A stretch of 64,000 bases of DNA, taken from the NCBI RefSeq assembly GCF_021228795.1, contig NZ_CP089309.1, positions 3,286,001 through 3,350,000 of the forward strand. Direction: 5' to 3'. The notes under the pieces are model-generated. The model ran no database searches. It worked only from the letters and a program-made list of their open reading frames with translations, and had not been told where the DNA came from. Below are positions 1-64,000 of this stretch, piece after piece. The position numbers and the translations under genes are program-made. Source of the DNA: Thiocapsa bogorovii. Lineage in GTDB: Bacteria; Pseudomonadota; Gammaproteobacteria; Chromatiales; Chromatiaceae. Within the stretch, counting starts at the first letter, position 1. The number at the start of each line of letters is the position of its first letter.

Positions 1-1216
1 CGTCCTCGAGCAGTCGTTCCAGGACGGTGTGCAGCCGACGGGCCCCGATGTTCTCGGTCCGCTCGTTGACCTGCCAGGCGATCTCGGCGAGTCGACGGAT
101 GCCGTCCTCGGTGAACTCCAGGGCGACGCCCTCGGTGGCAAGCAGGGCGCGGTACTGATCGGTCAGGGAGGCGTCCGGCTCGGTCAGAATCCGCACGAAA
201 TCCTCTGTGGTCAGGGCCTTGAGCTCGACGCGAATCGGCAGGCGTCCCTGCAGCTCCGGGATCAGATCCGACGGCTTGGAGAGATGGAAGGCCCCGGAGG
301 CGATAAAGAGGATGTGGTCCGTGCGCACCGAGCCGTGCTTGGTCGACACGGTGCTGCCCTCAACCAGCGGCAAGAGGTCGCGCTGCACCCCCTCGCGCGA
401 GACATCGGCGCCCGCCATGCCTTCACCGCGCTTGGTCACCTTGTCGAGCTCGTCGAGGAACACGATGCCGTTCTGCTCGACGTTCTCGATGGCGCGCAGC
501 TTCAGCTCTTCGTCGTTGACCCGTTTGGCGGCCTCTTCGTCCTTGAGCAGCTGTCGGGCGTCGCGGATGCGCAGCTTGCGTCGCTTCATACGCCCTTGGC
601 CGAGGTTCTGGAAGAGCCCCTGAAGCTGGCTCGTCATCTCCTCCATCCCGGGCGGGGCCATGATCTCGACCCCCATCGGCGAGGCGGAGACCTGGATCTC
701 GATTTCGCGCTCGTCGAGCTCGCCGGCGCGCAGGCGATCGCGGAACTTCTCGCGGGTCGCCGAGCTGGTCACGGAGCGGCTTTCCTCCTCGAAGCTCGAA
801 GGTGGCGGGAGGAGTGCATCGAGGATCCGCTCCTCCGCGGCGGCCTCGGCCTGCCCCGCGAGCTTCGCCATTTCTTGTTCGCGCGCGAGCTTGATCCCGA
901 TGTCCGCCAAGTCGCGAATGATGGACTCGACATCGCGCCCAACGTAGCCGACCTCCGTGAATTTGGTCGCCTCGACCTTCAAAAACGGTGCGTTGGCCAG
1001 GCGGGCCAGACGCCGCGCGATCTCGGTCTTGCCTACACCGGTCGGCCCGATCATCAGGATGTTCTTGGGTGTGATCTCCGAGCGCATCGGCTCCGGGATC
1101 TGTGCCCGACGCCACCGGTTACGCAAGGCGATGGCGACGGCGCGCTTTGCCTCGTCCTGACCGACGATGTGCTTGTCGAGCTCCGAGACGATGCGTTGTG
1201 GGGTGATTTCCGACAT
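1..1216 (-). CDS. hslU: ATP-dependent protease ATPase subunit HslU (3' end cut by window edge)
   Basis: HslU is the AAA+ unfoldase that forms hexamers and feeds substrates into the HslV peptidase in the cytoplasm. The reading frame opens at the ATG on 1216-1214 with [20 protein letters not shown], the usual HslU start. The Walker A motif GPTGVGKT lies at residues 57-64 and the Walker B region IVFLDELDK near residue 250, with the charged I-domain between them. The start of the C-terminal AAA lid ([20 protein letters not shown]) is visible before the frame runs off the window, so about 40 C-terminal residues are missing. hslV lies 190 bp upstream on the same strand, the usual hslVU order. Confidence 0.96.
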
Positions 1217-1406
1217 CTGGACCTGTCCGTCGAGGGGGTCGCCCGAGTCGAGCGACCGATTTGGATAGAGGATCGACCTCACGAGGTTTCGTCGAGGGCC
1301 GCCGCGGGCTCGCGCATAGGATTCGCGGCGCGAACCGACGGCGACACTTGCGGGTACCGGAAACGGTCGCGGCCAACAGGCCCGGCCGTGGCGCGACAGA
1401 CAGCCT

Positions 1407-1952
1407 TCACCGGTCTGTATCGAGCTCTTCGATCACCAGATTGTGATTGGTATAGATGCAAATGTCCGCGGCGATGTTCAAGCCCTTCTCGACGATCTCG
1501 CGGGCGCCGAGCTCAGTGTTTTCGAGCAGCGCGCGGGCCGCGGCCTGAGCAAAGGATCCGCCGGACCCGATGGCCATCAGGTCGTTCTCCGGCTCCACTA
1601 CGTCGCCCGTTCCCGAGATGATGAGAGAGGTCTGCGCGTCGGCGATGCAGAGCAACGCCTCGAGCCGGCGCAGCATACGATCGGTCCGCCAGTCCTTCGC
1701 CAACTCGACGGCGGATCGGGTCAGGTGACCCTGGTGCTTCTCGAGCTTGCCCTCGAAGCGCTCGAAGAGCGTGAAGGCGTCCGCCGTGGCCCCGGCGAAC
1801 CCGGCGATGACCTGCCCTTTGAAGAGGCGCCGGACCTTTCGCGCGTTGCCCTTCATGACCGTCTGTCCGAGCGAGACCTGCCCGTCGCCGCCGATCACGA
1901 CTTTGCCGCCGCGCCGAACCGAGAGAATCGTCGTACCTCGAAAACCTTCCAT
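1407..1952 (-). CDS. hslV: ATP-dependent protease proteolytic subunit HslV
   Basis: HslV is the threonine-protease partner of HslU and forms a double hexameric ring. The product is 181 residues, the normal family length. The N-terminal stretch MEGFRG is followed by [21 protein letters not shown]; the Thr exposed by removal of the first six residues would be the nucleophile. The GSGG(S)FAQAAARAL segment near residue 130 is also typical. A GTG one codon upstream (1955) could be used, but the ATG at 1952 gives the usual product. It is upstream of hslU on the same strand, so the two are probably cotranscribed. Confidence 0.96.
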
Positions 1953-2375
1953 CACCCCGATCCCGTTTGTTCAGGTCGCGGCTAGTCTACGACATCGGGG
2001 GGTTCGCTGACGAATATGCAGAGGGTCATCCGGCAGGTCCTGTCCCGCCGGGATGGCGCCGCTAAACCGTCTCCAGCGCGAGACCCGCCGCATCGGTTTG
2101 GGTCGCTGGCTGCACAAGAAGCCGACGTGAGCGCAAGACACGGTTCAAACTTGTCTATATCCTTGACTTCCTGCATCATGCCGCAGCGTCTCGCCGAACT
2201 CTCCACGAACAGTCGGAGACGTTCTCCCTGCCTCGACGCGCATTGCCGGAAGCGGCCTCCTGCCCGTTGCGTTCCTCATACGGTTGATTAATGCCCAGCA
2301 ATCAGGCGATTGAATAGGCTAAAACATGCGTTGTGTTTGTAAGCGTGCGTTCCCGTCCTTCAGGTTCGTTGCCTC
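1953..2375. other. Intergenic region between hslV and the polysaccharide cluster
   Basis: This gap separates the divergent hslV and glycosyltransferase genes and should carry both promoters. Short open frames exist on both strands but have no family resemblance and overlap one another. I see no convincing RNA gene or terminator. The last 100 bases before the glycosyltransferase are distinctly more AT-rich than the rest, as expected of a promoter region, but I could not assign -35 and -10 boxes with confidence. Confidence 0.5.
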
Positions 2376-5096
2376 ATGAAGCTGCTGATCGTCACCCATG
2401 GTTCGATCTTCCGGCCCGATCACATCCTGTCGGGCAATTCCATTCGGGCCTACTATCTCGGGCGGGGACTTGTTGAACACGGCATCCATGTCACATTCGC
2501 TTATCCACGGCCGCAGTCTGCGGATCCGAAGGAAGTTGGCGAGTCAGACACGTCCGAGCCCGATTCCCGGCTTTTCGGAAACAGCACCGAACTGCATGCG
2601 TTGATTCGCGAGGTGAAGCCCGAGGCTATCCTCGTCGGCTACTGGGAGCTGTTGGACTTCTTCCCATATGACTTCGAGATCCCGCTGATCGTGGATCTGA
2701 TCGCGCCCCGGATTCTGGAGATTCTGTTTCAAGACGGGGAGGATGTTAATCACTATGCCGGTCGCATGCTGGCGCAATACCGTAAGGCGAGCCGTTTCAT
2801 TTGCGGAACCCGGCGTCAACGCCAGTTCCTGATTCCGTGGCTGATCCTGGCCGGGTTCGACTGTCGATTCGATCCCCCGATCGATATCATCCCGATCTCG
2901 ACCGAGCCCGTTTCGTCCCTGCCGCGGCAGCGTTCCTCGGATACCTGGACCCTCGTGACCGGCGGGGTCTCATGGCCTTGGCGTATGGCCGAGCTCTATC
3001 ATCAATCGATACGCGAAACACTCGCGGAGGGCTCCGGTATGCGGGGCCGTTTACTCGTTCTCTCCGGAGGCTATGTCCACAAAGCGGCGTCGGAGGATGC
3101 GGCGGATTCGAACGGCGAGACTGCGCCTGATTCGGATTCAGCGGTCGAATCTCCGGGGTTGTTGCCCTACCGTGACATGGTGTCTCTTTTCCGGGATGAA
3201 TGCGACATCGGGATCGAGTTGTCCGATTACAACATCGAACGGGACTTCAGCGCATCATTCCGGTCCGTGGAGTTCCTGCGCTGCGCTCTGCCGGTGATCT
3301 GTAATCGAAGTCTCGCCCTGGCGTCCGATCTCCTGGACTATGACGCGGGTTGGGTCATCGATGGTCCGGAGGATCTGCCCGCGTTGCTCGAGTCGATCGC
3401 GAGGGCGCCTGCGGATTATTCACGCAAATCGGCCAACGCCATCCGTCTCGTCGATGAGCGCTATCATTACTTGAAGACGATTCGGCCGCTCGTGGAGTAC
3501 CTGAAACACCTAAAGCCTCCCGAGAAGCAGGCGGACTGGCTGTTCATCGACGCCGAGCCGCAGCTCGACCGTCTGAATCAACAAATTCTCGATCTCGACC
3601 GGGAGGTTCGTCTCCGCGATACCTGGATCGAAGAGCTGCGCCATCACGTTGAGAAATTGCAGAATCGATTGGACGAGATTCTCAAGAGTACGAGTTGGCG
3701 ACTGACCGAACCGCTGCGCAATGGCTTGATTAATACGCGCGGCTGGATCGGGTCGTTACGCTATCGTGCATGGCAGGCGATCCGATTGGCCTGGGAAGCG
3801 CCCGAGCCGTCGGAGGCCTTTCACGCCTCGCGCGGCCGGTATGCGCAGCTCGAAGGCGAGATGGTAAATACGGACGGTGCACGTCGGGCGGGATATGTCG
3901 CCATCGTTTCCCGGGAAGACATCTTTCCGACCAATCACGGCGCGGCGGTCAAGATCGAGCGAACCGCTTGGGGGCTCTCTCATTTTGTCGACGGGGTCCT
4001 CCTGATCAGCAGCGACTGGGGTCGTTACTATCTCTTCAAGTCGGGGATCGCCGAGGAGCATCTCTTTCCTCGGCCGATTCGGTTGACCGGTCTCATGAAT
4101 CGGTTCAGCCGCAAAAAGATTTTGCGCTCGGGCATGCCGTTGAACGAGGCCTATCTCTATCAGGCGCGCCATGATTGGAGCTTTTCCGCACGCCTCCTGT
4201 ACCTGGCGTTCAAATACCGAATCATCCTCTACCAGGCCGAGTTCCCGGCCTACGTCAGACCCTGTTTGCAGGTCAATCGCATGAAGCCGGCCACGACTTT
4301 GCTCGTGGAGCACAACGTCGAATGCGACCGTATCCGAACGCAATACCCGCAGACAACGCCGCAGGCGTACGATTGGTTGCGAAAATTGGAGATCGATGCC
4401 TGCAATCGAGTGGATCATGTCGTTGCCGTGTCCGAGCCGGATCGCGATCTGCTCATTGCGCACGGGGTCGATTCCCGGAAGGTGCAGGTCGTACCGCATG
4501 GCGTGGATCTGCGACTCTTCGATCGGGACTATTCCTTTGGCTTGCGGGATCTGTATGACATTCCGGCGAGTAGCCCGATCATCGTGTATCACGGCATATA
4601 CAGCTATCGCCCCAATCTCGAGTCGGTCGAATTGCTCGCCTCCGAGATTCTGCCGCGTCTGAGCGCGCGGGGGATCGATGCCCGGGTGTTCGCGATCGGG
4701 CCCGAGCCGCCCGCCGAGAGTCCGCATCCGGATGTGGTCTTCACCGGATCGGTCGAGAATCTGGCGCCCTATTTGAAGAGCGCGGATATTGCCGTGGTCC
4801 CTCTGCAGAAGGGCGGTGGAACGCGCATGAAGATTTTGGAATATTTTGCCGCCTCGGTCCCGGTCGTGGCGACCAGGAAGGGCATCGAGGGGATACCCGC
4901 GCAGCAGGGCGTCCATGCGCTGATCGAGGACGACTTCGACGGGATGGCGGATGCGATTGTCTGGCTTCTTGAGCATCCGAAGGACGGGCAAGACATGGCT
5001 GCGCGCTCGAAGGCTTATGTCGATACGCTGGACTGGACCTCGATCGCGAAGCGCTATCTGGATCTGCTGAAACCGGATGCCGGCGCAGTAACATAA
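2376..5096 (+). CDS. Two-module glycosyltransferase (GT4-like C-terminal module)
   Basis: A 906-residue cytoplasmic protein with two glycosyltransferase-like halves. Residues about 1-370 form a GT-B-like module (N-terminal MKLLIVTHGSIFRPDHILSGN). Residues about 385-435 form a charged coiled coil ending in STSWRLTEPLR, a linker motif common in polysaccharide glycosyltransferases. Residues about 510-900 form a GT4-type module with VEHNVECDR, VSEPDRDLL, VPHGVDLRLFD, GIYSYRPN and the nucleotide-sugar binding region PLQKGGGTRMKILEYFA. It opens a plus-strand cluster of sugar-modifying genes, so a role in building or modifying a surface polysaccharide is inferred. The exact sugar and linkage cannot be read from sequence. 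Confidence 0.85.
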   Translation: MKLLIVTHGSIFRPDHILSGNSIRAYYLGRGLVEHGIHVTFAYPRPQSADPKEVGESDTSEPDSRLFGNSTELHALIREVKPEAILVGYWELLDFFPYDFEIPLIVDLIAPRILEILFQDGEDVNHYAGRMLAQYRKASRFICGTRRQRQFLIPWLILAGFDCRFDPPIDIIPISTEPVSSLPRQRSSDTWTLVTGGVSWPWRMAELYHQSIRETLAEGSGMRGRLLVLSGGYVHKAASEDAADSNGETAPDSDSAVESPGLLPYRDMVSLFRDECDIGIELSDYNIERDFSASFRSVEFLRCALPVICNRSLALASDLLDYDAGWVIDGPEDLPALLESIARAPADYSRKSANAIRLVDERYHYLKTIRPLVEYLKHLKPPEKQADWLFIDAEPQLDRLNQQILDLDREVRLRDTWIEELRHHVEKLQNRLDEILKSTSWRLTEPLRNGLINTRGWIGSLRYRAWQAIRLAWEAPEPSEAFHASRGRYAQLEGEMVNTDGARRAGYVAIVSREDIFPTNHGAAVKIERTAWGLSHFVDGVLLISSDWGRYYLFKSGIAEEHLFPRPIRLTGLMNRFSRKKILRSGMPLNEAYLYQARHDWSFSARLLYLAFKYRIILYQAEFPAYVRPCLQVNRMKPATTLLVEHNVECDRIRTQYPQTTPQAYDWLRKLEIDACNRVDHVVAVSEPDRDLLIAHGVDSRKVQVVPHGVDLRLFDRDYSFGLRDLYDIPASSPIIVYHGIYSYRPNLESVELLASEILPRLSARGIDARVFAIGPEPPAESPHPDVVFTGSVENLAPYLKSADIAVVPLQKGGGTRMKILEYFAASVPVVATRKGIEGIPAQQGVHALIEDDFDGMADAIVWLLEHPKDGQDMAARSKAYVDTLDWTSIAKRYLDLLKPDAGAVT

Positions 5097-5170
5097 GCCG
5101 TGATAGACGTGGGTTCGACGATGCATGCTGTTGCTCTCGGCGATACCCCGCGCGTGGAGGCTGTTGGACG

Positions 5171-6274
5171 ATGACGACTCGAAAGCATACCGCTCCAGGC
5201 TGGGTTTCGACAGTCTCCGAGCTCGCCGCGCGTCTTCGCCGCGTGCTTGTGTGGACGTTGACGTTCGAGTTGTTCAACCAGCTTGATAAAAGACGCCTGT
5301 TGCGGTCGTTCATCGTGCCCAGAGTGCGCCCGGACTATCGCGTCCAGATCGAGATCCCGGAGTATGTCAGGGAGTCCGCGGAGCCCTATCAGATCGATGA
5401 ATTTCGCGCCTTGATCGAGCGCGTCGATATTCGCGGCAAGCGGATTCTGGAGATCGGCAGCGATTATCACATGTGCTCGGCGCGTCTTTTTCAGGCGAAC
5501 GGTGCGCTGGATGTGGTCGGCACCAATATCGGCGATTGGCGCAGCCTCGAGGCCCTGCCGGTCGGCGTCGAGCTGAAGGTCGGCGATGTCGCCGACGTGG
5601 AGTATCCGGCCGATAGTTTCGATATCATCTACGGGATCGCAGTCCTGGAGCATATCGTGGATTTCGATCGGGTCTGTGCCGCGCTCAAGACCCTGCTGCG
5701 TCCCGGTGGCGTCATCTATCTCCAGGGCGAGCCGATCTGGTCCGGGCCGCAGGGGCATCATCTTTGGTATCAACCGGAATCAGCCGGCGCATCCGCTGCG
5801 TCTTCGATGCATGATCCGGTCGGCGGACCTGTCCTCTACCGATTCGACGAGGCGGCAAGGAATCCGATTCCGGATTGGGCGCACCTGGTGCTCGGTTCTC
5901 ACGAGATGGAGGATCTCCTGATTCGCAAAGGCGTGCCGGCGTCGCACGCCGCCGGGATCACCCGATTCGTTTACAATCTCGGCGGCGACAAGACGGGCTC
6001 CTGCTCGAACTTTCAAAGTGCCAGCGCGATCATCGCTGCGTTGAGCGTATCATTCGATATCGAAGCGGAACGGATCGCTATTAATATCGACGAGGAGCGG
6101 ATTCATTCCGTTACCGGCAAGAATCAATACTATCGCCGGGCGCTTCGGCAATATTCGAAAGAAGATCTTTGGACACGGGGACTTGTCGTCTGGATGCGGC
6201 ACAAGTCAGACGGCAATGACGCGGTTTGCGTAGAGCGTAACGCGACGGCGTCCGGAAACGCCGTGTCCGCGTGA
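5171..6274 (+). CDS. Class I SAM-dependent methyltransferase
   Basis: A 367-residue protein with the Rossmann-type SAM-binding motif ILEIGSDYH at residues 92-100, the post-II acidic region GDVADVEYPADSFDIIYG, and VLEHIVDFDRV with LLRPGGVIYLQGEP further on, all typical of methyltransferase fold 11/25 proteins. A GGAGG lies about ten bases before the ATG at 5171. The gene is 74 bp downstream of the two-module glycosyltransferase, and its stop overlaps the GTG that opens the frame of the aminotransferase. It probably methylates a sugar or a glycan intermediate in the same pathway; this is inferred from position only. Confidence 0.82.
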   Translation: MTTRKHTAPGWVSTVSELAARLRRVLVWTLTFELFNQLDKRRLLRSFIVPRVRPDYRVQIEIPEYVRESAEPYQIDEFRALIERVDIRGKRILEIGSDYHMCSARLFQANGALDVVGTNIGDWRSLEALPVGVELKVGDVADVEYPADSFDIIYGIAVLEHIVDFDRVCAALKTLLRPGGVIYLQGEPIWSGPQGHHLWYQPESAGASAASSMHDPVGGPVLYRFDEAARNPIPDWAHLVLGSHEMEDLLIRKGVPASHAAGITRFVYNLGGDKTGSCSNFQSASAIIAALSVSFDIEAERIAINIDEERIHSVTGKNQYYRRALRQYSKEDLWTRGLVVWMRHKSDGNDAVCVERNATASGNAVSA

Positions 6275-6324
6275 TCGGCGTCTTGCCACAATCAACCGAC
6301 AGATCCTCCCATGAGGCAGCGACC

Positions 6325-7434
6325 TTGATTCAGATCAACGAACCCGCGCGCGAATACGCCGCGCTTGCACCAAGCATCGAGGCGGCGGTCCTCGCGTCGC
6401 TGCGCACGGGGCGCTGGCTCTTCGGCGAGGCAACCGAGGGTTTCGCGCGGGACTTCGCCGAGTATCTCGGCGTGAACCATGTCCTTCCCGTGGCTAACGG
6501 AACGGACGCGCTCGAGCTGGCCCTGCGCGCCGTGGGCGTCGGCGCGGGCGACGAGGTCATCACCGCCGCGAATGCCGGCGGGTACACCTCGATCGCGTGT
6601 CGGCTCATCGGGGCGATCCCGGTTTATGCCGATGTCGTTTCGCCGACGATGACCCTCGACTCGCAGGATGCCGTCGCGCTCCTCTCGAGCCGGGTGAAGG
6701 CCGTGGTGGTCACTCACCTCTACGGCAATCTCGGCGAGGTCGAGGGGCTGCGCGTCCTGCTCGAGGCGGCCGGCCGCGCGGACATCGCAATCATCGAGGA
6801 CTGCGCCCAGGCGCATGGCGCGCGCGCGGGCGACCGACGCGCGGGCAGCCTCGGAGATCTTTCGACCTTCAGTTTCTACCCGTCCAAGAATCTCGGCGCG
6901 CTCGGTGACGGCGGTGCGGTGGTGACCAACCGGGATGATCTGGCGCATCAGGTCCGTCTTCTGCGTCAATACGGTTGGGAGCCGCGGTATCGCAATGTCG
7001 CCGCCTATGGCCGCAATAGCCGCATCGACGAAGTTCAGGCCGCGGTTCTGCGCATCAAGCTCGAGCATCTCGACGCCATGAACGGCGCGCGCCGTAAAAT
7101 TCTGCAGGCCTATCGGAATGCGCTACCCGAAGGTTTTCGGCTGTGTGTGGCCGAGGGCGAGGCCACGGTCGGTCATCTCGCGGTGCTGCTATGCCCGAGT
7201 CGAGACAGCGCTCGATCACATCTGAACGAAATGGGCGTTCAGACGGATATCCATTATCCGACCCTGGATCCCGATCAGCCGGCCTGGTGCGATCTGCCGA
7301 TGCGTTGCGGCCCCTTGTCGAATGCGCGTCTCGCCGTCGAGCGTATCCTGACCCTGCCGTGCTTCCCCCACATGACCGAGGACGAGATCGCGAAGGTCTG
7401 CGAGGCGCTCCGGTCACTCCCGCCGGCGGGTTAG
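6325..7434 (+). CDS. DegT/DnrJ/EryC1/StrS-type nucleotide-sugar aminotransferase (FdtB/QdtB-like)
   Basis: A PLP-dependent aminotransferase that would convert a 3-keto-6-deoxy nucleotide sugar to the 3-amino sugar. It shows NGTDALELAL, the aspartate motif EDCAQAHGA, and FSFYPSKNLGALGDGGAVVTN with the PLP lysine. The frame is open from a GTG at 6271 that overlaps the methyltransferase stop. I prefer the TTG at 6325 (LIQINEPAREYAAL) because GAGG lies about eight bases upstream and family members begin at this point. The fused FdtC/FdtA-like gene two positions downstream supplies the flanking steps, which is why a 3-amino-3,6-dideoxyhexose pathway is suggested. The start site is moderately certain and the reaction class strong. 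Confidence 0.87.
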   Translation: MIQINEPAREYAALAPSIEAAVLASLRTGRWLFGEATEGFARDFAEYLGVNHVLPVANGTDALELALRAVGVGAGDEVITAANAGGYTSIACRLIGAIPVYADVVSPTMTLDSQDAVALLSSRVKAVVVTHLYGNLGEVEGLRVLLEAAGRADIAIIEDCAQAHGARAGDRRAGSLGDLSTFSFYPSKNLGALGDGGAVVTNRDDLAHQVRLLRQYGWEPRYRNVAAYGRNSRIDEVQAAVLRIKLEHLDAMNGARRKILQAYRNALPEGFRLCVAEGEATVGHLAVLLCPSRDSARSHLNEMGVQTDIHYPTLDPDQPAWCDLPMRCGPLSNARLAVERILTLPCFPHMTEDEIAKVCEALRSLPPAG

Positions 7435-7438
7435 ACTT

Positions 7439-8407
7439 ATGTCGCAGCCTATAGACCAATCCATCGTCATTCCGGTGTATCGCAACGAGGAGAATGTCCC
7501 GGATCTCCTGAAGGCGCTCGAGTCTCTCATCGCGTCGATCCAAGGCACGACCGAGGTGGTCTTCGTCGTCGATGGATCGCCGGATCGCTCCGGAGAACTG
7601 CTTCGTGACGCGCTCGCGGGCTGTTCCTTTCCATCCCGTCTGGTCTCCCACAGCCGAAACTTCGGATCCTTCGCAGCGATTCGTACCGGGCTCGTGCATG
7701 CGCGAGGAGAGCGCTTCGCCGCGATGGCCGCCGATCTCCAGGAGCCGCCCGAACTGCTGCTCTCCTTCTTCGAGATCCTCGCGCGGGACGAGGCCGACGT
7801 GGTTTTCGGCCATCGTGCCGAACGTCATGATCATGCGGCCAGCAAGCTCTTGTCGAATCTCTTCTGGGGCTTTTACCGGCGCTTTGTCCTGCCGGACGTG
7901 CCGCGCGGTGGAGTTGATGTCTTTGCCTGCAATCGCAAGGTCCGCGATGCACTCCTGAACATCGAGGAAAGCAACAGCTCCCTGGTCGCCCAATTGTTTT
8001 GGGTGGGCTTTCGGCGCAAGTTTGCCGCCTATACGCGGCTTGCACGCGAGAAAGGCAAGAGCGCCTGGTCGTTCAAGCGCCGCTTCAATTACATGCTCGA
8101 CAGCATCTTTTCCTATTCGGACCTCCCAGTCATGGTCTTGTTGTGGACCGGGATCCTCGGGATCCTATTCTCCTTGCTGCTGTCGCTCGTGATCCTGGTT
8201 GCGAAGATGCTGGGTTGGATCGAGGTGGCCGGCTATACCCCCGTCATGCTCACCATCTTAATCATGGGCAGTTTTTCGCTGTTTTCACAAGGTTTGATGG
8301 GATGCTACCTGTGGCGCACCCTGGAAAACACCAAGCACCGGCCACTCAGCCTGGTGTCGGACGAGCGGGATTTTCAAGGTCGGATCGAGGGGAAGCCCAA
8401 TGACTGA
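7439..8407 (+). CDS. GT2 glycosyltransferase with C-terminal membrane anchor (GtrB/DPM1-like)
   Basis: A 322-residue family 2 glycosyltransferase. The N-terminal domain has SIVIPVYRNEENV, FVVDGSPDRSG and MAADLQEPPELL, matching the nucleotide-sugar and metal binding motifs. Two hydrophobic segments near residues 230-260 and 272-298 anchor it in the inner membrane, as in GtrB and dolichol-phosphate sugar synthases that load a sugar onto undecaprenyl phosphate. It starts 4 bp after the aminotransferase and its end overlaps the next gene by 8 bp, so translation is probably coupled. A GtrA-type protein follows, so a GtrA/GtrB pair that flips and transfers a decorating sugar is plausible. Confidence 0.86.
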   Translation: MSQPIDQSIVIPVYRNEENVPDLLKALESLIASIQGTTEVVFVVDGSPDRSGELLRDALAGCSFPSRLVSHSRNFGSFAAIRTGLVHARGERFAAMAADLQEPPELLLSFFEILARDEADVVFGHRAERHDHAASKLLSNLFWGFYRRFVLPDVPRGGVDVFACNRKVRDALLNIEESNSSLVAQLFWVGFRRKFAAYTRLAREKGKSAWSFKRRFNYMLDSIFSYSDLPVMVLLWTGILGILFSLLLSLVILVAKMLGWIEVAGYTPVMLTILIMGSFSLFSQGLMGCYLWRTLENTKHRPLSLVSDERDFQGRIEGKPND

Positions 8408-9374
8408 GCAGGAGTTTTTCGTTCACCCATCCGGGATCTGCGAAAGCGAAACGATCGGGTCGGGGACGCGCGTGTGGGCCTTCTCGCATGTGCTTCCCAG
8501 GGCGTCGATCGGGGCGGATTGCAACATCTGCGATCATGTCTTCATCGAGAACGACGTCACCATCGGCGACCGTGTCACGATCAAGAGCGGTGTCCAACTG
8601 TGGGACGGCATTCGCGTCGGTGACGATGTCTTCATCGGGCCGAATGCAACCTTTACCAACGATCGGTTTCCCCGCTCCAAGCGCTATCCGGACAGCTTTG
8701 CGGTCACGACGCTCGAGGATGGCGCCTCGATCGGGGCGAATGCGACGATCCTGCCGGGGTTGACGATCGGAAAACGTGCCATGGTGGGTGCGGGAGCGGT
8801 CGTGACTCGGTCTGTTCCGCCCAACGCGGTCGTTGCCGGCAACCCGGCGCAGATCATCGGCTATCAATCGGCGTCCGAGACGAAGCAGTCGCGGCTCGGC
8901 ACCCTGTCGGTTCTCGAGGCCAGCCGCCTCGGGGTTGACGGTCTGCCCGCGCTCGTGGTGAACGGGTGCAACTTGGTGCAATTGCCTGTCTTCAATGACC
9001 TACGCGGCGATCTGATGGTGGCCCAATTCGATCAGCATCTGCCGTTTTCGCCGAAGCGCGTTTTCTTTGTCTACCATGTCCCGAACGATCACGTGCGCGG
9101 TGAGCACGCTCACCGCGAATGTGCGCAGTTTCTGGTGGCCCTCAACGGGGCCCTCTCGGTGGTCGTGGATGACGGCGCGGAGCGACAGGAGATCCGATTG
9201 GATCACCCGGGGGTCGGTCTGCTGATCCCGCCGCTAGTCTGGGGAATCCAATACCGCTTTTCTGCCGATGCGGTCTTGGCGGTCTTCGCGTCCCACCCCT
9301 ACGAGTCGAACGAATATATTCGTGACTACGACGCGTTTCTGCGCCTGGTGACCGCGTCTGAACCGCAGGCATGA
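8400..9374 (+). CDS. Bifunctional sugar N-acyltransferase / 3,4-ketoisomerase fusion (FdtC-FdtA type)
   Basis: A 324-residue fusion. Residues about 8-155 are a left-handed beta-helix of hexapeptide repeats (IGSGTRVWAF, IGADCNICDHVFIE, IGDRVTIKSGV, IGANATILPGL, VGAGAVVTRSVP, VAGNPAQIIGY), characteristic of dTDP-3-amino-3,6-dideoxyhexose N-acetyltransferases. Residues about 185-320 are a WxcM/FdtA-like cupin with RGEHAHRECAQFLVALNG, the histidine pair being catalytic in dTDP-4-keto-6-deoxyglucose 3,4-ketoisomerases. With the upstream aminotransferase it supplies isomerisation, amination and acetylation to give Fuc3NAc or Qui3NAc; sequence alone does not say which epimer. rmlA/rmlB are not in the window. 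Confidence 0.88.
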   Translation: MTEQEFFVHPSGICESETIGSGTRVWAFSHVLPRASIGADCNICDHVFIENDVTIGDRVTIKSGVQLWDGIRVGDDVFIGPNATFTNDRFPRSKRYPDSFAVTTLEDGASIGANATILPGLTIGKRAMVGAGAVVTRSVPPNAVVAGNPAQIIGYQSASETKQSRLGTLSVLEASRLGVDGLPALVVNGCNLVQLPVFNDLRGDLMVAQFDQHLPFSPKRVFFVYHVPNDHVRGEHAHRECAQFLVALNGALSVVVDDGAERQEIRLDHPGVGLLIPPLVWGIQYRFSADAVLAVFASHPYESNEYIRDYDAFLRLVTASEPQA

Positions 9375-9458
9375 TGAAACACCTTTTGGGATTGTTCATC
9401 ATCCCGGTCGTGGGGTGGCCGACCGAGAGCAGAGTCCACCGAACTCTGCGCCGGCGCT

Positions 9459-9490
9459 GGTGGACTGCGCTGCGCTTGTCCACCCTACAG
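9459..9490. repeat. Short dispersed repeat (GGTGGACTGCGCTGCGC type)
   Basis: This stretch reads GGTGGACTGCGCTGCGC followed by TTGTCCACCCTACAG and recurs almost exactly at 61587-61618, with a further inverted copy at 61527-61557. An AGTCCACC at 9433-9440 faces it, so it can form a hairpin. It sits in the leader of the GtrA-type gene and extends the open frame upstream of the probable start codon, which makes the extra N-terminal residues suspect. Confidence 0.75.
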
Positions 9491-9504
9491 CGCTTGTCGA
9501 CCTT

Positions 9505-9945
9505 ATGGCAGCGATTGGCGACGTGGCCGGGTTGATCAGCAAGTCCCATCTTTTGGGCGGACAGGGTCTGCTCGGCGACGGTTTGCGGTTTGCCCTCGTC
9601 GGTGCAGCCAATACGCTGTTCACCCTTCTCGTTTTCCAGCTTCTTCTGTTTTGGCTTTCGCCTCTTGTCTCCTATTATCTCTCCTGGGCGATCGGGTTGA
9701 CGGTTCTGCTTGTGGCCTTTCCTCGGTATGTCTTCAAAGGCAGCACCGCGACCGCCTGGCGAGCCGTATCCACTGTCGCCATCTATCTCGCAAGTCTGCT
9801 GATTGGCGGTATTCTGTTGAGTGAGCTGACGGCGATCGGGATGAATCCGCGTTTCGGCATCCTGATCACGATCGGCTTTACGACCATCTTCAATTTTGCG
9901 GCATCTCGGCTCGTGTATCGGTTGATTCGGCCGGATCCGGCTTAA
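9505..9945 (+). CDS. GtrA-family membrane protein
   Basis: A 146-residue inner-membrane protein with four hydrophobic segments and the GtrA-type opening GLRFALVGAANTLFTLLVFQLL. GtrA proteins are thought to translocate undecaprenyl-linked sugars for glycan decoration and work with a GtrB-type GT2 enzyme, here the gene at 7439. The open frame extends upstream to 9415, but that extension is made of the dispersed repeat at 9459-9490, so I place the start at the ATG on 9505. The TAA stop lies inside the next dispersed repeat. Confidence 0.8.
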   Translation: MAAIGDVAGLISKSHLLGGQGLLGDGLRFALVGAANTLFTLLVFQLLLFWLSPLVSYYLSWAIGLTVLLVAFPRYVFKGSTATAWRAVSTVAIYLASLLIGGILLSELTAIGMNPRFGILITIGFTTIFNFAASRLVYRLIRPDPA

Positions 9946-10134
9946 ACCGCGCCCGGTGCGGTATGCGTCGTGTGTTGGATTGGTTTAGCCGCGCCAGCTC
10001 CGACAACTGTCGGAGCTGGCGCGGTTTAAGGTTTTGAAAAATTTTAAATTACAAACTGCCTCTCCAAAAAGCTCGGCTCAATCCTTGAGCCCGACACAAC
10101 GTGAAAACGACGCATATCACTCTGGACGCGGTTT
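9943..10134. repeat. Composite dispersed element, long form (copy A)
   Basis: The first 86 bases run from TAAACCGCG to CGCGGTTTA and contain a 14-bp perfect stem (9991-10004 with 10009-10022, loop AACT). An AT-rich tail follows and ends in GGACGCGGTTTA at about 10134. The same two-part arrangement recurs at 16299-16491. The element gives the GtrA gene its stop codon. On the other strand it encodes the last residues (PPKPRPE) and the stop of the membrane protein gene. The strong stem could act in transcription termination or mRNA 3'-end protection, though no T-tract follows it. Confidence 0.85.
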
Positions 10135-11598
10135 AGGCGGGGCCGCCGATTTAGGACTCCGGGCTTGCTGCTCCGCCAATGCGCTCAAGTAGGCGGAGAA
10201 ATCGAGTCTATGGCTGTTCAAAAGCTCGTCGCTCAGTGTTTTGGGGTCGAACGGCTCCCAGGCATCCTCGCCCCAATCAGGATTTTCGATGATGGTCTGT
10301 ACCTTGCCTTGCTTGGACAGGATCACGCTCATGGTCGGATAGGTCCATCCCCAGCTCATGTTGACAAACTGGCGCTGAGCTTCGGGGGTCAGCTCGGCGA
10401 GGGCTTGCTCGTGAGAGAGAAGACCGCGGTGGTTGTCCAGAAGGCTGCGGAAGCTCGCGATGTAATGCCGCCACTCGTGCGTTGCGGCGACGTTCCAACC
10501 GACCTGTCCGAGCGCCAGCGCAAGCACCACGCCTGCAACAAAACCGGACTCGATGTATGCCTTGGTTTGGGCTGCACGCAGCGAGGCGACTGCCATCAAC
10601 AGCACCAACGGCGGGATCAGGATCGGCCCGTAGCTTCTCGCGTCGAACTGCAGCTTTGCGGATAGGGCCCGTTCGGCGATCAGGGGAGAGATTGCGGCGA
10701 GTACTGCGGCCAGCGCGATGACGATCCACAGAATGCGCTGGAGCTTTAAGAGTCCGCGCCGTGTCGCATAGACCCCGACGAGGAGTCCGAATCCGGCGAT
10801 CAGGCCGAGAATCGCGGGTGGGTTGTAATAGCCATAGCTCCTAATGAATGCCAGCGACGTAATCGTGGAGAAATAGGACAGAGACCGGCTTTCGTAGTAC
10901 TCGGATTTCGGCACCAAGATAAACGACAGCACCACGGCCGTGACCGCGATCAAGAGTGCGGTCAGACCCGCGAAATAGAGGCGGTCGTTGGTGCTCTGCG
11001 AGCGCAGCAACCGGTAGAGAGCCGCCAACGCGAGGAGCGGTGCCATCAGGACGAACGTCTCGTGGATCACGAAGATCGGTAGGACGAGCGTGAAGACGAG
11101 GATGTTGGCAAAGAGCCCGGTTCGGAAAAACAGGATTGTAAAAAAGAGTAGCCAAAAATAGCTGCCGGCAAGCTGCGCCTCTCCGATTGCGGAGAAGGCG
11201 CCCGCCATGACACCGGCGAGATAGTAGAACATCGGAAAGATGAAAAGATGCTTATACGCCTTCGGGAGTACGAGGTAGGAGAGTGCGATGAAGACGATCG
11301 GCGTCATGAGCATCGTCAACCCGTGAATCCGGGCCAACACGACAAGGTCGTCGATGCCAAGCTTCATGGCAAGGATCGTCGCCCACTGATGCAGGAAATA
11401 CGACGCGTTGCGAGGTGTCTCCCAAAAGAGAAACTTCTCGCCGGTCGCAAGACTCTGGAGGTGAAACGCCCCGTCGGCGTGAAGTCCGCGCAGTTCATAG
11501 GCGCCGTAAGCGGCCGCAATGGCGCAGAGCAGGAGCGAAAAGAGCAAAACGAAAGACGTATAGGATCGGTTGGCCGACGAATTCTCGACTACAAACAT
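10117..11598 (-). CDS. Multi-spanning integral membrane protein of unknown function
   Basis: A protein of about 493 residues with roughly ten or more hydrophobic segments, an early GLHADGAFHLQ loop and a soluble C-terminal tail. The layout recalls GT-C glycosyltransferases or polymerase-like membrane proteins, but I see no decisive motif and assign no function. The frame is open to 11658, but the ATG at 11598 (MFVVENSS) has AAGGA about eight bases upstream and is preferred. The final residues and stop codon are supplied by the dispersed element at 9943-10134, so the original C-terminus may have differed. It is convergent with the polysaccharide cluster, so a glycan role is only a guess. Confidence 0.7.
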   Translation of the reverse strand: MFVVENSSANRSYTSFVLLFSLLLCAIAAAYGAYELRGLHADGAFHLQSLATGEKFLFWETPRNASYFLHQWATILAMKLGIDDLVVLARIHGLTMLMTPIVFIALSYLVLPKAYKHLFIFPMFYYLAGVMAGAFSAIGEAQLAGSYFWLLFFTILFFRTGLFANILVFTLVLPIFVIHETFVLMAPLLALAALYRLLRSQSTNDRLYFAGLTALLIAVTAVVLSFILVPKSEYYESRSLSYFSTITSLAFIRSYGYYNPPAILGLIAGFGLLVGVYATRRGLLKLQRILWIVIALAAVLAAISPLIAERALSAKLQFDARSYGPILIPPLVLLMAVASLRAAQTKAYIESGFVAGVVLALALGQVGWNVAATHEWRHYIASFRSLLDNHRGLLSHEQALAELTPEAQRQFVNMSWGWTYPTMSVILSKQGKVQTIIENPDWGEDAWEPFDPKTLSDELLNSHRLDFSAYLSALAEQQARSPKSAAPPKPRPE

Positions 11599-11706
11599 GG
11601 TGACGGGTCCTTGTATTCCATCAAGACAACAGCCTGCAGACTGGCGAATGAGCGACATTGACGGTCGGGTGCGAGGTTTGCATCACGCCTGACGCATCCT
11701 GCCGTC

Positions 11707-12078
11707 TCAGAATGCCTTCGGGATCAGAATCAACCCCCAGACCACGACGGCAAACACGATACTCGAAAAGACCGCGGCGGAGGCAATGTCCTTTGCGCGG
11801 GCCGACAGCTCGTTGCGCTCCATGCCGACACGATCGACGTTCGCCTCGATCGCCGAGTTCAACAGCTCGACGATGGGGACCACGAGTAGACTGCCGATGA
11901 GCATGGCACGCTCGACCGCGGAGTCGCCGAGCCATAGGCCGAGCGGGATGAGCGGAATCAGCAGGAAGACCTCCTGGCGGAAGGCCTCTTCCAGCTCGAA
12001 ACAGGCCTTGAACCCTTTCATGGAGTAGCCGAAGGCGTAAACGACCCGCCGCCAGCCTTTGGATTTTCCTTTGGTCAT
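11707..12078 (-). CDS. dgkA: Diacylglycerol kinase
   Basis: A 123-residue integral membrane enzyme that phosphorylates diacylglycerol to phosphatidic acid, recycling lipid from envelope glucan synthesis. The signature [15 protein letters not shown] lies at about residues 68-82, and three hydrophobic segments match the trimeric bacterial DgkA fold. The start at 12078 overlaps the stop of gcvPB by four bases (ATGA), so it is the last gene of the glycine cleavage transcript unless a separate promoter exists. A much longer open frame upstream in the same frame is a shadow of gcvPB. Confidence 0.93.
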
Positions 12079-13544
12079 GTCGATCCTTGCTGCTGTCCCT
12101 GAGGTTGCCAGGCGAGATCGAGCTGACGCGCGGCGCGCACGTCGTCGAGTCGGCGCACCGGCATGGTGTGTGGGGCCGTCTTCACCAGCTCGGGATTGGT
12201 TTGCGCCTCCTCGCGGATCGCGATCATGGCCGCGACGAAGCCGTCGAGATCCTCCTTGCTCTCGCTCTCGGTCGGCTCGATCAGCAGACACTCGGGCACC
12301 AGCAGCGGGAAGTAGGTGGTCGGCGCGTGATAGCCGTAGTCGAGCAGGCGCTTTGCGAAATCCATCGCGTTGACGTCCAGCTCTTTGGCCTCGCGCCTGA
12401 GCGTGATGATGAATTCGTGGCTGGCGCGCCGCTGCGGGTAGGCGGCATCGAAGCCGGCGGCCTTGAGCCGTGCCATCAGATAGTTGGCGTTCAGGGTGGC
12501 GAACTCGGAGACGCGGCGCATCCCCTCGCGTCCGAGCAGCCGGGCATAAATGTAGGCGCGCAGCAAGATGCCCATGTTGCCGCCGAAGGCGGTGAGACGC
12601 CCGATGCTCTCGGGGCGCTCTGGCTCGCCGAGCCAGCGGTACGCCTCTGCGTCGTAGGCGACCAAGGGGACCGGCAGGTAGGGCTCCAGGCGCGCCGAGA
12701 CACCGACCGGTCCGGCACCCGGACCGCCCCCGCCGTGTGGCGTGGAGAAGGTCTTGTGCAGGTTCATGTGGATGACGTCGAAGCCCATGTCGCCCGGGCG
12801 CACCTTGCCGAGGATGGCGTTGAGATTGGCCCCGTCGTAATACAGCAGCCCGCCGGCGGCATGAACGCGCGCGGCGATCGCCTGGATGTTCCGGTCGAAC
12901 ACGCCGACCGTGCTCGGGTTGGTCAGCATGATCCCGGCGGTCTGGGGCCCGACGGCGTGCTCGAGCGCGGCAAGGTCGACGTCCCCGTCGGGGCCGGTCG
13001 GGATCTCGCGAACCTTGAAGCCGCACATGACCGCGGAGGCCGGGTTGGTGCCGTGTGCCGCGTCGGGGACCAGGATTTCGGTGCGGGCGAGATCGCCGCG
13101 AGCCAGATGATAGGCGCGGATCATGGCCACGCCGGCCAGCTCGCCTTGTGCACCCGCAGCGGGGGCCAAGGAGACCGCGTGCATCCCCGTGACCTCTTTG
13201 AGCATCTCCTGCAGCTCGTAGAGACAGGCCATAAATCCTTGGCTGTGTGACTCGGGTGCCAGCGGATGGCGCGCCAGAAAACCGGGCAGCATCGCCAGGC
13301 TGTTACAGGCCCGCGGGTTGTACTTCATGGTACAGGAGCCCAGCGGGTAGAAATGGGTGTCGATCGAGAAGTTCTTTTGCGACAGCCGTGTGTAATGGCG
13401 TACCGCCTGAAGCTCGGAGACCTCCGGCAAGACCGGTCGGCTCCGACGACGCAGCGTCGCCGGGATGTCGATGACCTCGGGCATGGCGAGCGGTGCCTGC
13501 GCGGTGGCACGGCGTCCGGGTCTGGAGCGGTCATGTATCAGCAT
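12075..13544 (-). CDS. gcvPB: Glycine dehydrogenase (decarboxylating) subunit 2
   Basis: The PLP-carrying half of a split P-protein of the glycine cleavage system, which decarboxylates glycine and passes the aminomethyl group to the lipoyl arm of GcvH. The PLP lysine sits in [18 protein letters not shown]. The glycine-rich loop and the SCTMKYNPR segment near the N-terminus are also typical. I choose the ATG at 13544 ([10 protein letters not shown]); the longer frame to 13610 adds residues with no family support. The product is 489 residues. It pairs with gcvPA, from which it is separated by tpx. Confidence 0.94.
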
Positions 13545-13567
13545 GGCAGTCGGCTTCGATGAGTGAA

Positions 13568-13703
13568 TCGGTTCGGAACCGCAAGGGCGCAGCGGCGCAA
13601 TGGGAGACAAGGTCGGGGGGTTGGGTTCGGCTCGGCGATGCCGTCATCGTGCCGGGCTAGGCCTGCCTCCGAGAATCCGTTGCGCCTTTGCGGTTCGGAA
13701 TGA
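13568..13703. repeat. Inverted repeat pair between gcvPB and tpx
   Basis: TTCGGAACCGCAAGGGCGCA near 13569 is mirrored by TGCGCCTTTGCGGTTCGGAA near 13680, with two mismatches in 20. They bound about 135 bp that has no gene. Related strings such as GCGCAAAGGACGCAAAG occur upstream of folA (28625) and CTTTGCG at 16272, so this is probably a family of short palindromic intergenic sequences rather than a gene-specific regulator. Confidence 0.55.
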
Positions 13704-13710
13704 ACGCGCC

Positions 13711-14208
13711 TCAGAGTACAGCCAAGGCGGCGTCGTAGTCGGGCTCTTGGGTGATGTCGGGCACGAGCTGGGTGTAGATCACCTTGTTGTCCGCATCCAG
13801 GACCACGACGGCGCGGGCGGTGATGCCGGCGAGCGGACCGTCCTCGATGAGCACGCCGTAGTCCTTGGCGAAGCTGCGCGAGCGCATCATGGAGAGTGCG
13901 ACGACGTTCTCGATGCCTTCCGCCCCGCAGAAGCGCCCCATCGCGAAGGGCAGATCGGCCGAGATCACCAGGGCGACGGCGTCGGATTTGCCGGCCATGG
14001 AGGTGTTGAAGTGCTTGGTGGAGGTCGCACAGACCGGCGTGTCCAGGCTGGGCACGATGTTGAGGAGCTTCTTCTTGCCGGCGAAATCGGCCAACGTCTT
14101 GTCGCCGAGGTCCTTGTCGACCAGCTTGAAGTCGGGTGCGGTGCTGCCGACGGCGGGCAGATCACCGGAGAGGTTGACTGGATTGCCTTGCAGTGCTGTT
14201 TGAGCCAT
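13711..14208 (-). CDS. tpx: Thiol peroxidase (Tpx family)
   Basis: A 165-residue atypical 2-Cys peroxiredoxin that reduces hydroperoxides with electrons from thioredoxin. The peroxidatic cysteine is in [12 protein letters not shown] near residue 61 and the resolving cysteine in RFCGAEGI near residue 95. N-terminal [20 protein letters not shown] is typical of the family. It is inserted between gcvPA and gcvPB on the same strand with gaps of 144 and 166 bp, which is unusual for a split P-protein pair. It may be cotranscribed, or it may have its own promoter in the 14209-14352 gap. Confidence 0.95.
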
Positions 14209-14352
14209 GAGCCTATCCCCATCGTTGGTGGTTGGATGTTGCGTCCGCGTCTGTCGATCGAGCTGTCGCTGCCCGACCTCCCGAGGCCTGCGCGGTGGGC
14301 CTGTTCGCCCTTTTCGCCCTCGGTCCAGCGGAGAGTGCTAACGCAAGCGCCG

Positions 14353-15753
14353 CTAGGGGGCGGGTGCCACCGGCCGGGGTGCCTGCGTTCCGGTGGCGAT
14401 GATACGCCCGAGCTCGCTCGCGTAGGATTGCATCTCATCCTCCGTTCTCATCTCGGTTGCGCAAACCAGGACCGCGGGATCGAGCTCCGGATAGTCCGCG
14501 CCGAGATCGAATCCGCCCAGGATGTCGTGTGCAGCCAGCGAGCGAAGGACGTCCGCGGCGGGTACGGGCAGCCGCAGCACCTGCTCGTGAAAGACCGCAC
14601 GGTCGAACAGAGGCTCCACGCCCGGCACCTCGCACAGCAGTTGCGTCAGGCGTCGGGTATTGGCGTGACAGGCGGCGGCGACACGCTCCAGCCCCTCGGC
14701 GCCCAGGAGGGTCATGTGGATGGTCGCGGCGGTGACCAGCAAGCCTTGATTGGTGCAGATGTTCGAGGTCGCCTTGTTGCGCCGGATGTGTTGCTCGCGG
14801 GCTTGCAGGGTCAGGGTGAAGCCCGGCTTACCGTCGAGATCGAGGGTGCGGCCGACGATGCGTCCGGGCAGTTGGCGGACGAATTCCTGACGACAGCAGA
14901 GGAACCCGGCATAGGGTCCTCCGGAGGCGAGCGGCATGCCCAAGGGCTGCGCCTCGCCGCAGGCGATATCGGCGCCGGTGCTGCCCCAGTCGCCGGGCGG
15001 GGAGAGCAGGGCGAGCGCGACCGGGTTGACAACCCCGATGACCAGGGCGTTTCGGGCATGCGCCCAGTCGGTGAGCGCGTCGACGTCTTCGAGCACACCG
15101 AAAAAATTGGGCTGATTGACCACGAGCGCGGCGTAGGGGCCTTGCTCCGCAAGCGCGTCCAGGGCGGCGATCGCGGTGTGTCCGCCGCGGGGGTCGAACG
15201 GCACCTCGACCAGCTCGATCCCCTGGGGCGAGACGATGCTGCGCAGGGTGCGCCGATAGGCCGGATGCAGGGATCGCGGCACGAGGACCTTCTCTGACTT
15301 GACCTTGCGGTTCGCGCGCACGGCCATCAGGACCGCTTCGGCCAGGCCCGATGCGCCGTCGTAGAGCGATGCATTGGAGACGTCCAGTCCGGTCAACGCA
15401 ACCATCATGGACTGGAACTCGTAGAGCAGCTGCAGGGTGCCCTGGCTGGCCTCCGCCTGATAGGGCGTGTAGGCGCTGTAGAACTCCCCGCGGGTCGCGA
15501 TCTGCCAGACGGCGGCCGGGATGTGATGATCGTAGGCGCCGGCGCCGATGAAGCAGAGCGGCTGGCCGTCGGCGCGTGCGCGGGACTGCATCAGCCGCGC
15601 GACGTCCATCTCGGACAAGCCGGTGGGGATGGCCGCCAGCTCCCCCATCTGAAGCTCGGCCGGGATCTCGTCGAACAGATCATCGATGGAGGCGACGCCG
15701 ACGGTGTCGAGCATCGCGGCGATGTCGTCGTGGGTGTGGGGTACGAAGGGCAT
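14353..15753 (-). CDS. gcvPA: Glycine dehydrogenase (decarboxylating) subunit 1
   Basis: The 466-residue alpha half of a split P-protein. It starts [20 protein letters not shown] and contains [34 protein letters not shown] and [23 protein letters not shown], highly conserved in GcvPA. It does not carry the PLP lysine, which is on gcvPB. It lies downstream of gcvH on the same strand, separated by about 100 bp filled by a dispersed element. Confidence 0.95.
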
Positions 15754-15769
15754 AGCTTAGGGTCCCGGC

Positions 15770-15853
15770 TGAACCGCGTCTGGTGCGGCATGCGTTGTCG
15801 AGTATCGGATCGGCCGCCTACTCATTCACAAGCCTTGCAGCGGACGCGGTTTA
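15770..15853. repeat. Dispersed CGCGGTTTA element (copy B)
   Basis: An 84-bp element between gcvPA and gcvH, bounded by TGAACCGCG and CGCGGTTTA. The right boundary supplies the TAA stop codon of gcvH on the minus strand. Its interior is shorter on obvious hairpins than copies A and D but keeps the GGTGCGGCATGCG motif next to the left end. Confidence 0.75.
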
Positions 15854-16243
15854 GGTCTCGTCCTCGACGACCTGCTGATAGGCGGCCGCATCCAGGAGCC
15901 CCGAGAGCGCTGTCATGTCGTTCGGGGCGAGGCGGAAGATCCAGCCTTCGTCGTAGGGGCTGTTGTTGATCGACTCCGGGCTGTCGTTCAGAAGGTCGTT
16001 GGATTCGATGACCTCGCCGGCGAGTGGCGCATAGATATCGGAGGCGGCCTTGACCGACTCGACCACGGCGCAGGCCTCCTCGGCGTCGACGTCGCGCCCT
16101 TGATCCGGGATTTCGACGAAGACGATGTCGCCGAGCGCCTCTTGGGCGTGATCGGTGATGCCGACGGTGACGGTGCCGTCACCGTTGTCTCTGATCCACT
16201 CGTGGCTCTTGGTGTATCGCAGGTCAGCAGGGACGTCGCTCAT
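15851..16243 (-). CDS. gcvH: Glycine cleavage system H protein
   Basis: The 130-residue lipoyl carrier of the glycine cleavage complex, shuttling the methylamine intermediate between P, T and L proteins. The lipoylation lysine is in VVESVKAASDIYAP near residue 65, and the opening LRYTKSHEWIRDNGDGTVTVGITDHAQEALGD is canonical in parts. The stop codon lies within dispersed element B. It sits between gcvT and gcvPA in the riboswitch-controlled cluster. Confidence 0.96.
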   Translation of the reverse strand: MSDVPADLRYTKSHEWIRDNGDGTVTVGITDHAQEALGDIVFVEIPDQGRDVDAEEACAVVESVKAASDIYAPLAGEVIESNDLLNDSPESINNSPYDEGWIFRLAPNDMTALSGLLDAAAYQQVVEDET

Positions 16244-16298
16244 GGTTCTCTCCGATCAATCGACGGGTTGTCTTTGCGCTCTTCGCGCCTTTGCGATT

Positions 16299-16491
16299 TA
16301 AACCGCGCCCGGTGCAGGATGCGCACTTTGTTGGACTGGTTTCGCCGCGCCGGCTCCGACGACTGTCGGAGCCAGCATGGTTTAAAGTCTCAAAAAATAT
16401 TGAATTCTAAAGCGCATTTCAAAAAAGGTCGGATAAAGTCCCCGAGCCCGACACAACATGCAAACGACGCATTCCGCTCTGGACGTGGTTT
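16299..16491. repeat. Composite dispersed element, long form (copy C)
   Basis: A second copy of the two-part element seen at 9943-10134. A palindromic module (16299-16384) with CGGCTCCGACGACTGTCGGA is followed by an AT-rich tail containing GAGCCCGACACAACATG and ending GGACGTGGTTTCGA. It lies in the gap between gcvT and gcvH. Similarity to copy A extends over about 190 bp, so the tail is part of the repeat rather than local sequence. Confidence 0.82.
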
Positions 16492-16508
16492 CGACCTGAC
16501 GACATGGG

Positions 16509-17600
16509 TCAGAGGTCGACAAGGATCCGGCCGTTGCGCACGAACGGCGGTTTGACGATGCGCGCGCTCACCGGCTTGCCGCGGATGTCGACCGCGCAGT
16601 CTGCGGGTGTGCCGGGCGCGACCCGCGCGAACGCGATCGAGCGCTCCAGGGTCGGCGAGAAGCCGCCCGAGGTGACCTCGCCGACTGGGCGGCCCTGCGC
16701 GAGGACGTTCTGGTGCGAGCGCAAGACGCCGCGCCCGGTCAAGAGGAGGCCGACGAAGTCGCGTCGGTCCGGATGATCGCGTCGAGCGGCCAGTGCCTCG
16801 CGACCGATGAAGTCGCGCTCCTCCGGCTGCCAGGCAATGGTCCACCCCAACCCGGCATCGAGCGGGCCGACCGTCTCGTCCATGTCCTGGCCGTAGAGGT
16901 TCATGCCGGCCTCCAGGCGCAGCGTGTCCCGAGCCCCGAGACCGCAGGGGCGCACATCCGCCGCGACGAGCGCGCGCCAGAGCGTTGCCGCATCCTCACT
17001 CGGAAGCATGATCTCGAAGCCGTCCTCTCCTGTGTAGCCCGTACGCCCGACAAACCAGTGCGTGTCTTCGGCGGCGAAGAAGGGCCCGACCTGCATCGCC
17101 GACGCGCGCAGACCTTCGGGCAACAACGGCTCGGCGCGGGCACGCGCATCCGGACCCTGGACGGCGATCATGGCGAGGTCGTCGCGGCTTCGGATCTCGA
17201 CCTGACGGCCCTCGGCCTGTGACTGCATCCAGGCGATGTCCTTCTCGGCGGTGCCCGCGTTGACCACGGCGCGATACCGCTCGGGTCCGCGAAAGTAGAG
17301 GATGAGGTCGTCGATGACGCCGCCTTGCGGGTTGAGCATGCAGGCGTAGAGCGCCTTGCCCGGCGCGGTGAGTTTGGCGGCATCGTTGGCGAGCAGATGT
17401 CTCAGGAAGGGCAGGGCATCCGGACCCTCGATGTCGACCGGGCGCATGTGGGAGACGTCGAACATCCCGGCGGCGCGGCGCACCGCATGATGCTCTTCGA
17501 TCTGAGATCCGTAGTGCAGCGGCATGTCCCAGCCGCCGAAGGGGACGATCCGGGCGCCGAGACGCTCATGCTCCGAATATAAGGGGGTGCGCAATCCCAT
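16509..17600 (-). CDS. gcvT: Aminomethyltransferase (glycine cleavage T protein)
   Basis: A 363-residue tetrahydrofolate-dependent enzyme that releases ammonia and forms 5,10-methylene-THF from the aminomethyl-GcvH. It starts [30 protein letters not shown] and contains [19 protein letters not shown] and [16 protein letters not shown], all diagnostic. The ATG at 17600 has GGAGAG a few bases upstream and is preferred over the open frame to 17657. It is the first gene after the tandem glycine riboswitch. Confidence 0.96.
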
Positions 17601-17897
17601 CCGACTCTCCGTTCGCTCAGAGGGCTTACCCTGCGGGCTAGCCCGTTGAGTCGCCACCGCTCGCGAGGCGTCGACCTGGATCTGTACCCGGCGCAGATGC
17701 GCTCGGTGATAAAGGGCGAAGGACGCGGGTGATGCGAGTCGGTCGCGTGCGAAAACTGTCGTCCGGTACGGGACGTCGGGCCGGGATGCGAGTGCGCTCG
17801 AGGGCGCGGCCCCGGATGTGGGGACGACGGATCAGGCGCGCGTCGCGTTTCGGACCCGTGCAGGCACGAGCCTTCGGGATCCACCCGGATCCTCGAC

Positions 17898-18098
17898 ACC
17901 GCCCCTCTGTCCTAGACCTGAGAGTTTGCAGACGACCGAACGGTTCGTTCGCTGCTGCCCCTTCGGTGGGTCCCGACTGCCGAGACAGTCCGGACCGCTC
18001 TCCAGAGTCGGTCGTTATTCCCGCGGTCCTTTTGCCTGAGCGATTCCGGGCAGTGTTGCGCCTTCGGCGCCGGCCGAGGCCGGACTCTCCCGCGGGAC
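17898..18098 (-). promoter_or_regulatory. Tandem glycine riboswitch upstream of gcvT
   Basis: Read on the minus strand, the first aptamer shows GGGAGAG, GCCGAAGGCGCAA, the conserved core CGCTCAGGCAAAAGGACCG, and CTCTGGAGAG. The second shows CACCGAAGGGGCAGCA, AAACTCTCAGGTCTAGGACA and AGAGGGGC. These are the signature strings of the two glycine-binding domains. The riboswitch ends about 300 bp before gcvT, leaving room for an expression platform. Its position ahead of gcvT implies glycine-dependent activation of the cluster, as known for this family; I did not model the switch itself. Confidence 0.93.
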
Positions 18099-18113
18099 TT
18101 GACGCGAAACGGG

Positions 18114-18142
18114 ACTATAAGCGCGGTTCGGTCGGATTTCCA
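18114..18142 (-). promoter_or_regulatory. Probable sigma-70 promoter of the gcv cluster
   Basis: On the minus strand a TGGAAA box (18142-18137) and a TATAGT box (18119-18114) are separated by exactly 17 bases. Transcription would begin just before the first glycine aptamer. The -10 box matches the consensus at five of six positions and the -35 box at four of six. Confidence 0.6.
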
Positions 18143-18161
18143 GCCATCGCGGTCGCGGACT

Positions 18162-18247
18162 TAAACCGCGCCCGGTGGGGTATGCGTTTTTTGTTGGATG
18201 GGCTTGGCCGCGCTGGCTCCGGCAACTGTCGGAGTCGGCGCGGTTTA
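18162..18247. repeat. Dispersed CGCGGTTTA element (copy D)
   Basis: An 86-bp copy with TAAACCGCG and CGCGGTTTA ends and an internal stem around GGCTCCGGCAACTGTCGGAG. It lies immediately upstream of the gcv promoter. Unlike copies A, B and F, it supplies no stop codon here. Confidence 0.8.
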
Positions 18248-18279
18248 AGCTGATTCCAGGGAGAGGAATGACTTGTGTC

Positions 18280-18299
18280 GGTGCGAACTTATTCGCACC
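18280..18299. repeat. REP-like hairpin
   Basis: GGTGCGAA and TTCGCACC form a perfect 8-bp stem around a CTTA loop, in the gap between copy D and the SCP-2-like gene. There is no T-tract on either side, so it resembles a REP-type palindrome more than a terminator. Confidence 0.5.
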
Positions 18300-18376
18300 T
18301 ACGGCCTATGCGTAACCGTTGGGTCGTTCCGGGTCCGTATGGGCGATTTCCATCGCTCCGACCATAACGCCTCGAC

Positions 18377-18895
18377 CTATGGGCAAGCGCTCTTATCACC
18401 CGGAACCTTGCCGGTCAGCTGCAGGAAGGTGTCGAACGGACCCATGACGCCCATGGCTTCCATCTTGGGTCCTTTAAACTTGAGCTTGCCGGTCGCCATC
18501 GCGCCCATCGCGCCGCAGCCCAAGCTGCCTTCGCCCATGCAGACCCAGTCCTCGTCGGTTGCGTTCATGAGGTAATCGACGCTCGGGTCGAGCGTCGTGG
18601 TCTTCACCGCGCCGCCGTAGGTGCACATGGCCTTGCCGTCCTTGTCACTGATCTGCAGCTCGACACGGCTGCCCTCGCCGCACTTAGTGCGGTAGAGCTG
18701 GATGACCTTGTATCCACGACCGGCGTTGTTTGCCGCCCAGTTATCGCCCGCCAGACCGGCGGTGAGCGCGCCGGCCCCGTTCCAGGCTTGACAGGCGGAG
18801 GCCGCCCAATCGGCGTCCATGAAGGTTGCGGCCTGTGCGCCGGCTGAGAAGGTTAGGGCGAGTGCCGGGAGAGTGAGTGCGATGCGGCGAATCAT
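18377..18895 (-). CDS. Exported SCP-2-like (sterol carrier-type) protein
   Basis: A 172-residue protein that begins MIRRIALTLPALALTFSAGAQA, a clear signal peptide with a probable cleavage after AQA. The mature part has several cysteines and a C-terminal section GKLKFKGPKMEAMGVMGPFDTFLQL that resembles the end of SCP-2 sterol-transfer domains. Periplasmic lipid binding is plausible but not shown. The start at 18895 is chosen because the longer open frame to 18961 would bury the signal peptide. It is followed downstream by the gcv promoter region and appears monocistronic. Confidence 0.7.
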   Translation of the reverse strand: MIRRIALTLPALALTFSAGAQAATFMDADWAASACQAWNGAGALTAGLAGDNWAANNAGRGYKVIQLYRTKCGEGSRVELQISDKDGKAMCTYGGAVKTTTLDPSVDYLMNATDEDWVCMGEGSLGCGAMGAMATGKLKFKGPKMEAMGVMGPFDTFLQLTGKVPGDKSACP

Positions 18896-19137
18896 GATGG
18901 TGTCCTCGTCTGGTGTTTCGTGCGGGCGCGGAAAGTGCCCGTTCTTGGTGTTGTCGTACAAGCATCTCGATGCTAGTCGGCGCGGGGTCTGTGATGCAAC
19001 TGCGGGGCGACGAGCTGATCAGGTCGCTCGCGGGGCGGGGTCTCGTTCGTCATGTCGGCGATGGCGCGGCACGTGGCGCGGAGCGCCACGGGGCATGCGT
19101 GACACCGCGGAGCGGATGTCACGAGTGCTGACGATCC

Positions 19138-19683
19138 TCAACCCTTACCCTTGTCGCGAGGCTCGTCGCCGCGGCGGCGGAAGCTCAGGCCGCCGCAGTC
19201 TGCACAAGGCGGGATGCGTCCGGCCTTGACGAAATGGGTCTCGGCCCCGCAGCGGTCGCAGACCAGGGTGCCGGGGCCGGTGACCTCGCCGGCCTGATAG
19301 AGGCTCATCTGGCGTGCAACCTCGGCCCATTGGGCCAGTTGCAGGCTGGTCTGGTCCGCAACCTTGGAAAAGGCGTCCATCATGCGCTGCTCGATCAGCT
19401 CTAGGTCGAAGCGCCACCAATCGCGGATGTCTTGGCCGGTCTCGGCGATATAGTTGGCCGCGTCCTCGATGTCGCGTTTGATGTAGTCGGAGACCTTATC
19501 GGCCTCTTCCCGGGTCAACTCGCCAAGCTCGACCATGTTGTCGCGCGCCTTCTCCAGTATCTCGCGGAACTTGGGTGCCGATTCTTCCCGGGTCTTTTCG
19601 ATCGTCTCGTGGGTTTCCTTGAGCATCCGCTCGTAGGCATCCACCAGTTTGTCCGTCGTCGAGCCTTTGTCGTCTTTGTTCAT
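19138..19683 (-). CDS. Zinc-ribbon protein of the YbeL (DUF1451) family
   Basis: A 181-residue protein with a long charged, mostly helical N-terminal part (residues about 1-120) and a C-terminal zinc ribbon with two CxxC pairs, CDRCGAETHF and CADCGG. This is the architecture of E. coli YbeL, which also lies divergently next to leuS, so synteny supports the call. The second of two tandem ATG codons (19683) has GGAG six bases upstream. The function of the family is unknown. Confidence 0.85.
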   Translation of the reverse strand: MNKDDKGSTTDKLVDAYERMLKETHETIEKTREESAPKFREILEKARDNMVELGELTREEADKVSDYIKRDIEDAANYIAETGQDIRDWWRFDLELIEQRMMDAFSKVADQTSLQLAQWAEVARQMSLYQAGEVTGPGTLVCDRCGAETHFVKAGRIPPCADCGGLSFRRRGDEPRDKGKG

Positions 19684-19939
19684 CATCCTCTCCGGTGGGT
19701 AGGGCGCGGGGCAGCGCTTGCCGCTGCGACAGCACCTCACGCGTTTCACGCAAAGGCGTCGAGACGCCGATGTCTAAAGTGTGCAGTATGGCCGCGATTT
19801 CGCAAGGACCGCTTGCACCGACCGATCGCTGCTCGTTATGCCCGATGTGCCCCGTTTGTGTCCAAGTCGCCGCGGATCCGTCCGCTGCGGTATCCTAACG
19901 CCCATCGCCGTCACCCCCTTGCCGGAAGACCGAACACCC

Positions 19940-22600
19940 ATGCAGACCGATTACGACCCGCAGGCCGTCGAGGCCGCGGCCCAGCGCTATTGGGAAGACA
20001 ACCAGTCCTTCAAGACCGTCGAGGACCGCTCGCGCGAGAAATTCTACTGCCTCTCGATGTTCCCCTATCCCTCGGGGCGGCTGCACATGGGGCATGTGCG
20101 CAATTACACCATCGGCGACGTGATCGCACGCCATCAGCGCATGCTCGGAAAGAACGTGCTCCAGCCGATGGGGTGGGACGCCTTCGGTCTCCCGGCCGAG
20201 AACGCGGCCATCCAGAAGGGCATCCCGCCCTCGGAATGGACCAAGTCGAACATCGACTACATGCGTACCCAGCTCAAGCAACTCGGTTTCGGGTACGACT
20301 GGGATCGGGAGCTTGCGACCTGCAATCCGGATTATTACCGCTGGGAGCAGTGGCTTTTCACGCGTCTCATGGAGAAGGGGCTGGTCTATCGCTCGCAGGC
20401 GACGGTCAACTGGGATCCGATCGACCAGACGGTGCTCGCCAACGAGCAGGTTATCGACGGCAAGGGATGGCGCTCGGGCGCGCCGGTAGAGAAGCGCGAG
20501 ATCCAGCAGTGGTTCGTGCGGATCACCGACTACGCGCAGGAGCTGCTGGATGCACTCGACGGCCTGGACGGCTGGCCGGAGCAGGTCCGCACCATGCAGC
20601 GCAATTGGATCGGGCGCTCCGAGGGTGTCGAGATGCGCTTCGGCATCGAGGGCTCGGACGAGACGCTGGAGATCTACACGACCCGTCCGGATACGCTCAT
20701 GGGCGTGACCTATGTCGCCGTCGCCGCCGAGCATCCGCTCGCGCGACGTGCAGCCGAGGATCGGCCGGCGCTCGCGGCCTTCATCGAGGAGTGCCGCAAG
20801 GGCGGGACCTCCGAGGCCGAGATCGAGACGATGGAGAAGAAGGGCCATCCGCTCGGCCTGAACGCACTGCATCCGGTCACCGGGGAGGCGGTGCCGATCT
20901 TCGCCGCGAATTTCGTGTTGATGGGTTACGGAACGGGTGCGGTGATGGCGGTCCCGGCGCATGATGAGCGCGACTTCCATTTCGCGCACAAATACGGCAT
21001 CCCGATCCGTCCGGTGATCGTCCCCGAGGATTGGAAAGATCTCGCGCTGGAGGTCACGTCTGCTGACGGCACACCCGCGGAAAGCCGCCCGGTCGTTGCG
21101 GTGCTCGGAGACGCGTCCCGAGTCCCTCTGGACTGGTCGCACTGGGACGCGCGTTTCGAGCAAAAAGGCGTTCTCATCAACTCCGGCCCTTTCTCGACCT
21201 TGACCAGTACCGAGGCGTTCGAGTCCATCGCGGCCTGGCTGACGGAGCACGACAGGGGCCGCAAGCGCGTGAACTTCAGGCTGCGCGACTGGGGTGTTTC
21301 GCGCCAACGCTACTGGGGCTGCCCCATCCCGGTGGTGAACCGTCCCGACGGCAGTCTGCGCCCCGAGACCGACCTGCCGGTGCGCCTGCCCGAGAACGTC
21401 GTCGTTGACGGTTCGGGCTCGCCGCTCAAGAAGATGCCGGCCTTCTCGGACCTTCCCGGCGGCGAGACCCGCGAGACCGACACCTTCGATACCTTCGTCG
21501 AATCGAGCTGGTACTACGCCCGCTACTGCTCGTCGGATTGCGAGACGGCCATGCTCGACGAGCGTGCGCGCTATTGGCTCCCGGTCGATCAGTATGTCGG
21601 CGGGATCGAACACGCCATCCTACATCTGCTCTACGCGCGCTTCTTCCACAAGCTGATGCGCGACGAGGGTCTCATCGACTGCGACGAGCCCTTCGCCAGG
21701 CTCTTGACGCAAGGGATGGTGGTCGCCGAGACCTGGTATCGCGAGGACGCCGACGGGCGCAAGCAATGGATCAACCCGGCCGAGGTCGAGACCGAGCGCG
21801 ACGAGAAGGGCCGGCTGGTGCGTGCCTGGCTCGCGGCCGACGGGCTGCCGGTGACCTTCGGCGGCATCGAGAAGATGTCGAAATCCAAGAACAACGGCGT
21901 CGACCCGCAGGTCCTGACCGAGCGCTACGGTGCGGATACCGTCCGGCTCTACACCATGTTTACCTCGCCGCCCGAGCAGTCGCTCGAATGGAACGACGAG
22001 GGTGTCGAGGGCGCCTTCCGTTTCCTCAAGCGCCTGTGGTGGCTGGCGACGACCGAAGCGGAGACCATCCGCGGCGCAGGCGATCCGGCCGGGATCGATC
22101 TCGACGAGGCGACCGGCGAGGTCAGGCGCGAGATCCACGGCGTGCTCAAAAAGGCGCGCTTCGACTACGAGCGTCAGCAGTTCAATACCGTCGTCTCCGG
22201 CTGTATGACCCTGGTCAACGTGCTCTACAAGCTCGACCCGGAATCACCGGCACGCGGCACCGTTTTGCGCGAGGGTCTGGCGATCGTGCTGCGTCTTCTC
22301 GCACCGATCGCGCCCCACATCACCCATCATCTGTGGCGCGAGCTGGGGTTCGGCGAAGACATCCTGGGCTCGACTTGGCCCGAGGTCGACGCCGCGGCCC
22401 TGGTGCAGTCCACGATCGAGTATGTGGTTCAGGTCAACGGGAAGCTGCGCGACAGCGTGAAGGTTCCTGCGGACGCCGATCGTGCGACCATCGAGGCCGC
22501 CGCGCTGTCGAGCGAGAACGCGCATCGCTTCATCGGCGAGTCCACCGTGCGCAAGGTCATCGTGGTTCCCAACAAGCTCGTCAACATCGTCGCCAACTGA
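19940..22600 (+). CDS. leuS: Leucyl-tRNA synthetase
   Basis: A class I aminoacyl-tRNA synthetase of 886 residues. The HIGH-type signature is in [19 protein letters not shown], the KMSKS signature in [14 protein letters not shown]. The editing domain contains [22 protein letters not shown] and [15 protein letters not shown]. The start [18 protein letters not shown] at 19940 matches the bacterial family; the open frame to 19781 is not conserved. It heads the leuS-lptE-holA run typical of gammaproteobacteria. Confidence 0.98.
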
Positions 22601-23220
22601 TGCGGATGCCCCTCGATCCCCGTGATCTTTGCCCCGACCCCGGGCGCGAGTATCAGGCCGGCACTTCCATCCATGCCCCGGCTGTCGGGGACCCGGCGCC
22701 TGCATCGCTCCCCTGGCTCAGGCCGTGGGCGCGGACGGCCTTTCTTCTGATCCTGGGTCTGATCTGTCTCGCTCAGCTCGGCTGCGGTTTTCGTTTGCGC
22801 GGTGTCGTCGAGATCCCGGCCGAGCTGAATCCGGTCTACATCCAGGCCGCCGGCAATTCGCCCGTGCGCGAAGCCCTCGTCGACCAGCTCGCGGGCAGCG
22901 ACGTGGCGCTGGCTGCAACGGCGGGCGAGGCGCGGCTGATTCTGCGCATCCTCTCCGAGGGTCGGCGCTCGCAGGTGGTTGCTGTCGACACGGGCGGTCG
23001 GGTCTTGGCATACGAGCTTCATTATCTGCTGAGCTACGATGCCGTCACGCCAGACGGCGTGCAGAAGGTGCCGGCCCAGTCGCTCGATCTGGTCCGCAAC
23101 TTCGACAATCCGGACGTGGAGGTGCTCGGCAAACAGCTCGAGGAGGCGCTGATCTACGAGGATTTCGCGCGCGACGCCGCGGATCGGATCCTGATGCGTC
23201 TGCGAGTGACGCTGCTCTGA
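22600..23220 (+). CDS. lptE: LPS-assembly lipoprotein LptE
   Basis: LptE plugs the LptD barrel in the outer membrane during lipopolysaccharide export. The product has a hydrophobic segment ending in the lipobox LAQLGC, followed by GFRLRGVVEIPAELNPVYIQ and a C-terminal helix with AADRILMRLRV. The ATG overlaps the leuS stop by one base. This start leaves about 60 residues before the lipid-modified cysteine, much longer than usual, so the real start could be internal, but no better ATG or GTG with a ribosome site is evident. Synteny with leuS and holA makes the identity firm. Confidence 0.92.
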   Translation: MRMPLDPRDLCPDPGREYQAGTSIHAPAVGDPAPASLPWLRPWARTAFLLILGLICLAQLGCGFRLRGVVEIPAELNPVYIQAAGNSPVREALVDQLAGSDVALAATAGEARLILRILSEGRRSQVVAVDTGGRVLAYELHYLLSYDAVTPDGVQKVPAQSLDLVRNFDNPDVEVLGKQLEEALIYEDFARDAADRILMRLRVTLL

Positions 23221-23255
23221 GCGGCCCCTCACGCCGAACCCCGAGCGACGAACCG

Positions 23256-24290
23256 ATGCGACTGCGCTTCAACCAACTCCAAGACGCCTTGTCCCGCGGT
23301 CTGGCCCCGCTGTACCTGGTCTGCGGGGACGAGCCCTATCAGCTCGGCGAGGCGGCGCGTCTGATCCGCGAGGCGGCTCGCCGTCAGGGGTTCGCCGAGC
23401 GCGAGGTCCTGGATCAGGACGCCTCGTTCGACTGGCATGCCTTGGCTGCCTCCGCGGACGCCATGTCGCTCTTCTCCTCGCGCAAACTCATCGAGCTGCG
23501 CATCGGTACGGCGAAGCTCGGCAAGGACGGGGGTGCCGCGGTTCGCGCCTATTGCGATCGGCCCTGCCCGGACAACCTGCTGCTGATCATCGCGCCCGAG
23601 CTCGATCGCAAGGAGCTGCAGAGCCAGTGGGCGAAGCGGGTCGAGTCGGTCGGCGCGCTGGTTCAGGTCTGGCCCCTGAAAGGACGCGAGCTGGTCCAGT
23701 GGCTCGGACAGCGCCTACAGGCGGTCGGGCTCCAGCCGGGGCCGGGCGTGGCCGAGCTGCTGGCCGAGCGTGCCGAAGGCAACCTGTTGGCGGCGGTGCA
23801 GGAGATCGAAAAGCAGCGTCTGCTGCGGGATCCGGGACCGCTCGATCTCGCCGATCTGCTCGGGAACCTCGCCGACAGTGCCCGTTTCGACCTCTTTTCG
23901 CTGACCGATGCGGCCTTGTCGGGAGACCGCGCGCGGACCCAGCGGGTGCTCTCGGTCCTGCGCGCGGAAGGAACCGCGGATGTTCTGGTGCTCTGGGTCT
24001 TGGCGCGGGAGCTTCGGACCCTGGCCGAAGCGGCCGTCGTACGTGCGGGCGGCGCGCGTGCGCCGGGTGCGGGGGATGCGCGCATGCCGCCGCAGCGTTT
24101 TGCGGCAATGGAGCGCGCCTTGTCGCGTCTGTCGCCGACCCTGCTGCGTGCGTTGCTGCATCAGTGTTCGCTGGTCGATCAGTCGATCAAGGGGCTCGCT
24201 GTCGGCGACCCTTGGCACCGTCTGGCGGTGGTCGCCGATGCCTTGGCCGCCGGCGGTTTTCGAGCCGGTCGGCCGATCCCGCAGCGCTGA
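23256..24290 (+). CDS. holA: DNA polymerase III delta subunit
   Basis: The 344-residue clamp-loader subunit that opens the beta clamp. It starts MRLRFNQLQDALSRGLAPLYLVCGDEPYQLGEAARLIREAA, the family opening, and contains SLFSSRKLIELRI, GRELVQWLGQRL, ERAEGNLLAAVQEIEK and LADSARFDLFSLTDAAL. It follows lptE by 35 bp in the usual order. Confidence 0.95.
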   Translation: MRLRFNQLQDALSRGLAPLYLVCGDEPYQLGEAARLIREAARRQGFAEREVLDQDASFDWHALAASADAMSLFSSRKLIELRIGTAKLGKDGGAAVRAYCDRPCPDNLLLIIAPELDRKELQSQWAKRVESVGALVQVWPLKGRELVQWLGQRLQAVGLQPGPGVAELLAERAEGNLLAAVQEIEKQRLLRDPGPLDLADLLGNLADSARFDLFSLTDAALSGDRARTQRVLSVLRAEGTADVLVLWVLARELRTLAEAAVVRAGGARAPGAGDARMPPQRFAAMERALSRLSPTLLRALLHQCSLVDQSIKGLAVGDPWHRLAVVADALAAGGFRAGRPIPQR

Positions 24291-24447
24291 GACGCGGTCG
24301 TCCTGGTCTTCTCGGTTTCCACGCAGCGACCGCTTCCATCTGATATCCGGTCCCTTTTCGGCTATACAGACCCCGGGCGCCGTCTTACACTGATCCGAAC
24401 GACTGGTGCGGCAAGGCAGATTTAAGATGATTGATTTCTTAATACCG

Positions 24448-24531
24448 AAACCGCGCCGGCTCCAACGGGCGTCAAGTCTGCGGGGGCTGATCCCATCCAA
24501 ACACATTGCATACCGCGCTGAGCGCGGTTTA
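24448..24531. repeat. Dispersed CGCGGTTTA element (copy E, inverted)
   Basis: An 84-bp copy between holA and proA. Its reverse complement starts TAAACCGCGCTCAGCGCGG and continues TATGCAATGTG, TTTGGATGGG, matching the left part of copies A and D, so it is in the opposite orientation. It ends 9 bp before the proA start codon and could affect its leader. Confidence 0.75.
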
Positions 24532-24539
24532 GGTTCGAA

Positions 24540-25814
24540 ATGAGCGAACGACAGATCACCGATATCGACGCCTATATGTCAGACCTCGGACGCCGAGCCC
24601 GTGCCGCGTCGCGCGCTCTGGCTCGGGCGACGACCCGCCAAAAGAACAACGCCCTCTCGGCGATCGCCGATGCGATCGATCGTCGGCGCGACGCCATCGC
24701 CGCCGCCAACCGGATAGACCTCGAGCAGGGTGCGGCCAAGGGCCTGGACGCCGCGCTGCTGGATCGGCTCGAGCTGACCGAGGGGCGTATCGACACCATG
24801 ATCGAGGGGCTGCGCCAGATCGCAGCCCTGCCGGATCCGATCGGCGCCATCACGGATCTGGATTACCGCCCCTCCGGTATTCAGGTCGGCCGCATGCGTG
24901 TGCCGCTGGGTGTCGTCGGCATCATCTACGAGTCGCGGCCGAACGTGACCGCGGATGCCGCCGGGCTCTGTCTGAAGTCGGGCAATGCGACCCTCTTGCG
25001 CGGTGGCTCCGAGGCCTTCGAGTCGAACCAGGCAATCGCGGCCTGTATCGGGCAGGGTTTGGTCGAGGCTGGTCTGCCCGCCGACGGGGTGCAGGTGGTT
25101 GCCACGACCGACCGCGCGGCGGTTGGTGCCATGATCGCCATGCCCGAGTTCGTCGACGTCATCATCCCCCGCGGCGGCAAGGGCCTGATCGAGCGGATCA
25201 GCCGCGAGGCGCGGGTCCCGGTCATCAAGCATCTCGACGGCATCTGTCACGTCTTCATCGACGCCCATGCGGATTCGGACAAGGCGTTCGCCATCGCCAT
25301 AAACGCCAAGACGCAGCGTTACGGCACCTGCAATACCATGGAGACCCTCTTGGTGGACGAGTCCGTCGCGGCGAGCATCCTGCCGCGCCTGGCGGCCGCC
25401 TATCGGGAGAAGGGCGTCGAGCTGCGGGGATGCGCGCGCACCCTCGAGATCCTGCCCGAGGCGATCGCCGCGACCGAGGCCGACTGGGATACCGAGTATT
25501 TGGCCCCGATCCTGGCCATTCGGGTCGTCTCCGGGCTCGATGCGGCCATGGATCACATCGCCGCGCACGGCTCTGCCCATACGGATGCGATCGTCACCGA
25601 GGATTACAGCCGTGCTCGACGCTTCCTGCGCGAGGTGGATTCCAGCTCCGTGATGGTCAACGCATCGACGCGCTTTGCCGACGGATTCGAGTACGGCCTG
25701 GGCGCGGAGATCGGGATCAGCACGGACAAGTTTCACGCGCGCGGTCCGGTCGGGCTCGAGGGGCTGACCTCGGTGAAGTTCGTGGTGCTGGGAGACGGCG
25801 AGGTCCGCACCTGA
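24540..25814 (+). CDS. proA: Gamma-glutamyl phosphate reductase
   Basis: A 424-residue aldehyde-dehydrogenase-fold enzyme that reduces gamma-glutamyl phosphate to glutamate semialdehyde in proline synthesis, using NADPH. The catalytic cysteine is in [14 protein letters not shown], and [25 protein letters not shown] is conserved. It stands between holA and nadD, an insertion relative to E. coli but a common order in other gammaproteobacteria. Confidence 0.97.
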
Positions 25815-25872
25815 TGACCGGGGGATCTCTCGGTGGCATGGATGTGGCCGTCGGTCGCATCTCGAAGCCTCG

Positions 25873-26502
25873 ATGATCGGCGTCCTCGGCGGCACCTTCG
25901 ACCCCATCCATTTCGGACATCTGCGTCCGGCGCTCGATTGTCTTCAGGCGCTCGCTCTGGACGAAATCCGGCTCATCCCGCTCAATGTCGCGGTGCATCG
26001 TGCGCCGCCGGTCGCCTCCTCGGCGCTTCGTTTGGCCATGTTGGAGGCCGCGATCGCCGGGCAGCCGGGCTTCGTCGCGGACCCCCGCGAGATCGAGCGG
26101 CCGGGTGGCTCCTACACCTACGACACCCTGATCTCGCTGCGCGCCGAGCTGGGTCGGGAACGCCCCCTGTGTCTGCTCATCGGCGCCGATGCCTTCGCTG
26201 GCTTCCCGGGTTGGCATCGCCCGGCCGATATACTGGACTTGGCGCACCTCGTGGTCATGCAGCGACCGGGTGCATCGGTCGCGCCGGACCCTGCACTGCA
26301 GGCATTGTGCGCAGGGCGTATCAGCGACCGGGCCGGCGACTTGGCAGAGACGTCGGCCGGCCGCATCCTCTTTCATGAGGTCACGCAGATCGATGTCTCG
26401 GCCACCCATGTGCGCGAGCTGGTGCGGCAGGGTCTGAGTCCCCGCTGGCTGCTGCCCGATGCGGTGATCTCGATCATCACGCGGGAAGGTTTGTATCGGT
26501 GA
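25873..26502 (+). CDS. nadD: Nicotinate-nucleotide adenylyltransferase
   Basis: A 209-residue enzyme that joins nicotinate mononucleotide to ATP to make deamido-NAD. The nucleotidyltransferase motif GGTFDPIHFGH is at residues 6-16 and the second motif DVSATHVRELVRQG near the C-terminus. It lies 58 bp after proA and 154 bp before rsfS. Confidence 0.97.
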   Translation: MIGVLGGTFDPIHFGHLRPALDCLQALALDEIRLIPLNVAVHRAPPVASSALRLAMLEAAIAGQPGFVADPREIERPGGSYTYDTLISLRAELGRERPLCLLIGADAFAGFPGWHRPADILDLAHLVVMQRPGASVAPDPALQALCAGRISDRAGDLAETSAGRILFHEVTQIDVSATHVRELVRQGLSPRWLLPDAVISIITREGLYR

Positions 26503-26656
26503 GCCGGAGGCCCGCCGACCCGAAGGGCTACGTTTGCACCGTCGCCCGTCGGATCAGACCAAGGATGGTGTGGTCGTCACCGCGGATCGCGGTGCGACGC
26601 AAACCCCTGTGCGACTGTTCGTGTCGCATACCTGATTCAAAAGCAGAGGAGATCGC

Positions 26657-27013
26657 ATGCAGCTTGAGACACTTCGGGAACTGGTCGTCGACACGCTTAC
26701 CGACATGAAGGCCCGCGACATCGAGGTCATGGACGTGCGGGGCAAGACCGCGATCACGGACTATATGATCGTCGCGTCCGGCACCTCGGATCGGCATGTG
26801 AAGGCCATCGCGGAGACCGTGGCCTACAAGTCGAAAGAGGCGGGCGAGACCCCGCTGGGTCTGGAGGGCGTCACCGAGGGCGAGTGGGCCCTGGTAGACC
26901 TCAACGGGGTCGTGGTGCATGTCATGCTCCCCAAGGTGCGTGACTTCTACAATCTCGAAAAGCTTTGGGCCGCACCGGCTGTGGTTGCGAAGGTCGCCGC
27001 CGTTCCCGTTTAG
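26657..27013 (+). CDS. rsfS: Ribosome silencing factor RsfS
   Basis: A 118-residue protein that binds L14 of the large ribosomal subunit and blocks subunit joining under starvation. It shows DMKARDIEVMDVRGKTAITDYMIVASGTSDRHVKAIAETV and GEWALVDLNGVVVHVMLPKVRDFYNLEKLW, diagnostic for the YbeB family. AGAGGAGA precedes the ATG. The next gene of the E. coli order, rlmH, is absent and a WYL regulator follows. Confidence 0.96.
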   Translation: MQLETLRELVVDTLTDMKARDIEVMDVRGKTAITDYMIVASGTSDRHVKAIAETVAYKSKEAGETPLGLEGVTEGEWALVDLNGVVVHVMLPKVRDFYNLEKLWAAPAVVAKVAAVPV

Positions 27014-27023
27014 GGCCGACCCG

Positions 27024-27989
27024 GTGGACCGCTTCGACCGGATCTTCGAGCTCAACCGCATCCTTCAGGCGGCTCGACATCCGGTCTCGCGGCAGCGGTT
27101 GCAGGAGGCACTCGAGTGCTCGCGCGCGACCATCAAGCGCCTCATCGAGGATATGCGTCTGCATCTGAATGCCCCGATCGTTTACGACCGAGATCACAAC
27201 GGCTACAAGTACGATCTGGCCGACGGGGCGATGTACGAACTGCCCGGTCTGTGGTTCAACGCCTCCGAGCTGCATGCCCTGCTGACCGTGCAGCAGCTCT
27301 TGACGAGCGTCGAGCCGGGTCTGCTCGATCCACATCTCAAGCCCCTGCAGAAACGCATCGGCGATCTCCTCGAGCTGCAACGCCCCGGGTTCGACGGGCT
27401 TTCGGCTCGGGTTCGGATCATGCAGGTGGGCGCACGCCGCGGCGGTCGCCACTTTCAGACGGTGGCCGGTGCCTTGGCCCAGCACCAGCGGCTGTGGATC
27501 CGCTATTTCAATCGCGGCGACGATCGGCACAGCGACCGCGAGGTCTCGCCCCAGCGACTCACCTACTACCGCGACAACTGGTATCTCGACGCTTGGTGTC
27601 ACCTGCGCGAGGGTCTGAGGACCTTCGCCCTGGATGCGATCCAGACCGCGCGTCCTCTGCCCACGACCGCCTTGTCGGTGGCGAACGAGGATCTCGATCG
27701 ACACTTCGCCGTTTCCTACGGGATCTTCGCCGGCGCGCCGCAGCAGACCGCGGTGCTGCGATTCAGCGCCGAGCGCGCCCGTTGGGTGGCGAAGGAGCAA
27801 TGGCATCGAGACCAGGCAGGGCTGTTCCTCGAGGACGGGCGCTACGAGCTGCGCATCCCCTACAGCAACGCGCTCGAGCTGACGATGGACGTGCTCAGGT
27901 ACGGGCCGGATGTCGAGGTCGTCGAGCCGTCGATCCTGCGCGATCTGGTCCGGGATCGCCTCGCCGCGGCGCTGGCGCGGTACGGCTAA
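27024..27989 (+). CDS. WYL-domain transcriptional regulator (YafY-like)
   Basis: A 321-residue protein with an N-terminal winged helix-turn-helix (DRFDRIFELNRILQAARHPVSRQRLQEALECSRATIKRLIEDMR) and a central WYL domain (HQRLWIRYFNRGDDRHSDREVSPQRLTYYRDNWYLDAWCH), with a WCX-type C-terminal part. Such proteins sense nucleic acids or nucleotides in several known cases and often regulate DNA damage or defence functions. The target here is unknown. I place the start at the GTG on 27024, 10 bp after rsfS; the open frame further upstream overlaps rsfS. The TAA stop is part of dispersed element F. Confidence 0.87.
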   Translation: MDRFDRIFELNRILQAARHPVSRQRLQEALECSRATIKRLIEDMRLHLNAPIVYDRDHNGYKYDLADGAMYELPGLWFNASELHALLTVQQLLTSVEPGLLDPHLKPLQKRIGDLLELQRPGFDGLSARVRIMQVGARRGGRHFQTVAGALAQHQRLWIRYFNRGDDRHSDREVSPQRLTYYRDNWYLDAWCHLREGLRTFALDAIQTARPLPTTALSVANEDLDRHFAVSYGIFAGAPQQTAVLRFSAERARWVAKEQWHRDQAGLFLEDGRYELRIPYSNALELTMDVLRYGPDVEVVEPSILRDLVRDRLAAALARYG

Positions 27990-28071
27990 ACCGCGTCCGG
28001 AGCGCAATGCATTGTTTTTGGATTGGAGCGGCCTCGGCCGGATCCTCGAGCGTCGGAGCTGACGCGGTTTA
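27987..28071. repeat. Dispersed CGCGGTTTA element (copy F)
   Basis: An 85-bp copy that begins with the TAA stop codon of the WYL regulator gene (TAAACCGCGTCCGG) and ends GACGCGGTTTA. The interior keeps GGATTGGAGCGGCC, comparable to GGATTGGTTTAGCC in copy A. Confidence 0.8.
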
Positions 28072-28124
28072 GGATGATTGACGGAAAAGGAAGCACGTTC
28101 GTGATGCGGCGCATGAAGTCGCCA

Positions 28125-28571
28125 CTACATGGCTTTTGGCTCGTTGCCCGCTTCCTCGTCGCTCAGGATCTGCTTGATGGTGAAGGGGCAGACCGGCGGG
28201 AAGGTCTCTTCGGCGAGGCCCGTCTCACGGGCCGCCTCGAGGATGGCATCGCCATAGGCGTCAAGGACCGCTTGTTCCAGCTTCGCCTTCAGACTCGGGT
28301 TCTGTGCGAGATGGCGATGAAGACGTCGGCGCTGCTCCTTGATCGTCAGTGTCCAACTTCGACTGCGCCGATTGGGCTGGAATTGCCACTTGAGCAGATG
28401 GGTGAACAGCCGTGCGAGTCGATTCTCAAGCTCCCGCAACTCGCTCTTGCCCATGCTCTCGATCTCCTCGGCGATGTGCTCGATGTCGGCCTGGTCGATC
28501 CGTCCGCTGCGCAGCAGCGCGGCTTGGGTGTTGGCCCAGGCGTAGAAGTCCGAGTCGTAGGTGCTCTCCAT
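28125..28571 (-). CDS. DUF29 family protein
   Basis: A 148-residue soluble protein starting MESTYDSDFYAWANTQAALLRSGRIDQADIEHIAEEIESMGKSE, the characteristic DUF29 opening, with the following LFTHLLKWQFQP and SWTLTIKEQRRRLHRHLAQNPSLK segments. DUF29 proteins are common in cyanobacteria and purple bacteria and have no established function. It is divergent from folA, with about 90 bp between them. Confidence 0.85.
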   Translation of the reverse strand: MESTYDSDFYAWANTQAALLRSGRIDQADIEHIAEEIESMGKSELRELENRLARLFTHLLKWQFQPNRRSRSWTLTIKEQRRRLHRHLAQNPSLKAKLEQAVLDAYGDAILEAARETGLAEETFPPVCPFTIKQILSDEEAGNEPKAM

Positions 28572-28660
28572 CGGTGTCCTCGGGGAATGGCTGCTGGGTT
28601 ACAGGTATGATTGGTACCGCAAATGCGCAAAGGACGCAAAGTCAGACAATGTACTCCCCC

Positions 28661-29200
28661 ATGGAATCGACCGAACAACAAGCGCCAACCCTCTGCCTGG
28701 TCGCCGCGATCGCCGACAACGGCGTGATCGGTCGTGACAATCGGCTGCCGTGGCATCTGCCGGCCGACCTCGGGCACTTCAAGCAATTGACGCTCGACAA
28801 GACGATCGTCATGGGGCGACGGACCTGGGAGTCCCTGCCGGGTCTGCTGCCGCGTCGACGCCACATCGTGCTCTCGGGTGATCCGGCATTTCGTCCTGAC
28901 GGCTGTCTCGTGGTGGATTCTCTGGATGCCGCGATCGAGGCGGCCGGCCCGGTCCCCGAGCTGTTCATCGTCGGCGGGGCGACACTCTATGCCGAGGCGC
29001 TGCCGCGTGCCGACGGACTCTATCTGACGTTGGTCCATGCCGCCGTCGAGGGCGATGCGCGCTTTCCGCAATGGGATCCGGCGGATTGGGTCGAGGTGAG
29101 CCGGGTCGAGCGTCCGGCCGACGCGCGCAATGCGTATGCGTTGACCTTCGTGGAGCTTCGCCGCGTGCCCGTGCTTCAGTCCGATCCGGGCCGCAGATAG
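28661..29200 (+). CDS. folA: Dihydrofolate reductase
   Basis: A 179-residue enzyme that reduces dihydrofolate to tetrahydrofolate with NADPH. LVAAIADNGVIGRDNRLPWHLPADLGHFKQLT, VMGRRTWESLP and FIVGGATLYAEAL are the substrate- and cofactor-binding segments. An ATG four codons upstream (28649) is an alternative start; an open frame reaching further back overlaps the DUF29 gene and is not real. Its last 25 bases overlap the end of apaH on the opposite strand. Confidence 0.95.
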   Translation: MESTEQQAPTLCLVAAIADNGVIGRDNRLPWHLPADLGHFKQLTLDKTIVMGRRTWESLPGLLPRRRHIVLSGDPAFRPDGCLVVDSLDAAIEAAGPVPELFIVGGATLYAEALPRADGLYLTLVHAAVEGDARFPQWDPADWVEVSRVERPADARNAYALTFVELRRVPVLQSDPGRR

Positions 29201-30027
29201 CCCTCGCAGTCGATTTGGAAGGGGGTTATCGGTCTCTTGTCGTCGCCGGTGCCGTCGATCCGGATTGCGGTCAGCGCGCCACCCCAGAGACAGCCGCTAT
29301 CGAGTCCCCAGACGTTGTGCTCGGCGAGATAGCCGATGGTGGACCAGTGACCGAAGATGATCCGGTCGTCGCGGGTGCGCCGGTCCGGCATCCGAAACCA
29401 GGGCAGGCGTCCGGCCGATTGGCTGCCGATCTCGCCTTTCTCGCCGAGTGCAAGGGCGCCGTCCGACGCGCAGAAGCGCAGTCGGGTCAGGCAGTTGGTG
29501 ATGAATCGCAGACGGTCCATGCCGGTCAGGTCGGGCGACCAGCGCTTGGGTTTGTTGCCGTACATCGCCATCAGATAAGCGCGGTAATCCGGTCCGCGCA
29601 GGGTCGACTCGAGCTCCTGCGCGCATGCCCGCGCGTCCGAGAGGCTCCATTGAGGCGGCAGACCGGCATGGATCATCGAGAAACCGAGATCCGGATCATG
29701 GTGCAGCAGCGGGCGATGGCGCAGCCAGTGCAGGAGCGCGTCGCGGTCGGGCGCCTCCAGCACCGCGTGGAGCGTGCTCTTGCCCGCGTGCCGGGTATTG
29801 CCTTCGGCCAGGGCGAGTAGATGCAGGTCGTGGTTGCCGAGGACCGTGACGGCGCAATCGCCCAGATCGTGGACGAACCGAAGCACGGCAAGCGACTCGG
29901 GCCCGCGATTGACCAAGTCGCCGACGAGCCAAAGTCGGTCGACGCCCGGATCGAACCGGAGCCTGTCGAGCAGTTGCCGCAGCTCCCGATAGCAGCCCTG
30001 GATGTCGCCGACGGCGTAGGTGGGCAT
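29176..30027 (-). CDS. apaH: Symmetrical bis(5'-nucleosyl)-tetraphosphatase
   Basis: A 283-residue metallophosphatase that hydrolyses Ap4A to two ADP and can decap Np4-capped RNA. The metal-binding motifs are GDIQGCYREL (residues 7-16), GDLVNRGPESL and GNHDLHLLAL. It is downstream of apaG on the same strand, in the apaG-apaH order known from enterobacteria, and overlaps the 3' end of folA convergently. Confidence 0.97.
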   Translation of the reverse strand: MPTYAVGDIQGCYRELRQLLDRLRFDPGVDRLWLVGDLVNRGPESLAVLRFVHDLGDCAVTVLGNHDLHLLALAEGNTRHAGKSTLHAVLEAPDRDALLHWLRHRPLLHHDPDLGFSMIHAGLPPQWSLSDARACAQELESTLRGPDYRAYLMAMYGNKPKRWSPDLTGMDRLRFITNCLTRLRFCASDGALALGEKGEIGSQSAGRLPWFRMPDRRTRDDRIIFGHWSTIGYLAEHNVWGLDSGCLWGGALTAIRIDGTGDDKRPITPFQIDCEGYLRPGSD

Positions 30028-30053
30028 GGCCGCGTGGGTTCCGGCGGGCGCGC

Positions 30054-30479
30054 TCAGTGAATGGTCATGGCGGACGCCAACGAGAAGGCCGGGATATCGG
30101 CATCGAAGCGGGTGCCGTCGTCGCCGATCATGCCGTAACTGCCGTGCATGCTGCCGATCGGGGTGGCGATGATGGTGCCGCTCGTGTACTCGAAACGCTC
30201 ACCGGGCTTCAGGTGGGGTTGCTCCCCGACGACGCCCTCTCCTCTAACCTCCTGCGCCTTGCCGTCCGCATCCGTAATGATCCAATGCCGATCCAGCAGG
30301 CGCGCCGATTGGTCGCCGTGATTCTCGATCACGATCGTATAAGCGAACACATAACGTCCTTCTCCGGGAGAAGACCGCTCCGGCTGGTACTGACTGTTGG
30401 CTGAAATCTTGATCGAAAACTCTTTCACCTGAACCTCCACATCGCAGACAAGCGCATCGGATCGCGTGATAATACACAT
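30054..30479 (-). CDS. apaG: ApaG domain protein (Co2+/Mg2+ efflux-associated)
   Basis: A protein of about 141 residues with an Ig-like ApaG fold. It shows RYVFAYTIVIENHGDQSARLLDRHWIITDADG, GEGVVGEQPHLKPGERFEYTSG and TPIGSMHGSYGMI, closely following the E. coli pattern. The ATG at 30479 gives a slightly long N-terminus (MCIITRSD); a GTG further in may be the true start. It lies 26 bp upstream of apaH. Confidence 0.92.
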   Translation of the reverse strand: MCIITRSDALVCDVEVQVKEFSIKISANSQYQPERSSPGEGRYVFAYTIVIENHGDQSARLLDRHWIITDADGKAQEVRGEGVVGEQPHLKPGERFEYTSGTIIATPIGSMHGSYGMIGDDGTRFDADIPAFSLASAMTIH

Positions 30480-30585
30480 GGCCCCGTCGCGCGATCCAGG
30501 CGCATCGGGGCCACTCTTAAATTTCGGTGTCCCGCAAGGACAGCGAGCCACTCAGCTAGAGTCGTGACATCAGGTCGGTTGACGC

Positions 30586-30753
30586 ATGCGCTCCAAATCA
30601 TCTCCTCCCAAGCCCGATCTCGTGGTGTTGGTGATCGCCTTTGCGTTGATCGGGATGGCGGTGACTCTGGCGTATCAGATCGGTCTTTACGCGAACGTCG
30701 AGCGCGCGCCGATCGCCAAGCAGGCGGTCGCTCCGAAGGATTTCGGCGGCTGA
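30586..30753 (+). CDS. Small single-span membrane protein
   Basis: A 55-residue open frame, divergent from apaG. It has a short basic N-terminus (MRSKSSPPKPD), one hydrophobic helix (LVVLVIAFALIGMAVTLAYQI) and a short tail. The amphipathic organisation and the absence of a competing frame suggest a real gene, but there is no recognised family and no strong ribosome site. It lies 123 bp upstream of the Gfo/Idh/MocA gene. Confidence 0.5.
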   Translation: MRSKSSPPKPDLVVLVIAFALIGMAVTLAYQIGLYANVERAPIAKQAVAPKDFGG

Positions 30754-30876
30754 AGACCTCGGCGCGCGGGAGGACAACGTGACCTCAACCGTTCCTCGGC
30801 ACGCCCTGCCGTGCGATGTACGCCGGCGCCCGGTCCCGGGGGCTCCGAGGCTCAACAACGCATCCGGTGGTAGCCT

Positions 30877-31812
30877 ATGTCCGATAAACTCCGCGTCGCC
30901 GTCATCGGTGTCGGTTATCTGGGGCGTTTCCATGCCCTGATCTACTCGCGCATGCCGGATGTCGAGTTGGCGGGCGTGGTCGATGTCGACCCGGCCCGCG
31001 CCGCAGCAGTCGCTGCCGAGGCCGGATGTGCCGCGTTCGGGCGGATCGAGGATGTCATCGAGCGTGTCGATGCGGTCAGCATCGTGGTCCCGACGACCGC
31101 GCACCTGGAGGCGGCGGCTCCCTTCCTGTCCCGCGGGATCGCGGTTCTGCTCGAAAAGCCCATCGCGGCGAGTCTGGCCGACGGGATCGAGATCGTCCGG
31201 CTCGCGCGCGCGCAGCATGCCACCTTGCAGATCGGTCATGTCGAGCGGTTCAACGCCGGCGTCATGGCGCTCGCAGAGCGCATCCACGCGCCTGTCTACA
31301 TCGAGGCCCAGCGGATGGGCGGATTCACGGAGCGCGCGACCGATGTCGACGTGGTCTCCGATCTCATGATCCACGACATCGACATCATCCTCTCCCTGGT
31401 CGGGGCACGGATCGCGAACATCTCCGCCGTGGGCGCCTCCGTGCTGACGGATCACGTGGATATCGCGAGTGCCCGATTGGAGTTCGACCAGGGGACCGTC
31501 GCCAACGTCGTCGCCAGTCGCGTCTCGGACAAGACCACCCGGCGGATTCGCGTCTTCCAACCCGGCAGCTACCTCTCGCTCGACTTCATCGCGCAGACCA
31601 TCGATATCGCCGCGCCTCGCGCCGCCGCGGGTTCCGCACGCCCGGAGATCGCCCGCGAGCGGATCAGCGTCGAGCCGGTCAAGCCGCTGGATCTGGAGCT
31701 TGCCGAGTTCGTGCGCTGTATCCGGGAGGGACGCCCTCCGCTGGTGGACGGGCAGACCGGGTTGAACGCGCTCGAGGTTGCTTTGGAAGTTCGCGCACGC
31801 ACGGGGCACTAG
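30877..31812 (+). CDS. Gfo/Idh/MocA family oxidoreductase
   Basis: A 311-residue NAD(P)-dependent sugar dehydrogenase-type protein. The Rossmann motif VIGVGYLGRFHA is at residues 8-19, the EKP motif is in VLLEKPIAAS near residue 93, and HVERFN and DLMIHDIDIIL fit the catalytic region. The substrate is not evident. UDP-N-acetylglucosamine 3-dehydrogenases of the GnnA type belong to this family, but no aminotransferase partner lies next to it, so I leave the function open. Confidence 0.85.
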   Translation: MSDKLRVAVIGVGYLGRFHALIYSRMPDVELAGVVDVDPARAAAVAAEAGCAAFGRIEDVIERVDAVSIVVPTTAHLEAAAPFLSRGIAVLLEKPIAASLADGIEIVRLARAQHATLQIGHVERFNAGVMALAERIHAPVYIEAQRMGGFTERATDVDVVSDLMIHDIDIILSLVGARIANISAVGASVLTDHVDIASARLEFDQGTVANVVASRVSDKTTRRIRVFQPGSYLSLDFIAQTIDIAAPRAAAGSARPEIARERISVEPVKPLDLELAEFVRCIREGRPPLVDGQTGLNALEVALEVRARTGH

Positions 31813-31815
31813 AGC

Positions 31816-31900
31816 TAAACCGCGTCCGGCTTGACATTCGCCGGGATGCTTTGGCCGCTGCGTCCGAGCCATCAATGGGCGCTTAAGCAGACGCGGTTTA
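31816..31900. repeat. Dispersed CGCGGTTTA element (copy G)
   Basis: An 85-bp copy four bases after the stop of the oxidoreductase gene, starting TAAACCGCGTCCGGC and ending CAGACGCGGTTTA. Its interior is more diverged than in copies A and D. Confidence 0.75.
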
Positions 31901-32314
31901 GGAATTCATAATATTGTTTTTGAAATTATTTTTGATTTTGGTCGTGCCGTTCGAAGGGCTATTTGGGTTGCCGTCGCCGATGCCGTCGGTCTTGGCCAAG
32001 CCGTGCGAGGCAGAACCGACCGTCGGCGTCATCCACGAGCCTAATCGTTGTCGTTGTCGTTGTCGTTGTCGTTTCCGACAACCGTGGCAAAGGTGCTTTC
32101 TCGCCGAGTTGTTCTGCTTATTCTCGAACCGTTTGTTGTCGGTCACTCTATTCCACGGGAATTCCTCAGAGTAATCCGCGCTGGCCCTACCGGATTCGTC
32201 CACCGCTTTTGCGGCTGCCTACGGTCCAGCTGGTCTTGGGCCGGTTCAGGGGATCCTAACGGCAGTAACCGGCCACTTCCGACCGCTCGCTCTTCGGCTA
32301 TGGCTGACCGCTCT
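31901..32314. other. AT-richer boundary region before the RIT element
   Basis: About 410 bp with no supported gene. It has a short AT-rich start and a small hexamer run (TCGTTG repeated four times and a partial unit, 32045-32074). An 86-codon plus-strand frame at 31914 begins with a hydrophobic stretch, but it is interrupted by the hexamer run and has no recognisable family. It marks the left edge of the accessory region. Confidence 0.5.
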
Positions 32315-32346
32315 ACGCGCTTATGGAAAGCTTTCCATAAGCGCGT
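32315..32346. repeat. 32-bp perfect palindrome at RIT copy 1
   Basis: ACGCGCTTATGGAAAG is followed directly by its reverse complement. The identical palindrome occurs at 50119-50150 next to RIT copy 2. It directly abuts the 23-bp terminal repeat. In copy 1 it sits on the ritA side of the element and in copy 2 on the ritC side, so it behaves as part of the recombination junction rather than as fixed element sequence. Confidence 0.9.
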
Positions 32347-32497
32347 TTATGCAAAGCTCGCGATTATGCGGAGTTTAGATCGTGAAGCGCGTGCCGAGTG
32401 AGGCAAGGTGCGGCTTGGCGGGCAAGATGGGCATTGAATCCTCGACATAATCGCTGCGACGTCCTGAAGTGGTCGGCCCACTTGTCAGGAGGTTCGC

Positions 32498-33461
32498 ATG
32501 AGCAACGATACACAGCTTCCGCTCTCGAAGGCAGATCGTCAGGCCCTCACTTCCGCTTCCGATCCCATCGGCGCAGAACTGCAGCGTTACGACGCGCATC
32601 TGCGTGACGTGCATGGCCTGGCACCCGGCACCCGAAGGGGCTACTTACGGATTGCGGGCCGGTTGCTGCATCAACATTTTGATGGTGATCACGTCGATAT
32701 CGCCACGCTCCAGCCGTCCGACATCCGCCGGTTTCTCACCCACGAATTGATCGCGCGTCACACCCCCTCTCATGCTCACAGCGTGACCGGCGGGCTGCGC
32801 AGCTATCTGCGCTATCGCAGCACGCAGGGAGATGCGGTTGAGCCCTTGACCGCCGTCATCGCCTCCCCGGCGCACTGGACACTGGCGCACTTGCCGAAGG
32901 CGCTCTCGCGCGAGGAGGCCGCACGCCTGCTCGACGCCTGCCAAGCGGTCCAGCGCTGGCCGAAACGTGGGTATGCCATGGCACGCTGCGCGCTGGACCT
33001 GGGTCTGCGGGCGGGAGAGATCGCCCCTTTTGATGATCAGCGACATCGATTGGCAGGCCGGGACGGTCACGCTGCGGGCCACCAAGTCGCGACGACAGGA
33101 TGTGTTGCCTTTGCCGGTCGAAACCGGAGAGGTACTGGCCGACTATCTGATGCATGAGCGCCCCGGGAGTGCCGGCGCGGCGGTCTTTGTCCGTGCGCTC
33201 AAGCCGTACGATCGCCCCGTGACCTCGACTGCCGTCCAGAAGGTGATCACCCGCGCCTTGCGTCGCAGCGGGCTGCCGTATTCCGGCTCGCATGTGCTGC
33301 GGCACACCTTTGCGGCGGATCTCCTGGAGCGAGGCAGCTCTCTCAAGGAGATCGCCGATCTGCTGCGCCACCGCTCGCTGCGAACCACGCAGATCTACGC
33401 CAAGCTCGACACGCCGCAGCTGATCGGCGTTGCGCTGCCCTGGCCGGGGAGTGTGTCATGA
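32498..33461 (+). pseudogene. ritA: RIT tyrosine recombinase A, frameshifted
   Basis: The first of the three recombinases, about 320 residues if read through. The N-terminal SAM-like domain and the first catalytic arginine (LGLRAGEIA) are in one frame. The rest, with HVLRHTFAADLLERG, LLRHRSLRTTQIY and the catalytic tyrosine, is in the +1 frame. The shift falls at a CCCCTTTT run around 33023-33030. Skipping one base there restores the expected spacing EIA-LLMISDIDW. AGGAGG precedes the ATG. The same shift is present in the second copy, so it is either an inherited lesion or programmed frameshifting. Confidence 0.82.
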
Positions 33462-34432
33462 GCACGACCATCCCTCTTCAGCAGCGCGTCGACGACTATC
33501 TGTCCGAACGCCGTCGGCTCGGCTTCGAGCTGCGCCCGCTCCACGGGCTGCTCACCGATTTCGCCACCTTCGTCGCCGAGCGCCATCACGACGGACCGCT
33601 GAGCATCGAGCTGATGGTCGAGTGGGCCCGAAAAGGGAAAGGAGGTCAGGGAACACGGGAAACCTGGTATCGGCGCCTGGCCAATCTACGCCCCTTCCTG
33701 CGCTATCTGCGCCAGTTCGAGCCGGACACCGAAATCCCCGAGGAGACGCTTTTCGGCCCGGCGCCCGGCCGCGTAGCACCCCACATCTACCGTGAGGAGG
33801 AGATCGTCGCGCTTCTTGCCGCCACCCGCACGCTCGGTCCACCCGGGTGCTTGCGTGCCGCGACCTATGAAACCTTGTTTGGCTTGATGGCGGCAACCGG
33901 GCTGCGCGTGTCCGAAGCCATTCACCTGCGCGAGGCCGATGTCGACCTCAAGCGCGGCCTGCTGACCGTGCGCGAGAGCAAGTGTGGCAAGTCACGCCAA
34001 GTACCCTTGCATCCCAGCACCGTCGAGGCGCTGACCCGCTTCCGCCAACGGCGTCGGCGCGAGATCCCAACGACGCCCGATCCGGCGTTCTTCACCGGCG
34101 CGCGTGGGTCGCTCCCGGGGCAACCCCTCGGCGAACGCCAAGTCCGTCGTGTCTTCAGTCAGTTGCGCGAGCAGCTCCACTGGGCCAATCGCGGCGCCCA
34201 TGCCGCGCCGCGTCTGCATGATCTGAGGCATACCTTTGCCGTCAGACGCTTGATCGCGTGGCAGCGCGAAGGCTGCGATCTTGACCGGAAGATGCTGGCC
34301 CTCTCGACCTATCTGGGCCATGCCAACATTGGCTGTACCTACTGGTATCTCTCTGCGGTTCCGGAGCTGATGGCCGTGGCCGGTGCGAAATTCGAGCGCT
34401 TCGCCGCGCTCGAGGAGTGCCGGGATGCCTAA
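33458..34432 (+). CDS. ritB: RIT tyrosine recombinase B
   Basis: A 324-residue tyrosine recombinase. The catalytic arginine is in ATGLRVSEAIHL, the HxxR motif in LHDLRHTFAVRRLI, and GHANIGCTYWYLS contains the second histidine and the tyrosine. Its ATG overlaps the ritA stop (ATGA) and its own end overlaps ritC by 8 bp, indicating translational coupling. The frame is intact. Confidence 0.9.
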   Translation: MSTTIPLQQRVDDYLSERRRLGFELRPLHGLLTDFATFVAERHHDGPLSIELMVEWARKGKGGQGTRETWYRRLANLRPFLRYLRQFEPDTEIPEETLFGPAPGRVAPHIYREEEIVALLAATRTLGPPGCLRAATYETLFGLMAATGLRVSEAIHLREADVDLKRGLLTVRESKCGKSRQVPLHPSTVEALTRFRQRRRREIPTTPDPAFFTGARGSLPGQPLGERQVRRVFSQLREQLHWANRGAHAAPRLHDLRHTFAVRRLIAWQREGCDLDRKMLALSTYLGHANIGCTYWYLSAVPELMAVAGAKFERFAALEECRDA

Positions 34433-35438
34433 GCCTGCGTCGCCAGCTCCCTCATTCGCCGCCCTCGTGCAAGCCTACTTCACCGAGTATCTCACCCGGC
34501 AGCGGGCCTTGAGCCCACAGACCGTTGCCGCCTACCGTGATGCCATGGTGCTCTTTCTCCAATTCGCGCAGTCGCACCTGGGCAAGGCACCGGTTGCGAT
34601 GACCCTCGCGGAGATCACCCCGGAACTGCTCACGGCATTCCTCGATCATCTTGAGCAACAACGCCGGAACTGCGTGCGCAGCCGAAACGCCCGCCTGGCG
34701 GCGCTGCGCTCCTTCTTAAAATTCGCCGCTCACCGGGATGTGGCGTCATTACAGATCGTCGAGCGCGCGCTCGGCATCCCCGTGAAGCGTTTCGAACGCC
34801 CCATGTTCGGCTACCTCTCCGCGGAGGAAATGCAGGCCGTGATCCATGCGCCACCGAGTACCTGGTTCGGTCAGCGTGATCACCTGCTCCTGCAGCTGCT
34901 CTACAATACCGGGGCACGGGTCTCCGAGATCACGCAGGTCAACGTCGGCGACGTCGTCTTGGAGGAACACGCCGCCTGCGTGCATCTGCATGGCAAGGGG
35001 CGCAAGCAGCGCAGCGTTCCGCTCTGGCGCTCCACCATCAAGGCCATCCGCGCCTGGCTGAAACAAAACCCCGACCTTGGCGCCGGATCTCCGTTACTAC
35101 CCAACCGAAACGGGCAGGCCATGACGCGGACGAATGTCTCGCTACGCTTGGAAGCGGCCGTGCAGACAGCCTCCAAGCGCTATCCCGCATTGGCTAGTCG
35201 CGCCATCTCGCCGCACACGATTCGACATACGACGGCCATGCACCTGTTGCAGGCGGGCGTCGACATCAGTGTCATCGCACTCTGGCTCGGACACGAAAGC
35301 CCGGTGACAACGCATCAGTACATCGAAGCCGATTTGGCGATGAAAGAGCACGCGCTGGCCAAGCTCCAGGAGCCGGACACGGTGCTCCATCGCTACCGGG
35401 CACCCGACAGCCTGATCGAGTTCCTGACGACCCTGTGA
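34425..35438 (+). CDS. ritC: RIT tyrosine recombinase C
   Basis: A 337-residue tyrosine recombinase. The catalytic arginine is in YNTGARVSEITQV, then PHTIRHTTAMHLLQAG, and WLGHESPVTTHQYIEAD with the terminal tyrosine. The start MPKPASPAPSFAALVQAYF overlaps the ritB stop; the longer open frame to 34383 lies inside ritB. The frame is intact and the protein is identical to that of copy 2. Confidence 0.9.
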   Translation: MPKPASPAPSFAALVQAYFTEYLTRQRALSPQTVAAYRDAMVLFLQFAQSHLGKAPVAMTLAEITPELLTAFLDHLEQQRRNCVRSRNARLAALRSFLKFAAHRDVASLQIVERALGIPVKRFERPMFGYLSAEEMQAVIHAPPSTWFGQRDHLLLQLLYNTGARVSEITQVNVGDVVLEEHAACVHLHGKGRKQRSVPLWRSTIKAIRAWLKQNPDLGAGSPLLPNRNGQAMTRTNVSLRLEAAVQTASKRYPALASRAISPHTIRHTTAMHLLQAGVDISVIALWLGHESPVTTHQYIEADLAMKEHALAKLQEPDTVLHRYRAPDSLIEFLTTL

Positions 35439-35532
35439 TTATGAGAAGCTCGCAGCGTACCTTGACCGCCTGCCGACGGCGGTCAGTGAGTCCTGCCAAA
35501 GCCCGCTTTGCATAATCGCGAGTTTTGCATAA

Positions 35533-35710
35533 ACGCGCGTTGCGGTCACCGACCTACGCGAGGAGGGCAAGGAAGTACCGCAGGAAGCGGACATCGACCT
35601 GCGGTGGTGGTCGGCGCTACCATCCACCCGGGGAGAACGGAGCCTTCTGGGTGGTGAGCGGGCGGACCCGGCCACAAGCCGTCGCACGTCAGTCCAAACC
35701 GAGTGACTCT
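35533..35710. repeat. Intergenic repeat, ACGCGCGTT...AGCGGACAT family (member R3)
   Basis: Begins ACGCGCGTTGCGGTCACCGA at the right end of RIT copy 1 and contains GGAAGCGGACAT about 50 bp further. The same arrangement occurs at 36909 (R4), and in reverse orientation at 49976-50118 (R1) and about 38300-38470 (R2). It appears to provide the RIT target. The following 160 bp up to the beta-barrel gene hold two more partial AAGCGGACT motifs and no gene. Confidence 0.65.
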
Positions 35711-35870
35711 TCAACGCGCAAAGCGGACTCTCAGGGCTGGGCTGCCTCCGCCAGCGATCACTTGACGCGGGAAGCGGACTATAATCGCCTACAGCCCCCG
35801 ACGCCGGGCTTGCGGTATTCTCGCAGGGGCGCTTTCCCGATTCGAACAGAAACTCGCGAGGATAGATTCA

Positions 35871-36704
35871 ATGTTTCACTGGATCATGTTTGCGACGGGT
35901 TTACTGGTATCAGGCATCGGCATGAGTGCTGCGGCGGCCGACCCAAACTGGGGCGGTTTCTACGTAGATGGCGCGATCGGCGCGCGCAGCACGACGACCG
36001 ATATAAAGACCAGCGCGACATATAGCACGTATTCCGAAAACCGCTTCAATAGAATTCCTTTCACGGAATTGAAAACCGACACGTACGACACGGCGGACGA
36101 CGGAGGTAGCACCAACTTCCTTGGCCAGATCGCCGGCGGATGGCGTTGGGACAATGGTCAGATCGTGGCCGGGATCGGACTCTTTGTCGACTTGGCGGGC
36201 GACGATGCCGGCCGGACAAAGGACAGCGGTTCCAGCTCGACGACCTCCTGGCCCAGTGGCGTTGAAGGCAGCACCGTCTACTCCGACAGCGCGGAGCTGA
36301 AACAGACCAGTCGCTATGGAATTAGCCTGGACATTGCGCCGAGCTGGCGCACTCAGCCTTATCTGAAGGTGGTCTACGCGTGGTCGGACATCGAGCTGAA
36401 GATGCGCACGTCCGAGTGTGGCACCTCACGCGGGTACGGGCCCACGGCGCTATCCTACGACGAGACCTATTCGGGTCTAGGCATCGGCGGCGGCGTGCGC
36501 CATCTCTTCGACGATCACCTGTACTTCTTCGCCGAGGCAATGTGGCAAGACCTAGGTTCGAAGTCGTTCAACAGCGTCGCGCTTTGCGGGGACTACGGGT
36601 CGCTCTACAAGGCCGAGTACGGCGAGTACGCAACCGGCACCCAAACGGTCAAGGTCGAGCCGACCAACTTGACTGGCGTCGTTGGCATCGGCTGGAAGTT
36701 CTGA
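35871..36704 (+). CDS. Secreted outer-membrane beta-barrel protein
   Basis: A 277-residue protein with a signal peptide (MFHWIMFATGLLVSGIGMSAAAA) followed by WGGFYVDGAIGARS, alternating hydrophobic strands (FLGQIAGGWRWDNGQIVAGIGLFVD, LGIGGGVRHLFDDHLYFFAEAMWQDLG) and a C-terminal GVVGIGWKF ending in phenylalanine, as for outer-membrane barrels. No conserved family beyond OmpA/OmpW-like barrels can be named. AGGATAG precedes the ATG. It lies alone between RIT copy 1 and intergenic repeats, inside the accessory region. Confidence 0.8.
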   Translation: MFHWIMFATGLLVSGIGMSAAAADPNWGGFYVDGAIGARSTTTDIKTSATYSTYSENRFNRIPFTELKTDTYDTADDGGSTNFLGQIAGGWRWDNGQIVAGIGLFVDLAGDDAGRTKDSGSSSTTSWPSGVEGSTVYSDSAELKQTSRYGISLDIAPSWRTQPYLKVVYAWSDIELKMRTSECGTSRGYGPTALSYDETYSGLGIGGGVRHLFDDHLYFFAEAMWQDLGSKSFNSVALCGDYGSLYKAEYGEYATGTQTVKVEPTNLTGVVGIGWKF

Positions 36705-37281
36705 CAAGTCAGACCCGATCCGTCCGATCGGGCGGCGCCGCTTGCACCTGCCGCGCGCGGAGAGGTAGGAGACCCAGGGTAGTCCGGGGACCCTCGATGT
36801 AACGCATTGGTAGGGCGAGCGTCGGCTGTCCACCCGACTTCCCACTCCGACCGACGAAACTCCAGTGTTTGGAACTGGAGCCCAACCGTCGCGGATCCCG
36901 GCAACGCGATAGACAGCAAGACGCGCGTTACAGTCAGCGATCGACGGCATAGGCGGCCGGGCCGCCCAGCAGAAAGCGGACATTCATCCGAGGATGGAGG
37001 CTAGGCCCGCCGAGCCCCGCGCGGGGCGGAGCTGTCTGCGCCGGGAGGGACCGGACCCGGCCAGAGGCAGACATGAGCCACAGACGAAAACCTCGCCGAG
37101 GCGTGGTCGTGAGGCCAGTGGATCTTGAGGTCTTCGCAGCTAAGCGTGTGCGCTCCTATGGCCGGGGGGCCGTCCATCGCCTCGCAATTCCTATCCCGCC
37201 TTCCTTCCGCCGAAGCGAATCCGGCGACACGCCAAAGGCTTGCGTCACCGGCCTTTGGCTGTGACCCGGTCTTTCGTGTGG
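36705..37281. other. Non-coding region with repeat member R4
   Basis: About 580 bp without a supported gene. From 36909 it carries ACGCGCGTTACAGTCAGCGA and, about 50 bp later, CAGAAAGCGGACAT, the second direct-orientation member of the intergenic repeat family. It shares GGACCGGACCCGGCCA-like sequence with R3 further downstream. Short frames here have no family resemblance. Confidence 0.6.
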
Positions 37282-37833
37282 CTAGCGGTGCCCCTGGAAG
37301 GGCTGTCCGTTAATGGTGTCTACCGGAAAGCCCCAAACCCCGAGACCTAGGCTTTGCGCCTTCCTCTCATACGCTCGGTACTCCAGAGGCGCGTCATCGG
37401 TGGCCAAGGCGCAGCCTGCCTTAAGCAGATAGGCCGCCAAGTCGATTCCCTGATGGAAGGTTGTGTGGTTGACGTAGCACACGGCGCTCACGCTGCCGTC
37501 GTCATACTTTCCCTGCGGATAACAGTGGACAAAGCCCTGCACCCGAAAATCCAGGGCCGCCCGTGCGGTGCAAGGCCCGCGCCGCAGATTCCAGCACCGG
37601 TCCTCGCGCGCCGAAGGGGGAATATAGATGCCGTAGAGATGCACCACATGGTTGTTGATTTCGATGGTGCAGTCTTCCTGGACGAATGGGCGGCCCACGA
37701 TCTCATACAGCGCGTGGCTGTCCATCGCTAGGAGGGCCAGCGCGAACGCCAGGACCAAGGTAATCGCGGTACGTGGTCGCACCACTTTGGAACTCCCAAA
37801 GAAGACCATCAGTTGCGGTTGCGCGTGATGCAT
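37282..37833 (-). CDS. Small exported SNase-like (thermonuclease fold) protein
   Basis: A protein of up to 183 residues with a hydrophobic N-terminal segment (AITLVLAFALALLAMDSHA). The following part contains HLYGIYIPPSAREDRCWNLRRGPCTARAALDFRVQG, VCYVNHTTFHQGIDLAAYLLKAGCALA and EYRAYERKAQSLGLGVWG, which follows the layout of staphylococcal-nuclease-like domains (C-terminal A..A..GLWG). The usual catalytic arginine and glutamate positions are not clearly conserved, so activity is uncertain. The precise start is also uncertain; an internal ATG before the hydrophobic segment may be used. Confidence 0.6.
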   Translation of the reverse strand: MHHAQPQLMVFFGSSKVVRPRTAITLVLAFALALLAMDSHALYEIVGRPFVQEDCTIEINNHVVHLYGIYIPPSAREDRCWNLRRGPCTARAALDFRVQGFVHCYPQGKYDDGSVSAVCYVNHTTFHQGIDLAAYLLKAGCALATDDAPLEYRAYERKAQSLGLGVWGFPVDTINGQPFQGHR

Positions 37834-38851
37834 GGGCCAAGATTCGCTGCCTGTCAGACGCCCACTTGGTCCCAGCCCCTACCGCAGTCTTTGAGGCCTG
37901 AATCCGCTGCACGTGCGCAGTGGTTATAGTTCCGCGGGCGAGTGCGGAGGGTAAAATTCAGCGCGGTCCTGAACCGGTAACTCCCGTTCTTCCTGCGGAC
38001 TGATATGACATGATCACAGCCCCGTCATGCAGCCGTTCTGTTACCCCAGAGCGTAGTGCGTAGGCCTCTGGGCTACAAGAGCGAATAACACACTGAAGGT
38101 GGCACTTGAAACGAATTCAGATGCAGGTGCGGGACGGGATGGACCATGAACCGACCTGCAAAAGGTCAGTTTGGGTAGGTCAGCACCGACCCAAGACAGG
38201 GAATGCCAAATCTCGCGAACCCATCGTCAGGGACTAGTCCACAGGGAGCTTTACCGGAATTTAGCCGGTCGGCTATGCCAGACGTTGTGCGCACGCCGAT
38301 GTCTGCTGTGGATCGGGAACGGCCCGCTGCCCCAGCGCGGATTTCTAGAGCGCCACAGGGTGGAACCGTCTGGGGGAGATCGCCGCAGAATGTCCGCTTT
38401 GTGGAACCTCTGCCGCATTGTTGCTTCGGCGGTCAGTGACGGCATAGCGTCCGAAGCCGCCGCGGGCAGTCCGGCTCAGGGGCGTCCGGAACACGCGCGC
38501 TGCTGCCACTGACGCCTCAGACAATCGGTAGGCCGACTGGACCGGAAGCGGACACCCGATCTAGAGCGGCGAGTGGGGCTCAGTCCCAATAGCTGCCACT
38601 GGGTCCTTCTCCCGCTGCGCCGGTCTGGTTCAGTTTGCTGCCAGTTTGGTCTAGGGTTCCTTGAGGGCGAAAACTTGTTGCAGATGAGTCAAGTTTTTTT
38701 CGCGACGCAATCAACACTCCCTCGCCGGATGGCAAGATTTTGCGCGGACGCTGGCTGGGTTGTGCTGCGCGCGGCAGGTGCCTGAGGAGGCAATGGCGGT
38801 TAGCTTACCGACGCATCGTAACGTGAACAGGTCACGTTTAGAGCCGCGTTG
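37834..38851. other. Non-coding region with repeat member R2 (uninterrupted RIT target)
   Basis: About 1 kb without a supported gene. Between about 38300 and 38470 it carries a copy of the repeat found next to RIT copy 2: AGCGCCACAGGGTGGAACCG, ATGTCCGCTTT, then CAGTGACGGCATAGCGTCCG at 38434-38453 with no insertion. This acts as an empty-site comparison for the RIT copy 2 insertion. A GGAAGCGGACACC follows at 38541. Confidence 0.65.
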
Positions 38852-38860
38852 CGTCTTATG

Positions 38861-40318
38861 GAGCTATTGTCAAATCTGGTGTATGACCATAGGGCCAGAG
38901 TTTGATCAGGCGGCTTCCCGTTGCTCCTCTTGGGTCTCCGGTGGGTCGTCGGACACCGGAATCCCGTCTTCGTAACGTGTTCCGCCGAGCAGTTCGGCCA
39001 CTTTCTCGGGGGCACGGATGCGCCGCCAGGTCTTGGCGGCCTCTTCGCTCATCTTGAAGGCCAGGCCGAGGAAGGTCGCGCGGGTGACGCAGTTCTTGGT
39101 CCGGCCGGTGCGATGGCGCACAGTGGCGAAGGTGGACTCGATGGGGTTGGTGGTGCGCAGGTGCACCCAGTGCTCGGCCGGGAAGGCGAAGAAAGCGAGC
39201 AGGGCCTCGCGGTCCTTTTCGAGCTTCTCGGTCGCCTTGGGGTATTTGGCCCCATAGCGGCTGATGAAGCGCTTGAAGGCTTGCGTAGCCTGCTTGCGGG
39301 TCGGTGCCATCCAGATCGCCTGCAGATCCGCCTTCGCCTTGCCTTGCAACGACTTGGGCAAGGCATTGAGCACGTTGCCCATCTTGTGGAACCAGCAGCG
39401 CTGATGCACGGTCTCGGGGTAGACCTGCTCAAGCGCACCCCAAAACCCCAGCGCCCCGTCGCCGACGGCCAGGCGCGGACCCGCCTGCAGACCACGTGCC
39501 TTCAGATCGCGCAGCACGTCGAGCCAGGATTCGGTGGATTCGCGCAACCCGTCGACGATGGCGACCCACTCCTTGGTGCCGTCGGGTCTCACCCCGATGA
39601 TCACCAGCAGACAGAGCTTGGGATCGTCGCTCTCGCGCAGTGTCGTGTAGATGCCGTCGACCCACCAGTAGGCGTATTGCCGGCCTTCGAGGCTGCGCTG
39701 GGTCCAGTCCTTGTACTCCTCGGCCCACGCGGCCTTGAGCCGGCCCAGCGCCGCCGCGGAGAGCCCTTTGGCGTCCTCTCCCACCAGCACCTCCAACGCC
39801 TCCCCGAGGTCGCCGCTGGAGATCCCCTTCAGATAGAGCCACGGCAGCGCCGCGGCGACCCGGGCACTGCGGCGCACGTACGGCGGGGCCAGCGCGGAGT
39901 TGAACTTCACCCCGGCCCCGGAGCGGTCGCGTACCTTGGGCACCTGCACCTCCACCGGACCCACCGTGGTGAGGATCTCGCGCGCCGGCAGATAACCGTT
40001 GCGCACCACCGCCCGGCGTCCGTCCATCAGCGACACCCCGGCAAACTCCTCGAGCAGCTGCTCCACCTCCGCCTCGATGGCCCGCTGCAGGATGTCGCGC
40101 GCCCCGCGGCGCACCAGCTCCTCCAGCGGCAGGCCCAGCTCGGCCAGCACCTCGCCCCGATCCCCTCTTGCACGGCGGGCCCCCGTACTCGTATCGTCGC
40201 TCATGGCGCACCTCTCTCGTTGCTGCTTTGGGTCTCGACAACCACATTGTCAGCAACGGTGCGCCGCCTGCTCAAGCTCTATCAGTCCCCGCTCATACAC
40301 CAGAATCGAGCATAGCTC
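38861..40318 (-). mobile_element. IS256-family insertion sequence
   Basis: A 1458-bp insertion. Terminal inverted repeats are visible: GAGCTATTGTCAAATCTGGT at the left (38861) against GAGCTATGCTCGATTCTGGT read inward from the right (40318), continuing GTATGA in both. The 9-bp direct repeat CGTCTTATG flanks it at 38852-38860 and 40319-40327. The element is complete and the transposase frame intact. Confidence 0.93.
38906..40204 (-). CDS. IS256-family (mutator-type) transposase
   Basis: A 432-residue transposase. It contains YAYWWVDGIYTTLRESDDPKL and VAIVDGLRESTESWLDVLRDL, then AVGDGALGFWGALEQVYPETVHQRCWFHKMGNVLNALPKS, and TTNPIESTFATVRHRTGRTKN with the final acidic residue, matching the D-D-E pattern of this family. 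The frame is uninterrupted, so the element may be active. Confidence 0.95.
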   Translation of the reverse strand: MSDDTSTGARRARGDRGEVLAELGLPLEELVRRGARDILQRAIEAEVEQLLEEFAGVSLMDGRRAVVRNGYLPAREILTTVGPVEVQVPKVRDRSGAGVKFNSALAPPYVRRSARVAAALPWLYLKGISSGDLGEALEVLVGEDAKGLSAAALGRLKAAWAEEYKDWTQRSLEGRQYAYWWVDGIYTTLRESDDPKLCLLVIIGVRPDGTKEWVAIVDGLRESTESWLDVLRDLKARGLQAGPRLAVGDGALGFWGALEQVYPETVHQRCWFHKMGNVLNALPKSLQGKAKADLQAIWMAPTRKQATQAFKRFISRYGAKYPKATEKLEKDREALLAFFAFPAEHWVHLRTTNPIESTFATVRHRTGRTKNCVTRATFLGLAFKMSEEAAKTWRRIRAPEKVAELLGGTRYEDGIPVSDDPPETQEEQREAA

Positions 40319-40327
40319 CGTCTTATG

Positions 40328-40793
40328 CGTTTACTCCCAGAGCGTTCGTTGGCTGAACGGAGCCTGTACCGTGAGTTTAGCCTATGAGCCCGCTACCCAT
40401 GGCTCGTCGGTCTGAGGCGAAGCCTCGCTAGAGTTGGGGCGGCAGAATCGTCTCGCAGAGCGGCCGCTGATCTTGCACGTACCGGGGTTGCCGGAAAGTC
40501 CAAGAAACCGGCATCCATCAAGCACCTGCCGCGGGCAACTTCGCTTTAGGAGTTCCCGATAGCGCGATCAAAGCTTCGGGCAGTACCGAGCCCGCCCGCA
40601 AACCACGGGGCGGACTACCGATGGCAGCAACGGGGCGGACCGGCACGTTCAGGCCCTTCGACACGTTTGGACAATCGCCAGACATGAATACACGCGACCG
40701 CCCCCTACGCGAGTCGCAAATGCGCTATGGTTCGCTTCGTCCGCCGCTAGGCATCTGAGGACAGGAAGAACAAGTGACAGGAGACCGAAAACG
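40328..40793. other. Non-coding region upstream of the NdpA-like gene
   Basis: About 465 bp with no supported gene. It contains short GC-rich strings such as GGGGCGGAC at two places but no clear member of the intergenic repeat. The final 40 bases before 40794 carry GGAGA as a possible ribosome site. Confidence 0.5.
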
Positions 40794-41843
40794 ATGCCGA
40801 TCCAGAACATCATCATCCACGAAGTGTCCAAAGAGCCGCAGGGCGCAGCTGCATTGACCCTCCGCAACGAAGAGAACCCCATCAACGAGCATGCCGAGCG
40901 CGTCAGCTCGAAGCTTGCCGGGCTCTTCACAGGCGTCAACATCGGCGGATTTCGGCAGCCTGAGGAGCCTGGGCTGCCACTGACCGCTTTCGAGTCACTG
41001 CTTCAAACGCATTTCGACGGCTCTGATTTCACCGATTTCGTCGCTTTCTCACGCGGAGCTGCGACGATTTTGGCAGACGCCCTCAACAGACCATCCGCAC
41101 AGTCAGCGAAGGGTGGATACCTGCTAATGAACCACTATACACATCAGGCCAACCACTTCCTGTCCGTGGTTATGCTGCGGATGCGGCAGGGTATCAGCCT
41201 AGGCGCCGATCTGAGCTTTGCCGAGGTTGAGGAGTTGAATCTCGACACCCTGCACATGGCAGGACGCATCAACCTCACCGAATGGCGCGGCGGTGCGAGT
41301 GAGCGATATATCGCGTTCAAGATCGGGCGCCAGGCGCGCGATGTTACCCAGTACTTTTCGGACTTCATCGGCTGCCGCGAATACACGGCCGCGAAGTTGG
41401 ACACTAGACATCTTGTTGAGGCGACCAAGACCTTCTGTGAACGACGATACCTCAGCGAGGCCGAAAGTGTGAGCGCAAAGCGAGCGGTCAGTGAGCTGTG
41501 CCGCGAACGCATCGAGAATGAACAGCCAGTCTTGATAGAGGACATATCCAACTTGCTCGATGCTCGGTTTCCTCCTTCTGACGAAGACCAGCGGGGCATG
41601 CTTCTCGCCATCGCCCAAGACGAATACGGCCTGACGAACAGGCTTTCGGCGGTCGACAAGAACGCTCTGCGATCGCTCGTCCGGTACCAGGGCAAGACGA
41701 GGCAACTATCGATCAGCTTCGATGCCGACCTCCTGGAACAAGGCGTCGTCCAATTCGACCCAGCCTCCAAGCAATTGACGATCAAGGAACTGCCGGAATC
41801 TCTTCTTGCGGACCTCGATCAATCTGTCGGTCAGACGCAATAA
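40794..41843 (+). CDS. Nucleoid-associated protein of the NdpA/YejK (NA37) family
   Basis: A 349-residue protein. It begins IQNIIIHEVSKE, has SSKLAGLFTGVN, GGYLLMNHYTH and FLSVVMLRMRQGISLGADLSFAEVEELNLDTLHMAGRINLTEW, and continues KDVTQYF-like ARDVTQYFSDFIGCREYTAAKLDTRHLVEATKTFC, all typical of the 37-kDa nucleoid-associated family. The chromosomal copy usually stands alone. Here it is followed after 2 bp by a membrane-protein gene, suggesting a dedicated two-gene module in an accessory island rather than the housekeeping yejK. Confidence 0.85.
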   Translation: MPIQNIIIHEVSKEPQGAAALTLRNEENPINEHAERVSSKLAGLFTGVNIGGFRQPEEPGLPLTAFESLLQTHFDGSDFTDFVAFSRGAATILADALNRPSAQSAKGGYLLMNHYTHQANHFLSVVMLRMRQGISLGADLSFAEVEELNLDTLHMAGRINLTEWRGGASERYIAFKIGRQARDVTQYFSDFIGCREYTAAKLDTRHLVEATKTFCERRYLSEAESVSAKRAVSELCRERIENEQPVLIEDISNLLDARFPPSDEDQRGMLLAIAQDEYGLTNRLSAVDKNALRSLVRYQGKTRQLSISFDADLLEQGVVQFDPASKQLTIKELPESLLADLDQSVGQTQ

Positions 41844-42423
41844 CCGTGGCACTTAGACACGAACATCTCACGGCCATACGCCAGATCTGCCGTGCGTTGG
41901 AGCCCCGCAAGGGGGTTTGGAATCGGACGACCGGCGCACTTGAGGGCACAGTGCCGCTAGGCAGCGAGCTTTACGGTCAGCTTGATCTGCTCATCCAAGA
42001 TCGAGTGCTTGACGATACGGTCAAGATCGACGGGAAGTACGCGGAGTGGTCGAGCACTGCGCCGACCCCAGAGAGTCAGGCCAGCTTGGAACTGCCCATT
42101 ACCGACTGGGCCATCGGTAAATATGTCGTCTACCGGAGCTTGGGTGCGCTGATCGGCCGTGGCCAGTTTCTGACTCAGGCACCGACTGCCTGCTATCTGG
42201 TTGACGAAGACACCCTGATCCCGGACGAGCCTGGCAGCGAGCGCATCCAGCATTATCGACAGGTCGTCAAACTCGCAGATCTCCTAGACAAGCAAGCTGA
42301 TCATGTTGATCGAGCGGGCGGAACGCCGCGGCTCGTTTTCCTGCACAAGGCATCCCTCACTATTCCGTTGGTCTACAGCGCAGACGACCTTGATACACCT
42401 GTACAAGGCCTCGAAGCCCTTAG

Positions 42424-44157
42424 CCCGAATATTTCATAAAAAAGGGCGACTCTCGTTCAACCCATTGATAAAATGGCTGTTCCGCCAAGAACGCTTCGGA
42501 AGAAGCTAAACGAGGTCGCCCATGCCCGAGTCTACCCCGGAACAGCTGCGTTTTCCCCCGGTCGCCGGTTTCACGGTCCGCGGCGACTTCGACGGCGGCG
42601 CCATGTCGTCTGACTTTGGCCCCATGATTCTGCGCGGGGTTGATCGGCAGATCGGCCTGACCGAGCGGTTGAGCGCAGCGATCGATGATTGGCGCCATCC
42701 GTCCTACACCACCCATCCGATGCGTGAGCTGATCGCGCAACGGGTCTACCAGATCGCCTGTGCTTACGAAGACGGCAACGACGCCAATGCGCTGCGCCGT
42801 GATGCGCTGTTCAAGCTGGGGCTGGAGCGCAAGCCGCTGGATGCGACGACGGACCTGGCCAGCGGGCCGACCTTCTCGCGTTTGGAGAATGGGGTCGGCG
42901 CGCGCGACCTCTACCGCATGGCGCAGGCCTTCGTCGAGGCCTTCATCGCCAGCTACCCGAAGGCGCCGCAGGTGATCGTGCTCGATATGGACCACTCCGA
43001 AGACGCCACCCATGGCCAGCAGGAGTTCGCGTTCTACAATCATCACTACGGCAACCATTGCTACTTGCCGCTGTTTCTCTTCGAGGGCCTCTCGGGGAAG
43101 TTCATCACCGCGGTGCTGCGTCCCGGCAAGCGCCCCACCGGCGCCGAGAACGCGATGATCCTCAAGCGCGTGCTCAAGCGGCTGCGGGCCGCGTGGCCAC
43201 GCACACGCATCATCCTGCGCGGCGACGGACACTTCTCCAACCCCGAGTTGATGGCCTTGGCGATGGCCGATCCGTTGACGGATTTCATCTTCGGCCTGGC
43301 GGGTAACCGGGCTCTCACGCCACGGGCCGAGCCGTTCTTGGCCGACGCCCGCAAGCTCCATGCGCTGCGCATCGAGAACGCCCGGCGCGCCGACGCCGAC
43401 GTACCCGAGCGGACCCGCACCTACCACGAGGTTGACTACCGTGCCGGTTCCTGGCCCGGCGCGTGTCGGACCATCCTCAAAGTCGAGGTGACGGCGCGCG
43501 GCGACAACCTCCGCTTCGTCGTCACCTCCTTGGACTTGCCCAGTCCCGAGTGCGTCTACCGCGATCTGTACTGCGCGCGCGGCCAGGACGAGAACTTCAT
43601 CAAAATGATCAAGAACGATCTGGCCAGCGATCGCACTTCCGACAGCACCTTCTTGGCCAATCAGATGCGCTTGTTCTTCTCCTGCGCCGCTTACGTCTTG
43701 CACCAAACGCTGCGCACCGAGGTCCTCGTCGGCACGGAACTGGCCAACGCCCAGCCTGCCACCGTGATCATCAAACTGTTCAAGCTCGCCGTGCGCGTGG
43801 TGCAGTACAAAGACCGCGTGCGCCTGCACCTGCCCTCGAGCTGTCCGGTCAAGACGCTGTTGCAGCAGGTCACCGAGAGGCTCTTCAACGCGCAGCCCCG
43901 GCGGCGCCCGCCTAGACGCACATACATCCCCGCACGGGGATTTCAGCACGCGCACGACGACTATGCCCACCTCGGGCAGGGCATCGTACGCCTGCGCGGC
44001 GACAAAACTACTCGTGCCCCGTTGATCAAGCCCGTTGCCGCTCGGTATTTCCACCATTCAACCCCCGCGGCGTCCCGGTCATCGCCCTCGGTGACGCCCA
44101 GCGCCGCGCAAATCCGCGAGGCCAGTGTCGGCTGTGTCGGTTTATGAAACATCCGGG
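42424..44157 (+). mobile_element. IS1380-family insertion sequence
   Basis: A 1734-bp element with terminal inverted repeats CCCGAATATTTCATAAA (left) and CCCGGATGTTTCATAAA (right, reversed). It is flanked by the 4-bp direct repeat TTAG at 42420-42423 and 44158-44161, as usual for the family. It interrupts the membrane-protein gene next to the NdpA-like gene. Confidence 0.94.
42522..44147 (+). CDS. IS1380-family transposase
   Basis: A 541-residue DDE transposase. Acidic motifs are in VIVLDMDHSEDATHG, IILRGDGHFSNPE and CARGQDENFIKMIKNDL; NHHYGNHCYLPLFLFEG is also characteristic. It is complete and lies fully inside the inverted repeats, so it may be functional. Confidence 0.95.
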   Translation: MPESTPEQLRFPPVAGFTVRGDFDGGAMSSDFGPMILRGVDRQIGLTERLSAAIDDWRHPSYTTHPMRELIAQRVYQIACAYEDGNDANALRRDALFKLGLERKPLDATTDLASGPTFSRLENGVGARDLYRMAQAFVEAFIASYPKAPQVIVLDMDHSEDATHGQQEFAFYNHHYGNHCYLPLFLFEGLSGKFITAVLRPGKRPTGAENAMILKRVLKRLRAAWPRTRIILRGDGHFSNPELMALAMADPLTDFIFGLAGNRALTPRAEPFLADARKLHALRIENARRADADVPERTRTYHEVDYRAGSWPGACRTILKVEVTARGDNLRFVVTSLDLPSPECVYRDLYCARGQDENFIKMIKNDLASDRTSDSTFLANQMRLFFSCAAYVLHQTLRTEVLVGTELANAQPATVIIKLFKLAVRVVQYKDRVRLHLPSSCPVKTLLQQVTERLFNAQPRRRPPRRTYIPARGFQHAHDDYAHLGQGIVRLRGDKTTRAPLIKPVAARYFHHSTPAASRSSPSVTPSAAQIREASVGCVGL

Positions 44158-44980
44158 TTAGATCTTTGCTCGACTCTGACGAGCACAAGGAGCAGAAGCG
44201 CAGCATCCTGAAAGCCACGCTCTATGATCTGCTCGCCTCCGAAACCGATCCCGACCGGCGATTCCGACGGCTCTTGCGCAATCTGCCCGATCTCGCCCGA
44301 GAGTTTCGCGAGCGCTATCAGCTCTTCGTTTGCGAGTTCGATTTTGAGGAAGTCCGAGAGGAGTTGGAGGAGAAGCGCCGCGACTATCTCGTGCGCCTGA
44401 ACGCCGCGTTCCACGACATGGGCGCGAAACTGCTGAGCGTCCCGGTCGCTTTCTACATTGCCGTCTCGAAGATGGCGCCACTAACGAGCACTGCTAGCAC
44501 GTTCGAAACGCTAGTGCTCAATACGGTCGTCGCGCTCGCCGTGGTTATCGTAAGTCTCTACATCTGAATGCTCCTGAACAGCCACAGACAAACCCTGGAC
44601 GCAACCGGCGAAGAGTACACGGCCCTGTTGAACCGTTGGCAGTCCCGCTTGCGGTTCGCTGAGCAGAAAGGGGAGGTCGAGGAAACGCGCCAGACCCTCG
44701 ACAAACGTCGACGCAGACTGCTCGGTTACTTTCGCATCACCTCGTTGACGGTGGTCGGAACGGTCGGAATTACGCTCGGACTCTATCTGATGCGCCTGTT
44801 TCGATGGGAAACGGCCATTTGGGACGCGCTCAGGTCCTTGAAGACAACGCTGTTTCCCTAAGCGCCGACCTCATGATAGACGGCGCCGCAACCTTTCGAC
44901 TGCGATAGTCGCCTCGGAGACTTCGGAATGTTTCGGCGCGCCGTGGCAGCATCGCGATACCGACGCAAGGAACTTCCCCC

Positions 44981-47900
44981 ATGAGCCATATCCCGGAAAC
45001 CCGCACGCTCTACGAAATCCTGCCAGCGAAGAGCCCTGCCAGCGGCAGGGAGTTTGCCCGCATCGTCAATCTGCTGCTGTTTCACGATGCCCGCCGCCGC
45101 GGCGAGAGCCTGACCTTGTTCGATGACCGTGCCGGCGACTTCCGTGGGCTCGATGCCTTTCAGCAAGGGGCCGCCTGTATCGCCGTGGGCTATCAGCACA
45201 AGTTCTATCCCACCCCACTGAGCAACGCCCATCGCAAGGAGATTGAGGAGTCGCTGCTCAAGACACGCGATCAGCTCCTGAAAAAAAAGACCGAGATCGA
45301 GAAGTGGGTTCTGGTCACCCCCCAAGACCCGGTGGAGTCAGCCACCCGCAAGACTGGGGGTGACGTCGCTTGGTTCGCCGGGCTGCGCGAGAAGCACGCA
45401 ATCGATTTCGAGCTCGAGCATTGGGGCCACACCCAGCTCCAGTCCCTCTTCGTCGAAACCCCCGCCATCGGTCTCTATTACTACCCGGAGCTGTTTTCCG
45501 ACGGCACGCTGCGCCGCAGGACCATCCAGGAGCAGCGCATCCGCTACGACAAGGCGATCCGGAACGAGCACGGGCGCATCGAGTTCGTCGGCATGTCCGT
45601 CTACAAACAGGAAGCGGCACGGACGGTGCCGATGGAGCACATCTTCATCCCCCTCGCCGTGGTCCCCGAGGGCGCGGAGGACGAAGATCGTGCCGACGTC
45701 CGCCATGATCCGAAGGGGCTCATCGCCGGTCATGGCCGCCACGTCATCCTCGGTGATCCAGGCTCGGGCAAAACGACATTGCTGCGATTTCTCGCCCTGG
45801 TTGGCCGTTCCGAGGCGCTGCAGAGGCGCTACCGGTCCCACGAACAGGGTTCGGCCTTCACCTTCGAGGAAGACGAGCGCCTGCCTGTCCTGATCACTCT
45901 ACGCCGTTACGCCGATGCCCTGAAGCAGGACGACAACCTTTCGCTGCTCGACTACATCCGGGCCAACATCGCCGCGGACTTCTCCATCGCTGATCTATCG
46001 GCTGAGTTTCTGGACTACCACCTGGAGTCGGGCAAGGCCATCCTGCTCTTCGATGGGCTGGATGAGCTGCCCAACCCCGCGTTCAAGCGCAAGGTACGCA
46101 ACCGGGTGCAGAACCTGGCCGAGGGCTATCCCGGCAACTGTCTCCTGGTCACCTCACGCGTCTACGGCTATGACGGCGCCTTCCGCTTCGACGACTCGGC
46201 TTGGCAACATCACCGGGTCGCCAGGCTCGGCATGGCCGAGATCGAGCGCTTCGTCGACGACTGGTATCGGGTGCGGGTGGAGCGTCCAAAGGACCGTCAG
46301 GACTACCAGCAGAGTCTCCTCGCCATCCTGCGCAACGAGGAGCACAAGGCGATCCGCGAGCTGGCGCGCAATCCGCTTCTGCTCACCATCATGGTCCTGG
46401 TCCACCGCATCGACGCGGTGCTTCCGGACGAGCGTCACGTGCTCTACCAGAAGTGCACCGAGACACTGCTCAACACCTGGCACACCTGGAAGTTCCACGA
46501 GATGGACCGGCTGCATCGCGCCAAGGTGGATCGGCTGAACATGCAGCGCATGCAGGCGATCGCCTGGTGGATGCAGCGGCGCATGGGCGAGACTGAAGCC
46601 GGTCGTCAGGCCGTCGTACCCTACTTGGATCTGCATGGTGAGCTCAGTCGGCACATCGCCGATGAGAAGCCGCCGAACCCGGACTATGCCCCAGAGGACA
46701 TCGCGACCGCCTTCATCGAGTTCGTCCAGGATCGGGCCGGGCTGCTGGTGGAGATCGGCGACCGCCAGTTCAGCTTCGTCCATCTCACCTTTCAGGAATA
46801 CCTCACCGCCGGTCACATCAGGACCCTGACCGAGCCACTCTCGCTGCGCGAGGCCTGGGAGCAGGAGATCGCCCCCTATTGCACGGATCCGCGTTGGCGC
46901 GAGGTGATCCGCCTGCTAGTGGCCAGCTATGGCGCCAATCGCAGCCAAGAAATGATCCTGGATTGGATGCTCGAGCTACCGCCCGATCCTCATCTCAGCC
47001 TGTTGCTGGGTGGACTCTACCTGGATGGGGTGGCGGCGGCTCAGATGGAGCTGGAGCAGGTGCTCGGGCGCTTGCTGGAGACCAGTATCGGAACGGATGA
47101 GCCCAAGCTGCTTGCAGACCAAGTGCGTCATCTCCGTGCTTGCCTTGACCGAAACGAAGGGTGCACCGACACCTTGATTAGGTCTGCCCGTTCCGTTCGT
47201 GGTTCGCTAGACGAGGATGGTCTGACGCGACTGCGGCTCGCCTTGGCGGCATGCGGCGTTGTACCGGATGGCATCGCGGATATCTGCGGAGCTGGCGCGC
47301 CTAAGGAGCAGGCATTCATTGCGCTCTTTTTCGGAGATGGACTGGATCCAGGTCTCCAAAATGAGATAGCCGATGATTTTGAATGGCTGTTAACCGCTAA
47401 TGATGCAACATTGCTCCAAGATGCAGGCGGCAGCTTTCTTGCGGCAATTGGCTGGAGTCTTCTGGATCGAGCCGGCTACCAGCCTTTCAAAAAGGTGTTC
47501 AGGACACTGCTTGCTTGCCTCTCCTACTCGCCATCGGGCGGTCCCTTGCCCTTCCTAATCAGCTATTGCGGGATGTCATCGCGGTTACAAGAGATCAGGC
47601 ATTTCTGTACTGCGATGACTCGGGCTCGGGCTCGGGCTCGGGATCGGGATCGGGATCGGGATCGGGATCGGGATCGGGATCGGGATCGGGATCGGGATCG
47701 GGATCGGGATCGGGATCGGGATCGGGATCGGGATCGGGCTCGGGATCGGGCTCTGGATCTGGATCGGGCTCTGGAGCGGGCTCGGGATCGGGATCGGGCT
47801 CGGCATCGGGCTCGGGATCGGGCTCTGGATCTGGATCGGGCTCGGGAGCGGGCTCTGGATCTGGATCGGGCTCGGGCTCGGGCTCGGGCTCTGGATCTGG

Positions 47901-48604
47901 GTTTGTGGAATCTTATCGACGGGCTCTTGTCTCGCTCCCCGCTTCCCTTTCTTCCGGAAGTGTTTCGCGATTACCTGTGGCGCGAATCGTATGTGCTGGA
48001 AGCTACTGCGGAGCATTTGGCCGTCGCCCTCGACCTTAGGCCTCGTCCGATCTGGCTGGAAGCCTTAAAGGTTTCGCGGTTGCGCACGCTCCCCGACGGA
48101 CAGCCACTCATGGATCCTGATCAATGGCGCTCAACCCTCGGGACCATCAGTACCGGCACTGCGAACGATCAGGCGGTCTGGTGGGCAGCCTCCCAGCTTT
48201 TCCTTGACGGTGCACTCTTCATGATGGGGTTCCACCAGCCGGACAAAGCCTGGTTGGGCGAAATGGGATATTCGGACGACATGATCAAGGCGCATTTGGC
48301 GTCCGCTGCCGAAACGCAATCCCTGTTCGCCGAGCTAGCCGAAAAGACCCGCGACCGTTCCGATCCTCCGCTGCGCATCGCCCACTGCATCCGCGACCTC
48401 ACCTACGGCGACGAGTCCAGGGCTGACGACCTCAAGGCAATGGTGGAATCCGACGACCCGGAGTACCACAGAATCTTCGTGGACTGCTGTTGGCTCCCCA
48501 CCGAGGAAGAGCGGATCAAGGAGGAAGCGGAGGAGGAGGAAAAAGACCGCCAGCGTCAGTCGACTCGCTTGCGACCCAAGAAAAAGCAAAGCGCCGAAGA
48601 GTAG
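44981..48604 (+). CDS. Nuclease-NACHT STAND protein with hexanucleotide-encoded repeat region
   Basis: A 1207-residue predicted anti-phage NLR-like protein. Residues about 1-165 resemble a PD-(D/E)xK nuclease ([21 protein letters not shown] in part, FRGLDAF, then AVGYQHKFY with the QxK signature). The NACHT domain follows: Walker [12 protein letters not shown] near residue 260, Walker [14 protein letters not shown] near 355, then [12 protein letters not shown] near 600. The C-terminal half is largely helical. Residues 881-972 are 46 dipeptides of Arg/Leu plus Asp/Ala/Glu encoded by a CGGGAT-type satellite. The end is strongly charged. AAGGAA precedes the ATG. In known bacterial NACHT proteins the C-terminal region senses phage; that role is inferred here. 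Confidence 0.85.
47621..47896 (+). repeat. In-frame hexanucleotide satellite within the NACHT gene
   Basis: Forty-six consecutive hexamers in frame with the gene. Sixteen perfect CGGGAT units stand in a row at 47639-47734. The rest are CGGGCT, CTGGAT, CTGGAG, CGGGAG and one CGGCAT. Each hexamer gives a dipeptide (Arg-Asp, Arg-Ala, Leu-Asp, Leu-Glu, Arg-Glu, Arg-His). Gain or loss of units keeps the reading frame, so length variation would alter only this region of the protein. Confidence 0.95.
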
Positions 48605-48665
48605 GCAATCCCTGACCTGTTTACATCCTCCATGATCCAGTGGTCACTTCCCACGGGGCCTCATC

Positions 48666-49115
48666 ATGTTCCTCAAGCAGCTCGCTCTGCAGAACATCCG
48701 CAGCATCAAGGAATTGGGGCTTTCCTTCGACACGGACGAGGGTCGGGTGCGCAAGTGGACCCTGGTTCTCGGCCAGAATGGCGCCGGCAAAAGTACGATC
48801 CTTCGTGCCGCGGCCCTCGTGACCGCCGGCAGCGAGGCGCTGCCAGAGCTACTGAAGAGCCCCGATGACTGGATCCGCATCGGCAGTGAGGCTTGCTCCA
48901 TCGCGGCCGACCTGGTGACCACCGACGGCGAAGAGCGGCAAATCGCTTTGACCTGGACACGAGGACAATCCATCCGCGACATCTTCGACAGGAATCGCGA
49001 AATCCTGGACCAACTGGACGCGGCGCTGAGCCACGCCCACCGGAACTATTTCACGGTCGGCTACGGAACCTCTCGTCGTCTACCGGGCACCCGCTCGTCA
49101 GGCCCCGTGCGTGAG
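48666..49115 (+). pseudogene. AAA/SMC-like ATPase, truncated by a group II intron fragment
   Basis: Only the first 150 or so residues of an ABC/RecF-type ATPase remain. MFLKQLALQNIRSIKELGLSF is the usual first strand, and the Walker A motif GQNGAGKSTILRAAAL follows near residue 40. The similarity stops near 49115, where the intron remnant begins; the frame continues to a chimeric stop at 49349. The signature, Walker B and C-terminal effector part are missing. It lies 61 bp after the NACHT gene and may originally have been its partner. Confidence 0.78.
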
Positions 49116-49690
49116 TTAAGTAGAGTCGACGACTGGCGCGGTAACCACAGGTCTCGGGGAGTAGCTGTTGCCGGCGGCTTTCGCCGGTGCCGGTGCCTCA
49201 GTCCGGACCATAGCCCCGTTTCCAGTCGCCGCTCGTCGCACCGGACGTGCGGATTTCCCGCATCCGGCGGTCGGACGAGGTGTCATGCGTTCGCCCACCG
49301 AAGGTTGCGCGTACGCACCGACAACCGCTGCAGCCCCAACACATCGTAGAGGTGCGCGTCAGGGAAGCGTGCGGTGCCCTGACCCGGCTGTTTGTGCTTC
49401 TTGCGTAACCACCAGCGCAGCCGCCCGCGTGCATGCTGATCGACAGCTCTATACGCACTACTCACCGGCCCGAGGGAGAAGTAGTTGGCCCAACCGATCA
49501 ATGTCCGGTTGAGACGTCCCACTCGCTCTTGCGGGTCCAGCAGCAGCCATCGTCGGCTGGTCAGACCACTGCACGGCCAGCCCCCGACCAACTCTCGCCA
49601 CTGCTCGCGACCGCGCCGCTTCTCCGCCATGCTGCTTCCCCTCGGTCCGTGGAACATGGCGGCATCTTGCAGATCGCGCAGCGCGCGGAA
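49116..49690 (-). mobile_element. Group II intron fragment (3' part)
   Basis: Minus-strand remnant of a group II intron, retaining the C-terminal part of the maturase gene, then a domain V-like hairpin (GCCGGATGCGGGAAATCCGC and ACGTCCGGTGC on the minus strand, around 49230-49265) and a 3' tail. The 5' intron domains and most of the reverse transcriptase are absent. The boundaries are approximate. Confidence 0.75.
49283..49657 (-). pseudogene. ltrA: Group II intron maturase, C-terminal fragment
   Basis: About 124 residues with the GIIM maturase region: VGRLNRTLIGWANYFSLGPV, SAYRAVDQHARGRLRWWLRKKHK, TARFPDAHLYDVLGLQRL and the terminal TRNLRWANA, closely following the C-terminus of bacterial group II intron proteins. 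The reverse transcriptase domain is missing, so the fragment cannot be functional alone. Confidence 0.85.
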
Positions 49691-50118
49691 TAGATGTAGT
49701 TCGCTGGACGCTTACTTACAGCCGAAAGGTGAGACAAAGGGCCGACCGCATTCTCGTCCGCATGCGACGGCTGCCCAGGCGACGCGATGATTATATAAAG
49801 GTCGGGGCGGCTGGGTGGCCTAAAAGATTCCAGTCCGACATCGGCTCGGGCGCATCGTCTCCGATGGGAGGGCCTCGGGCAGGCGCGATCAGGGACCTCA
49901 GTGCCGCAGACAGTGATCGCCGCAATGTCCGCTACGAAGCGCATTGCCGCCGTCGTTGTTCGGAGAGCCGATGTCTCCTCTGGGTCGGGAACGGCCTGTT
50001 GCCCCAGCGGGGATTTCTGGAGCGCCACAGGGTGGAACCGTCAGGGGGAGATCACCGAGCGATGTCCGCTTTCTGGAATCCCCGCCGGGTCGTCGCCTCG
50101 GCGGCCAGTGACGGTATA
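49691..50118. repeat. Non-coding region with repeat member R1 left of RIT copy 2
   Basis: About 430 bp without a gene. The last 140 bp (49976-50118) read AGCGCCACAGGGTGGAACCG, ATGTCCGCTTTCTGG and CAGTGACGGTATA, matching R2 at 38300-38470, and stop exactly at the palindrome that begins RIT copy 2. Confidence 0.7.
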
Positions 50119-50150
50119 ACGCGCTTATGGAAAGCTTTCCATAAGCGCGT
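50119..50150. repeat. 32-bp perfect palindrome at RIT copy 2
   Basis: The same palindrome as at 32315-32346 (ACGCGCTTATGGAAAG plus reverse complement). Here it abuts the ritC-side terminal repeat, whereas at copy 1 it abuts the ritA-side terminal repeat. Confidence 0.9.
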
Positions 50151-50244
50151 TTATGCAAAGCTCGCGATTATGCAAAGCGGGCTTTGGCAGGACTCACTGA
50201 CCGCCGTCGGCAGGCGGTCAAGGTACGCTGCGAGCTTCTCATAA

Positions 50245-51258
50245 TCACAGGGTCGTCAGGAACTCGATCAGGCTGTCGGGTGCCCGGTAGCGATGGAGCA
50301 CCGTGTCCGGCTCCTGGAGCTTGGCCAGCGCGTGCTCTTTCATCGCCAAATCGGCTTCGATGTACTGATGCGTTGTCACCGGGCTTTCGTGTCCGAGCCA
50401 GAGTGCGATGACACTGATGTCGACGCCCGCCTGCAACAGGTGCATGGCCGTCGTATGTCGAATCGTGTGCGGCGAGATGGCGCGACTAGCCAATGCGGGA
50501 TAGCGCTTGGAGGCTGTCTGCACGGCCGCTTCCAAGCGTAGCGAGACATTCGTCCGCGTCATGGCCTGCCCGTTTCGGTTGGGTAGTAACGGAGATCCGG
50601 CGCCAAGGTCGGGGTTTTGTTTCAGCCAGGCGCGGATGGCCTTGATGGTGGAGCGCCAGAGCGGAACGCTGCGCTGCTTGCGCCCCTTGCCATGCAGATG
50701 CACGCAGGCGGCGTGTTCCTCCAAGACGACGTCGCCGACGTTGACCTGCGTGATCTCGGAGACCCGTGCCCCGGTATTGTAGAGCAGCTGCAGGAGCAGG
50801 TGATCACGCTGACCGAACCAGGTACTCGGTGGCGCATGGATCACGGCCTGCATTTCCTCCGCGGAGAGGTAGCCGAACATGGGGCGTTCGAAACGCTTCA
50901 CGGGGATGCCGAGCGCGCGCTCGACGATCTGTAATGACGCCACATCCCGGTGAGCGGCGAATTTTAAGAAGGAGCGCAGCGCCGCCAGGCGGGCGTTTCG
51001 GCTGCGCACGCAGTTCCGGCGTTGTTGCTCAAGATGATCGAGGAATGCCGTGAGCAGTTCCGGGGTGATCTCCGCGAGGGTCATCGCAACCGGTGCCTTG
51101 CCCAGGTGCGACTGCGCGAATTGGAGAAAGAGCACCATGGCATCACGGTAGGCGGCAACGGTCTGTGGGCTCAAGGCCCGCTGCCGGGTGAGATACTCGG
51201 TGAAGTAGGCTTGCACGAGGGCGGCGAATGAGGGAGCTGGCGACGCAGGCTTAGGCAT
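50245..51258 (-). CDS. ritC: RIT tyrosine recombinase C (copy 2)
   Basis: A 337-residue protein identical to the ritC product at 34425-35438, with the same catalytic residues and the same 8-bp overlap with ritB. The intact frame suggests it can act on both element copies. Confidence 0.9.
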   Translation of the reverse strand: MPKPASPAPSFAALVQAYFTEYLTRQRALSPQTVAAYRDAMVLFLQFAQSHLGKAPVAMTLAEITPELLTAFLDHLEQQRRNCVRSRNARLAALRSFLKFAAHRDVASLQIVERALGIPVKRFERPMFGYLSAEEMQAVIHAPPSTWFGQRDHLLLQLLYNTGARVSEITQVNVGDVVLEEHAACVHLHGKGRKQRSVPLWRSTIKAIRAWLKQNPDLGAGSPLLPNRNGQAMTRTNVSLRLEAAVQTASKRYPALASRAISPHTIRHTTAMHLLQAGVDISVIALWLGHESPVTTHQYIEADLAMKEHALAKLQEPDTVLHRYRAPDSLIEFLTTL

Positions 51259-52225
51259 CCCGGCACTCCTCGAGCGCGGCGAAGCGCTCGAATTTCGCAC
51301 CGGCCACGGCCATCAGCTCCGGAACCGCAGAGAGATACCAGTAGGTACAGCCAATGTTGGCATGGCCCAGATAGGTCGAGAGGGCCAGCATCTTCCGGTC
51401 AAGATCGCAGCCTTCGCGCTGCCACGCGATCAAGCGTCTGACGGCAAAGGTATGCCTCAGATCATGCAGACGCGGCGCGGCATGGGCGCCGCGATTGGCC
51501 CAGTGGAGCTGCTCGCGCAACTGACTGAAGACACGACGGACTTGGCGTTCGCCGAGGGGTTGCCCCGGGAGCGACCCACGCGCGCCGGTGAAGAACGCCG
51601 GATCGGGCGTCGTTGGGATCTCGCGCCGACGCCGTTGGCGGAAGCGGGTCAGCGCCTCGACGGTGCTGGGATGCAAGGGTACTTGGCGTGACTTGCCACA
51701 CTTGCTCTCGCGCACGGTCAGCAGGCCGCGCTTGAGGTCGACATCGGCCTCGCGCAGGTGAATGGCTTCGGACACGCGCAGCCCGGTTGCCGCCATCAAG
51801 CCAAACAAGGTTTCATAGGTCGCGGCACGCAAGCACCCGGGTGGACCGAGCGTGCGGGTGGCGGCAAGAAGCGCGACGATCTCCTCCTCACGGTAGATGT
51901 GGGGTGCTACGCGGCCGGGCGCCGGGCCGAAAAGCGTCTCCTCGGGGATTTCGGTGTCCGGCTCGAACTGGCGCAGATAGCGCAGGAAGGGGCGTAGATT
52001 GGCCAGGCGCCGATACCAGGTTTCCCGTGTTCCCTGACCTCCTTTCCCTTTTCGGGCCCACTCGACCATCAGCTCGATGCTCAGCGGTCCGTCGTGATGG
52101 CGCTCGGCGACGAAGGTGGCGAAATCGGTGAGCAGCCCGTGGAGCGGGCGCAGCTCGAAGCCGAGCCGACGGCGTTCGGACAGATAGTCGTCGACGCGCT
52201 GCTGAAGAGGGATGGTCGTGCTCAT
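51251..52225 (-). CDS. ritB: RIT tyrosine recombinase B (copy 2)
   Basis: A 324-residue protein identical to the ritB product at 33458-34432. Its start overlaps the ritA stop by four bases, as in copy 1. Confidence 0.9.
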   Translation of the reverse strand: MSTTIPLQQRVDDYLSERRRLGFELRPLHGLLTDFATFVAERHHDGPLSIELMVEWARKGKGGQGTRETWYRRLANLRPFLRYLRQFEPDTEIPEETLFGPAPGRVAPHIYREEEIVALLAATRTLGPPGCLRAATYETLFGLMAATGLRVSEAIHLREADVDLKRGLLTVRESKCGKSRQVPLHPSTVEALTRFRQRRRREIPTTPDPAFFTGARGSLPGQPLGERQVRRVFSQLREQLHWANRGAHAAPRLHDLRHTFAVRRLIAWQREGCDLDRKMLALSTYLGHANIGCTYWYLSAVPELMAVAGAKFERFAALEECRDA

Positions 52226-53185
52226 GACACACTCCCCGGCCAGGGCAGCGCAACGCCGATCAGCTGCGGCGTGTCGAGCTTGGCGTAGATCTGCGTGGTT
52301 CGCAGCGAGCGGTGGCGCAGCAGATCGGCGATCTCCTTGAGAGAGCTGCCTCGCTCCAGGAGATCCGCCGCAAAGGTGTGCCGCAGCACATGCGAGCCGG
52401 AATACGGCAGCCCGCTGCGACGCAAGGCGCGGGTGATCACCTTCTGGACGGCAGTCGAGGTCACGGGGCGATCGTACGGCTTGAGCGCACGGACAAAGAC
52501 CGCCGCGCCGGCACTCCCGGGGCGCTCATGCATCAGATAGTCGGCCAGTACCTCTCCGGTTTCGACCGGCAAAGGCAACACATCCTGTCGTCGCGACTTG
52601 GTGGCCCGCAGCGTGACCGTCCCGGCCTGCCAATCGATGTCGCTGATCATCAAAAGGGGCGATCTCTCCCGCCCGCAGACCCAGGTCCAGCGCGCAGCGT
52701 GCCATGGCATACCCACGTTTCGGCCAGCGCTGGACCGCTTGGCAGGCGTCGAGCAGGCGTGCGGCCTCCTCGCGCGAGAGCGCCTTCGGCAAGTGCGCCA
52801 GTGTCCAGTGCGCCGGGGAGGCGATGACGGCGGTCAAGGGCTCAACCGCATCTCCCTGCGTGCTGCGATAGCGCAGATAGCTGCGCAGCCCGCCGGTCAC
52901 GCTGTGAGCATGAGAGGGGGTGTGACGCGCGATCAATTCGTGGGTGAGAAACCGGCGGATGTCGGACGGCTGGAGCGTGGCGATATCGACGTGATCACCA
53001 TCAAAATGTTGATGCAGCAACCGGCCCGCAATCCGTAAGTAGCCCCTTCGGGTGCCGGGTGCCAGGCCATGCACGTCACGCAGATGCGCGTCGTAACGCT
53101 GCAGTTCTGCGCCGATGGGATCGGAAGCGGAAGTGAGGGCCTGACGATCTGCCTTCGAGAGCGGAAGCTGTGTATCGTTGCTCAT
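52222..53185 (-). pseudogene. ritA: RIT tyrosine recombinase A, frameshifted (copy 2)
   Basis: Identical in sequence to copy 1 and carrying the same +1 frameshift at the CCCCTTTT run (plus-strand AAAAGGGG near 52654-52660). The IS3-like element is inserted immediately upstream of its start codon. The 5-bp target duplication restores GGAGG next to the ATG, but the native promoter is separated by 1.8 kb. Confidence 0.82.
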
Positions 53186-53195
53186 GCGAACCTCC

Positions 53196-54970
53196 CCCAG
53201 GTGTCAGGATAGATGTCGCCTCCCTTTGGGAGAATGTGTGGGAGGATGGGGCATCACCGACCCGGGGCTTTGCGCCCTCCGGAGTCAGCCGGGAAGGAGC
53301 CCGAAGGGCGACTGAACGGCTGACCCCGGAGGGCGCGACGCAAGCGCCCCGAGGCATGACAAGGCGACCGACATGACGACCTATTCGAGTGAGCTGAAAG
53401 ACAGCATCCTGACGAAGCTGCTGCCGCCCAACAACGTCGGCGTGCCGCAGTTGGCCGCGCAAACCGGCATCCCGCGCGACACCCTCTACGGCTGGCGGCG
53501 CGAGGCGCTGGGTCGGGCCCGTCGACCGCGGGCATCGACGGTGCCTGACGCAACGCTCGACAGCGAGGAGAAGTTTGCCGTGGTGGTGGAGACCGCCACC
53601 CTCAACGAGTTGGAGCTGGGCGCGTACTGTCGACGCAAGGGCCTGTTCGCCGAGCAGATCAGCGCGTGGCGCACGACCTGCCAGCACGCCAATGCGCCCT
53701 TGGCGAGCAAGACCGAGCGGGCCGAGCGGCGCGCCGAGCAGGCGGAGATCCTGCGCCTGGGTCGGGAGTTGCAGCGCAAGGACCGGGCCTTGGCCGAAGC
53801 CGCCACGTTGCTGGTACTCCAAAAAAAAGTCCGGGCGATCTGGGAGGAGCCAGAGGACGCTCGCTCACCTATGAGCGGCGCGTACAAGTGAGCGAGTACA
53901 TCGAGCAAGCCTGTGCCGAGGGCGCCCGCCTGAGTCGCGCCTGCGCCGCCGTGGGGCTGTCCGAGCGCACCCTGCAGCGCTGGCGTCGCGACGGCGCGAT
54001 CGGCGGCGATGGGCGCACGCGCGAGCACCGGACCGAAGGCGCCGTGCGCACCCCGGCCAATCGGCTCTCGCCCCGCGAGCGGCAAGCCGTCCTCACAGCC
54101 GCCAACGCGCCCCGGTTCGCGAGTTTGAGTCCGCATCAGATCGTCCCGGCGCTGGCCGACGAGGGCTGCTACCTGGCCTCCGAGTCGACCTTCTACCGCG
54201 TGCTGCGCGACGCCGGGCAACTCGCCCGCCGCGGTCGCGTCAAGGCGCCGGCACGCCTGCGTCCGCAGCCGTTGGAGGCGACCGGGCCGAATCAGGTCTG
54301 GAGCTGGGACATCACCTACCTGGCCAGTACCGTGCAGGGGATGTTCTTCTATCTGTACCTGATCATGGATGTCTACAGCCGCAAGATCGTCGGCTGGGAG
54401 GTCTACCCGCAGGAGTCCGCCGCGCACGCCGCCGGCGTCTTCCAGAAGGCCTACCTGCGTGAAGGCGTGCACCCAGGCACACTGGTCCTGCACTCGGACA
54501 ACGGCTCGCCGATGAAAGGCGCCACCATGCTGGTGATGCTCCAACGCCTCGGGGTCGTGCCGTCCTTCAGTCGCCCGGCCGTGAGCAACGACAACCCCTA
54601 CTCGGAGTCGCTGTTCAACACCGTCAAGGGTCGCCCGGACTTCCCCTCCGATCCCTTCGACGGCGTCGAGGCGGCACGCCGCTGGATGACGACATTCACC
54701 GCCTGGTACAACACCATCCACCTGCACAGCGCGCTGAAGTTCGTCACCCCGGCACAGCGCCATCGCGGCGAGGATGTCGACCTGCTGGCACGGCGCGACG
54801 CGCTCTATCAAGCCGCCAGAGACGACAACCCGACGCGCTGGTCCGGACCCACCCGCAATTGGACGCCGCCCGCTTCGGTCTTGCTCAACCCGGGAAAACC
54901 CCCTCGTGAACAGGAGAAGGCCGACACGAACATGACATGATTGATGCGACAACTACCTTGACACTTACCG
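53196..54970 (+). mobile_element. IS3-like insertion sequence within RIT copy 2
   Basis: A 1775-bp element flanked by CCTCC direct repeats (53191-53195 and 54971-54975). Comparison with intact copy 1 fixes the boundaries exactly. The ends are imperfect inverted repeats sharing GTGTCA, then TAG and TGTCGC with a few mismatches. The two-frame transposase arrangement fits the IS3 family, but I cannot assign a group. Confidence 0.88.
53373..54940 (+). CDS. IS3-type transposase OrfAB with predicted -1 frameshift
   Basis: OrfA (53373-53891) has a helix-turn-helix (NNVGVPQLAAQTGIPRDTLYGWRR) and a leucine-rich coil. OrfB continues in the -1 frame with an integrase core: WSWDITYLAS, LHSDNGSPMKG and NPYSESLFNTVKGR carry the D, D and E residues. 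A run of eight A at 53821-53828 just before the OrfA stop gives a classic A-AAA-AAA slip site, and a -1 shift there fuses the two parts. The element is structurally complete. Confidence 0.9.
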
Positions 54971-55116
54971 CCTCCTGACAAGTGGGCCGACCACTTCAGG
55001 ACGTCGCAGCGATTATGTCGAGGATTCAATGCCCATCTTGCCCGCCAAGCCGCACCTTGCCTCACTCGGCACGCGCTTCACGATCTAAACTCCGCATAAT
55101 CGCGAGCTTTGCATAA

Positions 55117-55392
55117 GCGTCCGAAGCGGTCGCTCAGGTCGAGGCGCCGAGCGGCAGGTCTGGGTCGCTTACCGCCACAAGCGGCTCCTCAAAAGCAGCG
55201 CTAAATGCCGCCAAACGACCGATCGATGATTGGGCAATCTGGGAAGCAGGGTGTTTATGTTCGCGATGCCCTCGGATTGCCTTACCGCAAAAGAACGAAG
55301 AGCGCGCGCCCAGGGGGTGAATCGGAGTGTCGAGCAGCGCAGCTTCGCGCCAGTGCATGCCCGAGCGTCCCGTGAGCGCCGGGCGAGTCAGG
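55117..55392. other. Right flank of the accessory region
   Basis: About 275 bp without a gene. It starts GCGTCCGAAGC, which in R2 follows directly after CAGTGACGGCATA, so the two sides of RIT copy 2 together rebuild an uninterrupted repeat. Ordinary chromosomal genes begin beyond this point. Confidence 0.6.
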
Positions 55393-55887
55393 TTAAAGCC
55401 ACAGCAAGACGAACATCAATGCCACACTGATCAGCGATGCGATGACGGTTCTGATCGCGTTCCATCTGACCCAGCGGGCTTCGAAGTCGCGCCGGGCTGG
55501 TGCCAGCGCATCCTCATCCATCGCGTCGACATCCAGCCTTTGAAGCGCGTTGTTCAGCGGCACATTGATTCTGAACGTCGGCACCTGCACGCCTACGACG
55601 TAGATGAGCGCGCTGCCGACAAGGAGAACCCGCTCGATGCCGTCAAGTTGCAGGGCTCCCATCACCGCCGACAGCAGCAGCGCCACCGTAGAGCCTATCC
55701 AGACCAGGCCGAAGACGGGCTGGCCGGCCTGGATGACGCCGTCGATCACCTGAAACCCTCGGATAAATGCTCGATCGCCCAGCTTTCCGAGCCCGGGCAT
55801 CACCACGGTTGCGAAGGCGAAGGCGAAACCTGCTGTCAAGGCACAGAATAACGTCGCCAGGATCAAGATAAGTTCCAGTACAGTCAT
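55393..55887 (-). CDS. DUF1772 (anthrone oxygenase-like) membrane protein
   Basis: A 164-residue protein with four hydrophobic segments, near residues 5-30, 55-80, 83-105 and 143-163. Between the third and fourth it has VPTFRINVPLNNALQRLD, the DUF1772 signature. No reaction is established for most members. It lies 90 bp downstream of the NmrA-like gene on the same strand and may be cotranscribed with it. Confidence 0.82.
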   Translation of the reverse strand: MTVLELILILATLFCALTAGFAFAFATVVMPGLGKLGDRAFIRGFQVIDGVIQAGQPVFGLVWIGSTVALLLSAVMGALQLDGIERVLLVGSALIYVVGVQVPTFRINVPLNNALQRLDVDAMDEDALAPARRDFEARWVRWNAIRTVIASLISVALMFVLLWL

Positions 55888-55978
55888 GATGCACGCTCCG
55901 ATCTGATGTGGCTTGAGGTTTGGGAAACATTCGGGCTTTGCACCGTTGCAACGCCCGCCCTGCCATCACGCCCCGGTA

Positions 55979-56833
55979 TCACGCCGCGGCGTTCCAGGTC
56001 TCGGTTGCGGCGATCTCTCTGGCGTAGTCGGCGAAGTCCTTCGGCTCCCGACCGAGGGCACGTTGCACACCGTCTGTCAGGTAGGCATTGCGCCCGTCCA
56101 ATACCGTCGCGAACAGATAGTCGAGCATCCACAACACATCCTGTGGTGCACCAGAATCGGCGACGCCTTGTACAAAGGCGTCGTGCGTTACCGGCCTGTA
56201 CTGGATCGTCCGACCGGTCGCCTTCGAGAGCTCTTCGGCGACCTCGGCCAGGGTCAGCATCCGTGGCCCTGTCAGTTCATAGAGCTCGCCGGCGTGACCT
56301 GGCTGGGTCAAGGCCACAACCGCAACCTCTGCAATGTCATCGACATCCACAAAGGGCTCCGGCGTTGACACGTCGGGCAGGGTGATCTGCCCGGCCCGCA
56401 CCATGTCGATAAACGTCCCTTCCGAGAAGTTCTGGTTGAACCAGCTCGCGCGAACGATGGTCCAGTCAATGCCACTGTGCTGGATAATCGCCTCGCAGGC
56501 TTGGGCTTCCGCTTCGCCACGACCCGATAGCAGCACCAGGTGCTTCACATCAGCCGATCGTGCCCGGCGGACCAGTTCGCTGATCGCGTCGGTCGCGCCA
56601 GGCATCGCCAGATCGGGTGCATAGTTGATGTAGATCTTGGTCACTCCCTCGAGACATTCATCCCAGTTAGCGGCATTGTTCCAGTCAAAGGAGGGCGAGG
56701 CCGATCGCGAGCCTAGCCGCACGGGGACGCCCAGGTTCTTCAGTGAAGGAACGATACGGCGACCTGTTTTGCCGGTGGCGCCCAGGACGAGGACGAGGTC
56801 ATTGCTGTTGGCGCTGTCGGTTTGCGTGTTCAT
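55979..56833 (-). CDS. NmrA-like NAD(P)-binding oxidoreductase
   Basis: A 284-residue atypical short-chain dehydrogenase-like protein. The dinucleotide-binding motif LVLGATGKTGRRI is at residues 14-26, followed by HLVLLSGRGEAEAQACE, WTIVRASWFNQNFSEG and FVDVDDIAEVAVVALT. The start at 56833 (MNTQTDSANS) is chosen; an upstream extension overlaps the divergent AraC gene. Such proteins act as quinone reductases or redox sensors; the substrate is unknown. It is transcribed divergently from an AraC regulator that probably controls it. Confidence 0.87.
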   Translation of the reverse strand: MNTQTDSANSNDLVLVLGATGKTGRRIVPSLKNLGVPVRLGSRSASPSFDWNNAANWDECLEGVTKIYINYAPDLAMPGATDAISELVRRARSADVKHLVLLSGRGEAEAQACEAIIQHSGIDWTIVRASWFNQNFSEGTFIDMVRAGQITLPDVSTPEPFVDVDDIAEVAVVALTQPGHAGELYELTGPRMLTLAEVAEELSKATGRTIQYRPVTHDAFVQGVADSGAPQDVLWMLDYLFATVLDGRNAYLTDGVQRALGREPKDFADYAREIAATETWNAAA

Positions 56834-57005
56834 ATGGTTGCTCCCAGAGGTTGGCGGACGTGCGAGCACATGATCGTGAGCCCGCGGGTTTCGTTCTTTG
56901 CCGGTGCTGCCAACGTTTTGGCCAAGTGCGCCAAGTCGGATTTTGAGCCGTCTGTTCTGAAGCGTCAGACACGAACCTGTTGTCTCTCTTCGCCCGGGTA
57001 TTCGA

Positions 57006-58025
57006 ATGAGCCAGCTCACCGCTCTCTATGTCTATAAAGTCGTCGGCCAGGCGAGCCCCGGTGTTGACACCGCGGACCTTGTCGAACAGCTCGGCCTTGA
57101 CCCGGAGGGGTCGATCGATCCGACCCGCATGGTGTCGTCGGCTGCGTACTACGACTTCTTTGCCGTACTGGCCGACCGCGATCCCAATGGTCTCTCGCTC
57201 CCGCTCCGAATCGGTGCGGCGATGCGCAGCGACGAGTACGGTGCCTTTGGTCTCGCCTGGAAATCGGCGCCAACGCTGCGTGGCTCCTTCGCGAGATCAG
57301 AGCGGTATGGCCATGTCCTTGGCGCTGCAGAGACCTACTCGCTTGAGCGCACCTGCGACGGTTTGTTTTTCAACCTTGAAAAGGCTGGCGATGGCCGGAT
57401 AGGCATGCTGCTGTCGAACGAGGCGAGCCTGTCGGCCGTCGACACGATCAGCAGAGAGGTGAGCACTAGGGCCTTCGTGCCGCTGGCAGTCCATTTCAAG
57501 CATGCACCGAGAGGCGATGTCTCGGTTTATGAATCACATTTCGGCTGTCCGGTTCACTTCGAATCCGGGCGCGATGCGCTCTTGGTCAGTGATGAGAGTA
57601 TCGATGCGCCAAATCGACTCGGTGACGAGACGATTGTTGGATTCTTTGATCGTCATCTCGAGCAGCAACTGGCGTCGCTGACACAAGAGGTTCACCTCGA
57701 ACTTCGCGTACGGCGCGCCGTTGCGGCCGTACTCAGTGAAGGTGTGCCCACGGTGTCGTCCATCGCCTCAGAGCTCGCGGTGAGTGCCCGAACGCTGCAG
57801 AGACGACTCTCTGAGCAGGGACATTCGTTTCAGAGCGTGGTCGACATGGCTCGAAAGGATCTTGCCCAAAGATTGCTTGCTGAAACTGACTACAGTCTTG
57901 CCGAAGTCGCATTCCTGACGGGTTTCGCCGAGCAAAGCGGCTTCACAAGGGCATTCAAGCGCTGGGCAGGCCAGACGCCTCGCTCCTATCGGTTGGGCGC
58001 CCGCACGCCGCCTGCGGGGACCTGA
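57006..58025 (+). CDS. AraC-family transcriptional regulator
   Basis: A 339-residue regulator with an N-terminal arabinose-binding-protein-type ligand domain and a C-terminal double helix-turn-helix (VSSIASELAVSARTLQRRLSEQGHSFQSVVDMARKDLAQRLLAET, then YSLAEVAFLTGFAEQSGFTRAFKRWAGQTPRSYR in segments). It is divergent from the NmrA/DUF1772 pair, the usual arrangement for a local activator. Confidence 0.92.
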   Translation: MSQLTALYVYKVVGQASPGVDTADLVEQLGLDPEGSIDPTRMVSSAAYYDFFAVLADRDPNGLSLPLRIGAAMRSDEYGAFGLAWKSAPTLRGSFARSERYGHVLGAAETYSLERTCDGLFFNLEKAGDGRIGMLLSNEASLSAVDTISREVSTRAFVPLAVHFKHAPRGDVSVYESHFGCPVHFESGRDALLVSDESIDAPNRLGDETIVGFFDRHLEQQLASLTQEVHLELRVRRAVAAVLSEGVPTVSSIASELAVSARTLQRRLSEQGHSFQSVVDMARKDLAQRLLAETDYSLAEVAFLTGFAEQSGFTRAFKRWAGQTPRSYRLGARTPPAGT

Positions 58026-58552
58026 AGCCTGAGGAGTATCCGGCGAGGGGAACGAGCGGCCGAGATCTCCAATGATGTGTCGAGCAAACCAGGGGATACT
58101 TCGACGCTGTAGAACCAACCGCTTGGTCCAAAAAGCACTCAGCTCGTCGCGATGGGTGCGACCTGAACGGGCGTTGACGCGGGACTGTCCGCCGCGGAAG
58201 TGTTCAGCACCATTGCGCACTGATTACTCTCATCAACGCGCCACGGCGGGAACCCTGAATTCAGTCTCGCCGCCGTTCGGCTCGGGTTGCGGTTAGCGTT
58301 ATGGCCGGTTTGGGGCAAGAACGGACCCTTCCGCCGCCTCTCGGCCGGTGCCGCAGTGCGGAAAGATCGGCGGGAGTCAGGTGAGCGAATCTTAGAAATC
58401 TGTGACGAGATAATTTTGGAAACAACAACCGTTCCTAACGCTAAACCGAGTCTGGTGCGACACACGTCGGCATCCGCTCGGTTCCCGTGACACCCTGCCG
58501 GTTCAACCGCCCGCGCGCGACTCCGGATCGCGCGCGGGTGACCTATCGTCTC
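58026..58552. other. Intergenic region between AraC and Crp/Fnr genes
   Basis: About 525 bp with convergent genes on both sides and no supported gene inside. Around 58440 CTAAACCGAGTCTGGTGCGA resembles the left half of the dispersed CGCGGTTTA element, so a decayed copy may be present. I see no certain terminator. Confidence 0.5.
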
Positions 58553-59263
58553 TCAGCCCATGAATCGCTCGTACAGGGCTTCCGACTCCCCGTAACACCC
58601 GCAGGCTGCTGCTTTCAGGCCGGCTCGATCGAGAACGCGGATGTCGCCGCGGCTGTAGTGAATGAGATTGCGCTGTTGCAGCGCCGTCGCGGCCTTGGTG
58701 ACACCGACCCGGCGCACCCCGAGTAGAAGGGCCAGGAACTCGTGGGTGGCATGGAAGTGATCCGAATGCGCCCGGTCCTGAGTCATCAGCAACCAGCGGG
58801 CGAGACGCGCTTCCAGCACATGGAACCGGGTGCAGGCAACCATCTGCTCGACCTGGTTCGTCACCACGAAGAGATAGCGGTTCAGCGTGATTTGCAGCGC
58901 CGTGCTCTTTCTGAGTGCTTCGGGAAACCGCTCCGCGGTCATGCGCCAAGCGGGACCCGCGCCGCGGACAACGGTGCGCAGCAGCGTCACGTCGATCCCC
59001 AAGACCAGCGGTGTCCCGACCATTCCCTCCCTGCCGACCAGTCTGACCTCCAGACCGGCGTGATCGATCGGTCGCGTCACCAGCGAAAAGTAGCAATCGG
59101 TGGGGAAGTAGACGTGGCGGATCTGCTCGCCGGGTTCGTTGATCACCTCGTCGCGCGCAAGCTCGACCGACTCGCAGCGTTTCAGCACCTGCCGATGATC
59201 CTCGTCCGGCAGCGAGGCGAGAAGACGATTGTCGAACAGAGTGGAATTCTTCTCGGGTTGCAC
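58553..59263 (-). CDS. Crp/Fnr-family transcriptional regulator
   Basis: A 236-residue protein with a cyclic-nucleotide-binding-type beta barrel (EVINEPGEQIRHVYFPTDCYFSLV) and a C-terminal winged helix (HEFLALLLGVRRVGVTKAATALQQRNLIHYSRGDIRVLDRAGL in segments). There is no N-terminal FNR cysteine cluster, but CGC occurs near the C-terminus. It is divergent from the run of small stress/envelope genes and may control them; this is inferred from position. Confidence 0.88.
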   Translation of the reverse strand: MQPEKNSTLFDNRLLASLPDEDHRQVLKRCESVELARDEVINEPGEQIRHVYFPTDCYFSLVTRPIDHAGLEVRLVGREGMVGTPLVLGIDVTLLRTVVRGAGPAWRMTAERFPEALRKSTALQITLNRYLFVVTNQVEQMVACTRFHVLEARLARWLLMTQDRAHSDHFHATHEFLALLLGVRRVGVTKAATALQQRNLIHYSRGDIRVLDRAGLKAAACGCYGESEALYERFMG

Positions 59264-59653
59264 GGGCGGTCTCCTCTTAGGCCGGTTGGAGCGGAAACAC
59301 TCGGCAAGCGCGGCGCGTTGCCGTGGGACACTGGGGGCGAAGGTTTGCCGTCCAGCGCCAAGCCATGATCCCGATGGGTCGCTGAACCCCGTCTCGGCCT
59401 GCGGGGCTCCGTCAGCTTTCGAGCTTTAGCATTTACGTCAAAAAGCGCCCGTATTCAGTGCGCCAACAAACATAGCGCGTCGATCGGCCCCGTTATGTGC
59501 GATGGCGTACAGACCGGGTCGGCAACGCGTGTCAACCTGTCTTCCATCCTGTATGACCCTCCTCGACCGTGAGCAGAGGGGCGCCGTGAAAACCGGCCGG
59601 TTCGCGACGGTACCACGTCCCGAGGGCTTCTTAACCATCATGGGAGAATAGAC
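59264..59653. other. Divergent promoter region of the stress-gene cluster
   Basis: About 390 bp between the Crp/Fnr gene and the Thivi_2564-like gene, likely carrying both promoters. I found no convincing operator palindrome. GGGAGAA lies 8 bp upstream of the ATG at 59654. Confidence 0.45.
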
Positions 59654-59842
59654 ATGAATTTAATCAACTTGGTCGTCGTTTTGGTCGTCATCGGGGTCAT
59701 CCTGTGGCTGATCAACAATTACATTCCGATGGATGGAACCATCAAGAAGATCCTGAATGTGGTGGTCGTGATCTTCGTGGTGCTTTGGCTGCTGTCCGCT
59801 TTCGGGCTCCTCGGCTCCATGTCCGGAATACGCATCGGCTAA
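59654..59842 (+). CDS. Thivi_2564-family small membrane protein
   Basis: A 62-residue protein with two membrane helices (NLVVVLVVIGVILWLI and ILNVVVVIFVVLWLLSAFGLL) separated by NNYIPMDGTIKK. The pattern is that of the Thivi_2564 family named from Thiocystis violascens. Function unknown; members are frequently found next to other small stress-related membrane proteins, as here. Confidence 0.85.
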   Translation: MNLINLVVVLVVIGVILWLINNYIPMDGTIKKILNVVVVIFVVLWLLSAFGLLGSMSGIRIG

Positions 59843-59882
59843 TCGTGCGGACAGCGAACGCATATCCAGAGCGGGAGATGAG

Positions 59883-60101
59883 ATGAACGCACTCAAGACG
59901 GTCGGTGTCGTGCTGATAATCGGCGGTGGTCTGGGATTGGCCTATGGCGGATTCAGCTATACGAAGGAGACCACGCAGGCCCAACTGGGTCCGCTGGAGT
60001 TGACGGTTCAGGACCGCGAGACGGTCAATATCCCGATTTGGGCCGGCGTGGCCTCGATCGTGGCCGGCGCAGCGCTATTGCTTGTGCCGAGAAACACTTG
60101 A
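59883..60101 (+). CDS. DUF3185 family small membrane protein
   Basis: A 72-residue protein with two hydrophobic helices (GVVLIIGGGLGLAYGGF and IWAGVASIVAGAALLLVP) around TKETTQAQLGPLELTVQDRETVNIP, the DUF3185 pattern. GGGAGATGAG precedes the ATG. It follows the Thivi_2564-like gene by 40 bp and is probably in the same transcript. Confidence 0.85.
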   Translation: MNALKTVGVVLIIGGGLGLAYGGFSYTKETTQAQLGPLELTVQDRETVNIPIWAGVASIVAGAALLLVPRNT

Positions 60102-60156
60102 GGTTCATCCCTCGGAAGGCCGGAATCTCGGTCTCCCGTCCGGTGCAATGCAATCT

Positions 60157-60182
60157 CCGGAAAGCGTGTTTCCGGCCCTTTT
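60157..60182 (+). terminator. Probable rho-independent terminator
   Basis: CCGGAAA and TTTCCGG form a 7-bp stem around a GCGTG loop, followed by CCCTTTT. It lies 56 bp after the DUF3185 gene and would end the transcript of the two small membrane-protein genes. Confidence 0.6.
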
Positions 60183-60206
60183 ACGTCGGCAAACGAGCCC
60201 TTTAAC

Positions 60207-60794
60207 ATGACCAACAGAAATGTGCAGTTCCTGACGGCGATGGTGTTGATGCTCGGCGGGGCTGCGGTGCAGTCCGCCGAACCGGTCCAATCGGGCAACA
60301 GCGAGACGCCGACTTCCGGTGCCCGGGACGTGCAGCTCGCGGAGGCGCCCGCGGAGTATGGGATTCGGCCGGCCGAGGCCCTGGGCTCGCCGACGTCGCC
60401 GGATGCCGCTGCACAAGGCCGGGAGTCGTCGGGGGAGAGCGCATCGGAGATCAGAACCGACGGCGATGTTCGCTACGTCTCGGGCGGCATCGGTGTGAGT
60501 GAGCGAACCGAGCTCGAAGCCCTGTCCAGTCAGTTCAACCTGCGCCTGCTCTTCGCGACGGAGGGCAGCGGCGAATATCTCTCCTCGGTCCAAGTGAACA
60601 TTCTGGATGCACAAGGGGGGGCGGTCTTGAGCGCCCAATCGAAAGGCCCTTGGTTCCTCGCCCAACTGCCGGCGGGCGACTACAGCCTTGAGGTCACCCC
60701 GAGCGGGGTGCGCGGTCAGGACGAGACTCAGCGCAAGACCTTCAAGGCGGATGGTTCCGGCCAAACGCGTTTGGACTTCTACTGGAAGAAGTAG
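60207..60794 (+). CDS. Secreted protein with a carboxypeptidase-regulatory-like domain
   Basis: A 195-residue protein with a signal peptide (MTNRNVQFLTAMVLMLGGAAVQSA), a low-complexity acidic segment and a compact C-terminal domain (VNILDAQGGAVLSAQSKGPWFLAQLPAGDYSLEV). The last part resembles the beta-sandwich of carboxypeptidase-regulatory domains. Periplasmic location is likely and the function unknown. It lies just after the terminator, so it probably has its own promoter. Confidence 0.72.
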   Translation: MTNRNVQFLTAMVLMLGGAAVQSAEPVQSGNSETPTSGARDVQLAEAPAEYGIRPAEALGSPTSPDAAAQGRESSGESASEIRTDGDVRYVSGGIGVSERTELEALSSQFNLRLLFATEGSGEYLSSVQVNILDAQGGAVLSAQSKGPWFLAQLPAGDYSLEVTPSGVRGQDETQRKTFKADGSGQTRLDFYWKK

Positions 60795-60887
60795 GCGCGG
60801 CGAGCTCGACGGCCAAGGGAATGGCCAGCGGATACTTGAATTCCGGCGTTTCGCCGGGTTGACGATCAGGAACAGGAGCAAGAACCC

Positions 60888-61492
60888 ATGCTGACGAAAG
60901 ACGAATTTATTTCGATATCCAAGGTTAAAACCCCCGCCTTTCAGGCGGGCAGATTTCATCCAGGCTGTTTGCGGGCCATCGGTAACAGCGACGTCGGCCA
61001 CCGTTAAGGACCGGTCTCGGTCTGATGGACCGCCGACATGGTCGGGCATGCCTCCGGTTCGGCTGGCCGTGTGGTTGTTGTGGCAGTCGTCCGGCCAGAA
61101 CTCACCCTCGCAGGGAGGTGTAGAGGATTGCTCGAAGTGCCAGCCCTCGACGCGTCGTTCAGTCGACGCGTATCCGGACTTTCAGTCCGTGAGGCAAACC
61201 CACCGGCTTTAGCCGGTGGTTGTTTAGTGCAGACATGAAGACGCGGATCGACGCCTGGAATGCCGAAATCGACGTGTTTCAGGAAAAGGCGCACGACATC
61301 AAGGAAGAGGCCAAGGTGAAATACGAGGAGCAGCTCGTGTCGTTACGCGCTGCGCGTGTGGAAGGCGAAAAGCGGCTGGAGGAGATGCAGGCCGCTACGG
61401 AAAGCAACTGGGAGCAGCTCAAATTGGAAACCGAGCGGGCTTGGGATGCCTTCAAGGACTCCTTCAATACGTTCAAGTCGCATTATAAGTAA
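60888..61492 (+). pseudogene. Sll1863-family stress protein gene, split by a small insertion
   Basis: The first codons (MLTKDEFISISK) are at 60888-60923. The rest of the protein, ADMKTRIDAWNAEIDVFQ onwards, is at 61229-61492 and continues as a charged helical coil to FNTFKSHYK. Together they match the short coiled Sll1863-type proteins, whose start is followed within about a dozen residues by a helix with DxWNAEID. The approximately 300 bp between have palindromic ends and no gene. The downstream part may still be translated from the ATG at 61235 with reduced N-terminus. Confidence 0.7.
60924..61228. mobile_element. Small palindrome-ended insertion (IS200/IS605-like, non-autonomous)
   Basis: About 300 bp. 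Near the left end CCCGCCTTTCAGGCGGG forms a hairpin (about 60932-60949). Near the right end CCACCGGCTTTAGCCGGTGG forms another (about 61199-61218). No terminal inverted repeats or clear target duplication are visible, consistent with IS200/IS605-type ends. It encodes no transposase. Exact limits are uncertain by a few bases. Confidence 0.6.
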
Positions 61493-61526
61493 AACGTCAG
61501 TCCATCGCGTTGCATGAAACGCAACC

Positions 61527-61620
61527 GTAGGGTGGACCGGCGCAGCGCAGTCCACCAGTCAGTCCACCAGTGTCGGTGCATGGCTCGGTGGACTGCGCTG
61601 CGCTTGTCCACCCTACAGCG
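61527..61620. repeat. Paired short dispersed repeats (GGTGGACTGCGC type)
   Basis: An inverted copy GTAGGGTGGACCGG, CGCAGCGCAGTCCACC (61527-61557) faces a direct copy GGTGGACTGCGCTGCGC, TTGTCCACCCTACAG (61587-61618). The direct copy is nearly identical to 9459-9490. Together they could form a long hairpin in the leader upstream of the glucan synthase-like gene. Confidence 0.75.
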
Positions 61621-61724
61621 GTTGTCCACCCTGGCCGGTTGGATGAACAGGCCGTCGAGCGTGACCTTCGTCCGCGGAGGATGGCCTCTCCGCGTCGGAG
61701 ATCGCACGTTTGAAGGAGAGTCAT

Positions 61725-64000
61725 TTGGCGATTCGCGACACCCTGCTCCAATTCAGGAGATGGCTTCCCGGTAGGGGTTTGACCAAGGCGTCTGTCGGCG
61801 ACGAGCCGCCGTTGCGCTCGGAGCTCTTCAGCGCCGTTCAGATGGAAGAGCACGGCAAGCGCCTCGCCGATGCGCATACCTTGATGCCCGGACATCCACC
61901 GGACCGTCTGCTCGCTCGCCTGACCGAGAACGAAACCATCCTGATCGGTGTCTGCCCATTGCTCATGGCCGCCGTCACGGAGAACCGCCGGATCGCGCCG
62001 GCCGGTGAATGGCTGCTCGACAACTTCTATCTGATCGAAGATCAGATCCGCACCGCCAAGCGACATCTCCCGAAGGGCTACAGCCGCCAACTGCCGCGCC
62101 TGCTTCACGGGCCGTCCGCCGGACTGCCGCGCGTCTATGACCTCGCGCTCGAGATCATCGCCCATGGCGACGGTCGGGTCGACCCGGAGAACCTCAACCG
62201 TTTCGTCGCGGCCTATCAGACGGTCACCACCCTGCGGCTGGGCGAATTGTGGGCCATCCCGATCATGCTGCGACTGGCGCTGATCGAGAATCTGCGCCGC
62301 GTTGCGGTCCTCATCGCGGCCAGCCGGACGGACCAGAACCTGGCCGATGTCTGGGCCGATCGGATGATGGCGATGGTCGAGCAGGATCCGAAGAATCTGA
62401 TCCTGGTGATCGCCGACATGGCGCGCTCGAACCCGCCGCTGTCGAGCGCCTTTGTCGCGGAGTTGGCGCGCCGACTACAGGGCCAGAGCTCCGCCTTGGC
62501 GCTACCGCTGACCTGGATCGAGCAGCAGTTGGCCGAGTCGGGTCTGAGGATCGAACAGCGGGTGCAGTCGGAGAACCAGCAACAGGCCGCCGACCAAGTC
62601 TCCATCGGCAACAGCATCGGCAGTCTGCGTTTCCTCGGGGCGACGGATTGGCGCGAATTCGTGGAAACCATGAGCCTGGTCGAGCAGACCTTGCGCGGCG
62701 ATCCGGGCGGGATTTACGGCCGGATGGACTTTGCCACCCGCGATCGTTACCGGCACGTCGTGGAGAAGGTCGCGAAGAACAGCGCCCTGTCCGAGGCGGA
62801 GGTGGCTCTCCAGGCGGTCGAGCTGGCACGCGAAGGCGCGGTCGCGAACGATGGCGCCGAGCGTGCGGCGCACGTTGGGTTCTATCTGATCGATCGCGGA
62901 TTGCCGCGGCTGGAGCGCCGGGCGCGGGCCTGCCTCTGCACCCTGGAATCGCTGCAACGGCGGGGTCGGCGGTTTCCCTTGTTCCTCTATTTGGGTGCGA
63001 TCTTCCTGTTGACGGCGCTCTTCACCGGCGGGCTTCTGGCGCTCTCCGATAGCCTGCCGGATTGGCTGCTCCTGCTCCTCGCGGTGCCTGTCGTGCTGGG
63101 CACCAGTCAGCTCGGTGTGGCGCTGGTGAACTGGCTGGCCACCTTGTTCGCGACACCCTATCCGCTGCCGCGCCTGGATTTTTCACTGGGCATTCCGACT
63201 GAATCGCGCACCCTGGTGGTGACCCCGACCCTGCTCACCGGCGCGGCGGGCATCGAGGCGTTGCTCGAAGGGCTGGAGGTGCGGTTCCTGGCGAATCGGG
63301 ACGACCGCCTGCACTTTGGGCTCTTAACCGATTTTCGCGATGCGCCGGAGCAGACGCAGCCCGAAGACGAGACGCTCGTCCGGCTTGCCGTCGAAGGGAT
63401 CGAGGCCCTGAACGCGAAATACCCGCGCGACGGTGGCGATGGCTTTTTCCTCTTCCACCGCCCGCGCCGCTGGAATCCGCAAGAGCGGATCTGGATGGGT
63501 TACGAGCGCAAACGCGGCAAGCTCGCCGATTTGAACGCACTGTTGCGCGGCGGGGACGCCGATCGCTTCGCAACGATCGTGGGCAAGACGAGGATCCTGC
63601 CGAGCGTGCGCTACGTCATTACCCTGGACACCGACACCCAACTCCCGCGCGATGCCGCACTGGAGCTGGTCGGTACCCTGGCACATCCGCTCAATCAGGC
63701 ACGTTACGATCCCGACCGACAGGTGGTCTCCGAGGGCTACGGCATTCTGCAACCGCGCGTGGCCGTGAGTCTGCCCGGTGCCAATCGGTCGCGGTATGCG
63801 CGGCTGTACGGGGACGACGCCGGCATCGATCCCTATACCCATGCCGTTTCCGATGTCTACCAGGATTGGTTTCATGAAGGCTCCTTCATCGGCAAGGGCA
63901 TCTACGATGTCGATGTCATCGAGCAGGCGCTGACGGGGCGTTTCCCCGAAAATCGCATCCTCAGCCATGACCTGCTGGAGGGCTGCCATGCCCGCTCCGG
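61725..64000 (+). CDS. Cyclic beta-1,2-glucan synthase-like protein (5' part; runs off window)
   Basis: The first 758 residues of a very large NdvB/GT84-type enzyme. A TTG at 61725 is preceded at good spacing by AAGGAGAG and gives LAIRDTLLQFRRWLPGRG. An N-terminal helical region contains LLDNFYLIEDQI. Two transmembrane helices lie near residues 420-475 (FLYLGAIFLLTALFTGGLLAL and LLLLLAVPVVLGTSQLGVALV). The GT84 region starts with YVITLDTDTQLPRDA, the DxD motif, and includes ILSHDLLEG. The C-terminal GH94-like part is outside the window. It would make a periplasmic or exported glucan from UDP-glucose. Confidence 0.88.
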   Translation, partial: MAIRDTLLQFRRWLPGRGLTKASVGDEPPLRSELFSAVQMEEHGKRLADAHTLMPGHPPDRLLARLTENETILIGVCPLLMAAVTENRRIAPAGEWLLDNFYLIEDQIRTAKRHLPKGYSRQLPRLLHGPSAGLPRVYDLALEIIAHGDGRVDPENLNRFVAAYQTVTTLRLGELWAIPIMLRLALIENLRRVAVLIAASRTDQNLADVWADRMMAMVEQDPKNLILVIADMARSNPPLSSAFVAELARRLQGQSSALALPLTWIEQQLAESGLRIEQRVQSENQQQAADQVSIGNSIGSLRFLGATDWREFVETMSLVEQTLRGDPGGIYGRMDFATRDRYRHVVEKVAKNSALSEAEVALQAVELAREGAVANDGAERAAHVGFYLIDRGLPRLERRARACLCTLESLQRRGRRFPLFLYLGAIFLLTALFTGGLLALSDSLPDWLLLLLAVPVVLGTSQLGVALVNWLATLFATPYPLPRLDFSLGIPTESRTLVVTPTLLTGAAGIEALLEGLEVRFLANRDDRLHFGLLTDFRDAPEQTQPEDETLVRLAVEGIEALNAKYPRDGGDGFFLFHRPRRWNPQERIWMGYERKRGKLADLNALLRGGDADRFATIVGKTRILPSVRYVITLDTDTQLPRDAALELVGTLAHPLNQARYDPDRQVVSEGYGILQPRVAVSLPGANRSRYARLYGDDAGIDPYTHAVSDVYQDWFHEGSFIGKGIYDVDVIEQALTGRFPENRILSHDLLEGCHARS

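Follow-up and report, generated by a model that had tools for sequence, protein, structure and literature searches.

The window, i.e. the 64-kb stretch of the Thiocapsa bogorovii genome analyzed here, contains a gene for a 1207 amino acid long NACHT protein that carries an in-frame hexanucleotide array. The relevant features are:

38909-40204, minus strand: Mutator-family transposase, upstream of the NACHT gene
40794-41843: NA37 nucleoid protein
42522-44144, plus strand: DDE_Tnp_1_4 transposase, upstream of the NACHT gene
44981-48604, plus strand: NACHT gene (open reading frame of 1207 amino acids) with a nuclease-like N-terminus, a NACHT domain and a helical C-terminal half that carries the array
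44981-45490, plus strand: N-terminal part, residues 1-170, PD-(D/E)XK-like by its motif only
45743-46264, plus strand: NACHT domain, residues 255-428 (PF05729, 31.6 bits, curated cut-off 26.7)
46778-47590, plus strand: alpha-solenoid, presumed sensor, approximately residues 600-870 (AlphaFold model of residues 600-1207)
47621-47896, plus strand: hexanucleotide array of 46 units, residues 881-972
47639-47734, plus strand: 16 consecutive perfect CGGGAT units inside the array
47933-48520, plus strand: C-terminal helical domain, approximately residues 985-1180, conserved in array-bearing homologues

The gene on the 3' side of the NACHT gene (48666-49349) begins as an AAA_23/AAA_15-like ATPase and seems to be interrupted at about 49.1 kb by a maturase-like remnant; the minus-strand open reading frame at 49283-49657 is what we take to be a group II intron maturase-like remnant.

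An earlier note, made from the sequence, had described 46 in-frame hexamers, among them an unbroken run of 16 perfect CGGGAT units, and both the unit tally and genome probes confirm this description. The array is free of indels and consists of 20 CGGGAT, 16 CGGGCT, 7 CTGGAT, 1 CTGGAG, 1 CGGCAT and 1 CGGGAG units, so that the variants, as the note had it, stay close to CGGGAT, at a distance of one or two bases. Perfect copies are seen at lag 6 (90/90 positions), and the 16 perfect units are the youngest expansion of the array. Tandem Repeats Finder assigns it a score of 367, compared to 56-59 for the three other rows in the window. When the 5.65-Mb genome, a single contig, was searched with a probe of three CGGGAT units (at most one mismatch), all 19 matches fell inside the array. 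A degenerate 24-mer, again with at most one mismatch, matched just two places outside it, a short CGGGCT run (5604493-5604528) and a site at 4498549; no second array of such length was found in this genome, which elsewhere has short runs only.

The PF05729 match gives the protein the domain typical of NACHT STAND NTPases, and a NACHT match at E 0.01 was obtained for all 15 family members examined. The nuclease proposed in the note for the N-terminus is recognized by motif: the family consensus contains a D-x-x-G-L-D ... Q-x-K pattern, presumably the PD-(D/E)XK nuclease motif, which both Thiosymbion proteins lack, and Pfam nuclease models matched neither the T. bogorovii protein at E 0.1 nor the 15 members at E 0.01. 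Of an effector-NTPase-sensor layout, the NACHT domain and the helical C-terminal half are thus seen and the effector part is assigned by motif only. Built from 22 aligned sequences, the AlphaFold model for residues 600-1207 is all-helical, with a mean pLDDT of 81.1 and a pTM of 0.76, and leads from a confident solenoid through long helices at residues 872-985 (pLDDT 42-70) to the C-terminal domain. The C-terminal half would be the sensor, and the model suggests, at low confidence, that the array forms a helix after the alpha-solenoid, in agreement with the location proposed in the note. A fold search of the PDB with this half gave no match at E 0.001, and a sequence search of solved structures gave 15 matches, the best of which, NELF-E, extends over the low-complexity stretch. 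For the full-length model of the homologue L063 (pLDDT 76.3, pTM 0.57), NLRP3 chains were the best structural matches (E ~1e-7), with TM-scores below 0.3.

Avs and bNACHT antiphage proteins have an effector-NACHT-sensor layout, which the T. bogorovii protein would share. Unlike these, however, it was matched by no PADLOC model for such systems; PADLOC reported similarity to PtuA/mad8 ATPases only, with no model over its cut-off, and the NCBIfam search returned EruA at 15.2 bits (cut-off 1000) and nothing over cut-off. The protein thus matches no known defense family (Avs, bNACHT) in these searches, and its role in defense is putative.

Phylogenetic spread and length turnover of the array

Homologues were collected by scanning one genome for each of 84,980 species with two peptide patterns, which yielded 24 relatives. 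The alignment comprises 22 of them together with the T. bogorovii protein; L082 (short) and L077 (a stop breaks the frame) were left out, and no array was seen in the frames read of L077. The note had proposed a search for low-complexity segments at the same position, and this bore fruit in part: in eight of the 22 aligned homologues, a dipeptide array occupies the corresponding place in the alignment. The carriers, which include several metagenome-assembled genomes, belong to Phycisphaerales (L059, Planctomycetota), KSB1 (L060), Ktedonobacteria (L061, Chloroflexota), Hatepunaea (L063, Electryoneota), an ANME-2 archaeon (L065), Crocosphaera (L072, Cyanobacteriota) and Thiosymbion (L076 and L079). 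The array is absent from the other 14 (L062, L064, L066-L071, L073-L075, L078, L080 and L081); the fold is therefore not dependent on it.

A tree built from the NACHT and solenoid region has 23 rows and good support for 10 of its 20 inner branches. Presence of the array requires 3 changes on it, compared to a mean of 7.4 for shuffled labels, and only 1 of 500 shuffles was as low. Judged from these comparisons, the array is a recurring trait of one nuclease-NACHT subfamily across several phyla and not a one-off expansion. This subfamily is rare: among 386 cyanobacterial genomes its C-terminal profile matched 1, and among 350 Chloroflexota genomes 2. These three are among the seven genomes that supplied carrier or relative loci, all seven of which match by construction. 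In Thiodictyon-like genomes (L041-L044), gene copies occur in pieces of 51-76% identity that are broken or internally deleted, and no array was matched in them. Plasmid matches (36 records, all below 60% identity) align over approximately residues 151-663. In viral contigs, the peptide pattern matched 13 stretches, none of them a relative, and a second exact pattern gave no match. The array peptide itself is an insensitive query, because it missed the known array of G216.

The Thiosymbion orthologues L076 and L079 agree in 190 of 249 aligned residues ahead of the array segment and in 125 of 160 behind it (76-78%), yet the segment itself is 106 residues long in one and 63 in the other and also differs in pattern; the difference of 129 nt is not divisible by 6. 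The Thiosymbion pair thus shows fast array turnover between species. In a pair from Ktedonobacteria, the array of L061 consists of 47 live units, and L062 retains a decayed remnant in which CGT, CGA and TTA codons occur. The suggestion in the note that length and charge pattern can change holds for related species, which differ in length and composition. Internal copies at lag 18 are perfect in the L063 gene (66/66) and nearly so in L012 (86/90), and the perfect copies at lag 6 in T. bogorovii and at lag 18 in L063 point to recent expansion by different multiples of 6. Length change by slippage within species is plausible.

Such features could also arise from a neutral microsatellite, that is, from slippage in a tolerated linker with no sensing role, an explanation that we consider unlikely but regard as a serious contender. 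It would accommodate the 14 homologues without array, the decayed array of the close relative L062, and the short pure CGGGAT runs that occur elsewhere in Chromatiaceae (L045, L054, L299). What it fits poorly is the retention of a single place in the alignment by nine proteins of several phyla and the constancy of third codon bases across lineages described below, which is not expected from neutral slippage.

The CNG-GNT codon skeleton and its possible causes

Eight of the nine arrays (T. bogorovii, L059, L061, L063, L065, L072, L076 and L079) are built on one skeleton of alternating CNG and GNT codons with free middle bases; the ninth, that of KSB1 (L060), follows CNGGNG and was left out of the set. 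Among 271 CNG-type codons, the first base is C in 252 and the third G in 262, while the middle base is G in 137, T in 109, A in 18 and C in 7. The 266 GNT-type codons begin with G in 250 and end with T in 257 cases, with C (121), A (111), T (23) or G (11) in the middle; 19 codons of the eight arrays are of neither type. Codon choice differs strongly from the rest of the same genes: Arg is encoded by CGG in 125/127 cases versus 114/625, Ala by GCT in 114/119 versus 129/630, Leu by CTG in 96/108 versus 312/1035, Asp by GAT in 101/103 versus 330/552, and Gln by CAG in 17/17 versus 181/332. With one founder event per locus drawn from its own codon usage, and with lineages assumed to be independent, the chance of a shared skeleton is approximately 10^-19.

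In other dipeptide arrays, third bases vary (L052, L047, L053) or are uniform (L045, L048, L050, L051, L054). Because some of these arrays are uniform too, uniformity within an array is no proof, and it is the agreement between lineages that counts. Judging from the branch lengths of the tree, shared synonymous sites should have been lost at such gene divergence. The skeleton would then be held by a factor other than the protein, or the arrays would have a common source; protein-level selection or neutral slippage alone would not account for it. A test of array changes by codon type counted 18 synonymous and 64 nonsynonymous links, where 26.9 synonymous ones were expected (P=0.02), a modest excess of amino-acid change. 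Third bases are fixed in live arrays across phyla and have drifted in the decayed L062, which suggests that the skeleton is held at the DNA or RNA level. That the skeleton is shared across phyla is the most surprising result of this analysis.

Expansion driven by hairpins, of the type seen in CNG triplet repeats, is not supported. For the eight CNGGNT loci, 99-100 of 100 freely recoded versions were at least as stable as the real coding strand (84 of 100 for L060 of KSB1), and with one codon per amino acid this still applied to 63-95 of 100 versions on the coding strand and to 91-98 of 100 on the other. The arrays thus fold more weakly than recoded versions, which argues against hairpins as the driving force. 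Avoidance of structure does not suffice as the sole cause of the skeleton, since CNTGNT performs about as well as CNGGNT or better. In a comparison of eight skeletons, the rank of CNGGNT is 1-2 for the non-coding strand and, for the coding strand, 1-4 with DNA and 5-7 with RNA parameters; weak folding does not set it apart from other skeletons.

Free middle bases would also result from a diversity-generating retroelement (DGR), in which an error-prone reverse transcriptase randomizes the adenines of a CAGGAT-like template while copying it and so gives CNGGNT. The variable positions do coincide with the adenines of a (CAGGAT)n template. A CAGTCG template would likewise be compatible with the CNGTCG arrays found near the C-terminus of a second NACHT family in two genera of Chromatiaceae (L039, L040), where Ser is encoded by TCG in 80/81 cases versus 23/100 in the rest of the genes. 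Moreover, DGRs that diversify NACHT-associated targets are reported from Thiohalocapsa, a purple sulfur bacterium (PMC10907252). We nevertheless regard this explanation as very unlikely. Adenine is rare at the first variable position (18/271), and a search of ten genomes for a template with A at the variable sites, in the form (CAGGAT)4 with up to 3 mismatches, found 8 sites, each with 3 mismatches and each outside the array. The T. bogorovii genome has 13 RVT_1 open reading frames, the nearest at about 646 kb from the array; all eight that were compared match a group II maturase model, six of them over its cut-off, and four further ones score similarly. Among those compared, no DGR-type reverse transcriptase was found, and the search of this genome yielded no DGR. 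The reverse transcriptase result speaks against a retroelement in T. bogorovii, the one genome that it covers.

Another potential source is the capture of linker DNA read in another frame or strand, for example of Pro-Asp/Glu linkers (CCN GAN), which we judge to be improbable. The free third bases of such linkers would, on this equally improbable account, have become the free middle bases of the array. The opposite strand of the eight arrays encodes 69-97% Pro/Asp/Glu, and Pro-acidic linkers have CNGGNT runs on their opposite strand in L046 and the viral contig L304; as the opposite strand of Pro-Asp/Glu linkers yields the same skeleton, an origin by capture is conceivable. However, it requires captures that agree in frame and position in several lineages, or a single ancient capture followed by constraint. 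In addition, the plain probe CTGGATCGGGCTx2 gave 47 matches in eight of ten genomes, all 47 in the NACHT array, and thus found no such DNA elsewhere in the matching genomes, although a limit of 3 mismatches in 24 bases may miss diverged linkers.

Finally, the skeleton could be kept by translation of an overlapping gene. Read in the +2 frame, the array gives (Gly-Ser)n, and read from the other strand (Pro-acidic)n; variation in both is mostly synonymous or conservative. The +2 frame is nevertheless ruled out by stops that adjoin the array in L061, L063 and L072 and lie within about 20 codons in L065, and its flanks are not shared among loci. An antisense gene is rejected because, in seven of the eight loci, a stop occurs no more than 16 codons away from the array on one side or both. 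Overall, an overlapping gene is extremely improbable.

Proposed reading and relation to known systems

The reading that we favor, tentatively and at rather less than firm conviction, sees in the array a helical part of a nuclease-NACHT receptor that has been kept for long and evolves fast, situated where the alpha-solenoid gives way to the C-terminal domain. In-frame slippage or unequal recombination would alter its length by whole hexamers, as suggested by the internal copies and the homologues. Its residue pattern, as comparison of the arrays shows, shifts chiefly through the middle bases of the CNG and GNT codons, leading to Arg/Leu/Gln and Asp/Ala/Val swaps. These changes may retune the sensor half, in its charge, its reach or its contact surface, and in this way alter the trigger of the receptor or the ease of triggering, while a factor acting on DNA or RNA would keep the skeleton fixed. 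In favor of this reading are the shared place in the alignment, the low number of changes on the tree, the turnover in the Thiosymbion pair, the perfect internal copies, the codon skeleton, the confinement of all plain-probe matches to the NACHT array, the modelled helix and the CNGTCG arrays of the second NACHT family. Against it count the 14 homologues that lack the array, the 129-nt difference of the Thiosymbion pair, which is not a whole number of units, the modest excess of amino-acid change, the low confidence of the helix and the failure of any defense model to match over its cut-off. A more far-reaching version, which we consider doubtful, holds that the array is a retroelement-free, self-diversifying sensor, long kept in NACHT receptors from bacteria and one archaeon, with a skeleton held at the DNA level. 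Its corollary, no less doubtful, is that unit number and middle bases vary freely and that changes in length or charge never produce a stop codon.

To our knowledge, no cross-phylum skeleton is known for the repeats of E. coli tolA. The units of the fungal NLRs het-d and het-e are presumably domain-sized WD40 repeats, whereas the T. bogorovii units are two residues long; the present arrays thus combine near-identical units and between-species turnover with dipeptides instead of domains. High internal repeat conservation is described for het-d/het-e (PMC12222747), and these proteins resemble the T. bogorovii protein as NACHT receptors in which sensor variation arises via near-identical tandem repeats. 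For tolA, PMC3477136 reports intragenic tandem repeats with measured strain variation; it is similar in having a repeat inside a coding gene with in-frame number variation, but it encodes an envelope protein and not an NLR-like receptor.

The note had spoken of a contingency locus. The array is indeed a short tandem repeat within a gene, and it shares simple repeats and slippage-type change with simple-sequence contingency loci, which arise by slipped-strand mispairing (PMC4081817 and PMC5084427). Such loci mostly switch or tune expression, whereas unit changes in the NACHT array are in frame and alter a protein segment. Whole-unit slippage changes the length but can never switch the gene off, and in this respect the array is unlike a classical on/off contingency locus.

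Retroelement-driven diversification of bacterial NLR-like systems is already in print, and PMC7159879 describes conflict systems with retroelement diversity. The closest parallel (PMC10907252) is Thiohalocapsa PB-PSB1 with its DGR-diversified NACHT-associated antigen sensors: both cases concern purple sulfur bacteria, NACHT proteins and variation aimed at a presumed sensor. In Thiohalocapsa, however, a reverse transcriptase and a template repeat mutate a C-type-lectin domain, whereas T. bogorovii has a hexamer array in a helical region and, as far as its genome was searched, no DGR reverse transcriptase. Among the open-licence PubMed Central records listed, none describes hexamer arrays within NACHT proteins of bacteria. 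Bacterial NLR-like proteins have to track changing triggers, and a short, fast-changing satellite retained at a single receptor site in several phyla, on a codon skeleton not accounted for by protein selection, would, if the reading is correct, be a much simpler route to variable sensors than retroelements. It would further predict that array length or pattern sets specificity or threshold.

Similar repeats in other genes

A further sample comprised 100 NACHT stretches with frames of at least 950 amino acids (40 cyanobacterial and 60 from Chromatiaceae, taken from among the matches listed), some of which stop at contig ends. A repeat scan at lags 6-24 detected arrays in two of these NACHT open reading frames (L189 and L198), and 60 shorter loci (L106-L165) contributed two more (L125 and L151). 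In all four, the array lies in the last quarter of the open reading frame. The Pro/Glu-rich repeat match of L212 was rejected as a NACHT array, since it sits in other open reading frames. Such arrays are therefore rare among NACHT proteins at large, yet recurring.

In L198 (reverse strand), the hexamer array covers approximately residues 1110-1198 of a 1287 amino acid long Crocosphaera NACHT protein. L198 and L104, a cyanobacterial pentapeptide-repeat-like protein, have Ala-Phe/Ala-Val/Ala-Gly hexamer arrays that look transmembrane-like (all labels by eye). In the cyanobacterial NACHT arrays of L189 and L151, most codons end in C, and such codons are rare in the rest of the gene. A CGGGAT-type repeat lies opposite a Pro-Asp/Glu linker in L046, and another, apparently intergenic, at approximately 1475-1535 of L299 from a Thiosymbion genome. 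The (Thr-Asp)190 array of L053 (reverse strand) occupies an 807 amino acid long open reading frame and varies at third codon positions alone.
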